Of a DNA stretch of 53,041 bases, positions 1 through 53,041 are shown piece by piece (position 1 is the stretch's first letter; every line of letters begins with the position of its first letter). Below the pieces are notes generated by a model, which had not been told where the DNA came from, did no database searches, and saw only the letters and a list, made by a program, of their open reading frames with translations. This DNA is from an uncultured Rhodospirillaceae bacterium. GTDB lineage: Bacteria > Pseudomonadota > Alphaproteobacteria > UBA8366. Where the stretch lies: NCBI GenBank assembly GCA_913043025.1, contig CAJWLM010000019.1:1-53041 (forward strand), read 5' to 3'. Made by a program: the position numbers and the translations under genes.

Positions 1-608
1 GGATTTGAGTCTGTTTTTGTAATCAGACAAACAAAAAGCCCGTCCTTTGCAAAGACAGTAGTGGCTTCGCGCTTAACCGATTTTTCTGTCCCTATGCCAA
101 CGAGGCAGCTCGTCTTTTTGATGAGAAGGCTGGTTCGCCCGCTGAAATCGATCGCGTGGCTAGTGATGTTTTAGGTGCGGCAGCAGGGCCTTTTGTTGTT
201 ATGAATTTAGTTGGCATGCAGGTTATGTCGCATGCCCAGAATAACCTGGCCAAGCTTGGAGCTTTCTATAGCTTAGCTAAATCAGTTGAGCAAAAGGGTT
301 TAAGTGGTGAGGTTTGGTCAATAGATGATCTCAAAAGTGCGCCTAAGCCTGAGTGCGACAGTATGATTTCTGACCGCCTTCTCGGCGCTACCTTTTTTCC
401 TATTTTGCAGGCGCTTGATGAAGAGGTTGCAAGCCCAGCTGACATCGACATGGGCGCGCAGCTTGCCTTAAAATTCGGCAAGCCACCATGTGCTTTAATG
501 GATCGGCTTGGCGCCCTTGAAGTTGAGCGACTTCTCCAACCTTTTGCGGAAAAATATGATGCAACAATGCCTTTTTCATTGTCTAAAATCGGGGAATTGA
601 CTGAATGA
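1..608 (+). CDS. 3-hydroxyacyl-CoA dehydrogenase, C-terminal part (5' end outside window, apparent frameshift)
   Basis: This is the 3' end of an NAD-dependent 3-hydroxyacyl-CoA dehydrogenase, which oxidises 3-hydroxyacyl-CoA to 3-ketoacyl-CoA in beta-oxidation or related acyl-CoA pathways. Reading frame 3 gives the 3HCDH C-terminal domain: KDSSGFALNRFF near base 70, a GAAAGPF turn near 177, and a second helical repeat (LLGATFFPILQALDEE, then KFGKPPCALMDRLG). The frame is closed upstream by a TGA at 6-8, while bases 4-18 in frame 1 read FESVF, which would continue naturally into CNQTNKKPV if the T-run at 14-18 had one more T. This is therefore either a real frameshift or a homopolymer error. 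An internal ATG at 156 would give only a fragment and is unlikely to be the true start. The family is clear, but substrate length class is not. Confidence 0.75.
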
Positions 609-687
609 GATGATGCACACATGGTTTAATCGGCGCATAATTGAGATTATAATCTTGTACAATTTTTGATTGAGATGGACTAAGCCA

Positions 688-885
688 ATGCAGAGTGCTC
701 CGGTAATTTTGTGTCCCTTTTGTGGTCGTGAGACACCTTTGGATTATGTCCACGGGCATGCCCAATGCATTCATTGTAAGAATAATCACACTCCTTGTTG
801 CGACGGGGCCACCTGCGATGATTATCTTGAGGATGGAGGGGCCAATAATATTTCGAAAAGTGAAGTAGAGCCCGAAAAGAAATGA
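688..885 (+). CDS. Small zinc-ribbon protein of unknown function
   Basis: This predicted protein has 65 residues and is cysteine-rich. An N-terminal CPFCG knuckle is followed about 19 residues later by a CIHC knuckle, which together make a four-cysteine zinc ribbon. A CC pair and another cysteine follow, then an acidic and lysine-rich tail. The start chosen is ATG 688; an in-frame TTG at 670 would add six residues. It lies 79 bp after the dehydrogenase gene on the same strand and may be cotranscribed with it. Zinc binding is inferred from cysteine spacing only. No specific function is recognised, and a role as a nucleic-acid or protein-binding accessory factor would be a guess. Confidence 0.6.
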   Translation: MQSAPVILCPFCGRETPLDYVHGHAQCIHCKNNHTPCCDGATCDDYLEDGGANNISKSEVEPEKK

Positions 886-994
886 CAAAAATTTTTTATT
901 TCAGGACGCGCGACATGGTTAGGATCGTGCTATGTAGAAGAAAAAGAAATTCGATCCACTGAAGTGTTCTAGGATTCAATTGTCGGGAGTGTTG

Positions 995-1978
995 ATGCCG
1001 ATCATTCGCCAAAGGCCATTTTTTATTGGTACAGCGCTATTTGTCGTCTTTTTATGGGCTTTATTGTATCTTTTTTCAACGGCGATGGCCGCGAACAAGG
1101 AAATAAAAGGTCTTGCACAAGTGCTATCCGCGAACCTCATTCTTATCAAAGGCAAAACTGTTCGTCTGTTCGGTATTCATGCTCCTCAATTAGATCAAAT
1201 TTGCAAAATTAATGGAGCTAGGATGCGGTGTGGAGTTGTTGCTTGGGCTGAGCTGATTCGGATTGCCGATGGTGCCTACCTGTCTTGTGATGTGGAAAAA
1301 ACCAAGGAAAGGAAAACAGGAGTAAAAGTTGCTACTTGTTATTCAGGGGAGCATGACATTGGAGAAGCACTGGTACGCGCCGGTTACGCAGGGGCTCTTA
1401 CTTCTCAATCAGATCGTTACAAAGTGGATCAGGAGGACGCTAAGCAGTATGTTCGCGGCCTTTGGGCAGGGGAATATTTTTCAGTCGTCGATGATGCGAG
1501 TGTTCCGTTGGCACGTAAGGTCGGGAAGAGGATAGAGAGAAAGGAAGCTGATGGACTCTTTGAAAAACCTCAATCAGCCATTACGCCAAAAAAATCCTCT
1601 ACCGCATCAACGAAAAAAATGAAGAATAGTGTAGATGTCCCCAGAAAAAAACGCAGCAAAAAGAACATCAAGGGGGCGAGTAAAAAGAAAGCGAGTAGTC
1701 AGCAAGTAGCTCGTCCAAAAGGTAAGTCTAAAAAGTCCCGATCAAGTGCAGCTAAAACGAGCAGAGTGCGTGAAAAGAAAAAATCCAAAAGTCAATCCGT
1801 AGTTGTCGAGGAAAATACTGCTTTGCAAGAGACCTCCGAAATAAATGCTGTGAAGGAGGATCTCGCTGATAGTGCTGGGCTTACCAATGAGGATGCGCCG
1901 ACGTCTCGCGCGGGATCATTTTTTCAACGCATTTTTGGTGAAGATTATGACAAGTCTGATGCCAGCCAGGATTTCTGA
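995..1978 (+). CDS. Degenerate thermonuclease (SNase)-like membrane-anchored protein with lysine-rich tail
   Basis: The protein has 327 residues. ATG 995 is preceded by GGAG at good spacing; a TTG at 980 is the alternative. A hydrophobic segment at about residues 8-32 is a signal anchor or signal peptide. Residues 35-165 follow the staphylococcal-nuclease fold order: VRLFGIHAPQ, then RCGVVAWAEL, then EALVRAGYA, then RGLWAGEYF. The catalytic signature is eroded: the usual GIDAPE reads GIHAPQ (H62, Q65), the upstream acidic VDGDT element is absent, and the usual DRYGR arginine segment reads KERKTG. Residues of about 190-270 are extremely rich in Lys and Ser, resembling a DNA- or polyanion-binding tail, before an acidic C-terminus. 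It is probably not an active nuclease. A hairpin terminator follows at 2026. Confidence 0.7.
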   Translation: MPIIRQRPFFIGTALFVVFLWALLYLFSTAMAANKEIKGLAQVLSANLILIKGKTVRLFGIHAPQLDQICKINGARMRCGVVAWAELIRIADGAYLSCDVEKTKERKTGVKVATCYSGEHDIGEALVRAGYAGALTSQSDRYKVDQEDAKQYVRGLWAGEYFSVVDDASVPLARKVGKRIERKEADGLFEKPQSAITPKKSSTASTKKMKNSVDVPRKKRSKKNIKGASKKKASSQQVARPKGKSKKSRSSAAKTSRVREKKKSKSQSVVVEENTALQETSEINAVKEDLADSAGLTNEDAPTSRAGSFFQRIFGEDYDKSDASQDF

Positions 1979-2025
1979 ATCGTCTATATATCAGAGATGA
2001 ATATACCATAGGATAGGTTTCGAAT

Positions 2026-2049
2026 ATCACACGAAGTTTGTGATTTTTT
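2026..2049 (+). terminator. Rho-independent terminator after the nuclease-like gene
   Basis: A perfect 6-bp stem, ATCACA (2026-2031) with TGTGAT (2039-2044), encloses a 7-base loop and runs straight into T's at 2044-2049. It is placed correctly to end transcription of the gene stopping at 1978. Read on the other strand it lacks a T-run, so it probably does not serve fumC. Confidence 0.55.
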
Positions 2050-2059
2050 AGCGGTTTGC

Positions 2060-3457
2060 TTAATCACCCGGGGAAATCATCTTTTCAGGCCGTACAAGAT
2101 TGTCAAATTCCTGCTCTGTTACATATTTAAGTTTCAATGCTTCCTCTTTCAATGAAGTACCGTTTTTGTGAGCAGTTTTTGCGATCTCGGCTGCTTTGTC
2201 ATACCCTATAGCCGGTGCCAGCGCGGTTACTAGCATTAAAGATCTTTCCATTAAATTGGTGATATTGCTTGTATTCGCAGAAATCCCGGCCACACAGCGG
2301 TCAGCAAAACTAATAGCTGCATCTGATAAGAGGGCGATGGACTGAAGCATTGAAAGGGCCATGACTGGCTTATAAACGTTTAATTCAAAATGCCCTTGAC
2401 TGCCGGCGAAGGAGATTGTTGCGTTGTTTCCATGAATCTGCGTGCAGACCATAGTCATGGCTTCAGCTTGTGTAGGGTTCACCTTGCCCGGCATTATCGA
2501 TGAACCAGGCTCATTTTCAGGAAGTGACAATTCACCGAGGCCGGATCGCGGGCCTGATCCGAGCAACCGAATATCGTTAGCAATTTTGAATAAAGACACG
2601 GCAACGGTATTCAGTGCCCCATGAGCGTGCACATAAGCATCATTTGCGGCCAACGCTTCAAACTTATTGGTTGCAGTTCGAAATGGAAGCCCAGTGATTT
2701 TGGAAACCTCAGCGGCAAAATCCACATCAAAACCAATGGCACAATTGAGTCCGGTGCCGACGGCGGTGCCGCCCTGTGCTAAGTGGTATAATCCATCTCG
2801 AGCTGCTGATATTCGTTCGATACCTAATTCCAGCTGAGCGACGTAACCACTGAATTCCTGGCCCAAAGTAAGCGGTGTAGCATCCTGTGTGTGAGTTCGA
2901 CCAATTTTTACAATATCTGACCATTCCGCCACTTTCTGGCCGAGCGCTTTTTTCAAATGTTCTAATGCAGGGATAAGCGTCTCGTTCACCTCTTTAGCTG
3001 CTGCAATATGCATTGCAGTCGGAAAGGTATCGTTGGACGATTGCCCCATATTACAATGGTCGTTAGGATGTATGGGATCTTTCGTTCCAATTTTTCCACC
3101 CATTATTTCAATCGCCCTATTGGAAACCACTTCATTTGCATTCATGTTTGTTTGCGTGCCGGAGCCGGTTTGCCATACCACTAGGGGAAAATGATCATCT
3201 AGTAAGCCATCAGCAACTTCACCAGCGGCTTTGTCAATCGCCTCGGCTCGAACTGCATCGAGTTTTCCTTGAGCCTTATTGATCCGAGCAGCGGCTTGCT
3301 TGATGACTCCTAGTGCGTGTACCAGAGGTCTTGGCATTATTTCTTGGCCTATAGGAAAGTTTATTAGCGAGCGTGCTGTCTGTGCTCCGTAATATTTGTC
3401 CGAGGGCACTTCCAAAGTTCCGAAAGTGTCGGATTCCGTGCGTAGACTTTTTGACAT
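2060..3457 (-). CDS. fumC: Fumarate hydratase, class II
   Basis: This enzyme interconverts fumarate and malate in the TCA cycle; it is a cytosolic, iron-free homotetramer. The 465-residue length matches the family (E. coli FumC is 467). Visible signatures include GSGTQTNMN, the substrate-binding SSNDTFPT, the catalytic-histidine segment [10 protein letters not shown] and the lyase signature loop [11 protein letters not shown] near residue 320. The start is ATG 3457, preceded by AAAAGGGG. The frame stays open upstream to 3580 but that extension is not conserved-looking. The gene is monocistronic, on the opposite strand to its left neighbour. Confidence 0.97.
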
Positions 3458-3827
3458 TTTGACCCCTTTTCTGTTTTGCCCGCATGGAAAATAGCAGCAC
3501 ACCGTGATGAGATCGTAAGGTGCACGAATGTTGAATGAATTATTCCAGGTCAGGGCAATGCTACTATTACGAACACTCATCGACCATGTCGCGCAGCTTA
3601 CTTAGACTTATGCCCAACTGTCAAAACCCTTATTCATATCTTGGCCTTGACATGGATAGAGTTATGGAGAATTGAAAGCGGGTCTATCTGTCTAAAGACT
3701 GTTGATCGTACAACAAACCATGCAATAGACCAGGTTATAACTATATGTTGTGGAAATATAATAGCTTAACTCAGTAGCGCATTTTTCTAACGATTGTTTT
3801 ATTTGATTACCATTGTAACGCGGCGTA
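3458..3827. other. Intergenic region between fumC and a small membrane-protein gene
   Basis: These 370 bases are non-coding. The fumC-proximal part should hold the fumC promoter and leader, but no convincing -35/-10 pair was found. A short inverted repeat (TGTTG/CAACA around 3700-3715) has no T-run. Nothing else recognisable is present. Confidence 0.4.
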
Positions 3828-4094
3828 CTATTTTTTTATAAAGGTATCTGGCTTTCTCTTTGCAACTTCGAAGGTTGCAACGGTGATTGCTACGGCTGCG
3901 AGAATGGCTAAATGAGCCAAAGCTGTAAAACCAAAAATCCACATGCTGCCCATGTAGATTGAAAACGCAGTGCACCACATCCAAGCGAGGATTTGCATTA
4001 TCAAGTGGCGCACATTGTCGTCAGGAATGTGCCTCAACGGATTATGCCGTGCATTCATTACCGAGTTCCAAGTTTTAACGATAATCGCCTTCAT
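3828..4094 (-). CDS. Small two-helix membrane protein, hypothetical
   Basis: The predicted protein is 88 residues long. ATG 4094 is favoured because GGAG sits nine bases upstream; an in-frame TTG at 4109 is less likely. The first 30 residues are polar with several histidines and arginines. Two adjacent hydrophobic segments follow (about residues 32-52 and 55-77), and the protein ends in a basic tail (KRKPDTFIKK). This suggests an inner-membrane hairpin protein with both ends in the cytoplasm. No family is recognised with certainty. It stands alone between fumC and tRNA-Arg. Confidence 0.55.
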   Translation of the reverse strand: MKAIIVKTWNSVMNARHNPLRHIPDDNVRHLIMQILAWMWCTAFSIYMGSMWIFGFTALAHLAILAAVAITVATFEVAKRKPDTFIKK

Positions 4095-4256
4095 CGCAGA
4101 TATCTCCAAATAATTAACCCAAAACGTTAGTGTTCAAAGATTTGGTTTCAAGCCCCAGCCACTTTGATTTTGTAATTTGACTAATGCAACTGGTATTATA
4201 ACTTCTAAAAATAGCTCTCAAAATTCCGGAACTGTATCCCAGCAGTCATAAAAAAT

Positions 4257-4333
4257 TGGCGCGCCCGGGAGGATTCGAACCCCCAACCCCCTGATCCGTA
4301 GTCAGGTACTCTATCCAGTTGAGCTACGGGCGC
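4257..4333 (-). tRNA. tRNA-Arg (anticodon ACG)
   Basis: On the minus strand a complete cloverleaf can be read. The acceptor stem is GCGCCCG/CGGGCGC, the D-arm is AGCTCAACTGGATAGAGT, and the anticodon stem CCTGA/TCAGG has loop CTACGGA, giving anticodon ACG. The T-arm contains GGTTCGAATCC. The discriminator G is followed by an encoded CCA (TGG at 4257-4259 on the plus strand). ACG is normally converted to ICG by TadA and reads CGU/CGC/CGA. Confidence 0.97.
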
Positions 4334-5128
4334 TTAGGACTAAAGAAACTGCATAATCTTGCGCCATTTCATCTGATTTTATGGTTTGATAAAATGAAGT
4401 TGGATCATGACTGCGGCAACCGTATTAACCCAGCGCTCACGCAATGTCACCTAGAAGTTTTGATTTAATTGGTTTCAGCTTTTTTGGCGAAATAAGAATG
4501 CATAGCATTGGTCAAACGCACGGTATGCGTTTTGTGAAAGTGTAGTGAATATAACGTTTGAAGATTGTGCTGTGGGTGAAAGCTAACCTAAATTGCCAAA
4601 ATCTCGGTATTTTACTCAAGCGAGTGATTGAGAACCCTTGATGGACTAAATTGCCTGAAATTATTCAATGTTGCGCAATATTAGAAAACATACCTTCTCC
4701 GTCGATTAAAAAAACCGTGGTTCCGTTTTGGGCATTTACCCGATTGTTTGACTGAAAAAAGCATATTGCTCAAAAGGTTTTAAACATTCTGCATATTGTG
4801 TATAATGTGAAAGAAGAGCACTTTATATAGTAATATGGTGCTTTTTGCTAACCAAATTGAATTGTCAGTAAGATTTACCGGCTCCGAGCATGGTTAAACT
4901 AGGTAAGAATTGTAATTAAGGCGGGATAAATGTTGCGAATTCCCGTTTGTTTGTCCATATTCGGATTACTGGAATATAGGTCACATGTGTGGTAAGTAAT
5001 ATTCTTGGTATAGAGATTTGTATTCGAATATAGTTTGCTCAGGTCTATTGAGCTTACTTTGAGGGCCTTTAATTGTTGACTCGATTTAAAATTGACAGAG
5101 TTTGTAAATCGCAGGGTGGTATTTTGAA
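4334..5128. other. 795-bp AT-rich intergenic region between tRNA-Arg and a lipoprotein gene
   Basis: No credible gene was found. A possible ORF on the minus strand (4899-5195) has unconvincing composition and overlaps the lipoprotein start. A perfect TATAAT at 4801-4806 is followed at 4814-4846 by a terminator-like hairpin: AGCAC (4817-4821) pairs with GTGCT (4838-4842), extendable by A-T and G-T pairs, and runs into T's. A TTGACT at 5076 lies upstream of the lipoprotein gene without a clear -10. No tRNA remnant or integrase was seen beside the tRNA. Confidence 0.4.
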
Positions 5129-6319
5129 ATGACATTTTCGCGAAAATTGCTCGTTTTGTTTTTGGGCGGCTCCCTCCTTGCTGGCTGTGAGTCAAATTCC
5201 ATGTGGCCGTCGTTGTCAGGTGAAGCGCCTCGGACAGCCCCGAATTCGACTAAAATTAAGATTGCTGCACCAAGTGTCCCGGCCCCAGTTGGATCGGTCG
5301 GACGATCCTACCAGCCCCCTCAATTAAGTGCCCCGTCGGCAAAATCTGGCCAAACTGTGGGTGGTGTCGGCACAGAAACCCAAATAAGTTTGGGAGGTAA
5401 GAAAACAGGCACTTTTGTCGGCAAGAAAATTTTTTCGATGGGCGGAGATCTTTCAAAGTTGAAAGGCGCCATAAATAGACTAAACGGCCGTATGTCGAAA
5501 CTTCGCGGTGAAAATGAATCAGCTACACAACGCTACCATGGCATTGTTGCAGCGATGAGTGCCAAGTTGCAGGCTGGAACTACACCGGGCAATCCAGTTC
5601 TAGTAAAACAATGGAATGAAGCGCAGCAGCAGTTAGAGAAAATAGAAGGTAACATATCCAAAATGAACGGGCTCTCAAACGATTCCGGCTCTGAGGCTAC
5701 TGTTGCTGGATACCTCCTTGACAGCGTGCGTGCTACATACACCCTGAGCGGAGCTGTTGATGAGGATCACGTTCAGTTGCGGCGGCTTGAAGACGAAGTA
5801 AATCGTACGGTAGTGTTTATTGATAGGCTTTTAAATGAGTTATCAAATGACATAAATCGGCAAACAGGCTACTTGGGGAATGAGCGTCGTAATCTGACCA
5901 CCATGTCCATAGCTATTAAAAATGGAGAGCGTTACGGCGCTAGTTTAGTGAATCGCGCCTTCGCACAAACTGAGATCAAGACACGGGCAGCAGTGCGTTC
6001 TGGCAAGCGCCGAGCCAATAGCAGGCCTCTCGTGGTAATACGTTTTGATCGTCCAAACGTCGCGTATCAACAGGCATTATACAATGCGGTAAGTCGTGCC
6101 GTAGAGCGGAAACCTGAGGCGGCTTTTGATCTGGTAGCAGTCAGTCCAAAAGCAGGAACTCCATCCGCGCGAATCCTAAATACCACGGCGGCCAAGCGAA
6201 ATGCTGAAGGGGTTCTCCGAACTTTAACCGATATGGGTTTGCCAGCGTCACGGGTGAATTTAACTGCAACTAACAGTACTACTGCCCGCTCAAATGAAGT
6301 GCGCGTGTACGTGCGATAG
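5129..6319 (+). CDS. Uncharacterised lipoprotein with coiled-coil middle and OmpA-like C-terminal region
   Basis: The protein has 396 residues. It has a lipoprotein signal peptide with lipobox LLAGC (Cys20), then a Pro/Ser/Gly-rich linker to about residue 95. A helical, heptad-like middle (about residues 100-260) contains SKLKGAINRLNGRMSKLRGE and later Asn/Arg-rich helices. The C-terminus (about 300-396) has the look of an OmpA/MotB-like fold: PLVVIRFDRPNVAYQQALYN, then GVLRTLTDMGLPASRVNL, ending NEVRVYVR. The lipid anchor and the putative peptidoglycan-binding end suggest an envelope-spanning structural or assembly role, which is inference. The gene is monocistronic and convergent with panC. 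Conserved function is unknown to me. Confidence 0.75.
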   Translation: MTFSRKLLVLFLGGSLLAGCESNSMWPSLSGEAPRTAPNSTKIKIAAPSVPAPVGSVGRSYQPPQLSAPSAKSGQTVGGVGTETQISLGGKKTGTFVGKKIFSMGGDLSKLKGAINRLNGRMSKLRGENESATQRYHGIVAAMSAKLQAGTTPGNPVLVKQWNEAQQQLEKIEGNISKMNGLSNDSGSEATVAGYLLDSVRATYTLSGAVDEDHVQLRRLEDEVNRTVVFIDRLLNELSNDINRQTGYLGNERRNLTTMSIAIKNGERYGASLVNRAFAQTEIKTRAAVRSGKRRANSRPLVVIRFDRPNVAYQQALYNAVSRAVERKPEAAFDLVAVSPKAGTPSARILNTTAAKRNAEGVLRTLTDMGLPASRVNLTATNSTTARSNEVRVYVR

Positions 6320-6512
6320 TCACCGCAAAAAAAGAACTGCAGTTAAGTCCCGAGACACATTGGTAGATGCTTTCCAATCTCGATGCTCGATATTGCGCGG
6401 GAGTATATTGGTGTATCGGTTAGAGGGCGTAATAGTAATTGTTAAAAAGTAGAGCACTGTTGACGCCGACCGGCTTAAGTCTTTTGCTAACTCGTCCTCG
6501 AACTCATTTTTT

Positions 6513-7379
6513 TCAAAATTTGGCATTGACCTCAACGGGCACATTGTCGATCAATCTTGTAGAATTTAGGGTTGCTGCACCAAAAATTCTGGCAGACTTT
6601 TTGGATCCATTAATGTCATTTGTTTTTTCCAGGGTTAATCCGTCCCTAATATCAACATATTCAACGTCATCAAAGCCCGCAATTTTTAAAGTGTTTGCTG
6701 CCCACTTTTCAACCTCTCTGCAGTCCGCGCCTTCTACTAAATTACTCGCGGCCTCTTGTAGTGTTCTAAAGAGTGCAGCGGCAACCTGTCGCTGTTGATC
6801 ATTGAGATAAGTATTGCGGGATGACAGCGCGAGGCCATTTTCGTCGCGTATTATTGGACACCCGACTATCTCACTTGGGATATTTAGATCTTTAACAAGC
6901 TGTCGTATCACGAGTAATTGCTGGTAGTCTTTTTCGCCGAAATAAGCTCGATCTGGCTCACACTGATTCAAAAGCTTAGCGACTACCGTAGCTACTCCAC
7001 TAAAAAAACCAGGCCTTGTAATCCCACACATACATTCAGTGAGGTGTCCAACTTCAATCCGGGTTGCAAAGTCCTCACCATAAATCTCTTTAACGGGAGG
7101 GGCGTATGCGATTGACACGCCAAAAGTTTCGAGCGCTGTAAGATCCTGCTCCTCATTACGGGGATAAGTCTCTAGATCCTCACGTGCAGAAAATTGCTTG
7201 GGGTTCACAAAAATACTTACAATAACTTTGTCGCATTCGCTCGTTGCATGATTAATAAGAGAAAGATGACCCTTGTGCAATGCACCCATCGTTGCCACCA
7301 GCCCAACTTTTAGACATTGTAATCGCCAGGTTTTAGTCAGTGCACGAATGTCAGCAACTGTGCGAATTATCTCAGGCAT
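6513..7379 (-). CDS. panC: Pantothenate synthetase (pantoate-beta-alanine ligase)
   Basis: PanC catalyses the ATP-dependent condensation of D-pantoate and beta-alanine to pantothenate, the last step of vitamin B5 synthesis on the way to CoA. The 288-residue length is typical. The HIGH-like nucleotide-binding motif is visible as TMGALHKGHLSLI (about residues 30-42). Further signs are FVNPKQF, YFGEKDYQQL and the KMSKS-like ALSSRN. It lies 10 bp downstream of panB, so the two form a panBC operon. It converges on the lipoprotein gene, and no good terminator was recognised between them. Confidence 0.96.
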   Translation of the reverse strand: MPEIIRTVADIRALTKTWRLQCLKVGLVATMGALHKGHLSLINHATSECDKVIVSIFVNPKQFSAREDLETYPRNEEQDLTALETFGVSIAYAPPVKEIYGEDFATRIEVGHLTECMCGITRPGFFSGVATVVAKLLNQCEPDRAYFGEKDYQQLLVIRQLVKDLNIPSEIVGCPIIRDENGLALSSRNTYLNDQQRQVAAALFRTLQEAASNLVEGADCREVEKWAANTLKIAGFDDVEYVDIRDGLTLEKTNDINGSKKSARIFGAATLNSTRLIDNVPVEVNAKF

Positions 7380-7389
7380 TGCTTAAAAA

Positions 7390-8220
7390 CTAGCCTGAGA
7401 CTTTACGTGGCTCCGCTCCAAAACAATGTTCTGCATCTGGAAACCTTCGTTGACGGACGTCGCGAGAAAACTTTTCAACTGCTTTTGCCATTTCGCCATT
7501 CAACTCTGCGTACCTCTTCACAAACTTTGGACGGAAAGTATTAAACATCCCAACTAGATCTTCGGTCACCAAAACTTGACCGTCACAGCGCGGTGAGGCG
7601 CCAATTCCAATTATTGGAACTGGCGTATTTTCGGTAACACGAGCGGCTACCGGTTCAACTGTTCCCTCGATAACGATTGCGAATGCCCCTGCTTGGGCAA
7701 TGGCTTCCGCATCTCGTAAGATCTGGTCCGCTTCTCTATGGTCTTTCCCATGGCTACGGAATCCGCCGGCGGTATGAAGGCTTTGCGGTCGCAGGCCTAC
7801 GTGCCCAAATACTGGCACCCCTCGTTCACTGAGAAAATGCACAGTATCTTCCATTTCCACGCCACCTTCTAATTTTATAGCTTGGCAGCCAGTTTCGGAC
7901 ATTATTCGAGCCGCATTCCGGAATGCTTCTTCTTTACTTCCTTGGTAGCTTCCAAACGGCATATCAACAGCAACAAGGGCAGTATTAGAAGCTCTAACTA
8001 CTGCTTTGCCGTGACCAATCATTGTTTCGAGCGAAATACCTAGTGTTGTCTCCATGCCATAAAGGACCATCGCCACTGAGTCCCCCACCAATAAGAGGTC
8101 CACATACCGATCAAGAACTTCGGCAGTTGGTGCAGTGTATGCCGTTAAGCAAACAATTGGCTCCCCGCCTTTCTTGGCCTGGATATCTGGTACGGTTAGA
8201 CGTCGTTCGATATTATTCAT
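7390..8220 (-). CDS. panB: 3-methyl-2-oxobutanoate hydroxymethyltransferase
   Basis: PanB transfers a hydroxymethyl group from 5,10-methylene-THF to alpha-ketoisovalerate, giving ketopantoate. The protein is a Mg-dependent TIM barrel. Conserved segments visible are [10 protein letters not shown], the metal-binding [32 protein letters not shown] and the C-terminal VKRY. From ATG 8220 it has 276 residues, the family norm; an in-frame ATG at 8241 would add seven residues and cannot be excluded because neither start has a strong Shine-Dalgarno sequence. It is the first gene of the panBC operon. Confidence 0.95.
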
Positions 8221-8560
8221 GGTTATGGTCCCATCCACCATCCTGCGGTACGATCAGTTCGACGTGATTTACATGTCACATGTGGTGCATCGCAGCAAGA
8301 GAGAACTTAAATGTTTTCACGGCACGAAGTAATTTTAGTGAGCAACTTAGGCTATGGTTAGCGTGGTAGCTAATATCCATATACGAACAAATAAAGTCGT
8401 TGGGGAAACCCCGTTTGATCTGCAATCGCTTAATCACAAAAAAGGCTTTTGTAATTTTTGAAAAGTCGTCTTTCTCTCGTCTCCCAACAGATCAAATCTA
8501 ATTTGAGGCGTCGTAAAGTGATGTTTGAAATTTAAGCAGGCACATAAAATTTTCGACTAA
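8221..8560. other. Intergenic region upstream of panB and downstream of a TVP38-family gene
   Basis: These 340 bases should hold the panB promoter on the minus strand and the end of the neighbouring transcript. TTTGATCTG near 8415 is mirrored by CAGATCAAA near 8490, a 9-base inverted repeat about 65 bases apart, and a small GGGG-AAA-CCCC hairpin sits just before the first copy. No coding sequence or RNA family was recognised. Confidence 0.35.
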
Positions 8561-9349
8561 CTATTGCCCACGTTTACGTACTGAGTTAGCCGGCGTTTTT
8601 AGCCGCTTGTACAAAATTGGAAGCAGAGTGAGGATTCCAATACTGCAAAGTAATATGACTGAATTTGGAGTAAGTATGTCGTCGATAATCAAGGTATCTT
8701 CGCTGTTAAAAATTAATCCTAGGCTTGCGCCGGCTGTTACGAAAATGAAAGTGCCCGGTATAATGCCAATAAAAGTACCTAATACATATGTTCTCAGATT
8801 GACACCCAAGAGAGCCGGTACAATATTCACGATGAAAAAGGGAAACATTGGTATGAGGCGCAGGAAAAGCATATAGAAGAGAGCGTTTTTCCGAAAACCT
8901 GGCTCCATTATTTTGATTTTACCTCCTGCACGTGCGCGAAGTGAACTGCCCAGTGCAGTTTTAGCCAGTGAGAAAACGATGCAAGCACCAGCGGTCGCTG
9001 AGGTGACAACATATACTGTTCCCAGCAACTGGCCGAACATATATCCCCCCAAAATTGTAAGTAATGTAGCTATTGGCAAGGAGAGGGCTGCGCTGACCGT
9101 ATATGTAAGCATAAAAACAGCTGTCATGATGAAAGGATATTGATTTGTCTGTCTCAAAATCCAATACCTATTAGCCTTTAGGTTATCCAATGTGGCAAAT
9201 TCGCTAAGACCTAACATATGAAATAAAGCAATCCCTAATCCTAACACTAGGGGTAGAACAACTACTTTAGGAAGTGGGCGCGAACATTCTCTGATCCTGC
9301 ATCTCCTGCGGTTCTCATCGGAATTAATTTTTGTTTGTTTTGTGTTCAT
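8561..9349 (-). CDS. TVP38/TMEM64 (VTT-domain, DedA-like) membrane protein
   Basis: This is a polytopic inner-membrane protein of the VTT/SNARE-associated family, whose members are linked to lipid scrambling or undecaprenyl-phosphate recycling. It has 262 residues from ATG 9349 (preceded by AAGAAG); the frame is open further up. A cytoplasmic basic N-terminus precedes a TM segment (VVVLPLVLGLGIALFHMLGL). The VTT core follows, with the hallmark GGYMFGQLLGTVYVV, a re-entrant LRLIPMFPFFIVNIVPALLGV and the glycine-rich FIGIIPGTFIFVTAGASLG. A final TM helix lies near the C-terminus. It is a single gene with no functional partner nearby. Confidence 0.85.
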   Translation of the reverse strand: MNTKQTKINSDENRRRCRIRECSRPLPKVVVLPLVLGLGIALFHMLGLSEFATLDNLKANRYWILRQTNQYPFIMTAVFMLTYTVSAALSLPIATLLTILGGYMFGQLLGTVYVVTSATAGACIVFSLAKTALGSSLRARAGGKIKIMEPGFRKNALFYMLFLRLIPMFPFFIVNIVPALLGVNLRTYVLGTFIGIIPGTFIFVTAGASLGLIFNSEDTLIIDDILTPNSVILLCSIGILTLLPILYKRLKTPANSVRKRGQ

Positions 9350-9453
9350 AATCTTCTTTGATAGTAGCTGGTGGTGGATAGTGTGCAAAACCAAATTTCG
9401 TACAAATTAGCATTTGCTAGCATTTTGCTTGATTACTTGTTTTGCAGGAATCG

Positions 9454-9482
9454 TTGACTTAGTGGGCTATAAATTCTATAGA
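9454..9482 (+). promoter_or_regulatory. Sigma-70-type promoter for the rpmH operon
   Basis: TTGACT (9454-9459) and TATAGA (9477-9482) are separated by exactly 17 bases and lie 34 bases before the rpmH start codon. No other comparable pair was seen in the gap. Confidence 0.55.
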
Positions 9483-9515
9483 GCGCACGTCATTTAATAG
9501 CGTTTGGAGTCCTTC

Positions 9516-9650
9516 GTGAAACGTACATTTCAACCGAGCAGATTAGTTCGTAAACGTCGTCATGGTTTTCGCGCTCGAATGGCGACGAAGTCTGGCCGTC
9601 AAGTGCTCGCCCGGCGGCGCGCTAAGGGCCGCAAGATTTTGTCTGCATAG
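9516..9650 (+). CDS. rpmH: Large ribosomal subunit protein bL34
   Basis: This 44-residue, very basic ribosomal protein starts at GTG 9516 with GGAG about eight bases upstream. The sequence opens [20 protein letters not shown] and ends KGRKILSA, matching L34 end to end. It is the first gene of the conserved rpmH-rnpA-yidD-yidC block, and the rnpA start follows two bases after its stop. Its base composition is much richer in G+C than its neighbours, as expected from the many Arg codons. Confidence 0.97.
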
Positions 9651-9652
9651 GC

Positions 9653-10042
9653 ATGCCGGCCGGCGTATTGCCGTTGAAACGGCGCGCACAGTTCCTCCAC
9701 GTGGCTGCCGCTCGACAATACTTCGTTGCCCCGAGCTTGCTGTTACAAGTGTGCCTCAATAACGAGGCTGGCAACGCCATACGTGTAGGCTATACTGCTA
9801 GCAGAAAGGTTGGAAATGCTGTAGCTCGGAATAGGGCTAAGCGGCGCTTGCGCGCAGCGGTGGAGGAGGTTATGCCTTTATACGGGTTAGTTGGGTGCGA
9901 TTACGTAATCATAGCAAGGTTAGCGACCACTAAACGGCCGTTTCGCGAAATACAAGCGGATCTAAAGACTGCGATGAAGAGATTGAATGTATGGCGCAAA
10001 GCTTGTGTGGTGGCGCCTCAATATGAAGCTGGGGGAAAATGA
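9653..10042 (+). CDS. rnpA: Ribonuclease P protein component
   Basis: RnpA is the basic protein subunit that helps the RNase P RNA bind pre-tRNA leaders. The 129-residue product carries the RNR signature region GYTASRKVGNAVARNRAKRRLR (central part; Arg/Lys-rich helix) and the family's DYVIIAR strand. ATG 9653 lies two bases after the rpmH stop, implying translational coupling. The N-terminus LKRRAQFLHVAAARQ corresponds to the usual LKKRADFLRV start. Confidence 0.95.
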   Translation: MPAGVLPLKRRAQFLHVAAARQYFVAPSLLLQVCLNNEAGNAIRVGYTASRKVGNAVARNRAKRRLRAAVEEVMPLYGLVGCDYVIIARLATTKRPFREIQADLKTAMKRLNVWRKACVVAPQYEAGGK

Positions 10043-10300
10043 ATGCAACTTGTTGGGAAATGTCTTGTGTTGTGCATTCGCTGCTATCAGCTCACTCTCG
10101 CCGCTTTCACAGGGAATAGCTGTCGCTTCTATCCGAATTGTTCAACCTACGTTGCTGAAGCGATTAAAATCCACGGTCCATGGAACGGGATCTTGCTCGG
10201 AAGCGCACGCATTTTGCGATGTAACCCTTGGGGGTCCGCTGGTTATGACCCAGTACCCCCTGAGGTGGATGGTAACCACTCCCAATTGCCACCTGGTTAA
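10043..10300 (+). CDS. yidD: Membrane protein insertion efficiency factor YidD
   Basis: YidD is a small, membrane-associated factor that aids YidC/Sec-dependent insertion. The product has 85 residues. An N-terminal amphipathic or hydrophobic helix (LVLCIRCYQLTLA) is followed by the family's CRFYPNCSTYVAEAI and then the LGSARILRCNPWGSAGYDPVP core, which has the characteristic cysteines. The start codon follows the rnpA stop with no gap. This is the usual place for yidD, between rnpA and yidC. Confidence 0.95.
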   Translation: MQLVGKCLVLCIRCYQLTLAAFTGNSCRFYPNCSTYVAEAIKIHGPWNGILLGSARILRCNPWGSAGYDPVPPEVDGNHSQLPPG

Positions 10301-10323
10301 CTTGTACAGAACTGGATTTTTTT

Positions 10324-12135
10324 ATGTTGCCCGAACAACAAAAGAATATGCTATTGGCGATAACAGTTTCTTTAGTGATTGTTGTCGGATTCAACATTAT
10401 TTTTCCACCACCACCACCCGAGGAGTTGGTTCAGGACCAAAAGGAGTTGGAACAAAAAACGCCGGTTGAAAATCGTAAGGAAAAAAAATCATCCGATGCT
10501 CAGAGCAAAGTGAGGGGCCAGACTGTAACTGCTGACGCAGGGCCCAAGTTGGGTGCTGATACAAAGGATATGATACGGCAACCTCCTCCAAAAAGCCTTA
10601 AGCCAACTTTCAAAGACCGTGCTTCGGTGCTCCAAGACGGTGGTGATCGAGTAAAAATCTCTTCGAAGCGGTTGACAGGATCGATTGCGTTGACCGGAGC
10701 CCGCATTGATGACTTGGTTCTTAAAGGCTATAGGTCGTCGCTGGATCCGAATAGTGAAGAAATAATCTTATTACAGCCACAAGGCTCTGAGAAGCCATAT
10801 TATGCAGAATTTGGTTGGCTTGGAAGTGCAGTTGAAGTTCCAAATGCTAGGAGCGTTTGGAAGTCAGATCGCTCTGTCCTCAGCCCTGGGAAGCCAATTA
10901 CTCTTAGCTGGGATAACGGGAAAGGACTGTTATTTGAACGTGTAATTTCTCTTGATAATTCTTACATGTTTCAAATTACTCAGCGTGTGAAGAATCTAAC
11001 GCCTCAAGTAATTTCACTCGCACCTTACGGGTTGGTCTCACGAACTGGCACACCTGAAGTCTTAGGGTTTTATATTTTGCACGAGGGGATGATTGGCGTT
11101 CTTAAGGGAGTATTACAGGAGGTAGATTATGACGAGTTCGATGATGGGAGGCCTAAGCGTTTTGAGAGCAAGGGTGGATGGCTTGGAATTACAGACAAAT
11201 ACTGGCTTGCAGCCTTAATTCCCAACCAACAGCAGACAGCGAATACAAGCTTCGTGAGTCACAAAAGAGGTTCACAGCATGCATACCAGGCTGATTACCT
11301 CAGCCCATCTATGAGTGTTAACCCGGGTGAAATGATTGAAGCGAAAACCAATTTTTTTGCGGGAGCTAAGGAGAAAAAACTTTTAGATTCATATATGGCG
11401 GATCTCAAGGTGGATAAATTTGATCTTGCCATCGATTTTGGCTGGTTCTGGTTTTTCACAAAGCCTTTTTTCTCAGCGCTGAGTTACTTTAACGAAATGT
11501 TTGGTAACTATGGAGTTGCCATATTGATATTAACTGTGATCATAAAGATCATCTTCTTTCCACTTGCTAATAAATCCTATCGCGCAATGAGCAAAATGAA
11601 GGCGCTCCAGCCAAAAATGGAAGAATTAAAGGAGAGGTTTGGAGAGGATCGTCAGCGCATGAATACCGAACTAATGAATTTATATAAGACTGAAAAAGTA
11701 AACCCGGCCGCTGGTTGCTTTCCAATTCTAATACAAATTCCAGTGTTCTTTGCTCTTTATAAGGTTCTATTTGTGTCTATTGAGATGCGACAAGCACCAT
11801 TTTTTGGTTGGATCCATGACCTTTCGGCGCCAGATCCTTTGGGTATATTTACTCTTTTCGGGCTCATCCCCTGGGAGGTGCCTGCAACTCTTGCTTTCAT
11901 TAATATTGGAATTTGGCCAATTATAATGGGAGCAACAATGTATCTTCAGCAAAAGCTTAATCCCACCCCCGCAGACCCTATTCAGGCGAAAATTTTCATG
12001 TTCATGCCAATTATATTTACCTTCATCCTTGCGCCGTTTCCCGCCGGTCTAGTAATTTACTGGGCTTGGAACAACATCCTCTCAATAGCGCAACAGTGGT
12101 TGATTATGAAACGGATGGGTGTCAGCATAAACTAA
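10324..12135 (+). CDS. yidC: Membrane protein insertase YidC
   Basis: YidC inserts and folds inner-membrane proteins alone or with SecYEG. The 603-residue length is typical of Gram-negative YidC. TM1 is at about residues 9-27, followed by a Pro/Lys-rich linker and the large periplasmic beta-sandwich domain (about 70-370). The C-terminal five-helix core begins near 395 with GVAILILTVIIKIIFFPLA, in which the conserved intramembrane positive charge appears as Lys. The coiled-coil C1 hairpin (MKALQPKMEELKERFG) and AAGCFPILIQIPVFFALYKVL follow. It lies 23 bp after yidD in the same operon. Confidence 0.97.
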   Translation: MLPEQQKNMLLAITVSLVIVVGFNIIFPPPPPEELVQDQKELEQKTPVENRKEKKSSDAQSKVRGQTVTADAGPKLGADTKDMIRQPPPKSLKPTFKDRASVLQDGGDRVKISSKRLTGSIALTGARIDDLVLKGYRSSLDPNSEEIILLQPQGSEKPYYAEFGWLGSAVEVPNARSVWKSDRSVLSPGKPITLSWDNGKGLLFERVISLDNSYMFQITQRVKNLTPQVISLAPYGLVSRTGTPEVLGFYILHEGMIGVLKGVLQEVDYDEFDDGRPKRFESKGGWLGITDKYWLAALIPNQQQTANTSFVSHKRGSQHAYQADYLSPSMSVNPGEMIEAKTNFFAGAKEKKLLDSYMADLKVDKFDLAIDFGWFWFFTKPFFSALSYFNEMFGNYGVAILILTVIIKIIFFPLANKSYRAMSKMKALQPKMEELKERFGEDRQRMNTELMNLYKTEKVNPAAGCFPILIQIPVFFALYKVLFVSIEMRQAPFFGWIHDLSAPDPLGIFTLFGLIPWEVPATLAFINIGIWPIIMGATMYLQQKLNPTPADPIQAKIFMFMPIIFTFILAPFPAGLVIYWAWNNILSIAQQWLIMKRMGVSIN

Positions 12136-12148
12136 AGGTGTTGCTGTA

Positions 12149-12823
12149 TTGGCAAAGCGTTGTAGTAGCCCGAGTGTAGATGGAGATAGAATAGAGGCGG
12201 GGCGTGTACTTTTTGCGCAAAACTGTAGTTTTGTCACTGGCGCAGCTCAGGTTGGCCAATTACCATTACATGCTTTACCTGAACTTGCATTTGTTGGGCG
12301 CTCAAATGTGGGAAAATCAAGTTTAATTAATTCATTGACGGGTCGTAAATCATTGGCCCGTACGTCTAATACGCCCGGCCGCACCCAGCAGATAAATTTT
12401 TTCAATTTAGGTGATCGCCTAATGCTCGTTGATTTGCCGGGATATGGATACGCTCGTGCGCCTAAGATATCAGTAACAAAATGGACCCAGTTGATTCATT
12501 TGTATCTGAAAGGTAGGGCAAATTTACGCCGCGTGTGTGTTTTGGTTGACGCCCGGCATGGTTTGAAAAATAGTGATCGATTTTTAATGCGAGAGCTTGA
12601 TCAGGCAGCTGTTGCCTATCAAATCGTGCTAACTAAAGTTGATAAGGTAAGGAATACTGCTAAGCAAACGCGATGCAAGATTGAGCGCGAATTATTAAAG
12701 CATCCAGCGGCATTTCCGGCGGCTTTTTTGACTAGTGCTCAGAAGGATATAGGGCTCTCAGAATTGCGAGCTGAACTAATGTCAATAGTGCCTAAGCTAG
12801 GCCAAGGTATGCCTTTAGGTTAA
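12149..12823 (+). CDS. engB: Ribosome biogenesis GTPase EngB/YsxC
   Basis: This is an essential circularly conventional GTPase (also YihA/YsxC) that acts in late 50S assembly. G motifs are visible in order: G1 GRSNVGKSS (about residue 51), G2 region [11 protein letters not shown]3 DLPGYGYA, G4 TKVDK and G5 TSA. The length of 224 residues is normal, with a slightly long N-terminus. The start is TTG 12149 with AAAGGTG upstream, because no in-frame ATG precedes the G domain. It lies 13 bp after yidC, and argB follows 34 bp later, so all are probably cotranscribed. Confidence 0.95.
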
Positions 12824-12857
12824 CATCTGTAGCATTTTGAGAAACTGGAAGTTTGAT

Positions 12858-13757
12858 ATGATTGATAAAGCAAAGGTTCGTGCTGAGTGGTTGGGTAAAG
12901 CGGGAATACTTACCGAGGCGCTTCCCTACATGCGCCGTTATGGCGGTAAAACCTTCGTTATAAAATATGGAGGGCATGCTATGGGTGACTCCAAGCTTGC
13001 TGCTGGTTTTGCCCATGATATCGTTTTGTTACAGCAAGTAGGTATTTACCCTGTTGTGGTACATGGGGGTGGACCCCAGATCGGCGCAATGCTTGAGCGA
13101 TTAGCGATTGAAAGTAAATTTATTGATGGGCTTCGGGTCACTGATGCTGCAACGGTAGAGATTGTTGAAATGGTATTATCAGGCCAACTCAATAAGAATA
13201 TCGCAGCAGAAATCAGTAGAGCTGGTGGCAAAGCAATTGGTATATCCGGCAAAGATGGAGGCTTGATAACGGTTGAGAAGGCAACAGCCGCGTCTGAAAA
13301 TTCCGGCGCTATAAATGCTACAGATCTAGGTTTCGTGGGAGAACCTACAGAGATAAATCCATATATTATTGATGCTCTCCGAGAGACTGAGATCATTCCA
13401 GTGATTGCTCCGCTTGGCTGTGATGTGACAGGGCAAACCTTTAATATAAATGCAGATACGGCGGCTGGTGCGGTTGCTGCTAGCGTTGACGCAGAGCGTC
13501 TACTGCTTTTGACAGATGTTGAGGGAGTGCTTGATAAGGATGGGAAATTAATACCAGAACTCTCCACGGATGAGGCAAAACTTCTTATGGAGGACGGGAC
13601 TATCTCAGGCGGTATGATCCCAAAATTGGAGACTTGTATCTGTGCCGTTGAGGATGGGGCTGAAGGTGCGGTGATAATAGATGGTCGAGTGCCACACGGT
13701 GTACTTTTAGAAATTTTTACCGAACATGGTTCGGGAACTTTGATTCGAGCACGTTAG
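12858..13757 (+). CDS. argB: Acetylglutamate kinase
   Basis: ArgB phosphorylates N-acetylglutamate, the second step of arginine biosynthesis. The 299-residue product has the amino-acid kinase fold: KYGGHAM (phosphate-binding Lys), [35 protein letters not shown] and [13 protein letters not shown] 12858 is chosen because GGAAG lies nine bases upstream; a TTG at 12837 would add seven residues. The link engB-argB is common in Alphaproteobacteria. Confidence 0.96.
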
Positions 13758-13988
13758 AAATTAGGTTTCACCGATACCATCTATTTAAAAGATTGCAATG
13801 ATAAACCACGAGGCGACTCATTTAGAACTCGCAACAGTATAATATTCATGATGCTAATATTGATAGGGATTGTGCGTATCCATGTTAAAAAGAAGCATCA
13901 CCTAATTTCCGCATGGCGTGATTATTTTCTTCGGCAATAAGTTCAACATGATGGAAAGGGTGGCTAACTTTCTTAATGGGTATGCGAC

Positions 13989-14657
13989 ATGTCGTTAAAT
14001 ATTGCAAAAGCGGAACACTGGATTTTTGATCTCGATAACACTTTGTACCCTGCAGAGTGCGAATTATTCCATCAGGTTGATATTAGAATGCGAAATTTTA
14101 TTGCCGAATATTTCGGTTTGAATGAGGAGGATGCCCGGAAGTTGCAAAAGCGCTATTATCGGGAATATGGCACCACACTCAATGGGCTTATGCAGAATCA
14201 TGGGATGAAGCCCGAGGCATTTCTAGAATATGTTCACGATATTGATGTTACTGTGGTACCTCCGAATCCATGCTTGGAACATTCGTTGTCGCTGTTGCCC
14301 GGCCAAAAATTGGTTTTTACTAATGGGACATCGGAGCATGCAGGACGCGTGATGAAGCGGTTAGGCATTGAGCACCACTTTGATTGTGTGTTTGATATTT
14401 TTGCTACAGATTTCATTCCTAAACCAAGCATTACCGGGTATCATAGGTTGATAGAAAATTGTGCCATTAATCCATATAAATCGGTAATGGTGGAGGATGT
14501 AGCGTGTAATTTAGAGCCAGCAAAGAGCTTAGGAATGGTAACCGTATTAATTACAAATTCGTATGAATGGTCTGGTGAAGATAAAGAGGGCAAATATGTC
14601 GACCATCGGGTAGATAACTTAACTAGGTGGCTCGGTAAATTGTCAGACTCACTCTAG
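13989..14657 (+). CDS. HAD-family pyrimidine 5'-nucleotidase
   Basis: This is a HAD phosphatase of the SDT1-like pyrimidine 5'-nucleotidase group, expected to dephosphorylate UMP/CMP-like nucleotides; the substrate is inferred. It has 222 residues. HAD motif I is FDLDNTLYP (nucleophile and acid/base Asp at about 14 and 16), motif II is FTNGT, the motif III lysine lies in FIPKPS, and motif IV is VEDVACNLEPAK. A helical cap (about 25-95) follows motif I. It sits between argB and dapD, as in many alphaproteobacterial genomes, 231 bp after argB and probably with its own promoter. Confidence 0.88.
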   Translation: MSLNIAKAEHWIFDLDNTLYPAECELFHQVDIRMRNFIAEYFGLNEEDARKLQKRYYREYGTTLNGLMQNHGMKPEAFLEYVHDIDVTVVPPNPCLEHSLSLLPGQKLVFTNGTSEHAGRVMKRLGIEHHFDCVFDIFATDFIPKPSITGYHRLIENCAINPYKSVMVEDVACNLEPAKSLGMVTVLITNSYEWSGEDKEGKYVDHRVDNLTRWLGKLSDSL

Positions 14658-14744
14658 GACAGCGGTTCTTGACTTATTGGAATTCGTTGCGAAAATGCAG
14701 CTAACGTAAGTGGCATTAGCATCATTCAAAACACAGGGAAAATC

Positions 14745-15587
14745 ATGAGTGATACAGGTTTACAAAAAGTGATTAATGAGGCTTGGGAAATCCGTGATTC
14801 AATTAATTCCGAGACAACGGGTGAAGTTCGTACTGCTATAGAAAAAGCACTCGATTTGATGGACGCGGGAAAGGTAAGGGTCGCTGAAAAAAAATCTGGC
14901 CGTTGGCAAGTTAATCAATGGCTCAAGAAAGCTGTACTTCTGTCGTTTCGTATAGAGAATATGCGTCCCCAAACGGGTGGGCCTGATGGCTCTATGTGGT
15001 GGGATAAGGTGCCTGCGAAGACGAAAGACTGGACTGAAAAAGAATTCGAAAAGGCTGCTTTTCGATCCGTGCCATCGGCCGTAATAAGACGTTCCGCATA
15101 TATCGCTCCTGGTGTAGTGCTAATGCCTTCATTCGTTAACCTTGGTGCGTACGTTGATTCGGGTACCATGGTCGACACTTGGGCCACAGTTGGCTCCTGC
15201 GCCCAGATAGGAAAAAATGTCCATATATCAGGGGGCGCTGGTATAGGTGGCGTGCTGGAGCCTTTGCAGGCAGATCCGGTGATTATTGAAGACAATTGCT
15301 TTATTGGTGCGCGTTCAGAGGTTGTTGAAGGAGTGATTGTTGAGACTGGTTCGGTTCTGTCTATGGGTGTATTTATAGGTCAATCGACAAAGATTATTGA
15401 TCGCGAGACTGGTGTGATTACGCGCGGTAAAGTGCCCGCTTACTCGGTTGTTGTGCCGGGTAGTCACGCCGGAGATCCTCTCCCAGACGGATCAGCAGGT
15501 CCTAATCTCTACTGCGCTGTAATTCTTAAGACGGTAGATGAAGGTACCCGCGAGAAAACTTCAATTAATGAATTATTGCGGGATTAA
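14745..15587 (+). CDS. dapD: 2,3,4,5-tetrahydropyridine-2,6-dicarboxylate N-succinyltransferase
   Basis: DapD succinylates tetrahydrodipicolinate in the succinylase branch of lysine/meso-DAP synthesis. The 280-residue protein has an N-terminal helical domain ([21 protein letters not shown]) and then a left-handed beta-helix of hexapeptide repeats (about 105-240) with [34 protein letters not shown] and [13 protein letters not shown]. The start ATG 14745 is preceded by AGGGAAA. It lies two bases upstream of dapE, forming a dapDE operon. Confidence 0.97.
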
Positions 15588-15589
15588 GC

Positions 15590-16756
15590 ATGCCTGTCGA
15601 TGCGATCGAGCTTTCTCGCCAGCTAATAAAGTGTCCTAGCGTTACACCGGAAGAGGGGGGTGCTCTCAGTTTACTCCAAAGTACCTTAGAGGGTCTCGGA
15701 TTCACCTGTCATAGGCTTGTATTTTCTGAAGAAGGGACACACGATGTAGACAATCTTTATGCGCGCTTCGGCGAAGGCAGTCCCAACTTTTGTTTCGCGG
15801 GTCACACTGATGTTGTTCCTCCAGGCAATTTGAATGAATGGACGCATGATCCTTTTGGAGCTGATGTTGTGGACGGTATTCTTTATGGGCGAGGCGCGGT
15901 TGACATGAAGACAGCGATTGCCTCCTTCGTCAGTGCATCAGCGAGCTTGATAACTGATCACCGTTTCGATGGCTCATTAAGTATCTTAATTACGGGCGAT
16001 GAAGAGGGCCCGGCAATAAATGGTACACGAAAGGTGCTTGATTGGCTCCCTTCTGCAGGGGAAAAGCTGGATGCATGTTTAGTCGGTGAGCCAACAAATC
16101 CTTCTCGGTTTGGAGAAATGATGAAAATCGGGCGACGTGGCTCGATGAATTCTGTTGTAACTGTTAACGGTGTTCAAGGACATGTTGCTTACCCAAAGTT
16201 GGCCGACAGCGCATCACATCGTCTGATTCGTATGATGAGAGCACTTTTGGACGATCCTTTAGATAGTGGCAACGATTATTTTGATGCGTCCAGTGTTCAA
16301 GTTACGTCGATTGACATAAACAATCCTACCGAAAACCTCATCCCTGGTAGTGCGGAAGCGCGGTTTAATATACGGTTTAATGATATGCACAGTTCAGACA
16401 GCCTGAAGAACTGGATTAAGGAAAGGCTCGATAAATCTGCGGATGGGTCATCTAATTATAATATTTCTACTAAAGTAAGTGGCGAATCATTTATTTATCC
16501 CCCCGGCCCACTTAGTAATTTGGTGGCTGAGTGTGTCCAGCAGGTTACGGGAGAGCGCCCGGAGATGAGCACAACTGGTGGGACGTCTGACGCTAGGTTT
16601 GTAAAAGAACACTGTCCTGTTTGTGAGTTTGGTTTAGTGGGCCAAACAATGCACAAAGTTGATGAGTGTTGTAAGCTATCCGATATCATGGCGTTGACTG
16701 AGATCTACAAAGCTATTTTAGAAGGTTATTTTTGTGTAGAGAACAAGAAAAATTAA
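15590..16756 (+). CDS. dapE: Succinyl-diaminopimelate desuccinylase
   Basis: DapE is the M20-family zinc hydrolase that removes succinate from N-succinyl-LL-DAP. The product has 388 residues. Metal and catalytic motifs are in place: FAGHTDVVPPG (His ligand, Asp), YGRGAVDMK (bridging Asp), ITGDEEGPA (catalytic and ligand Glu), CLVGEPTN, the dimerisation-domain GRRGSMN...GHVAYPK, and the C-terminal His in VGQTMHKVDE. It starts two bases after the dapD stop, so translation is probably coupled. Confidence 0.97.
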   Translation: MPVDAIELSRQLIKCPSVTPEEGGALSLLQSTLEGLGFTCHRLVFSEEGTHDVDNLYARFGEGSPNFCFAGHTDVVPPGNLNEWTHDPFGADVVDGILYGRGAVDMKTAIASFVSASASLITDHRFDGSLSILITGDEEGPAINGTRKVLDWLPSAGEKLDACLVGEPTNPSRFGEMMKIGRRGSMNSVVTVNGVQGHVAYPKLADSASHRLIRMMRALLDDPLDSGNDYFDASSVQVTSIDINNPTENLIPGSAEARFNIRFNDMHSSDSLKNWIKERLDKSADGSSNYNISTKVSGESFIYPPGPLSNLVAECVQQVTGERPEMSTTGGTSDARFVKEHCPVCEFGLVGQTMHKVDECCKLSDIMALTEIYKAILEGYFCVENKKN

Positions 16757-16998
16757 TATGATAACTACTTTGCCGAGATAGAATTATTAGCATAAAAATC
16801 AGATACGTGCGCCTATGAGGTGGCAATGACTAGTACATTGAATTTAAGGCAATGGCGATGATATGAGTAGGGCGAGTACACTTTTCAGTTATAAACTGAA
16901 CCTGCAGATATCTCGAGAAAAATAGATCCACAATGCTATTAGGTTAGACCGTCCTGGAAGCGCTCTGACGTTAGTTTGAAAAAAATAAAACTCATATC

Positions 16999-17739
16999 CT
17001 AGTAGTCTACCGATGTGAGATATAAGCCCTCTGCGGGTGCGGTTGGGCCGGCTGCAGATCGGTCTCTCGCCGCTAATATCCGTTCTACATCAGCACGGCA
17101 CCACTTGCCCTCCCCAACAAGCCTGAGTGTGCCAACCATGTTGCGAACTTGGTGGTGCAGGAAAGAGCGGGCATCGGCTTCAATATGTATTTCATTTTTA
17201 ACTTTATATATTTTTAGACGCATCAACGTTTTGACTGGTGAATTCGCTTGGCAGGCGGCGGCTCTAAAGCTTGTGAAATCGTGCTTCCCGATAAGAGTAG
17301 TGGCAGCATCAGCCATTTCTACAATATCGAGTTTGTGAGGAATATGCCAAACTCTGCCAATATCAATAGTTGGGGGAGACCGACGGTTGAGTATTCGGTA
17401 TTTATAATGTCGTGCTATGGCATCAACCCGTGCGTGAAAATTAGCATATGTTTTTTCGACATTTAGAATAGAAATAGGTAAAGGACGAAGGTGAAAATTG
17501 ATTGCATCACGCACTGTGTCTGGGGAAGTTGTGCAACTAAGGTCAAAGTGTGCACTTTGGCCTAATGCATGAACGCCAGAATCGGTTCGTCCTGCACCGT
17601 AAAGGGTTACGGATTCTTGCGAAAATGCATGAATAGCATTTTCTATCGCCTCTTGGACTGTTATGCCATTCTTCTGGCGTTGCCAGCCAACAAATGGCTG
17701 TCCATCATATTCAATAGTGATTTTCCACCGATTTCTCAT
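16999..17739 (-). CDS. truA: tRNA pseudouridine(38-40) synthase
   Basis: TruA converts U38-U40 of the tRNA anticodon arm to pseudouridine. The 246-residue product starts WKITIEYDGQPFVGWQRQ. The catalytic Asp lies in GAGRTDSGVHALGQ (about residues 46-59). RSFLHHQVRNMVGTLRLVGEGKW is present further on. The ATG overlaps the fmt stop as ATGA, so it is the last gene of a def-fmt-truA operon. It converges on dapE across a 242-bp gap in which I see only a short TTCAGTT/AACTGAA hairpin without T-run. Confidence 0.97.
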   Translation of the reverse strand: MRNRWKITIEYDGQPFVGWQRQKNGITVQEAIENAIHAFSQESVTLYGAGRTDSGVHALGQSAHFDLSCTTSPDTVRDAINFHLRPLPISILNVEKTYANFHARVDAIARHYKYRILNRRSPPTIDIGRVWHIPHKLDIVEMADAATTLIGKHDFTSFRAAACQANSPVKTLMRLKIYKVKNEIHIEADARSFLHHQVRNMVGTLRLVGEGKWCRADVERILAARDRSAAGPTAPAEGLYLTSVDY

Positions 17740-18668
17740 TTGAGTTGGGTCATGGGTGGAATGGGCATTCCACGAAGAAAAGTCGCGGTGTCCAGCACAC
17801 GTTTCCCGGGCCGTTGCAAATGGAGAAGCCGAAGACTTCCCTGGCCGCAGGCTATTGTCAATTGATCATCAAGAACAGTTCCAGGCTGTCCATTGAGACC
17901 ATTAGTTTCTGCCGAAATAATTTTTATACGAGCTCCATCGTACTCGAACCAGCTTCCTGGCCAGGGGTTAAAGGCTCGGATCTGGCGTTCCAGTTCGGTT
18001 GCCGGTCGTGCCCAGTTCAGTCGGGAATCTTTAGAATTAAGCTTACTGGCATAGGTAACGCCAATTTGAGGTTGGGGGGTTGGTGTGAGGGCGCCGCTCT
18101 CTAAGTTGCGCAATGTTTTGACAATTAATGTTGAGCCAAGTTCCGCAAGTGATTGGTGCAATGTTTCCCCGGTGGTTTCATCGCTTATAGGAGTTGACTT
18201 CGCTAATAGGATTGGTCCGGTATCAAGTCCTTCATCCATTTGCATTATTGTTATACCTGTGTTCTTGTCGCCGGCCCGAATAGCGTTCTGTATGGGCGCG
18301 GCTCCGCGCCAACGTGGCAGCAGAGAGGCATGTATGTTAATGCAACCAAGCCGAGGCACTTCTAAAATTTTTTTCGGTAGGATGATTCCATAAGCAGAGA
18401 TAATTGCTACATCCAGTGAAAGTGCAGCAAAAGCATCTACGACATATTGTTCTCGAAAATTAACCGGCGTCATGATCGGCACATTCATTTCTTGGGCCAC
18501 GGTGTGGACTGGGCATGGTCTATTATTTTGCCCTCTGCCGGCTGGACGCGGCGGTTGACAATAGACGGCTGCTATATCATGCCCAGCTTTTCCGATTGCT
18601 CGTAGTGGAGAAACTGAAAATTCGGGAGAGCCCATGAATGCAAGACGGAAGGCCATATGGTTATCCAT
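17736..18668 (-). CDS. fmt: Methionyl-tRNA formyltransferase
   Basis: Fmt formylates initiator Met-tRNA using 10-formyl-THF. The 310-residue protein shows FMGSPEFSVSPLRAI at the N-terminus. The catalytic core is CINIHASLLPRWRGAAPIQNAI, with the Asn/His pair, and MDEGLDTGPIL is also present. The C-terminal OB-like domain contains RAFNPWPGSWFEYDGARIKI. It starts 18 bp after def; ATG 18668 and the in-frame ATG 18656 are both possible starts. Confidence 0.97.
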   Translation of the reverse strand: MDNHMAFRLAFMGSPEFSVSPLRAIGKAGHDIAAVYCQPPRPAGRGQNNRPCPVHTVAQEMNVPIMTPVNFREQYVVDAFAALSLDVAIISAYGIILPKKILEVPRLGCINIHASLLPRWRGAAPIQNAIRAGDKNTGITIMQMDEGLDTGPILLAKSTPISDETTGETLHQSLAELGSTLIVKTLRNLESGALTPTPQPQIGVTYASKLNSKDSRLNWARPATELERQIRAFNPWPGSWFEYDGARIKIISAETNGLNGQPGTVLDDQLTIACGQGSLRLLHLQRPGKRVLDTATFLRGMPIPPMTQLK

Positions 18669-18686
18669 TTAGTTAGATTTATTTAC

Positions 18687-19205
18687 TTAGCTTTTAGCAT
18701 TTAATTTTTTCAATTTCTTGAGCCGCCGCAGAATGATGTTACGTTTCAACGATGAAAGATGATCTATGAACAAGATACCCTGAAGGTGATCCAGCTCATG
18801 TTGGATGCATGTCGCAAGGAGGCCGGATGCTTCCCTGTCAACTTTCTCATTATTCTCATTTATGTAGCGAAGCTTTATTCGGTCCGGACGCGTTATTTCG
18901 CTATATTGTTCGGGCAGCGACAGGCATCCTTCCTCGCAAGTGACTTCCTCTTTTGACGACCAAACAATTTCTGGATTAGCCATGCAAATCGGTTCATTGA
19001 GTTGCTCTTTTTTTGAGATGTCAACAACAACCACTCTCTTTAGCACACCAACTTGCGTTGCTGCGAGACCAATTCCAGGAGCACGATACATAGTCTCTAA
19101 CATATCTTTCATTAGCTGAGAAATCTCCGAATCGACAGTTCGAACTGGCGTAGCTTTTTTTCTAAGCATTGGGTCTGGGGCTATAATGATTGGTAAAACA
19201 GTCAT
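18687..19205 (-). CDS. def: Peptide deformylase
   Basis: Def removes the N-formyl group from nascent proteins. The 172-residue protein has the three family motifs: GIGLAATQVG, EEGCLSLPE (metal-binding Cys) and QHELDHLQGILFID (HEXXH metal site). It is the first gene of def-fmt-truA, so formylation and deformylation are encoded together. A 110-bp divergent region separates it from rmuC. Confidence 0.97.
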   Translation of the reverse strand: MTVLPIIIAPDPMLRKKATPVRTVDSEISQLMKDMLETMYRAPGIGLAATQVGVLKRVVVVDISKKEQLNEPICMANPEIVWSSKEEVTCEEGCLSLPEQYSEITRPDRIKLRYINENNEKVDREASGLLATCIQHELDHLQGILFIDHLSSLKRNIILRRLKKLKKLNAKS

Positions 19206-19315
19206 AACTTATTACTCACTTATGCCGCGTGGCTGCCTTTTTCGTATTGGTAACGTATTAGAAAATCAAGTACAGAGGTGTTAGGATATAATTACCATGA
19301 TACTCTTCACGTGCG

Positions 19316-20419
19316 ATGCAAATACCGATAGATCAAATTTTTAAAGAGCCCGCAATCTTAATTGCAGCTGCAGCCTTTATTCTGGCCTTAATAGTAGTGT
19401 TTGGACAACGGCGCGATCGATCAGCGGACCTTTCGGCACAAATCAAGTTTTTGGCTGAACAACAAGTGGTGTCTCAAAATCAAATTACTGGTAGGCTTCA
19501 GGCCCAGGAACGCGCTTTGTCAAAGTCGCTTGAGGAGCGTTTGGAAGTAGTAAGCCGACGGGTTGGAGATTCATTAGTTAAGCAAGCCAGTGAAAATTCA
19601 AATGCCTTAACCGACCTTCGCGAGCGTTTGGCAGTCATAGGCAAGGCCCAAGAAAATATTACACAGCTTTCCAGCGACGTAGTTAACTTACAACAGGTAT
19701 TATCTAATAAGCAGACTCGAGGGGCATTTGGGGAAATTCAGCTGGCAGATCAAGTAAAGAATATTTTACCTCCCGATGCCTATGACTTTCAAGTAGCGCT
19801 TTCAAATCAGACGCGGGTTGATTGTCTTCTTAAAATGCCCAACCCGCCCGGCTCGATTGCTATAGATGCTAAGTTTCCGTTAGAAAGTTTCAACCGTTTT
19901 CGGACCGCAGTGGAGAAAGAAGAAAAATTAGCTGCACGGCGTAACTTCGCCTCTGACGTTTTGAAACACGTTAGGGACATCTCTGAAAAATATATCATTC
20001 CGGGAGAGACTGCTGACAGTGCACTGATGTTTCTGCCTGCCGAGGCTGTTTACGCAGAATTACATGCATCGCTGCCGGACGTTGTGGAGAAATCCCATAG
20101 GGCGCGAGTTTATATTGTTTCACCGACCACGTTGATGGCGACATTAAATACGATACGCGCAGTACTAAAGGATGCAGAGATGCGGGAACAGGCCGGGTTG
20201 ATACAGAAAGAAGTAATGGCCATGAATGATGATGTTGGGCGCCTCGATGACCGAGTGCTGAAATTACAGCGACATTTTGGTCAAGTTGAGGAAGATATTA
20301 GGCAAATTCGTATTTCAAGCGATAAAGTTCAAAAACATGCCGTACGCATTGCAGAGGTTGAGCTGGAGGATCAGGACACGCCCCCAGTTCCCGATCTTCG
20401 TGATGATCGTGAGAAATAA
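19316..20419 (+). CDS. rmuC: DNA recombination protein RmuC
   Basis: RmuC limits inversions at short repeats and belongs to the PD-(D/E)XK-like nuclease clan. The 367-residue protein begins with a membrane segment (AILIAAAAFILALIVVFGQ). A long coiled coil follows (about 35-120; RLQAQERALSKSLEERLEVV), then the conserved globular core with RGAFGEIQLADQVKNILP, RVDCLLKMPNPPGSIAIDAKFPLE and a helical C-terminus. An acidic Asp/Glu-rich tail ends the protein. A TATAAT at 19287 may be its -10, though no good -35 was seen. Confidence 0.93.
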   Translation: MQIPIDQIFKEPAILIAAAAFILALIVVFGQRRDRSADLSAQIKFLAEQQVVSQNQITGRLQAQERALSKSLEERLEVVSRRVGDSLVKQASENSNALTDLRERLAVIGKAQENITQLSSDVVNLQQVLSNKQTRGAFGEIQLADQVKNILPPDAYDFQVALSNQTRVDCLLKMPNPPGSIAIDAKFPLESFNRFRTAVEKEEKLAARRNFASDVLKHVRDISEKYIIPGETADSALMFLPAEAVYAELHASLPDVVEKSHRARVYIVSPTTLMATLNTIRAVLKDAEMREQAGLIQKEVMAMNDDVGRLDDRVLKLQRHFGQVEEDIRQIRISSDKVQKHAVRIAEVELEDQDTPPVPDLRDDREK

Positions 20420-20651
20420 AGGTTAGAAGTTGATACAATAGATATTCAGATTGGTGAGCTTATCATTAAACTAATAAAAATTCTGAGAAATTGTAGAGCC
20501 TAATGCTTTTAAAGGTTTAATAGAGACCAATGGAATTATCATACTATGGCCCCAGGGGGGCAAAATTTTTAAAGCGATAATCTACCCTAACCCCTGCCCT
20601 ATAAAAACCGTACACGGGTCAAATAGTGTTATAATGGAACCTGTGAGGAGA

Positions 20652-20673
20652 CAAAAATAACGAATATTTTTTG
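20652..20673. terminator. Possible bidirectional AT-only terminator between rmuC and recR
   Basis: CAAAAATA (20652-20659) is mirrored by TATTTTTTG (20665-20673), giving A/T-only stems with T-runs on either strand. It sits immediately after the recR stop and 230 bases after rmuC. The stem is weak because it has only one G-C pair. Confidence 0.3.
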
Positions 20674-21273
20674 TTATAACTGGGAATTGACTTGACGGCG
20701 TGCCTTAAGCGCTGCTGTCAATGTGCCATCGTCAAGAAAATCTAGTTCTCCACCCACAGGTACTCCGTGGGCGAGCCGTGTGATTTTAACGTTTGAGGCC
20801 GATAAGCAATCAGTTATGTAGTGAGCTGTTGTCTCGCCATCCACTGTCAGGTTAGTTGCTAGGATAATTTCCGTTATCTCTCTGTCTTTTACTCGTTCGA
20901 TAAGCTTTTCAATATTTAAATCTCCAGGGCCAATGCCATCTATTGCCGATAGTCTGCCGCCTAGAACATGATACCGTCCTTTAAAAGCGGTTGTACGCTC
21001 CATCGCCCAAAGATCTGCAACTTCTTCAAGCACGCAAAGCTGATTTGAATTTCTTTTTGCGTCACAACAAATTTGGCAAGGCGAATTAGTGTCAACATTC
21101 CCACAAACCTCGCAGTTTTTGATGCTATTACTTATTTCACCGAGGGCTTCACGCAGTGGAACGAGAAGGCTCTCATGCTTTTTGATAAGGAAGAGAGCAA
21201 CTCGACGTGCTGAACGAGGGCCTAGGCCCGGCAATCGCGCTAATAAGTGTATGAGTTTGTCGATTGAGTTCAT
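20674..21273 (-). CDS. recR: Recombination mediator protein RecR
   Basis: RecR acts with RecO/RecF to load RecA at gaps. The 199-residue length is standard. Visible are the helix-hairpin-helix [17 protein letters not shown] (about residues 10-26) and the C4 zinc finger [18 protein letters not shown] (about 56-73). The Toprim domain starts [13 protein letters not shown] and continues through [18 protein letters not shown]-terminal [20 protein letters not shown] completes it. It is the third gene of the dnaX-ybaB-recR operon, 14 bp after ybaB. Confidence 0.97.
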
Positions 21274-21287
21274 AAAAGAGTCAAATG

Positions 21288-21611
21288 TTAAAAAGGCAAT
21301 TTTATGCCGGGTGGTAGTTGCATTCCACCCATCATTTCAGATGTTTTCTCTTGGATCATCTGTTCTAATTTCGTTTTCGCGTCATTGTGAGCTGCCACAA
21401 CTAGGTCTTCGAGAATTTCTATTTCCGAAGGATCAATTAAGTTTGGATCAATTTTCAAACTGCGCATTTCACCTTTTCCGTTCAAAGATACCATTACCAT
21501 GCCTCCACCGGCAGTACCCGCCACATCCAGCTCAGCGAGACTTTCTTGGAACGAACCCATTTTCTCTTGCATTTCCTGCGCTTGTTTCATCAACTGCCCT
21601 AGGTTCTTCAT
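21288..21611 (-). CDS. ybaB: YbaB/EbfC family nucleoid-associated protein
   Basis: This small dimeric DNA-binding protein is usually encoded between dnaX and recR, as here. The 107-residue product has the helical N-terminus [18 protein letters not shown], the central strand region [16 protein letters not shown] and a C-terminal helix with [19 protein letters not shown] 21611 follows the dnaX stop by three bases; a TTG directly before it is possible. Confidence 0.96.
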
Positions 21612-21614
21612 CAA

Positions 21615-23348
21615 TCAATCCTCTTCCATAATTCTGTATTCATTCTGCAAGTTATCTTCCGTCTCCGAAATAGGAAGTTCGGATTTCGGTGTTACTTTAG
21701 AAATTGCTGCCCCTGGGAATGCTTTTTTGATTGCCTGCACTGAAGGGAGCGTTTCGACAGCATCTTTCTTTTGTTGTTCCCTTTCTTGATTCTGCTGCTC
21801 TAATGTTGGGTCACCTAGTTCCTGCGAGATGCTTACGACCCATCGTGTGCGAGTCCAGTCACTAAGTTTTGCTGCCGTACGGCTTGCCAAATCACGGGGA
21901 GCATGAGTATCCGGACGAATTTCAATGTGGCCCGGCTCGAAATGAACCAAATGAACATTTCTGCGCAGATTGCTACAAATTGCTGCCTCTTTCATTGAGT
22001 CGAAAAAGGCAACAACTTCCTGGAAATTTTTTAGGGAAATCGATGTTTGCAACTCATTATTTTCCCTTAAGTCTGGAGCAGCCCCCACAGCCTCCCCATC
22101 AGCTACGGAGAGACCTGGGCTTAAATTACTAGGAGGGCTTGCTTTTTCTTTATTAGAAAATGATGTTGAAGAATCGCCCTCTATTGTCTTTATGAGAGTA
22201 TTGGCCGGGGGTAGATCAGCTGCATAAGCTACACGGACTAATACCATTTCAGCGGCTTGTCGGGGCGCCGGGGCATTACTCGTTTCTTTCAGGCCTTTAA
22301 GTATAAGTTGCCAATTCCGAGTGAGCGTTGGCATCTCAACTTTATTAGCCAGATGGCCGCCACGTAACTGCTCAATTTCAGGGGCAAATTCTGTTTTGCT
22401 TATATTGGGATCAATCTTAAGTCGTGTAACCCAATACGTTACGTCGAGCAGGTCTTGCAGCACCATCACAGGATCCGCTCCATTTCCATACATTGATGAA
22501 AAAGTTTCGAGCGCTATTCTTACTTCGCCCTTCATAAGGGCTTCATAAAGATCGTATATATTGCTGCGATCTACCAATCCAAGCATTGATTGAACAATAG
22601 TCCCGGAAAGCATTCCATCGCTAAGCGATATAGCCTGATCAAAAAGCGATAAACCGTCGCGGACTGATCCATCCGCGGCATTAGCAATTAACTGAAGTGC
22701 AAGTGTGTCAGTTTTTATATTTTCTTTTTCTGCAATAATTTGCAGATGGGTATTTAAAACTTCTACGGGTATGCGCTTTAGATCAAACCTTTGGCAGCGT
22801 GAAAGGACTGTTATTGGCACCTTTCTGATTTCGGTCGTTGCAAATATAAACTTCACATGTTCAGGAGGCTCCTCGAGAGTTTTGAGGAGTGCATTGAAAG
22901 CATTCTTCGACAGCATGTGTACTTCATCGATTATATAAATTTTAAATCGGCCACCGCTCGGCCGATAGCGAACTCCATCTATCAATTCGCGAATATCATC
23001 AACCCCAGTTCGGCTAGCTGCGTCCATCTCTACGACGTCTATATGGCGGTCTTCAGCAATGGCTTTACAGGGCTCGCAAGCGCCGCAAGGGTCGGCTGTT
23101 TCTTGACCATTTCCATCAGGCCTAACACAATTCAGCGCTTTAGCAATTATCCGTGCTGTGGTGGTTTTGCCGACGCCGCGTACCCCCGTCAACATAAAGG
23201 CATGTGCGATGCGTCCAGAAATTATGGAATTTTTTAGGGTTTGCACCATTCCATCCTGACCGACAAGCTCTGTAAAACTTGATGGCCGGTATTTTCTTGC
23301 CAGAACGCGGTAGCCTGAGGATGCTTTATTTTCGTCGTTTTTAGTCAT
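21615..23348 (-). CDS. dnaX: DNA polymerase III subunit gamma/tau
   Basis: DnaX is the clamp-loader ATPase of the replicative polymerase. The 577-residue product shows Walker A GVRGVGKTTTARIIAKALNC (about residues 54-73), the zinc module CGACEPC, Walker B IIDEVHMLS, and TLEEPPEHVKFIFATTE followed by the arginine-finger SRCQRF. Domain III and a Gln/Glu-rich C-terminal tau region follow. The length suggests a tau-like product; I found no convincing slippery heptamer for a programmed gamma frameshift. It heads the dnaX-ybaB-recR operon, with the SRP RNA gene immediately upstream. Confidence 0.97.
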   Translation of the reverse strand: MTKNDENKASSGYRVLARKYRPSSFTELVGQDGMVQTLKNSIISGRIAHAFMLTGVRGVGKTTTARIIAKALNCVRPDGNGQETADPCGACEPCKAIAEDRHIDVVEMDAASRTGVDDIRELIDGVRYRPSGGRFKIYIIDEVHMLSKNAFNALLKTLEEPPEHVKFIFATTEIRKVPITVLSRCQRFDLKRIPVEVLNTHLQIIAEKENIKTDTLALQLIANAADGSVRDGLSLFDQAISLSDGMLSGTIVQSMLGLVDRSNIYDLYEALMKGEVRIALETFSSMYGNGADPVMVLQDLLDVTYWVTRLKIDPNISKTEFAPEIEQLRGGHLANKVEMPTLTRNWQLILKGLKETSNAPAPRQAAEMVLVRVAYAADLPPANTLIKTIEGDSSTSFSNKEKASPPSNLSPGLSVADGEAVGAAPDLRENNELQTSISLKNFQEVVAFFDSMKEAAICSNLRRNVHLVHFEPGHIEIRPDTHAPRDLASRTAAKLSDWTRTRWVVSISQELGDPTLEQQNQEREQQKKDAVETLPSVQAIKKAFPGAAISKVTPKSELPISETEDNLQNEYRIMEED

Positions 23349-23393
23349 TTTGTCCGAATTGCTTCATATAGGACTTAATTTCGGTGAAAGAGT

Positions 23394-23490
23394 GGGTGAC
23401 CGGACCGATGACCCAAATCGAACTCGCTACGGCTGCTTCCTTTCGGACCTGACCGGATTGACAAGAGACCCGTCCAACGGCCGACCACCC
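23394..23490 (-). ncRNA. ffs: Signal recognition particle RNA (bacterial small type)
   Basis: Reading the minus strand, the invariant SRP core GGTCAGGTCCGAAAGGAAGC then AGCC is present, with a GAAA apical loop in place of the common GGAA. The opposite strand of the helix carries GTAGCGAGTTCGATTTGGGT. The ends GGGTG and CACCC can pair, giving one long hairpin of about 97 nt. It binds Ffh for cotranslational targeting. Its position just upstream of dnaX is usual in Alphaproteobacteria. The exact ends are estimated from the pairing. Confidence 0.93.
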
Positions 23491-23579
23491 GCCACTAGTA
23501 TAACAGCATACGGCAAGAGTGGAACATACGATCATGCAAAATCTTGAAACATAATCGCTGACATGTCAGTTTGTTGTTC

Positions 23580-24479
23580 ATGGTGTCTTTTAATTTTTAT
23601 GATAGGCCTGGGTTTGATAAAGCCGGCCATTTGCGTACTGATAAAGCGTGGCTTGAGCGTCAGATCGCTTCGGATTCAAGCCAAATAGTACCAATTTGGC
23701 GAAGCCGAAACTTTGTTGCTGACATTGAAAGTCCAAGACTGACTACCGTGCCGATGAATAAAAGTATCGTCGATGATAGCCCGGTTATCGTGTTTTTAGG
23801 CCTATTTAATGACACAGCGCATTTTGCCGTCGATTTGTCTCATCATGAGAAACCCCCATTCTGTGACGCCGGTCGATTTGCAGATTTGCGGGTTATTGGA
23901 ACACTTCTACCTCGCGATGAGAGTTCTCTTATGGCCTTCGCGCGAGCCCATATGACTTGGCACAAACGTCATAAATTTTGTGGGTGCTGTGGAGCGGCGA
24001 CAAAAAGCAAAAATGGAGGACATGTGCGCGTTTGCACCAACGCAAATTGTAAAACAAGCTGTTTTCCCCGCATTGATCCGGCGGTAATTATGCTAATACA
24101 TGACGGAGGTGACCGTATTGTTCTGGGACGAAAGAAGACAATGTTGCCCGGCCAACATTCAATTCTCGCAGGCTTTGTGGAGCCTGGAGAAAGTTTAGAA
24201 AATGCGGTTGCACGAGAGGTCTTTGAGGAGGTAGGGATTGAAATTACAGATGTAAATTATCACTCCTCACAACCATGGCCTTTCCCGGCTAATATAATGC
24301 TTGGCTTCACCGCGCGTGCTACCACTTTTGAGCTGAAGGTAGATTATAACGAATTAGAGGGGGGAGCGCGCTGGTTTAGTAAGGAGTACCTTCGGAATTC
24401 GCCGGAGAATGATTCCTTCCGTTTACCAAGAAAAGATTCAATATCCCGCCGTCTGATGACGGAGTGGATAGAAAGTTGA
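23580..24479 (+). CDS. nudC: NADH pyrophosphatase / NAD-capped RNA hydrolase
   Basis: NudC cleaves NADH and NAD-capped RNA to the nicotinamide mononucleotide product and AMP or 5'-monophosphate RNA. The product has about 299 residues from ATG 23580; two TTG codons just upstream (23571, 23574) are alternatives. A variable N-terminal domain is followed by a four-Cys zinc ribbon (CGCCG ... C-x4-C). The Nudix box GFVEPGESLENAVAREVFEE then VGIE has all its catalytic Glu residues. The family motif SQPWPFP follows, as expected for NudC. It is convergent with pheA. Confidence 0.93.
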   Translation: MVSFNFYDRPGFDKAGHLRTDKAWLERQIASDSSQIVPIWRSRNFVADIESPRLTTVPMNKSIVDDSPVIVFLGLFNDTAHFAVDLSHHEKPPFCDAGRFADLRVIGTLLPRDESSLMAFARAHMTWHKRHKFCGCCGAATKSKNGGHVRVCTNANCKTSCFPRIDPAVIMLIHDGGDRIVLGRKKTMLPGQHSILAGFVEPGESLENAVAREVFEEVGIEITDVNYHSSQPWPFPANIMLGFTARATTFELKVDYNELEGGARWFSKEYLRNSPENDSFRLPRKDSISRRLMTEWIES

Positions 24480-24602
24480 GCCGATTTTCGCAATAATGAA
24501 TATAGTTGGTGGAAAGAAACGCTATGTTGTGTATTGAAAGCGCATGAATGGGTCAATTGATCCTTGGGAAACGAGTTTCAAGCAAGATGCCGGGTGATTG
24601 TA

Positions 24603-25460
24603 TCAAGTATTGATACCCTTATTCTCTCTGTAAGCAGCTCCGGGATAAACCCCTAAAATTTTCACCTCTCGGCTGAAAAAACTTAATTCTTCCATGGCTA
24701 ACCTTACCTTATCGTCATCAGGGTGTCCTTCAATATCGATATAAAACTGAGTGGCAGTGAACTGCCCTCGGACCATATACGACTCTAACTTGGTTACATT
24801 AATGTTGTTGGTAGCAAATCCGCCAAGTGCCTTGTACAATGCTGCGGGAACATTACGCACTCTGAAGAGGAATGAGGTAACAACAGTTCCCGTGTTTGGA
24901 TCGGGGTCTATCGGAACCTTTGCCATAACGACAAATCGAGTGGTGTTATGGGTTTCGTCCTCAATATTATTTTTTAGAATGTCAAGTTCATAGATTTCGG
25001 CCGCTAGCTCTGATGCTATTACGCCCATGTCATCTTTCTTAATCTTAGCCAAGTCCATTGCGGCGCCGGCAGTGTCAGCATGAATGACAGTGGTCAGCCC
25101 TAGTTCACGGATTACTTTTCGACATTGGGACAGTGCGTGCACGTGTGAATGTATGGTTTTAATTTGATCAATTTTTGCCCCCCTGATTGCGAGCAGGTGA
25201 TGCTGAACACGATGGAAATTCTCAGCAATGATATGAAGCCCCGAATTAGGGAGGATTTGATGAATATCGGCTACTCTACCGGCGACAGTATTCTCAATCG
25301 GTATCATTGCTAGCTCTGCTTGTCCTTCATAAACCGCTTGGAAAGTATCCTCAAACGTTGGACAAGGTAACGGTGTCATTTCAGGAAAGTTGGTGCGACA
25401 CGACATATCGGAAAAAGCACCCGGCGATCCCTGAAACGCGATCTTATTATCGGTTTTCAT
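24603..25460 (-). CDS. pheA: Prephenate dehydratase (monofunctional, with ACT domain)
   Basis: PheA converts prephenate to phenylpyruvate for phenylalanine synthesis. The 285-residue protein has only the PDT and ACT domains, with no chorismate mutase. Seen are FQGSPGAFSDMSC, MIPIENTVAGRVADIHQ, the catalytic TRF motif in THNTTRFVVM (about residue 175), and an ACT regulatory domain with NVPAALYKALGGFA and the ESRP-like KLESYMVRG. Feedback control by phenylalanine is expected from the ACT domain. It lies 36 bp downstream of kdsB on the same strand, a frequent alphaproteobacterial pairing. Confidence 0.96.
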   Translation of the reverse strand: MKTDNKIAFQGSPGAFSDMSCRTNFPEMTPLPCPTFEDTFQAVYEGQAELAMIPIENTVAGRVADIHQILPNSGLHIIAENFHRVQHHLLAIRGAKIDQIKTIHSHVHALSQCRKVIRELGLTTVIHADTAGAAMDLAKIKKDDMGVIASELAAEIYELDILKNNIEDETHNTTRFVVMAKVPIDPDPNTGTVVTSFLFRVRNVPAALYKALGGFATNNINVTKLESYMVRGQFTATQFYIDIEGHPDDDKVRLAMEELSFFSREVKILGVYPGAAYRENKGINT

Positions 25461-25496
25461 CTTTTTTTCACCTTGAAAAACTCAACGTAGCCATTT

Positions 25497-26240
25497 CTAC
25501 GGCTGCAGTATATTGGCGGCTCGGCTTAGATCACTAGGAGTATCGACACCGATTGGGACCGTGTCAACGAGCGCTATGTCAATTCGCAAGCCAGCTTCAA
25601 GCGCACGGAGTTGCTCCAATGTCTCACGCTCCTCTAGTACTCCTGAAGGTAATGATACGAATTTCTCAAGAGCAGCGCGACGGTAGGCATAAAGTCCTAT
25701 GTGATGAATGAGGGGTCCATCACCGGCGGGTGCTGTGGCACGGGTAAAATATAAACACCGACCTATTTTCTTCCCTCTCGGAATGGATGCAATGACCTTT
25801 ACAACATTTGGATCAGAGAACTCTGCCTTTCTTTTAATGATAGCGCCAATAGTAGCGATGTCGACTTGTTCATTTTCCAGAGGTAACAGGCAGGCTTGTA
25901 TGGCTTTGGTGTCTATAGTGGGCAGATCGCCTTGGACATTTATGACAACGTCGTATTTAACATCGGGATCATATTCACATAAAGCCGCATGGATTCGATC
26001 TGAACCAGACGGGAGCCCAGGGTCTGTGAGCAGTGCCTTGCCTCCAGCTCTACATATTACATCAACAATTTTTTGGTCCCCAGCCGCTACTATCACGGGC
26101 CCTATTCCTGCCTCCACCGCTCGTTTCCAGACGTGGGTAATCATTGGTTCTCCATGCACTGGAGCAAGCGGTTTGTTAGGAAACCGCGTTGCTGCTAATC
26201 GAGCCGGAATTAGAATAATAGGTTTTGTTGTTACCTTCAT
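25497..26240 (-). CDS. kdsB: 3-deoxy-manno-octulosonate cytidylyltransferase
   Basis: KdsB activates KDO as CMP-KDO for the LPS inner core, so the cell makes a KDO-containing outer membrane. The N-terminal nucleotide-binding motif is IPARLAATRFPNKPLAPVHG. Further on, TDPGLPSGSDRIHAAL and NVQGDLPTID (metal-binding Asp) are clear, and the C-terminal ERETLEQLRALEAG is typical. From ATG 26240 the length is 247; an ATG at 26261 would add seven residues. The upstream region is shared with the divergent cytochrome gene. Confidence 0.96.
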   Translation of the reverse strand: MKVTTKPIILIPARLAATRFPNKPLAPVHGEPMITHVWKRAVEAGIGPVIVAAGDQKIVDVICRAGGKALLTDPGLPSGSDRIHAALCEYDPDVKYDVVINVQGDLPTIDTKAIQACLLPLENEQVDIATIGAIIKRKAEFSDPNVVKVIASIPRGKKIGRCLYFTRATAPAGDGPLIHHIGLYAYRRAALEKFVSLPSGVLEERETLEQLRALEAGLRIDIALVDTVPIGVDTPSDLSRAANILQP

Positions 26241-26453
26241 TTGAATGTTATTATGCCTCATTGTGTATGAACGGACTATTATGCAACATAGGTTTGTGTG
26301 GCATTATGACGCGAGGTTGACCGAGAGCTCCAACTTTGGCATTAGATCACGATGATGTAGAATATTGTAGTGAGATTGCATCGTTTCGTTAACTAATAAT
26401 TAACCCCGTGTATTTGCAGAAGTTCTATCAATAATGAAGGTTTGAGGGCGATA

Positions 26454-26999
26454 ATGTTTAACGATCCTTTATTTTTCAACAAACTGGCCGCAGCAATAAT
26501 AGGGGCTGCTCTCATTGCCATGACCGCAGCATTTATAACCAGCTTTGTTTACCAACCCAAAATGCTCGAAAAGCATGCTTATTCAATAGATGGAGGCACA
26601 GCCATAGCTAATATTCCCAAAGGAACCCCGATACCGGTTGGCCCTGAAACAATCATGCCGTTATTAGCCAAAGCTAGTGTGAGTTCCGGTCAAAAAGTTG
26701 CCAAGAAATGTACTGCCTGTCACACCTTTGCTAAGGGCGGCAAAAACCGCATTGGACCTAACTTGTGGCAAACCATCGGTAAGAGGCAGGCTGTGGCTGC
26801 TGGTTATGGTTACTCAAGTGCATTTAAAAAGCTTAAGGGCAATTGGACATACGCTGAGCTAAACAAATTCTTATGGAAACCAAAAAAATACGTAAAAGGT
26901 ACTAAGATGAGCTTTGTGGGTCTGAAAAAAGCAAAAGATCGTGCCTCGCTAATAGCCTATATGAGGTCACTAAGTGATAATCCGCAGCCACTTCCATAA
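26454..26999 (+). CDS. Membrane-anchored class I cytochrome c (CycM-like)
   Basis: The protein has 181 residues from ATG 26454, which has GAGG eight bases upstream. An uncleaved N-terminal anchor (about residues 9-33, LAAAIIGAALIAMTAAFITSF) is followed by a linker and a periplasmic cytochrome domain with heme motif CTACHTF (about 87-93). The distal Met ligand lies in GTKMSFVGLKK. The length and the anchor match the alphaproteobacterial CycM/c552 type that passes electrons from the bc1 complex to terminal oxidases. It is divergent from kdsB and 32 bp upstream of the histidinol-phosphatase-like gene. Confidence 0.92.
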   Translation: MFNDPLFFNKLAAAIIGAALIAMTAAFITSFVYQPKMLEKHAYSIDGGTAIANIPKGTPIPVGPETIMPLLAKASVSSGQKVAKKCTACHTFAKGGKNRIGPNLWQTIGKRQAVAAGYGYSSAFKKLKGNWTYAELNKFLWKPKKYVKGTKMSFVGLKKAKDRASLIAYMRSLSDNPQPLP

Positions 27000-27031
27000 T
27001 TTGAAATATGTCTCAGTGCCCTTAACCATGG

Positions 27032-27817
27032 ATGGTTATGAAGAATGACCTCGTAAGCCTTGCTGAAGTAGCGTCGGCACTCGCGGATGTGAGCGGCGCT
27101 ATACTGCGCAAGTACTTTCGGGCGTCTTTTGACGTTGAGATAAAAGGTGATGAAAGTCCGGTTACAATCGCTGATAGGAATGCAGAAGCAGCCATTATAC
27201 AGCGCATTGAAAAAATTTTCCCCGAACATGGTATAATTGGTGAGGAGTTTGGAGCGATTCGCGAGACTGCTTCACATGTCTGGGTATTGGACCCTATTGA
27301 TGGTACGCAATCGTTTATTACGGGCATGCCAATTTTTGGTACATTGATTGCGTTGGTGGTAGAAGGAATTCCTAAGATCGGGGTCATCGACCAGCCTGTA
27401 ATAGGTGAACGTTGGCTTGGCATCTGTGGTGTCGGGTCAACTTTTAACGGCAACGTGGTGGCGACTAAGCCTTTTTCACCGCTAAGCGAATCGTCCATGT
27501 ACTCTACACATCCGTCTATGTTTGACGGTTCGTCTGACGAAGTTAAATTTTCTCGATTGAGCTCAGCAGTTAGACAAACGCGGTTTGGTGGAGATTGCTA
27601 TGCGTACGGGCTGCTTGCGTCTGGTTTTGTTGATCTTGTTGTTGAGGCTAAGATGAAACCATACGATTACATGGCTTTAGTTCCGGTGATAGAGGGTGCC
27701 GGCGGCACTGTCTGTGATTGGACGGGCAAACCGCTGGGGATTGCTTCAGACGGGCACGTCCTTGCGGCAGCGAATATAGAAACCAGAGATGAAGCTCTGC
27801 AGTATTTGAGCTCATGA
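27032..27817 (+). CDS. Inositol monophosphatase-family enzyme, probably histidinol-phosphatase (HisN type)
   Basis: This is a Mg/Li-type IMPase fold phosphatase of 261 residues. Motifs include DESPVTIADRNAE (metal), GEEFG (catalytic Glu), WVLDPIDGTQSFI (double-Asp metal site) and the C-terminal KPYDYMALVPVIEGAGG, where the substrate-side Asp of this family usually sits. FGGDCYAYGLLASGFVDLVVE matches HisN-type proteins better than SuhB inositol phosphatases. The reaction would be histidinol-phosphate to histidinol in histidine synthesis. Substrate assignment is by resemblance. The start is ATG 27032 or ATG 27038. It may be cotranscribed with the cytochrome gene. Confidence 0.82.
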   Translation: MVMKNDLVSLAEVASALADVSGAILRKYFRASFDVEIKGDESPVTIADRNAEAAIIQRIEKIFPEHGIIGEEFGAIRETASHVWVLDPIDGTQSFITGMPIFGTLIALVVEGIPKIGVIDQPVIGERWLGICGVGSTFNGNVVATKPFSPLSESSMYSTHPSMFDGSSDEVKFSRLSSAVRQTRFGGDCYAYGLLASGFVDLVVEAKMKPYDYMALVPVIEGAGGTVCDWTGKPLGIASDGHVLAAANIETRDEALQYLSS

Positions 27818-27871
27818 TTTGATGCATTGATGTTGCTTGAATTCATATCTCCACCTACTTAAACCTTTGTG

Positions 27872-29740
27872 ATGAAACTTTTGAAATCTATATTTTTCTT
27901 TTTAGGCGCTGCTCTGATTGTGTTTTCGAACTACGGTGTGGGTTATTCATCTGATCACTGGTTTCGTGGACACGGCATTGCGATGCACGGAAAATTGAAA
28001 TACCCAGATAATTTCAGAAATTTTGAGTATGTGAATCCAGGGGCTCCAAAGGGGGGCACTGTGCGTCTTGGCTCTATCGGTGGATACGATACTTTTAACA
28101 CCTTCATCATAAAAGGTCGGAAGGCGGCAGGTTTAAATAGAATATATGATACTTTAATGGAAAGTTCAGCTGACGAACCATTTTCTATGTATGGGGTATT
28201 AGCTGAGTCCATTGAAGTCCCAAAAGACAGATCTTGGACTATTTTTACTCTACGTAAGGAAGCCTATTGGCACGATGGGCGTCCCATCTCTGCAGCTGAT
28301 TTGATTTGGAGTTTCAAATTTCTTTTGACTAAAGGGCACCCCTATTATCGGTTTTATTATGGCAACGTGTCGAAGGTTGAGAAAATTGGCAAACGGCGAG
28401 TTAAATTTTCGTTTAAGCCAGGTAAGAACAGAGAGTTACCTCTGATCTTGGGACAGTTACAGGTTCTTCCTAAGCATTATTGGGAAAATCATGACCCAAC
28501 CAAAACAACTCTGAATCCGCCACTCGGCAGTGGTCCATATAAAATTAAAAGTTACGAGCCTAATCGTTCAATTACCTACGAAAGGGTTGAGAATTATTGG
28601 GGGCGTGAACTGCCCGTAAACCGAGGCCGTCATAATTTCAGGCAGATTATTTATGAGTATTTTCGAGACGGAACAGTCGCATTGGAGGCATTCAAAGCAG
28701 GACGGTTTGATTTCCGGCAAGAAAATTCATCGAAGGCTTGGGCAACCGGTTATAAAATTCCCGCTTTGAAGAAGGGTTTTTTGCTGAAGCGTTCCTTTAA
28801 GCATGAGCGCACACAAGGAATGCAGGGATTTGTTTTCAATACGCGCCGTCAAGTCTTCAATGACCGCAGGGTGCGCGAGGCTCTAAGCTATGCCTTTGAT
28901 TTTGAATGGTCCAACAAAACCCTGTTCTATAGTCAATATAAGCGTACAGAGAGCTTTTTCGCTAATTCTGAATTGTCTGCATTAGGGATCCCCTCGGCAG
29001 AAGAACTTGTCATATTAGAACCATACCGTACTAAATTGCCTCAAGAAGTTTTTAGTTCTTCTTATACTGCTCCTAAAACCAATGGATCAGGGAATAACCG
29101 AGACAATCTTCGTAAGGCTCGCAATCTATTAATTGGGGCGGGTTGGAAATTTGACAGAGGCCTGCGGAGGCTTGTTCACCAGGAGTCTGGCCTTCCACTC
29201 GAGTTTGAGATCCTTCTAGTAAGCCCCTTATTTGAAAGGATAGCTCTGCCGTTCAAGAAAAACCTGGAAAAGCTCGGGATAATCGCGCATGTGCGAACTG
29301 TGGACACAGCGCAGTATCAGAAACGCACCCAGAGTTTTGATTTTGATATGGTTGTTACGACTTGGGGACAGAGCTCCTCGCCTGGCAACGAGCAGAGGAT
29401 GTATTGGACATCTAATGCTGCAGACAGAACTGGTAGCCGTAACCTTTCTGGGCTTAAGAATAATGTTGTAGATGAGTTAGTCGAAGAATTGATTGCAGCG
29501 CCAGACCGGAAAAAACTTGTCGCTCATAGCCAAGCCTTGGATAGGGTTTTACTTTGGCAGCATTTGGTGATACCGCACTGGCATACTGATAAAGATCGAA
29601 TCGTTTATTGGAAGAAATTTGGTATGCCAGTAGTAACTCCCAAGAACGGCATAGTTTTTTCTGCATGGTGGATTGATTCGAAGAAAGATTTCGCACTACG
29701 CCGTGCAGGTTATGGTGCTGCGATGAGGGGGGGGCGCTAA
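27872..29740 (+). CDS. yejA: ABC transporter substrate-binding protein, family 5 (YejA-like)
   Basis: This is a periplasmic solute-binding protein for oligopeptide-like ligands (the family includes the microcin C importer YejA). The product has 622 residues. The N-terminal signal peptide [21 protein letters not shown] is followed by the YejA-type [12 protein letters not shown] and then the SBP_bac_5 core: [36 protein letters not shown] and [23 protein letters not shown] 27872 is chosen; a GTG directly before it is possible. A small hairpin overlaps the stop codon. It is the first gene of yejABEF. Confidence 0.93.
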
Positions 29741-29748
29741 GAAGCGCC
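29733..29748 (+). other. Small GC hairpin over the yejA stop codon
   Basis: GGCGCT (29733-29738) pairs with AGCGCC (29743-29748) around an AAGA loop; the yejA TAA stop lies in it. There is no T-run. It may modestly shield the 3' end of the binding-protein message or affect ribosome passage to yejB. This is inference from position only. Confidence 0.3.
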
Positions 29749-29759
29749 TATTCGCAGTG

Positions 29760-30872
29760 ATGCTAGGCTACATCATTCGCCGACTACTCCTAATAATCCC
29801 AACCCTTTTTGGAATAATGCTTGTCAATTTCGCCATTGTGCATGTAGCTCCGGGCGGACCGGTGGAGCAGATGATAGCTGAAGTAAAGGGAACAGCAGTT
29901 TCTGCCACGGCCAGGTTCACGGGTGATACATCGCCTGAGTCAGGAAGAGAAATGCAAATGGCCACGGGCCAGCCTGGTTCAATTGAAAACAAATATCGCG
30001 GTGCACAGGGGCTTGATCCAGCTTTCATAAAGCAGCTTGAAAAGCAGTTTGGCTTTGATAAACCGGCTCACGAACGGTTTCTTTTTATGATAGGGAATTA
30101 TATTACCTTCGACTTTGGCAATAGCTACTTCCTTGATCAAAGTGTTACGTCTTTGGTAGTTGAAAAGATGCCAGTATCAATTTCTCTGGGTTTATGGAGT
30201 GCAATTTTAATTTATTTAATATCAATTCCGCTCGGTATAGCTAAGGCTGTACGGGATGGTAGTCGTTTCGATGTGTTTACAAGTACCGCGGTTATCGTTG
30301 GAAATGCTGTGCCAGGATTTTTATTTGCAATCTTACTTGTGGTGCTATTCGCGGGTGGTCGCTACCTCGATTGGTTTCCGCTGCGTGGTCTTGTTTCAAC
30401 TGATTGGCGTGAGCTCTCAACTTTTGCTTTGATAGGTGATTACCTGTGGCACATGGCACTCCCTATATTTTCCCTCGTCATCGGTGGTTTTGCGGGGCTC
30501 ACAATGTTGACGAAGAATTCTTTTCTAGATCAAATAAACCAACAGTATGTAACCACAGCGCGGGCAAAGGGTTTGACAGAAAAACGTGTTCTCTATGGCC
30601 ATATTTTTCGCAATGCTATGTTGATTGTGATTGCTGGTTTTCCAAGCGCATTTATAGGAATCCTTTTTACAGGTTCTTTGCTAATAGAAGTAATATTTTC
30701 ACTTGATGGGCTTGGGCTGTTGGGGTTTGAGGCGGCTGTCAACCGAGATTATCCAGTCCTCTTCGGCACTCTTTATTTCTTTACTTTAATAGGTCTCATT
30801 CTCCAGTTGGTAAGTGACCTCTTTTACACCATTGTTGACCCTCGTATTGACTTCGAAAGTAGAAAGATATGA
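29760..30872 (+). CDS. yejB: ABC transporter permease (YejB-like)
   Basis: This is an inner-membrane permease of the peptide/nickel (DppB/OppB) class, 370 residues. The N-terminus [31 protein letters not shown] is the family signature. A long periplasmic loop (about 35-120), characteristic of YejB, precedes five further TM segments. The EAA loop that contacts the ATPase is seen as [24 protein letters not shown] 29760 is used; a GTG at 29757 is possible. It follows yejA by 19 bp, and yejE begins right at its stop. Confidence 0.94.
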
Positions 30873-31937
30873 GTGATTGAAATGGCTGGTTCTTTGGAGG
30901 TGTCGGAGGCAAAGAATTTAGGAGGTACGCCTCTTATGCAACGGCGATTAAATAATTTTCGTAAAAATAAGAGGGGTTTCTGGTCTCTGTGGGTATTTCT
31001 TTTGTTATTTGTGGTTTCATTATTTGCTGAATTTATTGCGAATGATCGACCGGTAGTTATTTGGTTTAAGGGTGATGTATATCTTCCTATTTTCGAATTC
31101 TATTCGGAAACAGATTTTGGTGGCGATTTTGAGACTGAGGCTGATTACACGGACCTGCATGTACAGAAGTTGATAGAGGCTAACGGTTGGATGATTTGGC
31201 CTCCAGTCCGCTACAGTTACGATAGCCATATCACAGATTTGGCTAGCCCCGCACCCTCTCCACCATCCACACAAAATTGGTTAGGGACAGACGATCAGGC
31301 ACGGGATGTCTTTTCTAGAATGATTTATGGTTTCCGAATATCAGTATTATTTGGTTTGGCTCTTACGATTTTCAGTTCTTTGATTGGAATAGCTGTTGGA
31401 GCAACACAGGGCTATTTTGGGGGATTGATCGATCTCGTAGGTCAGCGCGTAATAGAAATTTGGGTCGGATTACCTATGTTGTACATGTTAATTATATTAG
31501 CGAGTGTTGTGCAGCCAAATTTCTGGTGGTTACTAGGATTGATGCTGTTGTTCAGTTGGCCTGGGCTTGTGGGTGTAGTAAGAGCAGAGTTCCTTAGAGG
31601 ACGTAATTTCGAATATGTAAAAGCTGCACGTGCGCTGGGTCAGTCGAACCGGGTAATTATAATGCAGCATGTGATGCCTAACGCGATGGTTGCGACCTTA
31701 ACATTTCTGCCGTTTATTATTTCGGGTTCAGTAATCACATTAACATCCCTCGACTTCCTTGGATTCGGTCTGCCACCAGGGTCACCTTCATTGGGTGAGC
31801 TACTCAAACAAGGTAAGGATAATCTTTTTGCTCCTTGGTTGGGTATAACGGCCTTCGTTGTTATTTCAGCTATGTTATCTCTGTTAGTCTTTATTGGCGA
31901 GGCAGTGCGTGATGCCTTCGACCCTAGAAAAGGTTGA
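30873..31937 (+). CDS. yejE: ABC transporter permease (YejE-like)
   Basis: This is the second permease of the Yej importer (DppC/OppC class), 354 residues. RRLNNFRKNKRGFWSLWVF leads into TM1. A large periplasmic loop (about 55-130) contains the YejE-type GDVYLPIFEFYSETDFGGDFE element and later NWLGTDDQARDVFSRMIYGFRIS. The EAA loop is KAARALGQSNRVIIMQHVMPNAM. GTG 30873 abuts the yejB stop; ATG 30882 is the alternative start. The 3' end overlaps the likely yejF start. Confidence 0.94.
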   Translation: MIEMAGSLEVSEAKNLGGTPLMQRRLNNFRKNKRGFWSLWVFLLLFVVSLFAEFIANDRPVVIWFKGDVYLPIFEFYSETDFGGDFETEADYTDLHVQKLIEANGWMIWPPVRYSYDSHITDLASPAPSPPSTQNWLGTDDQARDVFSRMIYGFRISVLFGLALTIFSSLIGIAVGATQGYFGGLIDLVGQRVIEIWVGLPMLYMLIILASVVQPNFWWLLGLMLLFSWPGLVGVVRAEFLRGRNFEYVKAARALGQSNRVIIMQHVMPNAMVATLTFLPFIISGSVITLTSLDFLGFGLPPGSPSLGELLKQGKDNLFAPWLGITAFVVISAMLSLLVFIGEAVRDAFDPRKG

Positions 31938-33561
31938 TGCTGTGTGCCAGAAAACACTCCTTAATGTAAGCAACTTAGCAGTATCCTTTCGGTCTTCAGA
32001 TGGCGATATAGAGGCGGTGAAAGGGGTTTCTTTTAGTGTTAATAAAGGGGAAACAGTTGCGTTAGTTGGGGAGTCGGGATCTGGAAAGTCTGTGATTGCG
32101 CTCTCAATTTTACAAATACTTTCTTATACAACGGCATATCATCCGGCTGGTTCAATCAAATTTAAGAGTGATGAGCTTCTTGGTGCCGGCAGTGATATTT
32201 TAGGGCGAGTTCGTGGCAATAGAATATCAATGATTTTCCAAGAGCCTATGACAGCACTTAACCCTCTTCATACCATTGAAAAACAGATAGCTGAGTCTTT
32301 AATTCTCCACAAAGATTACCCCGGGAACCAGATTCGGAAACGGGTGATTGAGTTACTTAAGGAGGTGGGCATTCAGAATGCGGATCAGCGGCTAGGTGCT
32401 TTCCCGCACGAACTCTCAGGAGGACAGCGGCAGCGAGTAATGATTGCTATGGCACTTGCGAACGAACCCGATCTATTAATTGCAGATGAGCCAACCACCG
32501 CACTAGATGTGACATTACAGGCTCAAATTCTTGAATTACTGAAAAACCTACAGCGCAAGTTTGGGATGGCGCTCCTTTTCATTACTCATGATCTCGGTGT
32601 CGTTGAAAAAATTGCCGATAAGGTTTGCGTTATGGAGAAGGGCTCGATTGTAGAGTCCGGTGAGACTAAAAAGGTTTTTTCAACTCCGACACATGCTTAC
32701 ACCAAACAATTGCTCGATGCCGAACCCAAGGGGTCTAAGTCTGCAGTAGACACTGCAGCGCCAGTTTTATTGGAAAGCAAAGAGATCAAGGTTTGGTTTC
32801 CGATAAGAAAAGGATTGTTGCGCCGCGTTGTGGATCATGTGCGCGCTGTTGATGGTATGAATATCAAAATTCATGAAGGGGAGACAGTTGGTGTTGTTGG
32901 TGAGTCAGGCTCTGGAAAGACCACTCTCGGCATGGCCCTACTTAAGTTGCAGAATAGTGAGGGTATTCTTAGATTCGATGGGGAAGATCTGCAAAATCTT
33001 AAAGCAAATGGGATGCGTCCTTTTAGACGGCAGATGCAAGTTGTTTTTCAAGATCCGTTCGGTAGCTTGAGTCCGCGGATGACCGTTGGCCAGATTGTAG
33101 AGGAAGGTTTACGTATCCATGAAATTGGAAAAAATAAACGCAAACGTGATGACTTGGTCGTCAATGTTCTGGAAGAAGTCGGTATTCAATCGGTCGATCG
33201 AAATCGTTATCCCCACGAATTTTCTGGAGGTCAGCGTCAGCGTATTGCTATCGCGCGGGCATTGGTTTTAAGGCCGCGGTTTATTGTGTTGGATGAACCC
33301 ACATCAGCGCTTGACCGTTCGGTTCAGGCTCAAATTGTAGACCTTCTTCGCACGTTACAAGTCAGATATAAACTTGCCTATCTATTTATAAGTCACGACC
33401 TAAAAGTAGTAAAAGCTCTTGCTGATAGAGTGATAGTTATGAGGCACGGAAAGTTGGTTGAAGAGGGTAATTCATCCCGTATATTTGAGGCGCCACGCGA
33501 TCCTTATACTCGAGAGCTTATAATGGCAGCTTTTCAGAATGAGACCACTAGTGAGTTTTAA
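31912..33561 (+). CDS. yejF: ABC transporter ATP-binding protein, two fused ATPase domains (YejF-like)
   Basis: This is the cytoplasmic ATPase energising the Yej importer, about 549 residues with two complete nucleotide-binding domains. NBD1 has Walker [13 protein letters not shown], signature [16 protein letters not shown], Walker [13 protein letters not shown] and the H-loop in FITHDLG. NBD2 repeats these with [41 protein letters not shown] and FISHDLK. The start is uncertain: ATG 31912 overlaps yejE by 26 bp, while GTG 31942, five bases after the yejE stop with AAAAGG upstream, also looks good. Confidence 0.94.
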
Positions 33562-33592
33562 GAATTAAACCGTAAAGAATAGGCCGGCAGTA

Positions 33593-34528
33593 ATGGCATT
33601 AATATTTTTCTCAAAGGATGATGTTGATAGGTTTGAGCCTTGGAAAAAAGCCCTAAAGGAAGTGCTGCCCGATCTTGATGTACGTTCTTGGAAACAGCCC
33701 GGCAATATCGGTGAAATTGAATTTGCTTTAGTTTGGAACCCCCCCCCAGGGATGTTGGGGACATTCCCTAACCTGAGGGCTGTATTCTCTGTTGGTGCCG
33801 GAGTCGATTCTCTCCTCAATGACCCAGAATTACCAGCAGGGGTCCCCGTATGTCGAATGGTAGATGATTCGCTTACTCAAGGAATGGTTGAATATTCAAT
33901 CCTTCACGTATTGAGGCATCATCGGAACCAGCCGCTTTTGGAAAAAAATCAGCGCGCAGCAAAATGGAGTACTTTTTCTTCCCCACTGGCATCAGAGCGT
34001 AGGGTTGGGATAATGGGACTTGGTGCTATCGGGGGGCCAACCGCTAAAGCAATATCGGGGTTGGGTTTCGAGACCATAGGGTGGTCTAGAAACCCAAAAG
34101 AAATAGTCGGCGTGGAGTGTATGCATGGGAAAAAGGGTATGAAAGACTTCCTGAGCGGCACCGAGATTGTAGTTTGCTTGCTTCCACTCACACCTGAGAC
34201 TGAAGATATCCTCAATAAAGATTTATTCGCGCAATTACCAATGGGGGCAACCCTAATTAATGCGGGCCGCGGAGGTCAGCAGGTTGAGGAGGATATACTG
34301 GAAGCACTCGATAGTGGCCAACTGAGCCACGTCACGCTTGACGTATTTCGCGACGAACCACTGCCTCCTTACCATCCATTTTGGAAACATTCTAAGGTTA
34401 CCGTTACGCCACACAACGCAGCGGTTACTCAACCAAAAACAGCAGCCATACTACTAGCAAATAATATCAACCGACTAAATGCATCTCAACCGCTTATAAA
34501 CATTGTTGATATTTCAGTTGGTTATTGA
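33593..34528 (+). CDS. ghrA: Glyoxylate/hydroxypyruvate reductase A-like 2-hydroxyacid dehydrogenase
   Basis: This NAD(P)H-dependent reductase of glyoxylate or hydroxypyruvate has 311 residues, matching GhrA. The N-terminal catalytic part has FALVWNPPPGMLGTFPNLRAVFSVGAGVDSL. The Rossmann motif is GIMGLGAIGGPTAKAI. The catalytic set appears as the Arg in INAGRGGQ, an acidic residue in DVFRDEPLP and the His in VTPHNAAVT. It starts 31 bp after yejF on the same strand and may be cotranscribed with the peptide importer, which is not an obvious functional pair. Confidence 0.88.
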   Translation: MALIFFSKDDVDRFEPWKKALKEVLPDLDVRSWKQPGNIGEIEFALVWNPPPGMLGTFPNLRAVFSVGAGVDSLLNDPELPAGVPVCRMVDDSLTQGMVEYSILHVLRHHRNQPLLEKNQRAAKWSTFSSPLASERRVGIMGLGAIGGPTAKAISGLGFETIGWSRNPKEIVGVECMHGKKGMKDFLSGTEIVVCLLPLTPETEDILNKDLFAQLPMGATLINAGRGGQQVEEDILEALDSGQLSHVTLDVFRDEPLPPYHPFWKHSKVTVTPHNAAVTQPKTAAILLANNINRLNASQPLINIVDISVGY

Positions 34529-34661
34529 TGAGCGTCAGCATTAGGTGATTTTTCAGGTTATCGATGCGAAAATAAGAGGCTAGCAAATCTCTTCTGAGGG
34601 TTTTTTAAGTTCCTTTCTATAATATTTAGATCACATTCATTCAGCCATTTTCTGACATAGA

Positions 34662-36050
34662 TTACTTTGAGTATTTCTTCTCAAGCATAGCATATACCGC
34701 ACGTAAACCCATTGCCTCACCGCCAACTGGCCTTCCGACTCGATTGATAGGGTTCCATCCGTAAATATCAAAGTGTGCCCAAGCAATATTATCGCTGACA
34801 AATTCCTTTAAAAAAAGTGCTGCCGTGATGGCGCCAGCAAAGCGACTTTGCCCAGCATTATTTATGTCAGCAATTTTACTGTCGAGGAAACGTCGATATG
34901 GCTTCCAAAGGGGAAGCCGCCAAACCGGGTCATCACATTGTTCCGCCCCGGCTGCTATATCCTCAGCAAGTATATCATTGTTACTAAACATAGCAGCAAG
35001 GTCTGGGCCAAGCGCGATTCGGGCGGCGCCGGTGAGAGTAGCAAAATTTATCACAATATCCGGGTTTTCAGCACTTGCTTCAGTTAGTGCGTCTCCTAGA
35101 ATTAGACGTCCCTCTGCATCAGTGTTTCCAATCTCAACGGACATGCCGTCGCGTGTTTTGAGCACATCCATAGGCCGAAATGCATCACCGGAGACACTAT
35201 TTTCTACTGCTGGAATTAGGATGCGCAGGCGAATATTTAGTCGGTTAGCCATTATAAGTTGACCAAGGCCGAGCGCATGTGCCGCGCCTCCCATGTCTTT
35301 TTTCATCATGAGCATTCCGCTCGAAGGCTTAAGATCAAGGCCGCCAGTATCGAAGCATACCCCTTTACCAACAAGCGTAACCTTTGGCCAGTTTGGCTTC
35401 CCCCAAATAATGTCGATAAGCCTTGGTGCACGCTTTGATGCTCGGCCAACGGCGTGAACCATTGGATAATTATCCCTTAAAAGATCGTTTCCTGTGGTTA
35501 CCGTGCATGCGGCATTGAAACGATCAGCTATGTCTTTTGCACATGCAGCCAACTCGCCAGGCCCCATATCAGATGCTGGTGTATTGATGAGATCTCTTGT
35601 CAGATAAACGGCCTGCGCCGTATTTGAAATGGCCGTCAACGTCGGTGAGGCCGCAACGGCTAGCTTGGATATAGGTTTTTTTGATGGTCTGTAGCGATTG
35701 AATGCGTAACTGCCTAGGGCCCAACCAAGAGTTGCATTATTTAGGTCGGTATCATTTGGTTTTCCCCCAATAGAGTAGGTAGCAGACGCTAAATGTTCTG
35801 CTGCCTCACCCCAAGACCAAATATCATTTTTCCCTACAGTCCCCAAAAGTGCACCTAACGGTTTACCTCCGTCCCCAGGTGGAAGGATGAGAGACTTACC
35901 AGGGTCCGCGTAAAATCCGGTCTTTTTTACCCAATTTGCCAATTGGCCAGACTGAGAGGTTAGCCAATCACTGAAAGTGTCCTTAGTGACGGGGGTTATT
36001 TCAACCGGTTGTTCTTGCGCCTCAGTTGTAAAACAATCTAAAAAAACCAA
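34662..36050 (-). CDS. Leucyl aminopeptidase family (M17) metallopeptidase
   Basis: This is a cytosolic di-zinc aminopeptidase, 462 residues. The catalytic C-terminal domain has VTLVGKGVCFDTGGLDLKP (metal-binding Lys and Asp), MKKDMGGAAHALG and the family signature NTDAEGRLILGDAL (about residue 320). The N-terminal domain is shorter and divergent compared with PepA, as in the alphaproteobacterial PepA-like subgroup. The start is TTG 36050, preceded by GAGG at five bases; no in-frame ATG is near. It follows thiE by 78 bp on the same strand. Confidence 0.9.
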   Translation of the reverse strand: MVFLDCFTTEAQEQPVEITPVTKDTFSDWLTSQSGQLANWVKKTGFYADPGKSLILPPGDGGKPLGALLGTVGKNDIWSWGEAAEHLASATYSIGGKPNDTDLNNATLGWALGSYAFNRYRPSKKPISKLAVAASPTLTAISNTAQAVYLTRDLINTPASDMGPGELAACAKDIADRFNAACTVTTGNDLLRDNYPMVHAVGRASKRAPRLIDIIWGKPNWPKVTLVGKGVCFDTGGLDLKPSSGMLMMKKDMGGAAHALGLGQLIMANRLNIRLRILIPAVENSVSGDAFRPMDVLKTRDGMSVEIGNTDAEGRLILGDALTEASAENPDIVINFATLTGAARIALGPDLAAMFSNNDILAEDIAAGAEQCDDPVWRLPLWKPYRRFLDSKIADINNAGQSRFAGAITAALFLKEFVSDNIAWAHFDIYGWNPINRVGRPVGGEAMGLRAVYAMLEKKYSK

Positions 36051-36128
36051 TCTAACCTCGTTAAATTTAAAAAATTCATTTGCTCTTTTAATAATTTACT
36101 CGTGCTGAGAGCTTACGGCAACAATGTG

Positions 36129-36746
36129 CTAACCGTGCCAAGCAGAAACTATATCATTAACTTTTTGTGCGGGATCATCTGCCCGCATAACACTTCCCAT
36201 AACAGCGACCCCCGCAGCGCCTCCCTTGCGAAGTTGGGCAACGTTTGAAGGCTCTATTCCACCAAGAGCCAGTGTAGGCATTGGCAGTGAACGCGCGATT
36301 TCCTTGAAACCTTTCACACCTATTGCAGGTCCGTATCCGGGCTTACTGGCTGTATTAAATACGGGGCTTACAGTGACATAGTCGGCTCCTATTGCGGCTT
36401 TCCCTTCGATAATATTGTGAACAGAAACTCCGATTAATGATTGCTGGCCCAGCTGTAGTCGAAGGGAACAGAAATCATATTTTTTTTGCGGCAGGTGAAC
36501 GCCTGCCGCATCCCCCAAATTAGCGGCCTTTACGTCGGCATTGATTGTAACCACCGCGCCGAAAGGCTTTGCTTGCCGAATAATATCAGACAATAATTTT
36601 TGGCAAGTTTTTGGGCCAATATTTTTCTCTCGAATCATAACCCATCGACATCCACCTTCAAAAGCAGCAGCGACCACGTCAACCAGTGGGCAAGTGGCCT
36701 GACTCTGGTCGGTGATTAGTAACAAAGGTGGAGAAGGCAAATTCAC
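36129..36746 (-). CDS. thiE: Thiamine phosphate synthase
   Basis: ThiE couples HMP-pyrophosphate with carboxythiazole phosphate to make thiamine phosphate. It is a TIM barrel of 205 residues. Visible elements are [17 protein letters not shown], the pyrophosphate/Mg region [19 protein letters not shown], and [20 protein letters not shown] followed by ALGGIEPSN. The start GTG 36746 overlaps the thiG stop by four bases (GTGA), so translation is coupled. It is the last gene of thiOSGE. Confidence 0.92.
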
Positions 36747-37525
36747 GTACTGATTAAGCCATCTTCGGGGCTCGAAGCCTGCGCATAACGTTTTTTCGGT
36801 ATACGCCCAGCACTATATGCTAAACGTCCAGCATCTATTGCTTGCCTCATAGCCTTGGCCATCATTGTCGGATTATGAGCTCGCGAAATGGCTGAAGCGA
36901 GCAGCACGCCGTCGCAGCCGAGTTCCATTGCCAAAGCTGCGTCAGAGGCAGTCCCGATGCCGGCGTCCACGATCACCGGGATGGAGACTGAGCTCCGAAT
37001 TATCTCGATGTTATAGGGATTCAGAATCCCCATTCCTGATCCTATAGGTGCACCAAGAGGCATAACAGCGGCACACCCAAGATCGGCAAGTTTTTTGCAA
37101 GTGACCGGATCATCGGTGCAATAAGGTAGCACCGTAAAATCAGCGCGAATTAACTCTGATGCTGCGGTCAACAGATGTTCAGCATCAGGATACAGCGTGT
37201 CTCGATCGCCAATTACCTCGAGCTTAACCCAAGTTGTACCAAGCGCTTCCCGGGCCAGTTCAGCGGTGAGCACTGCGTCCTTTGCAGTGTAGCAACCTGC
37301 GGTATTGGGTAGTATAAAATAATCATCTTCGAGAAGATCCAGTATATTTTCTCCTGCACCGCTAAGGTCGACCCTGCGAATTGCAACAGTGACAATATCT
37401 GCACCACTACCCTCAATTGATTCGAGCATTACCTGATTATTGGGGAAACCAGAACTGCCAATAAGTAATCGTGAAGAGAAATCTCTTCCTGCAATCTTAA
37501 ATTTTTCTTGATCATGCATACCCAT
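36743..37525 (-). CDS. thiG: Thiazole synthase
   Basis: ThiG builds the thiazole phosphate ring from deoxyxylulose phosphate, dehydroglycine and ThiS thiocarboxylate. The 260-residue barrel shows [37 protein letters not shown], and the Schiff-base lysine in [11 protein letters not shown] (about residue 105). [25 protein letters not shown] forms the C-terminal phosphate site. The C-terminus is followed by the overlapping thiE start. It begins three bases after thiS. Confidence 0.96.
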
Positions 37526-37528
37526 TAT

Positions 37529-37738
37529 TTAACCCCCGGGCGCAGGTTGGACGATTTCGACGGAGTCACCGGTCTTGACTTTTGTGACAGACCAGCTTTG
37601 GCGGGGGATAACACTTCCATTTATGGCCACTGCTACAAATTTTGCCGTAGGATTTATCGATTCAGTTATAAGAAGGTCAACCACAGTGGCTGCCTCAATC
37701 TTCCGTTTTTCTCCATTTATGGTTATTTTTTTACTCAT
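37529..37738 (-). CDS. thiS: Sulfur carrier protein ThiS
   Basis: This is a ubiquitin-fold sulfur carrier of 69 residues ending in the required Gly-Gly (PAPGG), whose terminal carboxylate is converted to thiocarboxylate. KKITINGEKRKIEAATVVDLL and FVAVAINGSVIPRQSW match the family. The start is ATG 37738. The frame is open further upstream into thiO but that is outside the family length. It lies 10 bases after thiO and three before thiG. Confidence 0.95.
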   Translation of the reverse strand: MSKKITINGEKRKIEAATVVDLLITESINPTAKFVAVAINGSVIPRQSWSVTKVKTGDSVEIVQPAPGG

Positions 37739-37748
37739 CTTAGGCACC

Positions 37749-38924
37749 TCATGCAGCATGCGGGGTTCTGTTTTTAGGTTTTCTAAATCGTTCAATCCCA
37801 AAGGGTTCAATCTCTTTCGGCAAGTCCCCCGTCAATATCAACTGGCTTATAGTTTTAGCTGTAATTGGTGCGAGTAAAATTCCATTACGATGATGGCCGG
37901 TAGCAATAATTAGTCCCTCAACCGACGTTGGGCCGAGTATAGGTGCGTCGTCGCGGCTAGTAGGCCGATGGCCGGTCCACATTTCGTCAATCTCGAGTTC
38001 GTCTATTCCTGGCAAAGCCTCCCAGCTTTCTCTTAGGAGATGCAGAATACCTCCTGCGGTAAGTTCCGCATCAAAATCTTTTTCTTCCACCGTTGCGCCA
38101 ATCAGCAGCCTTCCATCGTTTCGTGGAACCATATAGATACCTTTAGGTGCCCAGAGGACATGCCTTAAAAGTGGCTTATTGGGATCCATTCTTAATGCAA
38201 GCATCTGGCCTTTTAGCGGTCTGATAGGGGGCAGGTCCTCTTTCGCTATCCCTCGAATTGTACGCGACCAAGCACCAGCAGCTAATACAACAAATTGGGC
38301 TGGTATTTCCTCACCATTTAAGTGAACACCGCGAACGCTACCATTTTCCGTTACAATCGAATCTACTTCACTGTAAATCTTTAGATCTCCACCTGCCCTG
38401 ACGAAGGCTATCCTAAGCGCATTAACGAGATCTCTGTTATCTACTTGATGATCTAAGGGGCTGAATATTGCACTATTTATTTTGGGTGAGAGAAACGGCT
38501 CTTTTCCACGGGCTTCAGAGCCACTCAACAATTTCGTATCTAAACCTAGGCTAGCCTGTAATTTATAATTGAACTCTAGGTCTGCAGCGTCATCACGGTC
38601 AAGCGCTACTATGATTGTACCTTCATCACGGTAGCCAATGGGCACCCCGGTTGCTTTTTCCAACTTATTTCTAAATTCGGGCCAATATTCTTGGGACTTT
38701 AAATTGAGGCTGAGAAGCGCTTGTTCGCCTGGCTCGGCTTCTGCGCGCGCAGCCAACATGCCGGCGGCCGCCCAAGTGGCCCCCCTGCCAGGTTCAGATT
38801 TTTCAACAATAGTTACTTTCGCTCCTGCTTCAGCAAGTTGCCAACCGATGCTGAGGCCACACACACCTGCGCCAATTATGACTACCGTATTTCTCAAGCT
38901 GTTTTCACAATTTATATTAGACAC
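37749..38924 (-). CDS. thiO: Glycine oxidase ThiO
   Basis: ThiO is an FAD enzyme that oxidises glycine to the imine used by ThiG. The protein has 391 residues. The dinucleotide-binding motif is VVIIGAGVCGLSIGWQLAEAG, followed by VEKSEPGRGATWAAAGMLA, and the C-terminal flavin contact is LIIATGHHRNGILLAP. GTG 38924 is the chosen start because AGGGAG sits five bases upstream. An in-frame ATG at 38945 lies inside the riboswitch and is not a sensible start. It is the first gene of thiOSGE, controlled by the TPP riboswitch. Confidence 0.94.
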   Translation of the reverse strand: MSNINCENSLRNTVVIIGAGVCGLSIGWQLAEAGAKVTIVEKSEPGRGATWAAAGMLAARAEAEPGEQALLSLNLKSQEYWPEFRNKLEKATGVPIGYRDEGTIIVALDRDDAADLEFNYKLQASLGLDTKLLSGSEARGKEPFLSPKINSAIFSPLDHQVDNRDLVNALRIAFVRAGGDLKIYSEVDSIVTENGSVRGVHLNGEEIPAQFVVLAAGAWSRTIRGIAKEDLPPIRPLKGQMLALRMDPNKPLLRHVLWAPKGIYMVPRNDGRLLIGATVEEKDFDAELTAGGILHLLRESWEALPGIDELEIDEMWTGHRPTSRDDAPILGPTSVEGLIIATGHHRNGILLAPITAKTISQLILTGDLPKEIEPFGIERFRKPKNRTPHAA

Positions 38925-38929
38925 AAAAA

Positions 38930-39013
38930 CTCCCTGCACTGGCATTAGGCCACATCAGGTTCTATGGGTATGCTCTCAGCCGACGCAACGTTACGCCAGC
39001 ACCCCAGTAAGAG
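38930..39013 (-). promoter_or_regulatory. TPP riboswitch (THI element)
   Basis: On the minus strand the conserved blocks occur in order: ACTGGGGTGC, GGCTGAGAGCATACCC (CTGAGA at 38979-38974), and ATAGAACCTGAT (CCTGAT at 38959-38954), ending GCCAGTGCAGGGA. The closing stem pairs CTCTT (39013-39009) with GGGAG (38934-38930). The GGGAG is also the Shine-Dalgarno sequence for the thiO GTG start, so TPP binding should hide it and block translation directly. Confidence 0.95.
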
Positions 39014-39026
39014 ACATTAAGGTTTT

Positions 39027-39056
39027 AGAATAGCGCTTGGGGACGGTGAATTTCAA
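39027..39056 (-). promoter_or_regulatory. Probable promoter of the thiOSGE operon
   Basis: On the minus strand TTGAAA (39056-39051) and TATTCT (39032-39027) are 18 bases apart and would start transcription just before the TPP riboswitch. It lies in the 53-bp gap after pyrE, so the thi operon need not depend on pyrE transcription. Confidence 0.4.
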
Positions 39057-39066
39057 GACTCTATAT

Positions 39067-39627
39067 CTAATGGGTTCCTAAGTCGAAATCATTCTTCGTA
39101 AATAGAGATATGAGCGTAAGTCCTTCTGCTGATAAGGTTTGCTCAGCGCCTGCTAATCTATCAACAACAGTGATAATTATTTCTACAAATGCGCCGTTTT
39201 TACGCACTGCTTCTACTGCTTGCAAAGCGGAGCCGCCCGTGGTGGTAACGTCTTCAAACACGATAGCTGTATTACCTTCACGTAAATACCCATCTACTTT
39301 TTGGTCGGTTCCATGCCCTTTTGCTTTTTTTCGGACGAAGAAGCTGGGTATTGGTTTTTCCGGATAACTTCTCAAACTGAGCTGCGAAACGATTGGCACT
39401 GCGCCCATCTCCAGTCCACCGATGCAGTCTAGTTTGTGGTTTTTGAGTTCTTTCCACAATGTATCAGTTAACAGGGTTGCTCCTTCAGGATCGAGCATCG
39501 TTTTCTTCATATCAAAGAAGGTGTGACTCGTATGTCCCGAGGCGAGTGTAAAGTTTCCCGACGTAAGCAATGATTTTTTTGCAATAATATCGCGCAACCT
39601 ATCTTTTTCGGGATTCTCTGACGACAT
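39067..39627 (-). CDS. pyrE: Orotate phosphoribosyltransferase
   Basis: PyrE makes OMP from orotate and PRPP in pyrimidine synthesis. The protein has 186 residues. The PRPP-binding motif is IVFEDVTTTGGSALQAVEAV, with the acidic pair of the canonical motif. The flexible catalytic loop RKKAKGHGTDQ has the expected lysines and histidine, and the N-terminal LASGHTSHTFFDMKK matches the orotate site. It lies 124 bp after the PrpF-like gene on the same strand and directly upstream of the thi riboswitch. Confidence 0.94.
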   Translation of the reverse strand: MSSENPEKDRLRDIIAKKSLLTSGNFTLASGHTSHTFFDMKKTMLDPEGATLLTDTLWKELKNHKLDCIGGLEMGAVPIVSQLSLRSYPEKPIPSFFVRKKAKGHGTDQKVDGYLREGNTAIVFEDVTTTGGSALQAVEAVRKNGAFVEIIITVVDRLAGAEQTLSAEGLTLISLFTKNDFDLGTH

Positions 39628-39751
39628 ACCGTTTAGCTCCTTGCTAATCTGTGAGTATGGTGATTTTAGCGCGTTTTAAATTTCTGTGCAGCCTTCTATT
39701 GACCCGGAATTTCAATCACTAGGCGTGCGTCGATAAGAGATAATAGAAGTA

Positions 39752-41005
39752 TCATGCGGCTTTAACAAATTCTGCGTAATGAGCATTAAGTGCCTCTGAA
39801 GCACCATAGATTGGAGTGTGTCCTCTTAACAAAATCTGAGTTGAACGTTCATAGGCTGCGCTGGGCATATTTATAGTTCCATCATTGGAAATGCTGCCTT
39901 CAATAGTAGCTTTCAGAACACCAGCAGGGTTGGCCATTTTAATTTCATGAAGACTATTGTCGTTTGTGAGTGGCTTTACTCCATGCACAATTTTATTGGC
40001 AACAGTCCCCGGAATTAAACATCCGGCAGCGAGGCACGCTCCGCCAGTTACCGCGAGCGATTTGTGGCAGGCCTGCGGAGTAAAATACCGGACACTCAGA
40101 CTTGCTCCGCGAGCACTTTCATGCGTGTTAGCATGACCTATAATACAAGCTTTTGGAATTGTTTCACTGGCTGCCAGCTCTTCCGGTTTGAGGGTAACGC
40201 CATCTGCATTCTTTAATTTCATTGCTAGACCTGCAGCTACCCAAAGATCTTGCATCTTTTCCATAAATATTTTGTCGGCATCCAGTTCGGCTGGATCTTC
40301 CTGAGCTGTTTTGCCAAAATCAGATGCACTGGCTATCACCATTGGTACTGCTAAGTCGACACAGGATACTTCTAGGCCATTAAAAACATCTATGGCATTA
40401 CCCGTTGGCAGTAAAGCTCCGGTTTTTGAGCCTGCAGGCTTGAGCAAGGCTAGCTGTACCCCCGGCCATTTTCCCATAACACCGGGGATCTCCGCATCTG
40501 TTGCCATCGGTTGTCCTGGCTTGGGCATGTCAATCAAGGCATGGGTAACTACACCGGTGTTTGTATTGTATATGCGAACACGCGATCGCCCCGATTGAAC
40601 TGAAATCAAGCCAATTTCCTGAGCGAATATTGGCAAGGTTGATGACATATTTCCACAATTGACACTCCAGTCGATCGCTGCTTTTCCCGGTGCAAGCTGT
40701 GCTAATGTGCTATTGATTTCAGCATCCTTGCGATCTGAGCGTCCGACTATAAACACTTTGCAACTTTGCGGAATACCTCTCCCAAGACCAGTAATTTGTC
40801 TGTCGCCGGGCACCTCCCCTTTGTGTGGCACGCCCATGAGGTGGCGTATTAATTCTTCGCGGAGCGCCTGATCCTCTGGCAGATGCTCTTCGAACAGAAC
40901 GATGCCGGTCGAAGTGCCGCCTCTCATATGGTAAACAGGAATTTCTAAAACACCAGAGAGGAAACGCGGTGTCATACCCAGGAAATGTACCTTTTTATCA
41001 ACCAT
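39752..41005 (-). CDS. PrpF-family isomerase (4-oxalomesaconate tautomerase / methylaconitate isomerase-like)
   Basis: This is a member of the PrpF (diaminopimelate-epimerase fold) family, whose known members isomerise unsaturated tricarboxylates: 2-methylaconitate, trans-aconitate, or 4-oxalomesaconate in gallate/protocatechuate 4,5-cleavage. It has 417 residues. Seen are IPVYHMRGGTSTGIVLFEE, DRQITGLGRGIPQSCKV, WSVNCGNMSSTLPIFA with the conserved Cys, and a second catalytic-region segment with VTGGACLAAGCLIPGT. The start ATG 41005 has GGAG upstream. Substrate cannot be read from sequence. It is the last gene of the accessory run beginning with the epimerase at 44532. Confidence 0.85.
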   Translation of the reverse strand: MVDKKVHFLGMTPRFLSGVLEIPVYHMRGGTSTGIVLFEEHLPEDQALREELIRHLMGVPHKGEVPGDRQITGLGRGIPQSCKVFIVGRSDRKDAEINSTLAQLAPGKAAIDWSVNCGNMSSTLPIFAQEIGLISVQSGRSRVRIYNTNTGVVTHALIDMPKPGQPMATDAEIPGVMGKWPGVQLALLKPAGSKTGALLPTGNAIDVFNGLEVSCVDLAVPMVIASASDFGKTAQEDPAELDADKIFMEKMQDLWVAAGLAMKLKNADGVTLKPEELAASETIPKACIIGHANTHESARGASLSVRYFTPQACHKSLAVTGGACLAAGCLIPGTVANKIVHGVKPLTNDNSLHEIKMANPAGVLKATIEGSISNDGTINMPSAAYERSTQILLRGHTPIYGASEALNAHYAEFVKAA

Positions 41006-41042
41006 CTAATTCTCCATTTCTCAAAGGATTTATTTGGTAAAG

Positions 41043-41999
41043 CTAGCTTGTGAAACGCGGCATGTCCAAGCCTACACCTACCAAGTGTCCAAATAGATCG
41101 TAAATTTTGTCGACGGTGGGCTGAGGAAGTGGTGGCGATAAGATTGACGACAGATTAGTTTTAAGATGCTCTACGTTTCCAGTGCCAAAGAGCAATACAT
41201 CGACACCTGGTTCGTGGCGGACAAACCTATAAGCTGCATCGATAACACTTCTCGCGCCGCCTTCAACTATCAGGAAGTCCAGCGGTTCGCCTACAGCAAG
41301 GGCCGGGTCAATTTTCCGTTCGGCAGCAAGTACCTCAAGGGTTTCTTTTAAGTATTCTCTATCCGAAAAAATGCTTCTAACAGCGTACATGAGAAGCGTC
41401 CCGACACCATTGTTTTGTGTGAGGGGAAAGATTGTGTTTCGTGCTTGTTGGCACATTAAATGGTAGGCTACCATGCAGACTTCCCAAATATCTTCCTTCA
41501 GCGCTTTTTCGATAACTGTGTGGTGGGGGTCACAGGATGCCGACTCGGTAAGGCCAAGGTGCCTGATTTTACCTTTTTCTTTTTCTTTGAGTAGAGCAGG
41601 CGCAAGTTCATTTAAGCTATAGTCGTATTCCTCTGGTTTAACGCCATGTAAATTGAGCACGTCAACGTAATCCGTGTTCAGTCGTTTAAGAGAAGAATTA
41701 AATCTGCAAATAACTTCGTCGGCACTGAGACAGCCATCGGAATTGCGAATTGTGGATTTGGTGGCGAGCACAATTTCTTCTCGTGGAAACGATTTTATTG
41801 CCTCACCGACAATTCGGTCTGAACCATAGTTTTCGGCTGTATCTATGAAATTGATGCCAAGATCAATTGCTTCGTGAAGGATGGCGATCGATTGCTTGGT
41901 TGTTTTGCCTGTTTTAATTCCCAAGCGACTATTTCCGCCGGTGCCAATACCTGCAACACTCACTTTGAGGCCGGTTTTGCCGAGTTTAGTATATTCCAT
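41043..41999 (-). CDS. Aldo/keto reductase
   Basis: This is an NAD(P)H-dependent oxidoreductase with a TIM-barrel AKR fold, 318 residues. The catalytic tetrad is visible: Asp and Tyr in FIDTAENYG (about residues 51-59), Lys in LATKS, His in LNLHGVKPEEY. The N-terminal MEYTKLGKTGLKVSVAGIGTGG is typical of the short-chain alcohol/aldehyde AKR group. It lies 37 bp upstream of the PrpF-like gene and 55 bp downstream of the GST gene, so it is likely to be in the same transcript. The substrate is unknown. Confidence 0.88.
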   Translation of the reverse strand: MEYTKLGKTGLKVSVAGIGTGGNSRLGIKTGKTTKQSIAILHEAIDLGINFIDTAENYGSDRIVGEAIKSFPREEIVLATKSTIRNSDGCLSADEVICRFNSSLKRLNTDYVDVLNLHGVKPEEYDYSLNELAPALLKEKEKGKIRHLGLTESASCDPHHTVIEKALKEDIWEVCMVAYHLMCQQARNTIFPLTQNNGVGTLLMYAVRSIFSDREYLKETLEVLAAERKIDPALAVGEPLDFLIVEGGARSVIDAAYRFVRHEPGVDVLLFGTGNVEHLKTNLSSILSPPLPQPTVDKIYDLFGHLVGVGLDMPRFTS

Positions 42000-42054
42000 G
42001 GTAAAGAATTGCCTGGCTGAATTTGGGGGATATAAATGTTTTCAATTTCCCATC

Positions 42055-42660
42055 TCAAGCATTAGGACGAGATGTTGTGGCAAATGATTGATGATGTTCG
42101 ATTTCCTTCATCCAGGCGTCTAAGCGTGGGTGTTTAACTCGCCAATTATCCTCTGCGCCACGCCAGTCAGCATAGGAAAGAGCACAGGCGACAGTTAATG
42201 CACCCATATGCGTTTTACCTTCAAGCTCAGAAACAATCCCATCCAATGCTCCATACAATCGATTCGAACGGTGGGTTTCTTTATTGAGAATAGTGGGCGA
42301 TTGCTCAGACGTATCCAGTCTATTTTGACTGCTGCGAGTAAATAATGAGTCCATTAGAACAGATCCCACTGACTCCATTGTTTGACAGGAAAGGCGTTCC
42401 GCAGGATCCTTCGGGTATAGCTTCCCGCCCGAGATATCATTCATGTGCTGAGCAATCAATATGCATTCCGAAAGCCCAATCCCATCATCTAACAAAAGAG
42501 TTGGAGCCTTGCCCGATGGGTGTGCTGATAAAAGAGTGTCTAAGTTTTCGGGGATAGGCGACACATCAATTTCTTCGCATTGATTACCGTACCCGGCCTC
42601 AATAATCGCTATTCTTGCACGTCGGCTATACGGGGATGTTGGTGTCATAAATAACTTCAT
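42055..42660 (-). CDS. Glutathione S-transferase family protein
   Basis: The protein has 201 residues with a thioredoxin-like N-terminal domain and a helical C-terminal domain. MKLFMTPTSPYSRRARIAI carries the active-site Ser region, HPSGKAPTLLLDDG is the cis-Pro loop, and LSECILIAQHM the glutathione gamma-Glu contact (Ser-Glu replacing the usual E/S-S). The C-terminal domain has ALTVACALSYADWR. Such proteins can act as isomerases or lyases in catabolic clusters as well as in detoxification. It sits between the aldo/keto reductase and the amidohydrolase genes, all on the minus strand. Confidence 0.85.
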   Translation of the reverse strand: MKLFMTPTSPYSRRARIAIIEAGYGNQCEEIDVSPIPENLDTLLSAHPSGKAPTLLLDDGIGLSECILIAQHMNDISGGKLYPKDPAERLSCQTMESVGSVLMDSLFTRSSQNRLDTSEQSPTILNKETHRSNRLYGALDGIVSELEGKTHMGALTVACALSYADWRGAEDNWRVKHPRLDAWMKEIEHHQSFATTSRPNA

Positions 42661-42739
42661 ACCAAATATTACCTGTAATTTTACAATTCAAAATCTTTAT
42701 CAAGTTAGTGCATTTGTTTTCGACTAGACTATAGTTGAT

Positions 42740-43606
42740 CTATGGGTCAAACCCGTATAACTGCCCGGCATTAGTAGATAAAACCATTCGGCGCGTCTCA
42801 CCATCACTTATCCAATCAAAAATTGGATCTATGCAGTCGGCGCTCTCCGGCATGCCAGAAAATGGGAACTTAGGATGTGGCCAATTAAGGGCAAAAAGCA
42901 AGCGGTCAGGTCGGTTTTTCGTAAGTTTTTTTGCTCTTGCCTTTAGATCTTCATAAAATGGAGGGCCGGATAATGAATTCAGGTAGAAGGCCGAGAGACG
43001 CACCCATACGTTCTCACAAACTTGCAAAAGTCTAAGTAGTTCGCAGAAATTTGCTCCGGCGTCACCTTCTCTGGGATCGGTTCTGCCAAAATGATCAAAT
43101 ATAATGGGGCACGGGAGCTCGGAGAGCATCTTGCCGTAGTCCAGAATAAAGTTGGGGTTTTTATCTTGTAGTTGTAATACCCATCCAAATGGCGCGATTT
43201 TTTTTGCAATCCCCTTCACCTGATCTAATGTTATGTCGTTATTAGAACTTGATACTCGCACCCCTCGAATGCCCCTCACGTGTAAGCGTCGAATCTCCGC
43301 ACACTCAATTTCGGGAGAAACTACAGCAGTTCCACGCGCAAAATTCTGGCCAAGCAGTTCTATTGCATCCAAAGTAATCGAATTGTCTGTGCCATACATT
43401 GAAGAATGCACAATAACACAGCGTTCAATCCCTAGCCTCTTAAGCATTGCCTTATAGGCATCGACTGTTGCCAACCGTTTATTATTTACTGTCCTTGGAT
43501 ACTGCTCAAGCGCCCCGTAAATGTGTGAGTGCGTATCGCATGTCTTTAACGGTGCTTTAAAAAGAGGCGTTCTACCAGCATCTTCCGTAAAATCGATATC
43601 GGTCAC
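42740..43606 (-). CDS. Amidohydrolase-superfamily lactonase (LigI/galactarolactone isomerase-like)
   Basis: This is a TIM-barrel metal-independent-type amidohydrolase of the 2-pyrone-4,6-dicarboxylate lactonase / D-galactarolactone isomerase group, 288 residues. H-x-H is CDTHSHIYG (H26, H28), the strand-5/6 His is IIFDHFGRTD (H172), and the C-terminal motif reads LNWPHPKFP. In LigI the residue before WPHP is the catalytic Asp248, whereas here it is Asn241. GVRVSSSN and LSAFYLNS supply the usual substrate-side region. GTG 43606 overlaps the epimerase stop by four bases. The reaction is probably lactone or ester hydrolysis or isomerisation; the substrate is unknown. Confidence 0.82.
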   Translation of the reverse strand: MTDIDFTEDAGRTPLFKAPLKTCDTHSHIYGALEQYPRTVNNKRLATVDAYKAMLKRLGIERCVIVHSSMYGTDNSITLDAIELLGQNFARGTAVVSPEIECAEIRRLHVRGIRGVRVSSSNNDITLDQVKGIAKKIAPFGWVLQLQDKNPNFILDYGKMLSELPCPIIFDHFGRTDPREGDAGANFCELLRLLQVCENVWVRLSAFYLNSLSGPPFYEDLKARAKKLTKNRPDRLLFALNWPHPKFPFSGMPESADCIDPIFDWISDGETRRMVLSTNAGQLYGFDP

Positions 43607-44532
43607 CTAATTATTCCTGTTTTAATAAACTCATCTCGGAGCGCTTCTTGGACTGTAAATTGCGGTTTAAATCCTAGATCATCCCGAAGCCTTTTGGTTA
43701 CCATGTGTCCGCCTCCCCTGAGTGAGGGGCCAGTGAAATTTACCTTGCCAGAGTTTGGCGCGAGGCTCCTGATCATTTGGTAATATTCTTTGTAACTAAT
43801 GCAATTTTCATCGGGGCCAGCTACATTATAAACAGGGAAGGAAGGTTTGGGGTGGCGCAAAGCAGCGATGGTGGCGCCGACTGCATCATCAATGTATGTG
43901 TATTGTGTACGTTCTTCACCGGAAAGAAAGTTTATGTCTATGTTTTCCCCCGTCACAATTTTTTTTATACGGTCGCGGACGGCTGCCATTCCTTCACCTT
44001 TTACCTTAGAGGGGCCGATAACGCCCGAGTATCTGAGAGCAAGAAAAGATAAATTATTTTGTTTTGCGAAACGATTTCCTATTATTTCACAGTAATATTT
44101 TCCAGCTCCATAGATTGATCTTGCGCCAGGGTTCATTGTTTCCTCGAACGGGCCTCTACCGCCACCATACACCGCAATTGTGCTAGCAAAGATAAAACGG
44201 TCAACGCCTGCTACAACCGCCTCTTTTAAAATGTTTATGGTAGCCGCCACGTTGACAGCATTAGCTCGTTGAGGGTTGTTTTCGCAATCTCCTATTAACA
44301 TCGCTGCAAGATGTATGACTTGGTTTGGTTGGGCGGACTCAATCGTTGCCTTCACATCATTGGGGTTTGTTATATCGCAGCAATAAAAATCGATTTTATT
44401 CTCTAGACCAGATAGCTCATTGCACGTGGGTGAATGCCTAGCAGCAATGGCGACATGTTCACCTTGATCAAAGAGGTTTGTTGCCAAACCGGTTCCGATA
44501 GAGCCTGTCCCGCCGAAAATGAGAATTGTCAT
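43603..44532 (-). CDS. NAD-dependent epimerase/dehydratase (extended SDR)
   Basis: The protein has 309 residues. The Rossmann motif is IFGGTGSIGTGLA (about residues 5-17). An adenine-side Asp lies in FYCCDITNPNDV, and the catalytic Ser/Thr and Tyr-Lys in FASTIAVYGGG and SIYGAGKYYCE. The body resembles UDP-glucose 4-epimerase or uronate-dehydrogenase-type SDRs, with LRYSGVIGPSKVKGEGM and VYNVAGPDENCISYKEY. Because it is translationally coupled to a lactonase-like gene, sugar or uronate dehydrogenation followed by lactone hydrolysis is one attractive reading, but that is inference. It is divergent from the Gfo/Idh/MocA gene. Confidence 0.85.
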   Translation of the reverse strand: MTILIFGGTGSIGTGLATNLFDQGEHVAIAARHSPTCNELSGLENKIDFYCCDITNPNDVKATIESAQPNQVIHLAAMLIGDCENNPQRANAVNVAATINILKEAVVAGVDRFIFASTIAVYGGGRGPFEETMNPGARSIYGAGKYYCEIIGNRFAKQNNLSFLALRYSGVIGPSKVKGEGMAAVRDRIKKIVTGENIDINFLSGEERTQYTYIDDAVGATIAALRHPKPSFPVYNVAGPDENCISYKEYYQMIRSLAPNSGKVNFTGPSLRGGGHMVTKRLRDDLGFKPQFTVQEALRDEFIKTGIIR

Positions 44533-44647
44533 GATACTTTTTAATGTTATCCATTGTTAAAAATTATTCTGCACGAACTAGTTCCCAAACTATCGCAAGC
44601 CTCTATACTCAGCAAATCAAATTACGAGACACATAGGAGCTAATATA

Positions 44648-45715
44648 ATGGCAATTAAACCGATACGTGTTGGTCTTATCGGCGCTGGTGGTAACATGAA
44701 GAGCCGCCATATTCCGGGTTTTCAAAACATCAATGGTGTCTCCCTGGCTGCTGTTTCAAATCGGTCGTATGCCTCTGGAAAGAAAATTGCGGATGAGTTT
44801 GGGATACAGAAAGCTTGTCATGATTGGATGGAAATAATAGAGGATGAAACGATTGATGCGGTTTGTATTGGCACCTGGCCATACATGCACGAGACACTCA
44901 CGGTTAGTGCTTTAGATCATGGGAAGCATGTTTTATGCGAGGCGCGGATGGCAATGAATTCGGCTGAAGCACATCGAATGCTCAAAGTGTCTATGGAATA
45001 TCCACGCCAAGTGGCGCAAATCGTGCCATCACCGCGTACTTTCGCCATTGATCGAACCATTATCGAAATGATGGGCAAGGGATACATCGGGGATTTGATT
45101 TCTGTAGACGCGCGGGTTAACACTGGCAGCGCGTTTCCTAAGAATGACTCACCAATGCATTGGCGCTTCTCGCGAGAGTTCTCCGGCAACAATATAATGG
45201 CTATGGGAATTTTGTATGAGGCGATGATGCGTTGGGTCGGCACAGCAAAATCCGTCCAGGCGCTTGGCCAATCGGTGATCAAACATCGCGTCGGCCCCGA
45301 TAAGAGCCGGTTGCAAATGACCATACCAGACCATGTGGATTGCATCTGCGAAATGGAGCAGGGCGGTACCATGCGTTATAGCATTTCGTCCGTGCTCGGC
45401 CATTCGCCTATGAGCATCGAATGTCATATCTTCGGCACTGAAGGCACAATCTCCGTGCTTGAAAAACATGGTGGCAAGCTGGAGGTCTATGCAGGCAAGC
45501 GCAAGGACAAAAATATCAAACGGGTAAATATCCCCAAATCGAAGCAAGGTTTTTGGCGCGTTGAGGAAGAATTCATCAACGCAATTCGCGGTAAGGAAGA
45601 AGTCAAACTCACCGACTTAACAACGGCGACTAAATATATGGAATGGACTGACGCTGTGACACTTTCCATGCGTCGCGGCGAGAAAATCTATTTGCCGTTG
45701 GCGGATCGGGACTAA
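44648..45715 (+). CDS. Gfo/Idh/MocA-family oxidoreductase with EAR in place of the EKP motif
   Basis: The protein has 355 residues with an N-terminal NAD(P) Rossmann domain (VGLIGAGGNMKSRHIPGF) and a C-terminal alpha/beta substrate domain. Family members usually carry EKP, with the Lys taking part in catalysis. Here the segment reads GKHVLCEARMAMN, with C97-E98-A99-R100, so that lysine is gone. HWRFSREFSGNNIMAMG lies where the second catalytic region is expected. The base composition appears G+C-richer than the genes to its left. The start ATG 44648 has AGGAG upstream. The substrate is unknown, and it could be a non-dehydrogenase or use a different residue. Confidence 0.85.
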   Translation: MAIKPIRVGLIGAGGNMKSRHIPGFQNINGVSLAAVSNRSYASGKKIADEFGIQKACHDWMEIIEDETIDAVCIGTWPYMHETLTVSALDHGKHVLCEARMAMNSAEAHRMLKVSMEYPRQVAQIVPSPRTFAIDRTIIEMMGKGYIGDLISVDARVNTGSAFPKNDSPMHWRFSREFSGNNIMAMGILYEAMMRWVGTAKSVQALGQSVIKHRVGPDKSRLQMTIPDHVDCICEMEQGGTMRYSISSVLGHSPMSIECHIFGTEGTISVLEKHGGKLEVYAGKRKDKNIKRVNIPKSKQGFWRVEEEFINAIRGKEEVKLTDLTTATKYMEWTDAVTLSMRRGEKIYLPLADRD

Positions 45716-45725
45716 ACAAAAAAGG

Positions 45726-45935
45726 TCACTGACGGGAATACGTGGGTGCGCCTAAATGACCCTCCTGCACTACATCCAGAAAAGCGTGGGCCCTAGGCGA
45801 ATGCTGCGGTGTTCGTGAGTAAAGGAGCGTCACCGCTCGGCGTTAGCGTCATCCCGTGCCGGCGACGATGCACTACCGGGTTGCCCGATGTAAGCGCCGA
45901 GCTGTTTGATCTGTGTTGAAATGGAGGGTGTTAAT
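45726..45935 (-). pseudogene. Remnant of a LysR-type transcriptional regulator
   Basis: Translating the minus strand by hand gives PSISTQIKQLGAYIG (about 45928-45884) and then, one frame over, NPVVHRRRHGMTLTPSGDA (to about 45825). That is the recognition helix and wing of a LysR winged HTH. In the third frame TLLYSRTPQHSPRAHAFLDV follows (to a TGA at 45726), which resembles the C-terminal end of LysR proteins. The first 20-25 residues and nearly all of the co-inducer domain are missing, and at least two frame changes are needed, so it cannot be functional. Its place between two plus-strand catabolic genes suggests it once regulated this cluster. Confidence 0.6.
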
Positions 45936-46068
45936 AAATGATCAGGTTTTAAGGGCATTATAAATATAAAAAAATTTGATAACAAACATCAAAATTTATT
46001 GAATTGACTAATACTAGGTTTTGCGATGATTTGGTACTTTTAAGCAGTTGAATTTCCTGGAGAACGTT

Positions 46069-47259
46069 ATGAGCAATACCTTGCCGCTTTCGGGCGTCCG
46101 TGTTGTCGATTTCACCCATGTCATCTCTGGGCCGTTTTGCACTATGATGTTGGCTCATATGGGCGCAGACGTGGTCAAGGTAGAGCGGCCCAGTGTAGGT
46201 GATTCGCTTCGTAATATACCGGGATATGAAGGCAGAGAGGGGCACCCGGATTATTTTAATTCAGTGAATAATACTAAGCGCAGTGTCGCGCTGGATTTGA
46301 AAAACCCGGATCAGCATGCAGCTGCCGTTGACTTAATATGCAATGCGGATGTGGTAGTGGAAAATTTCAAGCCCGGAACGGCTGACCGGATAGGTCTCGG
46401 CTACGAGGTGGTGAAAAAGATCAACTCTAAGCTGATTTATTGTTCTATTTCCGGGTTTGGACAAACTGGCCCCCATGCCCAGCGGCCTGCCATCGATCCC
46501 ATTATCCAGGCAGTTTCCGGTGTGATGAGTGTGACAGGTGAGCAAGATGGCCCACCCATGATGGCGGGCTATCCTCTTACTGATACGGTGGCCGGCATGT
46601 ATGGCGCTTTTGCGGTGGTATCCGCCTTGATAAAGGCGCGAGAGAGTGGGGTTGGCGAGCACCTGGATGTGAGTATGCAGGGTGCTATGCTTTATGTTCT
46701 GGGCTGTCGAATGGCAGAAACTTTGCAGGCTGGAATCGTCACCGAACGCTCTGGCAATCAAAATCCTTTTCGCGTGCCGTCAGAAGTCTTTCTCTCCAGA
46801 GACAGAAGGCCGACTATTCTCCACTGCAGCAACAACAAGCGTTGGGAATCTTTATGCCGCGCATTGGAAGTTCCCGAATGGGCAGAGAACCCAAAATACG
46901 ACACAATGCAGAAACGTCAGAAACACAGAGAGGAAATTCATGCGATGGTGGCGGCCAGATTTGCTGAGCGCGATCAGGCGGACTGGATGCCACGTTTCGA
47001 TGCTGAGGATACTACTTGCATCCATGTCCATGACTATCAAGAGGCGTTAGATCACGAGCAGGTACAGCATCGTGCTCAGTTGACATCACGAGACCATCCT
47101 TTAGACGGTAAGGTATGGACGGTCGGAGTACCGTTGATGGATTCGGCCTATAATGAGGCGATTACACGGCCACCGATCTTGGGGGAAAACACCGTTGAAA
47201 TTTTAAAAGAATGGCTGGGTTGGGATGAAATTAAGAGCAAGAATATACTGCAAAAATAA
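46069..47259 (+). CDS. Class III CoA-transferase (CaiB/BaiF/Frc family)
   Basis: The enzyme is expected to move CoA between carboxylic acids, for instance from succinyl-CoA to a substrate acid. It has 396 residues. The N-terminal family start is LPLSGVRVVDFTHVISGPFC. The catalytic Asp and following region are DVVVENFKPGTADRIGLGYE and YCSISGFGQTGPHAQRPAID; LTDTVAGMYGAFAVV is also conserved. GGAG lies six bases before ATG 46069. It heads a plus-strand unit with two hotdog-fold genes (20 bp then 9 bp gaps), which suggests CoA activation followed by hydration or dehydration. Confidence 0.93.
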   Translation: MSNTLPLSGVRVVDFTHVISGPFCTMMLAHMGADVVKVERPSVGDSLRNIPGYEGREGHPDYFNSVNNTKRSVALDLKNPDQHAAAVDLICNADVVVENFKPGTADRIGLGYEVVKKINSKLIYCSISGFGQTGPHAQRPAIDPIIQAVSGVMSVTGEQDGPPMMAGYPLTDTVAGMYGAFAVVSALIKARESGVGEHLDVSMQGAMLYVLGCRMAETLQAGIVTERSGNQNPFRVPSEVFLSRDRRPTILHCSNNKRWESLCRALEVPEWAENPKYDTMQKRQKHREEIHAMVAARFAERDQADWMPRFDAEDTTCIHVHDYQEALDHEQVQHRAQLTSRDHPLDGKVWTVGVPLMDSAYNEAITRPPILGENTVEILKEWLGWDEIKSKNILQK

Positions 47260-47279
47260 AACGGATAAGAGGGGTCACT

Positions 47280-47792
47280 ATGGCAAAACCTAGTAAGGTC
47301 CGTATGGCGGAAGATGCTACTGGCAAGCGCACAACCTACGAAGAAATTGAAGTGGGTAAAGATTTAGGTTCGTTTGAATGGACGGTCACCGAGGCCGACA
47401 TTGAGCGGCAATGTGTGTTGGATGAGCATTGGCATGAGTGGTTTGTCAGTGACTCGCCATGGGGCGCAGCAGTAGCTCCGCCGCAAATACAGTCTCGTCC
47501 GCCACGCTGGCTATTAGGCCGTACCTATAATATTCGTGGTGTCAGCTACAAGCATGATTTTGAATATTTGAAACCTATCAAGGCGGGCCAGACTCTCACT
47601 ATCTCGGGTAAAATTTCCGACAAATATGTCAAGCGCAATCGAGAATTTATGCGCTGGGAGACTTTCGCCCATAATGAAGACGGCGAGTTGGTATTTTCCG
47701 CGTCACGGGTTCAGTGCATGGATATTATTGAGCGCAACGCCCCGCGTGAAGGCGTTGGTGTAGATGGCGGCCCAAAGCCGGAACGGATATAG
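47280..47792 (+). CDS. MaoC/FAS1-like hotdog dehydratase family protein, first of a pair
   Basis: The protein has 170 residues with a hotdog fold similar to the N-terminal half of two-domain MaoC-type hydratases (FAS1-like dehydratase). EWTVTEADIERQCVLDEHWH and SPWGAAVAPPQIQ align with the active helix region, and VSYKHDFEYLKPIKAGQTL with the central strands. The standard D-x-N-P-x-H hydratase signature is not intact. It probably forms a heteromer with the next gene product and acts on the acyl-CoA made by the CoA-transferase. That role is inferred from context. Confidence 0.75.
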   Translation: MAKPSKVRMAEDATGKRTTYEEIEVGKDLGSFEWTVTEADIERQCVLDEHWHEWFVSDSPWGAAVAPPQIQSRPPRWLLGRTYNIRGVSYKHDFEYLKPIKAGQTLTISGKISDKYVKRNREFMRWETFAHNEDGELVFSASRVQCMDIIERNAPREGVGVDGGPKPERI

Positions 47793-47801
47793 GGAAATCT
47801 G

Positions 47802-48233
47802 ATGGCGATTATTACGGAAGACACGCCGATTGGTTATGCATTACCGCAAGTTTCACGAAAGCTTGACGTAGGTCTTAACCAAGTCAAAACTAACGACGGT
47901 CAATTAGACACCATACACACTAATGCTGAGGCAGCTGCTCGCGAAGGATTAAGTGAGCCAATAGCTATTGGCTCAAGGATTTTTGGTGTTATTCCGAGAA
48001 TGATGATGATTTGTTTTGATGAAGGCTGGGTTGTCGGTGGAAAAGGCTCCGTTGTTACCCGACGCCCTGCTGGTATTGATGACCTTATCACTGCGAAGGG
48101 TTATGTAAAAAGTAAAACAGTCGAAACTGAAGACAAACTCCGTATTGAGTGTGAAGTTTGGGTTGAGACCGACAAGGGGGTCAAGGTTATGGTTGGCCAG
48201 TGCAGTGGATTGGTTGCGCGCACCGCGCCCTAA
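47802..48233 (+). CDS. MaoC-like hotdog protein, second of a pair
   Basis: The protein has 143 residues. TIHTNAEAAAREGLSEPIAIG is at the place of the R-specific enoyl-CoA hydratase motif: the His and the AAR-x-x-G helix are kept, while the Asp-x-Asn-Pro part is not. Later strands include KGSVVTRRPAGIDDLITAKG and a VMVGQCSGLV end. It starts nine bases after the previous gene, so the two are almost certainly cotranscribed and probably form one two-chain hydratase. Substrate is unknown. Confidence 0.72.
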   Translation: MAIITEDTPIGYALPQVSRKLDVGLNQVKTNDGQLDTIHTNAEAAAREGLSEPIAIGSRIFGVIPRMMMICFDEGWVVGGKGSVVTRRPAGIDDLITAKGYVKSKTVETEDKLRIECEVWVETDKGVKVMVGQCSGLVARTAP

Positions 48234-48624
48234 GCCCCGCGCGACTTTACTGTAAGGAAGGCCTTTCAAAACTGGAGGTTATTCTTTTGCTTATAGTCTT
48301 TTTTTTGGAAAACTCATCACTCAAGTGAAAAATTATCTTCCTGATGGCTGTCTGGGCATTTCGCCATCAGAATATGGCTATTCGTAACGTTGTAACAAGC
48401 AGCAACATTTTTTGCGAGCCGCAAGTCAAATGGTGATGTTTAAGAGCAGTGCTTGGCGGACGCTTCTATACCGCGCCATTTGGGGGGCGAACACTTGATA
48501 TAGTAATTATCACTGCGTTGAGGGTACTTCTATTCGCTATGGTCAAATTAATATAATTCAGCTTTACGAGCAGATTTTTATAAGAAAATAAACCCAGATT
48601 TTGCTTGTGGATTGAAGGTCTAAA
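48234..48624. other. Intergenic region between the hotdog gene and the peroxiredoxin gene
   Basis: These 391 bases hold no credible gene. A perfect 8-bp inverted repeat, CTGATGGC (48341-48348) and GCCATCAG (48363-48370), has a 14-base loop and no T-run on either side. A run of eight T's near 48300 follows no clear stem. Bases 48440-48500 are G+C-rich and might be a decayed coding fragment, but I recognise no family in them. Confidence 0.35.
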
Positions 48625-49290
48625 TTAGTCCTTTGGTGCTGGGACTGTACGTATGTAGGATAGAGGTCCTCCCCAGCCACCGGGGTATTTTTTCCTTGCC
48701 TCAGTGTCGGATATCGCCGGCACTATGATAACATCTTCACCTTGGCTCCAGTTAACAGGTGTTGCAACCTGGTGCTTCGCAGTGAGCTGTATAGAGTCAA
48801 GGGCGCGAAGGATTTCATCAAAATTTCGACCAGTACTCATAGGATAAGTCAAGGCAAGTTTAATTATCTTATCCGGTCCTATCACGAATACTGTGCGTAC
48901 GGTCTGGTTGTCGATGGGAGTTCGTCCCTCTGACGTTACTCCTGAGTCTTTTGGGAGCATGCCAAACGCCTTAGCCACCATGAGCTCTTTGTCCCCAATC
49001 AGGGGATAGTTTGGAGCATGCCCAGTTGCGACTTTAATATCTTTTGACCACATGATGTGATCGTCAATTGGATCGACACTCAAACCAATGATTTTACAAT
49101 TACGCTTATCAAACTCCGGTTTGAGACCAGCCATATATCCAAGCTCTGTTGTACATACTGGTGTAAAATCTTTCGGGTGAGAAAATATGACTGCATAGCC
49201 ATCCCCAATCCATTCGTGGAAATGGATAAAACCCTCAGTAGTTTCGACTTCAAAATCCGGTGCGATATCGCCGATCGTTAATAAAGCCAT
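48625..49290 (-). CDS. 1-Cys peroxiredoxin (Prx6 type)
   Basis: This is a thiol peroxidase that reduces H2O2 and organic hydroperoxides. It has 221 residues. The peroxidatic Cys is in FTPVCTTELG (about residue 47), preceded by VIFSHPKDF. WSKDIKVATGHAPNYPLIGD and PTGRNFDEI-like MSTGRNFDEILR are typical of the Prx6 group, as is the long C-terminal extension with NWSQGEDVIIVP. No second conserved resolving Cys is visible. It is transcribed away from the TTT transporter genes with a 337-bp divergent region between them. Confidence 0.92.
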   Translation of the reverse strand: MALLTIGDIAPDFEVETTEGFIHFHEWIGDGYAVIFSHPKDFTPVCTTELGYMAGLKPEFDKRNCKIIGLSVDPIDDHIMWSKDIKVATGHAPNYPLIGDKELMVAKAFGMLPKDSGVTSEGRTPIDNQTVRTVFVIGPDKIIKLALTYPMSTGRNFDEILRALDSIQLTAKHQVATPVNWSQGEDVIIVPAISDTEARKKYPGGWGGPLSYIRTVPAPKD

Positions 49291-49627
49291 AAGAATTGCC
49301 CCCTAGCATTTTTGAGAAGGCTTTTGCAAACCAAGCCTCACTTAATCAAGAGGGTACTAGCATAAATTTTACAAAAATAAAATGGTATATTGGAATTTTA
49401 ACACAAAAATATTGTTATTTGCGGCGCTTATTTTTCAGATCTTGGAAAGGTTATCATCGATCCCGGCCTACATTGATTCTCAACCAGATTCAGATTACAA
49501 CTATGCAAAGTTCAATAAAAATCAGTCATATTTCTTAGGATTGTAAGAAATCTGCAATTTGATTTTTGATTATTAAAACAGGGTAGAAAAAATAAAAATA
49601 CACATAAATACGAGGGAGGTTTTTAAA
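49291..49627. other. Divergent regulatory region between peroxiredoxin and tctC
   Basis: These 337 AT-rich bases should contain promoters for both flanking genes. A 7-bp dyad, ATTTCTT (49530-49536) and AAGAAAT (49545-49551), lies about 80 bases before tctC and might be an operator. A very strong Shine-Dalgarno, AGGGAGG, sits nine bases before the tctC ATG. No certain -35/-10 pair was identified. Confidence 0.35.
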
Positions 49628-50650
49628 ATGAAGTTGATATCAAAAATTGTTCTTGGAAGCGGCCTTGCCATGTTAATTGGCATTAGCGCCACAACTTCTG
49701 TTATCGCTGCCGGACACAAAAAACCCGGTGATTTTCCGAAGCGTCCTATCACGATCATCGTCTGTTACGGTAAAGGCGGGGGCTCAGATCAAGCGGTAGC
49801 GGCGCTTCAGGGGCCAGCCAGTAAAATCATGGGGATTAAAATAAATAAGGTGAATAAAAAGGGTGGCGGGGGCGTCAACTGTCTGCCTGATTTCCAACAA
49901 GCGCCAGCTGACGGTTATACAATTCTTCAACATACAGACACGTTGGTCACAAAATACGTTGGCGGCGCACATAACATCCACCCAACAAAGAACCTGAGTC
50001 CAATCATTACCAGTAACATTGCGCCTACAGGATTATTTATAAAGCCGGATGACAGCCGTTTTCTCGATGGTGGTAAGCCTAGTTGGGAAAAGGTAGTAGC
50101 CTATGGTAAGAAAAATAAACTAGCCGTTTCGAACATAAATGCCGAGATGGAACTAGTGACTATGGCGAAAGTCGAAGAATTTTTTGGTATTAAAGTGAAA
50201 CAAGTTTTATTCGATAAACCGGCGCAGCGTTACGGCTCGGTGATCGGTGGCAAGCTCGATGTGCTCATGGAACAGCCGGGTGATGTTATCAAGCATGTTA
50301 AGGCAGGTAAGCTAGCACCCGTACTTGCAGTTTGGCCAAAACGCTTTGGTGTCTTTCCGAACACTAAGGCGATAGGCCAAGATTACAATATCGATTGGCA
50401 ACCTTTGTTACGTGTTAGAGGCCTTTGGGTAAAGGCGGAAACGCCAGCTCCAATTAAGAAATATCTCGAAGCAGTCTTTTCTGAAGCTTATAAAAGCGAA
50501 AAACACCAAAGCTTCTTAAAGCGTAAAAGCCTAACTATTGTAAATTCATATCAGAATGCCGCAGATACAGAAAAATCTGTCAATGATGCGATAAAAACCT
50601 ATGCGAAAATATTTAAAGGCATGGGGCGGAAAGTCCGCAAGGGCCTCTAA
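49628..50650 (+). CDS. tctC: Tripartite tricarboxylate transporter substrate-binding protein (TctC family)
   Basis: This is a periplasmic binding protein of the TTT transporter. It has 340 residues. The signal peptide KLISKIVLGSGLAMLIGISA is followed by FPKRPITIIVCYGKGGGSDQ, the family's ligand-loop start, then NKVNKKGGGGVNCLPDFQQA and ADGYTILQHTD. TTT binding proteins take citrate-type and other dicarboxylates or aromatic acids; which one here is not evident. A strong Shine-Dalgarno and an 11-bp hairpin after the stop suggest it is made in excess of the membrane subunits. Confidence 0.92.
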   Translation: MKLISKIVLGSGLAMLIGISATTSVIAAGHKKPGDFPKRPITIIVCYGKGGGSDQAVAALQGPASKIMGIKINKVNKKGGGGVNCLPDFQQAPADGYTILQHTDTLVTKYVGGAHNIHPTKNLSPIITSNIAPTGLFIKPDDSRFLDGGKPSWEKVVAYGKKNKLAVSNINAEMELVTMAKVEEFFGIKVKQVLFDKPAQRYGSVIGGKLDVLMEQPGDVIKHVKAGKLAPVLAVWPKRFGVFPNTKAIGQDYNIDWQPLLRVRGLWVKAETPAPIKKYLEAVFSEAYKSEKHQSFLKRKSLTIVNSYQNAADTEKSVNDAIKTYAKIFKGMGRKVRKGL

Positions 50651-50668
50651 GGGTCGTTTCGAAATCAC

Positions 50669-50701
50669 AGTCCCGCCCATTTATTTCACTTGGGCGGGAC
50701 T
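50669..50701 (+). terminator. Strong hairpin between tctC and tctB (attenuator or mRNA stabiliser)
   Basis: AGTCCCGCCCA (50669-50679) pairs perfectly with TGGGCGGGACT (50691-50701) over an 11-base loop, starting 18 bases after the tctC stop. The stem is very GC-rich. It is followed by ATTTCGTC and not a T-run, so it is more likely a partial terminator or a 3'-end protector for tctC mRNA than a full stop. Confidence 0.6.
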
Positions 50702-50761
50702 ATTTCGTCAAATAGAATTTGAGAGCTTTGACGAGCAACCCGCTATGATCAGTTCAAGGGA

Positions 50762-51292
50762 ATGCAGGAAATGAGTCGGCGCAGGACTTTGATAGAGGCC
50801 GCAGGATGGCTCTTCTTTGTTGGTGTCGCGCTATATTTTTCATTTGACTTCAATGAGCCGTTGCCGGGATTCAAATTTGGCGCTGCCCATTGGCCACATG
50901 TAATTATTGCATTTATGACAGTAGCAGCTGGGGTTTTGATTGCTGCGCAGTTTCTTAAAGGAAGACGGATTGAGGGTCAGGCGGACCAGTTTTTCGATGA
51001 GATTGAGGAAGATATAGAAAAGCTTAAACCGCGAACGGTTGCTATGTTTATCCTGCCGTTGCTGTGGGTTTTTGGTATGCATAAAATCGGATTCCTAATT
51101 GCAACGCCAATATTTATATTTATTTGCACGTGGCTTATGGGCGTACGGAGTTGGAGAACCCTTTTGGGATTCACCTCCTGTTTTTATGTATCGTTGGTAT
51201 TGATTTTCTATAAGTGGGTTTTCACGCCTCTACCAATGGGAGCAGGATGGTTCCATTCCCTGAATGGTGAAATTATAGGGCTCGTTCAATAA
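50762..51292 (+). CDS. tctB: Tripartite tricarboxylate transporter small membrane subunit (TctB family)
   Basis: The protein has 176 residues with four predicted TM helices: LIEAAGWLFFVGVALYFSF, HVIIAFMTVAAGVLIAAQF, TVAMFILPLLWVFGMHKIGF, and a C-terminal pair around FIFICTWLMGVRSWRTLLGF and SLVLIFYKWVF. An acidic cytoplasmic stretch (DEIEEDIEKL) separates the two halves. The sequence of TctB proteins is poorly conserved, so identity rests on topology and on its position between tctC and tctA. Confidence 0.88.
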   Translation: MQEMSRRRTLIEAAGWLFFVGVALYFSFDFNEPLPGFKFGAAHWPHVIIAFMTVAAGVLIAAQFLKGRRIEGQADQFFDEIEEDIEKLKPRTVAMFILPLLWVFGMHKIGFLIATPIFIFICTWLMGVRSWRTLLGFTSCFYVSLVLIFYKWVFTPLPMGAGWFHSLNGEIIGLVQ

Positions 51293-51310
51293 TCGACCGA
51301 AGGTAATCAA

Positions 51311-52813
51311 ATGCAGGAATTTCTACATGGCACGGAGCTTTTGTTCACGAGCCCGATTGGCGTGTCAATATTTGTGGGAGGTTTGCTTGGGGGTCTTGTT
51401 TTTGGTGCAATCCCGGGGCTAAATGTTTTGACGCTAGCTGCAGTATTACTGCCTTTCACCGCATGGTTTCCAGCAGAACATGCAATCATGCTCTACGGAG
51501 TGATCTACGTATCTGGAATCTACGGGGGTGCTATAACCGCAATCCTTTTTAATATTCCAGGCTCTGTCGAAAATGCACCAACTGCATTTGATGGCTACCC
51601 TATGACAAAAAAAGGTGAGGCTAGTAAAGCAATCGGCTACGCAGTGACTTGTTCGGCCATTGGAGGCACATTATCTGCCATTCTGATGATGTTTGCTACT
51701 GAGCCACTGGCGGATTTTGCTGTGTCGACTTTTGGGCCAATCGAAATAACCGCGTTGATATTCTTTGGTTTAACGGTGGTAGCTGGGGTAGGCTCGCGAT
51801 CGCTTGCAAAGGGTTGGTTGTCACTGGGCCTAGGGCTATTAATTGGGTGTATCGGCAATGATCCTGTTGATGCAACACCCCGGTATACCTTTGGAGTACT
51901 TTACTTGTCCGGTGGAGTTGGCTTCATTCCGCTAATTCTGGGTTTGTTTGCGGTAAGCGAAGTTTTTATACAAAGTCAACGAATGGCGACCGGGACACAT
52001 AGAAAACCGAAAATATCTGTTAATTTCCCAACTGTAAGCGAATTTTGGGCACTGCGGTGGGCGGTTGTACGCTCAACAGTAATAGGCTGGTTCAGCGGCA
52101 TTCTCCCCGGTGTTGGCGCTACCTTGGCAGCTTTTCTTTCCTACAACGAAGCAGTGCGCTGGTCGAAAACACCGGAAAGATTTGGCAATGGTGAACCGGA
52201 AGGAGTAGTAGCGCCGGAAACTGCTAACAATGCGGCCACTGGTGCCGCGATGATTCCTCTTCTGGCACTTGGCCTTCCTGGAGGAGCATTGACGGCAATG
52301 ATGATCGGTGTTTTCAACGTTCATGACATGGATGTGGGGCCATTGATTATGGTAGAGGCACCTGATCTGGTTTGGATTCTCTTCTCGTCTATGTTCTGGG
52401 CTAGCCTCGCTATTTTGCTGCTAGGAATGGTAGAATCTAAAACAATCGTGCATCTGTTGCGAGTGCCATTTACGTTGCTTGCTCCTGGCATTCTAGTTTT
52501 TTCTACTATCGGTGCATACGCACTGCGGTCCAATATTTTTGACATTCTGTCTATGTTCTTGGCTGGAATTGCGGGTTATTTTCTTCGCAAAAGTGACTAT
52601 TCGGTTGCTGCTATCGTCATGGGCGTGATTCTCGGGAAGATTGGCGAGAATAGTCTTGCTCAGGCTCTCACCATGCTTGACTTTAATTACTTAGGCTTTT
52701 TCCAAGAGCCGGTATCTGCAGTGCTGGTTGTAGCCGGATTACTGACTATTGTCTGGAATTTGACTCGTCGGTTACGGAAATATTTCGGCGTGAATAAAAG
52801 GGTTACAAGCTGA
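51311..52813 (+). CDS. tctA: Tripartite tricarboxylate transporter large permease (TctA family)
   Basis: This is the main 12-TM permease, 500 residues. The N-terminal hallmark is GGLLGGLVFGAIPGLNVLTLAAVLLPFT. YGVIYVSGIYGGAITAILFNIPGS, then GYPMTKKGEASKAIGYA, and later NAATGAAMIPLLALGLPGGALTAMMIGVF are typical of TctA. Na+- or H+-driven uptake depends on the tctC protein. It follows tctB by 18 bp. Beyond its stop, a gene of a different type starts at 52894. Confidence 0.95.
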   Translation: MQEFLHGTELLFTSPIGVSIFVGGLLGGLVFGAIPGLNVLTLAAVLLPFTAWFPAEHAIMLYGVIYVSGIYGGAITAILFNIPGSVENAPTAFDGYPMTKKGEASKAIGYAVTCSAIGGTLSAILMMFATEPLADFAVSTFGPIEITALIFFGLTVVAGVGSRSLAKGWLSLGLGLLIGCIGNDPVDATPRYTFGVLYLSGGVGFIPLILGLFAVSEVFIQSQRMATGTHRKPKISVNFPTVSEFWALRWAVVRSTVIGWFSGILPGVGATLAAFLSYNEAVRWSKTPERFGNGEPEGVVAPETANNAATGAAMIPLLALGLPGGALTAMMIGVFNVHDMDVGPLIMVEAPDLVWILFSSMFWASLAILLLGMVESKTIVHLLRVPFTLLAPGILVFSTIGAYALRSNIFDILSMFLAGIAGYFLRKSDYSVAAIVMGVILGKIGENSLAQALTMLDFNYLGFFQEPVSAVLVVAGLLTIVWNLTRRLRKYFGVNKRVTS

Positions 52814-52893
52814 TTGGTCATATCTTTCCTACTGCTACCAACGCCCGGTGTGGTGTGTGGGTTATTACCACCCCGTAGAAAAGGATTAGGGTA

Positions 52894-53041
52894 ATGGAAA
52901 CTGTATCGCCAAATGTAAATCTGGGAGCCACATTAAATGCATCAATCAAATTCCTCCGCGATTTTGATAGCAAACCAAGGGTGATTATACCAGAAGAGGG
53001 ACATGGTTTGGTTGAGCGCAGCGGGGATTTTGAGGAGCGTT
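52894..53041 (+). CDS. Start of an unidentified gene, cut by the window edge
   Basis: ATG 52894 opens a frame that runs to the end of the window (49 codons). GATTAGGGTA just before it contains a possible Shine-Dalgarno. The visible residues start ETVSPNVNLGATLNASIKFL and include RVIIPEEGHGLVERSGDFEER. The layout ATLN...P...E recalls the N-terminus of CmcJ/NvfI-type 2-oxoglutarate oxygenase-like proteins, but the stretch is too short to be sure. It is 80 bp after tctA on the same strand and could be the first enzyme for the transported compound. Confidence 0.5.
   Translation, partial: METVSPNVNLGATLNASIKFLRDFDSKPRVIIPEEGHGLVERSGDFEER

Follow-up and report, generated by a model that had tools for sequence, protein, structure and literature searches.

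Do nine neighbouring genes in the genome of an uncultured Rhodospirillaceae bacterium form a catabolic pathway, and if so, for what kind of compound? The window (the whole stretch of DNA analysed, 53,041 nucleotides) carries five genes on the minus strand, which the first-pass annotation had proposed as a candidate new pathway, and a divergent unit of four genes on the plus strand (Table 1). The bacterium, a member of the Rhodospirillales, probably uses the locus to degrade some organic acid. Our leading reading, to which we give a little under an even chance, is that two back-to-back transcription units make up a lineage-specific catabolic cluster that ends in CoA-thioester chemistry.

Table 1. 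Genes of the locus and the nearby transporter genes, with positions in the window and the basis of each assignment or a distinguishing feature.
Gene product	Position	Strand	Basis or feature
Extended SDR (NAD epimerase/dehydratase family)	43603..44532	-	leads the five-gene run; 4-base overlap with the AH2 gene
AH2, Amidohydrolase_2 protein, LigI-like	42740..43606	-	Asn241 where LigI has Asp248
Glutathione S-transferase (GST), YibF-like	42055..42660	-	NCBIfam, PDB
Aldo-keto reductase (AKR)	41043..41999	-	Pfam, PDB, tetrad residues
PrpF-family isomerase	39752..41005	-	Pfam, NCBIfam; Lys83 and Cys117 kept
Gfo/Idh/MocA-fold protein (MocA)	44648..45715	+	Pfam PF01408; EAR for EKP
Class III (CaiB/BaiF) CoA-transferase (CaiB)	46048..47259	+	Pfam PF02515
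MaoC-like protein 1 (MaoC1), FAS1_DH region	47280..47792	+	Pfam PF13452
MaoC-like protein 2 (MaoC2), hot-dog	47802..48233	+	predicted fold; pairing with MaoC1
Tripartite tricarboxylate transporter genes TctC, TctB, TctA	49628..52813	+	Pfam for TctC and TctA; TctB by position

The list of open reading frames places the five minus-strand genes exactly where they had been reported, and Pfam backs all five of the family names then given. Transcription proceeds in the order SDR, AH2, GST, AKR, PrpF, with successive gaps of -4, 79, 55 and 37 bases. The divergent acyl-CoA genes described earlier are real (CaiB, MaoC1 and MaoC2, in this order), but the MocA gene, which comes first in that unit, had been overlooked. 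The tricarboxylate-type transporter is likewise present nearby, separated from the divergent unit by a peroxiredoxin gene on the opposite strand; its membership in the cluster, however, is doubtful. None of the window's Tct proteins was matched beside the cluster in the searched stretches of genomes G002, G005 and G009, and we no longer treat the transporter as a fixed part. Scans for promoters (18 sites, compared with 16.8 in shuffled sequences) and terminators (7, compared with 10.9) gave no excess over shuffles, and inspection by eye of the divergent intergenic region revealed no evident operator.

The PrpF-family protein (Pfam PrpF, E = 6e-70) has YbhH (6otv) as its best solved match (E = 4e-60). 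Its Lys83 aligns with the lysine of LigU, which is Met in chain 6p3h, and its Cys117 with a LigU cysteine, the two LigU residues that we take to be catalytic. Both are kept in 13 of the 14 aligned orthologues, the window's included; the 14th has an unread codon at the lysine. The protein shares its family and this residue pair with YbhH, 4-oxalomesaconate tautomerase and the PrpF isomerases, but constitutes a separate subfamily. Relatives at E 1e-75 occur in 17 of the 43 genomes of the order, whereas in a sample of 385 genomes from across the class only the window's own was found.

In protocatechuate 4,5-cleavage, an amidohydrolase opens a pyrone lactone and a PrpF-family enzyme tautomerises oxalomesaconate. 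AH2 (Amidohydro_2, E = 3e-28) matches the LigI chains 4dia, 4d8l and 4di8 at E values of about 1e-36 to 1e-35; it also scores 126.6 bits against the NCBIfam model of 4-sulfomuconolactone hydrolase (cut-off 500). The first-pass annotation had likened it to LigI, but a LigI-like chemistry is not supported as stated there. The window's protein carries Asn241 at the position of LigI Asp248, presumably the catalytic general base. The fetched loci, together with the window, yield 25 distinct genes after manual merging of 35 rows; the residue is Asn in 17 of them and Asp in 8. The solved LigI chains themselves read Asp (4d8l), Asn (4dia) and Ala (4di8). Four LigI arginines (124, 130, 183 and 217) are assumed here to bind pyrone dicarboxylate. 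R124 and R183 correspond to R117 and R175, the latter position being Thr in G005 and G009, whereas R130 lies within an insertion and the residue opposite R217 is Leu209, which leaves two of the four without a counterpart. Because AH2 lacks the catalytic Asp, the usual reaction of the family is not assignable to it.

A comparable replacement is found in MocA (Pfam PF01408, E = 3e-21). Residues 98-100 read EAR where EKP, the catalytic motif of canonical Gfo/Idh/MocA dehydrogenases, would be expected. EKP is present in all four solved proteins aligned with MocA, EAR in all 20 fetched relatives, and the EAR-bearing clade is spread through the class. Since MocA is without EKP, it too cannot be assigned its family's usual reaction. 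An identification with LigC was rejected, given that PmdC ranked below several sugar dehydrogenases among its matches and that the motif is lost.

The locus shares the amidohydrolase, PrpF and MocA-fold families with the Sphingobium protocatechuate 4,5-cleavage pathway (LigI, LigU and LigC), and the proximity of LigI-like and LigU-like homologues to a MocA-fold protein with PmdC among its matches could suggest a degenerate or dispersed version of it. This explanation is largely refuted, and we regard it as very improbable. The earlier statement that no ring-cleavage dioxygenase is present extends, for the LigB type (PF02900), to the whole genome, which gave no match at an estimated completeness of 97.4%, compared with matches in 4 of 14 control genomes. 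MocA is closest to proteins other than PmdC, the two residue replacements speak against the known chemistry, and the PrpF protein reaches 271.6 bits against the 4-oxalomesaconate tautomerase model NF033377, below its curated cut-off of 440. The window has a CoA-transferase and MaoC proteins in place of LigJ and LigK; a search for a LigK-type aldolase returned one RraA-like gene on another contig (C4:179788).

The run also contains two oxidoreductases. The SDR (PF01370, NAD epimerase/extended SDR, E = 2e-41) contains the Rossmann motif GGTGSIG and the YxxxK motif as YGAGK, and its best PDB match is UDP-glucose 4-epimerase 4zrm (E = 2e-22); the best 25 of 46 NCBIfam matches include no model for uronate dehydrogenase. 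The AKR (Aldo_ket_red, E = 4e-37) has Asp53, Tyr58, Lys81 and His118, which we take to be the catalytic tetrad. Between AH2 and AKR, the GST (Pfam GST N-terminal domain, E = 6.5e-9) scores 62.9 bits against NF007682 (cut-off 181) and matches 4mk3 and 4ibp in the PDB.

It is conceivable, though unlikely, that the run encodes a non-phosphorylative sugar-acid route, in which AKR and SDR turn an aldose or uronate into a lactone by oxidation and AH2 then hydrolyses or isomerises it, as in L-fucose or uronate oxidation. The solved proteins nearest to the AKR are L-galactose dehydrogenases, the SDR belongs to the NDP-sugar type, and AH2 also matches 4mup, a galactarolactone isomerase. A uronate dehydrogenase/galactarolactone isomerase route exists in Agrobacterium, with an SDR and an amidohydrolase of like kind. 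However, AH2 is closer to LigI (129.9 bits) than to 4mup (69.8 bits) and has Asn for the catalytic Asp, and the run is without a sugar-acid (aldarate) dehydratase. PrpF, CaiB and MaoC proteins are not known to have a role in sugar-acid routes, which we also count against this explanation.

The divergent unit suggests CoA-thioester chemistry. CaiB is assigned by Pfam (PF02515, E = 1e-115). MaoC1 scores 22.4 bits against PF13452, barely above the cut-off of 22, and its assignment comes from Pfam, its structure model being too poor for a fold search. MaoC2 matched no Pfam family; its predicted fold resembles the MaoC-like structures 1q6w and 4ffu (E = 6e-5 to 1e-3), at a pLDDT of 72 in the best model and about 40 in the other four. 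The two adjoin in all nine places where both were seen. MaoC1 is 83-96% identical in four relatives. Part of the CoA side appears to have been exchanged by recombination. The CaiB-MaoC1-MaoC2 triad recurs in L086 and in L081, where its neighbours are a third FAS1_DH-type protein and a relative of TctA. G005 has the triad a second time, accompanied by another CaiB, an enolase-superfamily protein, an isochorismatase and an enoyl-CoA hydratase, and G009 has open reading frames matching in size those of this second locus. A scan of public genome contigs with two exact MaoC1 peptide patterns, which reaches close relatives only, returned three loci, two of them apparently G005 and G009.

In CoA-linked C5-dicarboxylate routes (succinyl-CoA:mesaconate CoA-transferase, mesaconyl-/itaconyl-CoA hydratase), too, hot-dog hydratase-like proteins come after a class III CoA-transferase, a likeness to which the TctA-type transporter genes near the triad, in the window and in L081, may be added. 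The window differs in its CaiB, which at 258.3 bits is well below the cut-off of 700 for succinyl-CoA:mesaconate CoA-transferase (NF041294), in having two small MaoC proteins, and in the absence of a linked CitE-type lyase at the cluster; all eight HpcH/HpaI-type genes of the genome lie on other contigs.

We propose that the substrate is hydroxylated and probably carboxylated, that SDR and AKR oxidise or reduce it to yield a lactone, and that AH2 opens or rearranges this lactone. PrpF would then shift a carbon-carbon double bond in an unsaturated di- or tricarboxylate, and CaiB would load the acid onto CoA. MaoC1 and MaoC2 may form a heteromer, which would hydrate or dehydrate the CoA thioester before its final cleavage by a lyase encoded elsewhere in the genome. 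By analogy, such a route would follow the lactone-opening and double-bond-shifting logic of protocatechuate 4,5-cleavage, with CoA chemistry replacing LigJ and LigK. Observed are the gene families, their order, which catalytic residues are kept or lost, and the lack of a LigB-type dioxygenase; the sequence of steps, the class of substrate, the heteromer and the participation of all nine genes in one route are inferred. The route is favoured by the retained order and overlap of the five genes, by the kept residues of PrpF, AKR and SDR, by the recurring triad and by the HpcH/HpaI-type genes on other contigs. Against it count the collinearity and the scattered homologues described below, the altered residues of MocA and AH2, the lack of a regulator family among the nine genes, and the promoter and terminator scans. 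The first-pass annotation had found no known pathway with this combination, and none of the titles listed by our literature searches described the gene set.

Whether the genes are kept together in relatives has a mixed answer. The complete set of nine, always in the same order, is found in 4 of the 43 genomes of the order, belonging to two genera, and a fifth has a fragment. Each of these four genomes retains the five-gene order and the 4-base overlap of SDR and AH2, with remaining gaps of 1 to 79 bases, except about 315 between AH2 and GST in G005 and G009. Nearly the whole surrounding block is, however, collinear there. Between the window and G009, of the other genus, 44 of 46 open reading frames over about 48 kb are collinear, including the unrelated thi, pyrE and ABC transporter genes. 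Co-retention of the nine genes therefore proves little, and we dropped it as proof of a single pathway.

The same control gives appreciable weight, well short of an even chance, to the explanation that the neighbours are functionally unrelated, or belong to two separate small operons, and lie side by side only because the block is unrearranged between the two genera. In G003 and G007, of the same family, the PrpF, MocA and AH2 homologues are all on different contigs, with MaoC1 on a fourth in G007; this comes close to the dispersal that the first-pass annotation had named as evidence against its pathway. Elsewhere, PrpF orthologues keep different company: a Rieske oxygenase, an enolase-superfamily gene, acyl-CoA dehydrogenases, or a class II aldolase together with an aminotransferase. 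Conversely, the persistence of order and overlap at 50-73% protein identity argues against mere adjacency, as does the 809-aa cyclase gene of G005, inserted between PrpF and pyrE, beside the run and not within it, although a second GST copy does lie inside the run. A plasmid search with six of the nine proteins (all except AKR, GST and MaoC2) found no match of at least 60% identity, the best listed matches being about 25-41% identical.

Beyond the catabolic cluster that we favor, we give a small probability to a CoA-linked lactone route of a kind not yet described, in which the AH2 clade (Asn for the general-base Asp) and the MocA clade (EAR for EKP) use altered chemistry. MocA might then be an NAD-binding enzyme of a new kind, or else sense a pathway intermediate without catalysis; the latter would fit the fact that Pfam identified no regulator family among the nine genes.

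The synteny control serves as a warning that genes "kept together" in two genera can be uninformative if the whole block is collinear. Whatever the pathway, the altered-residue AH2 and MocA clades are targets for enzymology. If the genes do form one pathway, it would add a Rhodospirillales route for using dissolved organic acids and show a role for PrpF-, LigI- and MocA-like proteins without known partners.

The five minus-strand genes of the first-pass annotation were borne out, in position and in family, by the ORF listing and family searches: PrpF, an aldo-keto reductase (AKR), a glutathione S-transferase (GST), an Amidohydro_2 protein (AH2) and an extended SDR, spaced in transcription order by −4, 79, 55 and 37 bases. 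The SDR gene lies 115 bases from a unit that runs the opposite way and encodes a Gfo/Idh/MocA-fold protein (MocA), a class III CoA-transferase (CaiB) and two small MaoC-like proteins, MaoC1 and MaoC2. MaoC2 has no Pfam family, and its predicted fold resembles MaoC-like structures; of the five models, the best has a mean pLDDT of 72 and the other four reach about 40. Beyond this unit lie an opposite-strand peroxiredoxin gene and then tripartite tricarboxylate transporter (Tct) genes.

Coordinates of the features discussed
Feature	Location	Remark
Five-gene run	window 39752-44532	minus strand
MaoC1	window 47280-47792	
MaoC2	window 47802-48233	
CaiB 3' part and MaoC1	window 46500-47800	third-position identity to the other genus mostly 0.64-0.86
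Range of the collinearity control	window 156-48233	
Conserved protein segment	window 14745-15587	
Cyclase gene	L026:14325-16754	G005
Second LigI-like amidohydrolase	L032:9267-10163	G000, contig C26
Second CaiB-MaoC1-MaoC2 copy	L095:2883-9490	G005
Second copy, with ORFs of similar size to those in G005	L096:5492-12097	G009

The source genome comprises 3.08 Mb in 65 contigs, with the window forming the whole of contig C19. The reported absence of a ring-cleavage dioxygenase extends, for the LigB type, to this genome (estimated completeness 97.4%), in which none was found. One RraA-like and eight HpcH/HpaI-type genes are present, all on other contigs. For seven cluster proteins, none of the NCBIfam matches shown exceeds its curated cut-off (for SDR, the best 25 of 46), and MaoC1 and MaoC2 have no NCBIfam match. 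Protocatechuate 4,5-cleavage in its known form is therefore excluded, and uronate and C5-dicarboxylate routes are unsupported by any specific match among those shown. Lys83 and Cys117 of PrpF are kept; the LigU residue aligned with Lys83 is Met in chain 6p3h and Lys in 6p3j. Orthologues from 14 of the 17 genomes that gave a match were aligned, window included; 13 of them have both residues, and in the remaining one the Lys codon is unread. The AKR residues and the SDR YxxxK motif are also present.

All nine genes occur in a single order in the window genome, in G002 of the same genus, and in G005 and G009 of another genus of the family; G005 carries an extra GST as a tandem copy inside the five-gene run. 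In G005, a GAF/PAS adenylate/guanylate cyclase gene sits between PrpF and pyrE. A third genome of the genus (G001, 84% complete) has a contig that ends within this run, with the tail of GST followed by AKR and PrpF, and neither MocA nor MaoC1 was found in it. PrpF relatives (E 1e-75) occur in 17 of the 43 genomes of the order and MocA relatives (E 1e-60) in 15; in the other 11 genomes, the cluster was not found around the MocA relative within contig reach, some contigs being short. In a class sample of 385 genomes, which includes few near relatives, PrpF (E 1e-75) and SDR (E 1e-45) were each found in the window's own genome only, MocA (E 1e-90) in seven and MaoC1 (profile search, E 1e-10) in two, own genome counted. 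MaoC1 is present in six of 26 hand-picked genomes.

The collinearity control compared ORFs of at least 100 aa with G009 stretches. Of these, 44 of 46 match at 38% identity or more and are collinear, among them thiamin, peptidase and ABC transporter genes and pyrE, for which a tie to the cluster is implausible; the peroxiredoxin and three Tct genes after the cluster have no match in these stretches. That the two genera share the nine genes is a property of the whole block and therefore weak evidence of joint function; the control, which counts among the strongest new facts, weakens the conservation argument for one pathway. The genes are kept together in four genomes, but so is nearly all of the block around them, and the parts lie apart where the block is missing: in G003, PrpF (near a contig end), MocA and an amidohydrolase homologue are on C29, C26 and C14, and in G007, these and MaoC1 are on C27, C1, C41 and C39. 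Both amidohydrolase homologues share just 45% identity and are perhaps not orthologous. PrpF orthologues adjoin a LigXa-type Rieske oxygenase in G014 (homologous ORF in G033), a class II aldolase and class III aminotransferase in G028 (homologous ORFs in G025), an enolase-superfamily gene in G011 (homologous ORF in G022), a TauD-type gene in G037 and acyl-CoA dehydrogenases in G007; in draft genomes, these ORFs are simple longest-ORF picks. The proposal of a new catabolic pathway is sound in its gene content, and as a pathway it is a reasonable but unproven reading, possible rather than probable. Elsewhere in the block, one protein segment shares 94% identity with G009 across 179 of 280 residues, although its fourfold sites are at block level (0.23), which points to strong protein constraint.

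At fourfold degenerate sites, 37 block genes have a mean identity to G009 of 0.28 (sd 0.05, maximum 0.41). MocA lies within this range (0.40), and CaiB and MaoC1 reach 0.58 and 0.73; MaoC2, computed separately because it is too short for the block-wide script, is at 0.40. Third-position identity, a different measure over all codons, is 0.70-0.86 at about 46.8-47.7 kb and drops to 0.44 within MaoC2; G005 gives a nearly identical curve. Strong codon constraint could also produce such high identity; however, within the genus, the tract genes have lower fourfold identity (0.75-0.88) than thiG, thiO and pyrE (0.93-0.95). The simplest reading of these patterns is that the CaiB-MaoC1 stretch was likely swapped by homologous exchange after the two genera split.

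The non-canonical residues in AH2 and MocA are among the strongest new facts. In AH2, whose nearest solved protein is LigI, Asn241 occupies the position of Asp248, which reads Asp, Asn and Ala in LigI chains 4d8l, 4dia and 4di8. Asp248 mutants of LigI are reportedly inactive. Across 25 distinct genes of the fetched loci, window included (35 alignment rows merged by hand), 17 have Asn and 8 Asp; Asn is therefore characteristic of a subfamily and does not reflect damage to the window gene alone. R117, H172, H26 and H28 are kept in full-length rows, and LigI R130 and R217 have no counterpart in AH2 in the alignment. MocA and all 20 fetched relatives read EAR where four aligned solved proteins read EKP, and a second motif, judged by eye, also seems altered, being MGILYE or MGIWYE versus GDLGxH in the two solved proteins whose alignment extends that far. 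The EAR clade (L055-L065, L072-L077) is found in the class outside the cluster and is therefore not cluster-specific; its annotated neighbours vary between genomes.

A second LigI-like amidohydrolase of the Asn type, at L032 and also in L033, L034 and L039, adjoins a molybdenum hydroxylase, an FAA hydrolase and four TauD-family genes at L032, and G002, as well as G005 in part, has ORFs of similar size flanking it. This group is another cluster, probably catabolic.

The CaiB-MaoC1-MaoC2 triad recurs at other loci. At L081, MaoC1 is 84% identical and a truncated CaiB just 48%, followed by a third FAS1_DH-type protein and a TctA relative (28%); the triad is also present at L086. The second copy in G005 is accompanied by an enolase-superfamily protein, an isochorismatase, an enoyl-CoA hydratase and another CaiB, and ORFs of similar size occur in G009. 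In G007, the 19.9 kb fetched hold the MaoC1-MaoC2 pair but no CaiB. The CoA side of the cluster is a recurrent CaiB-MaoC1-MaoC2 module, which also ranks among the strongest new facts.
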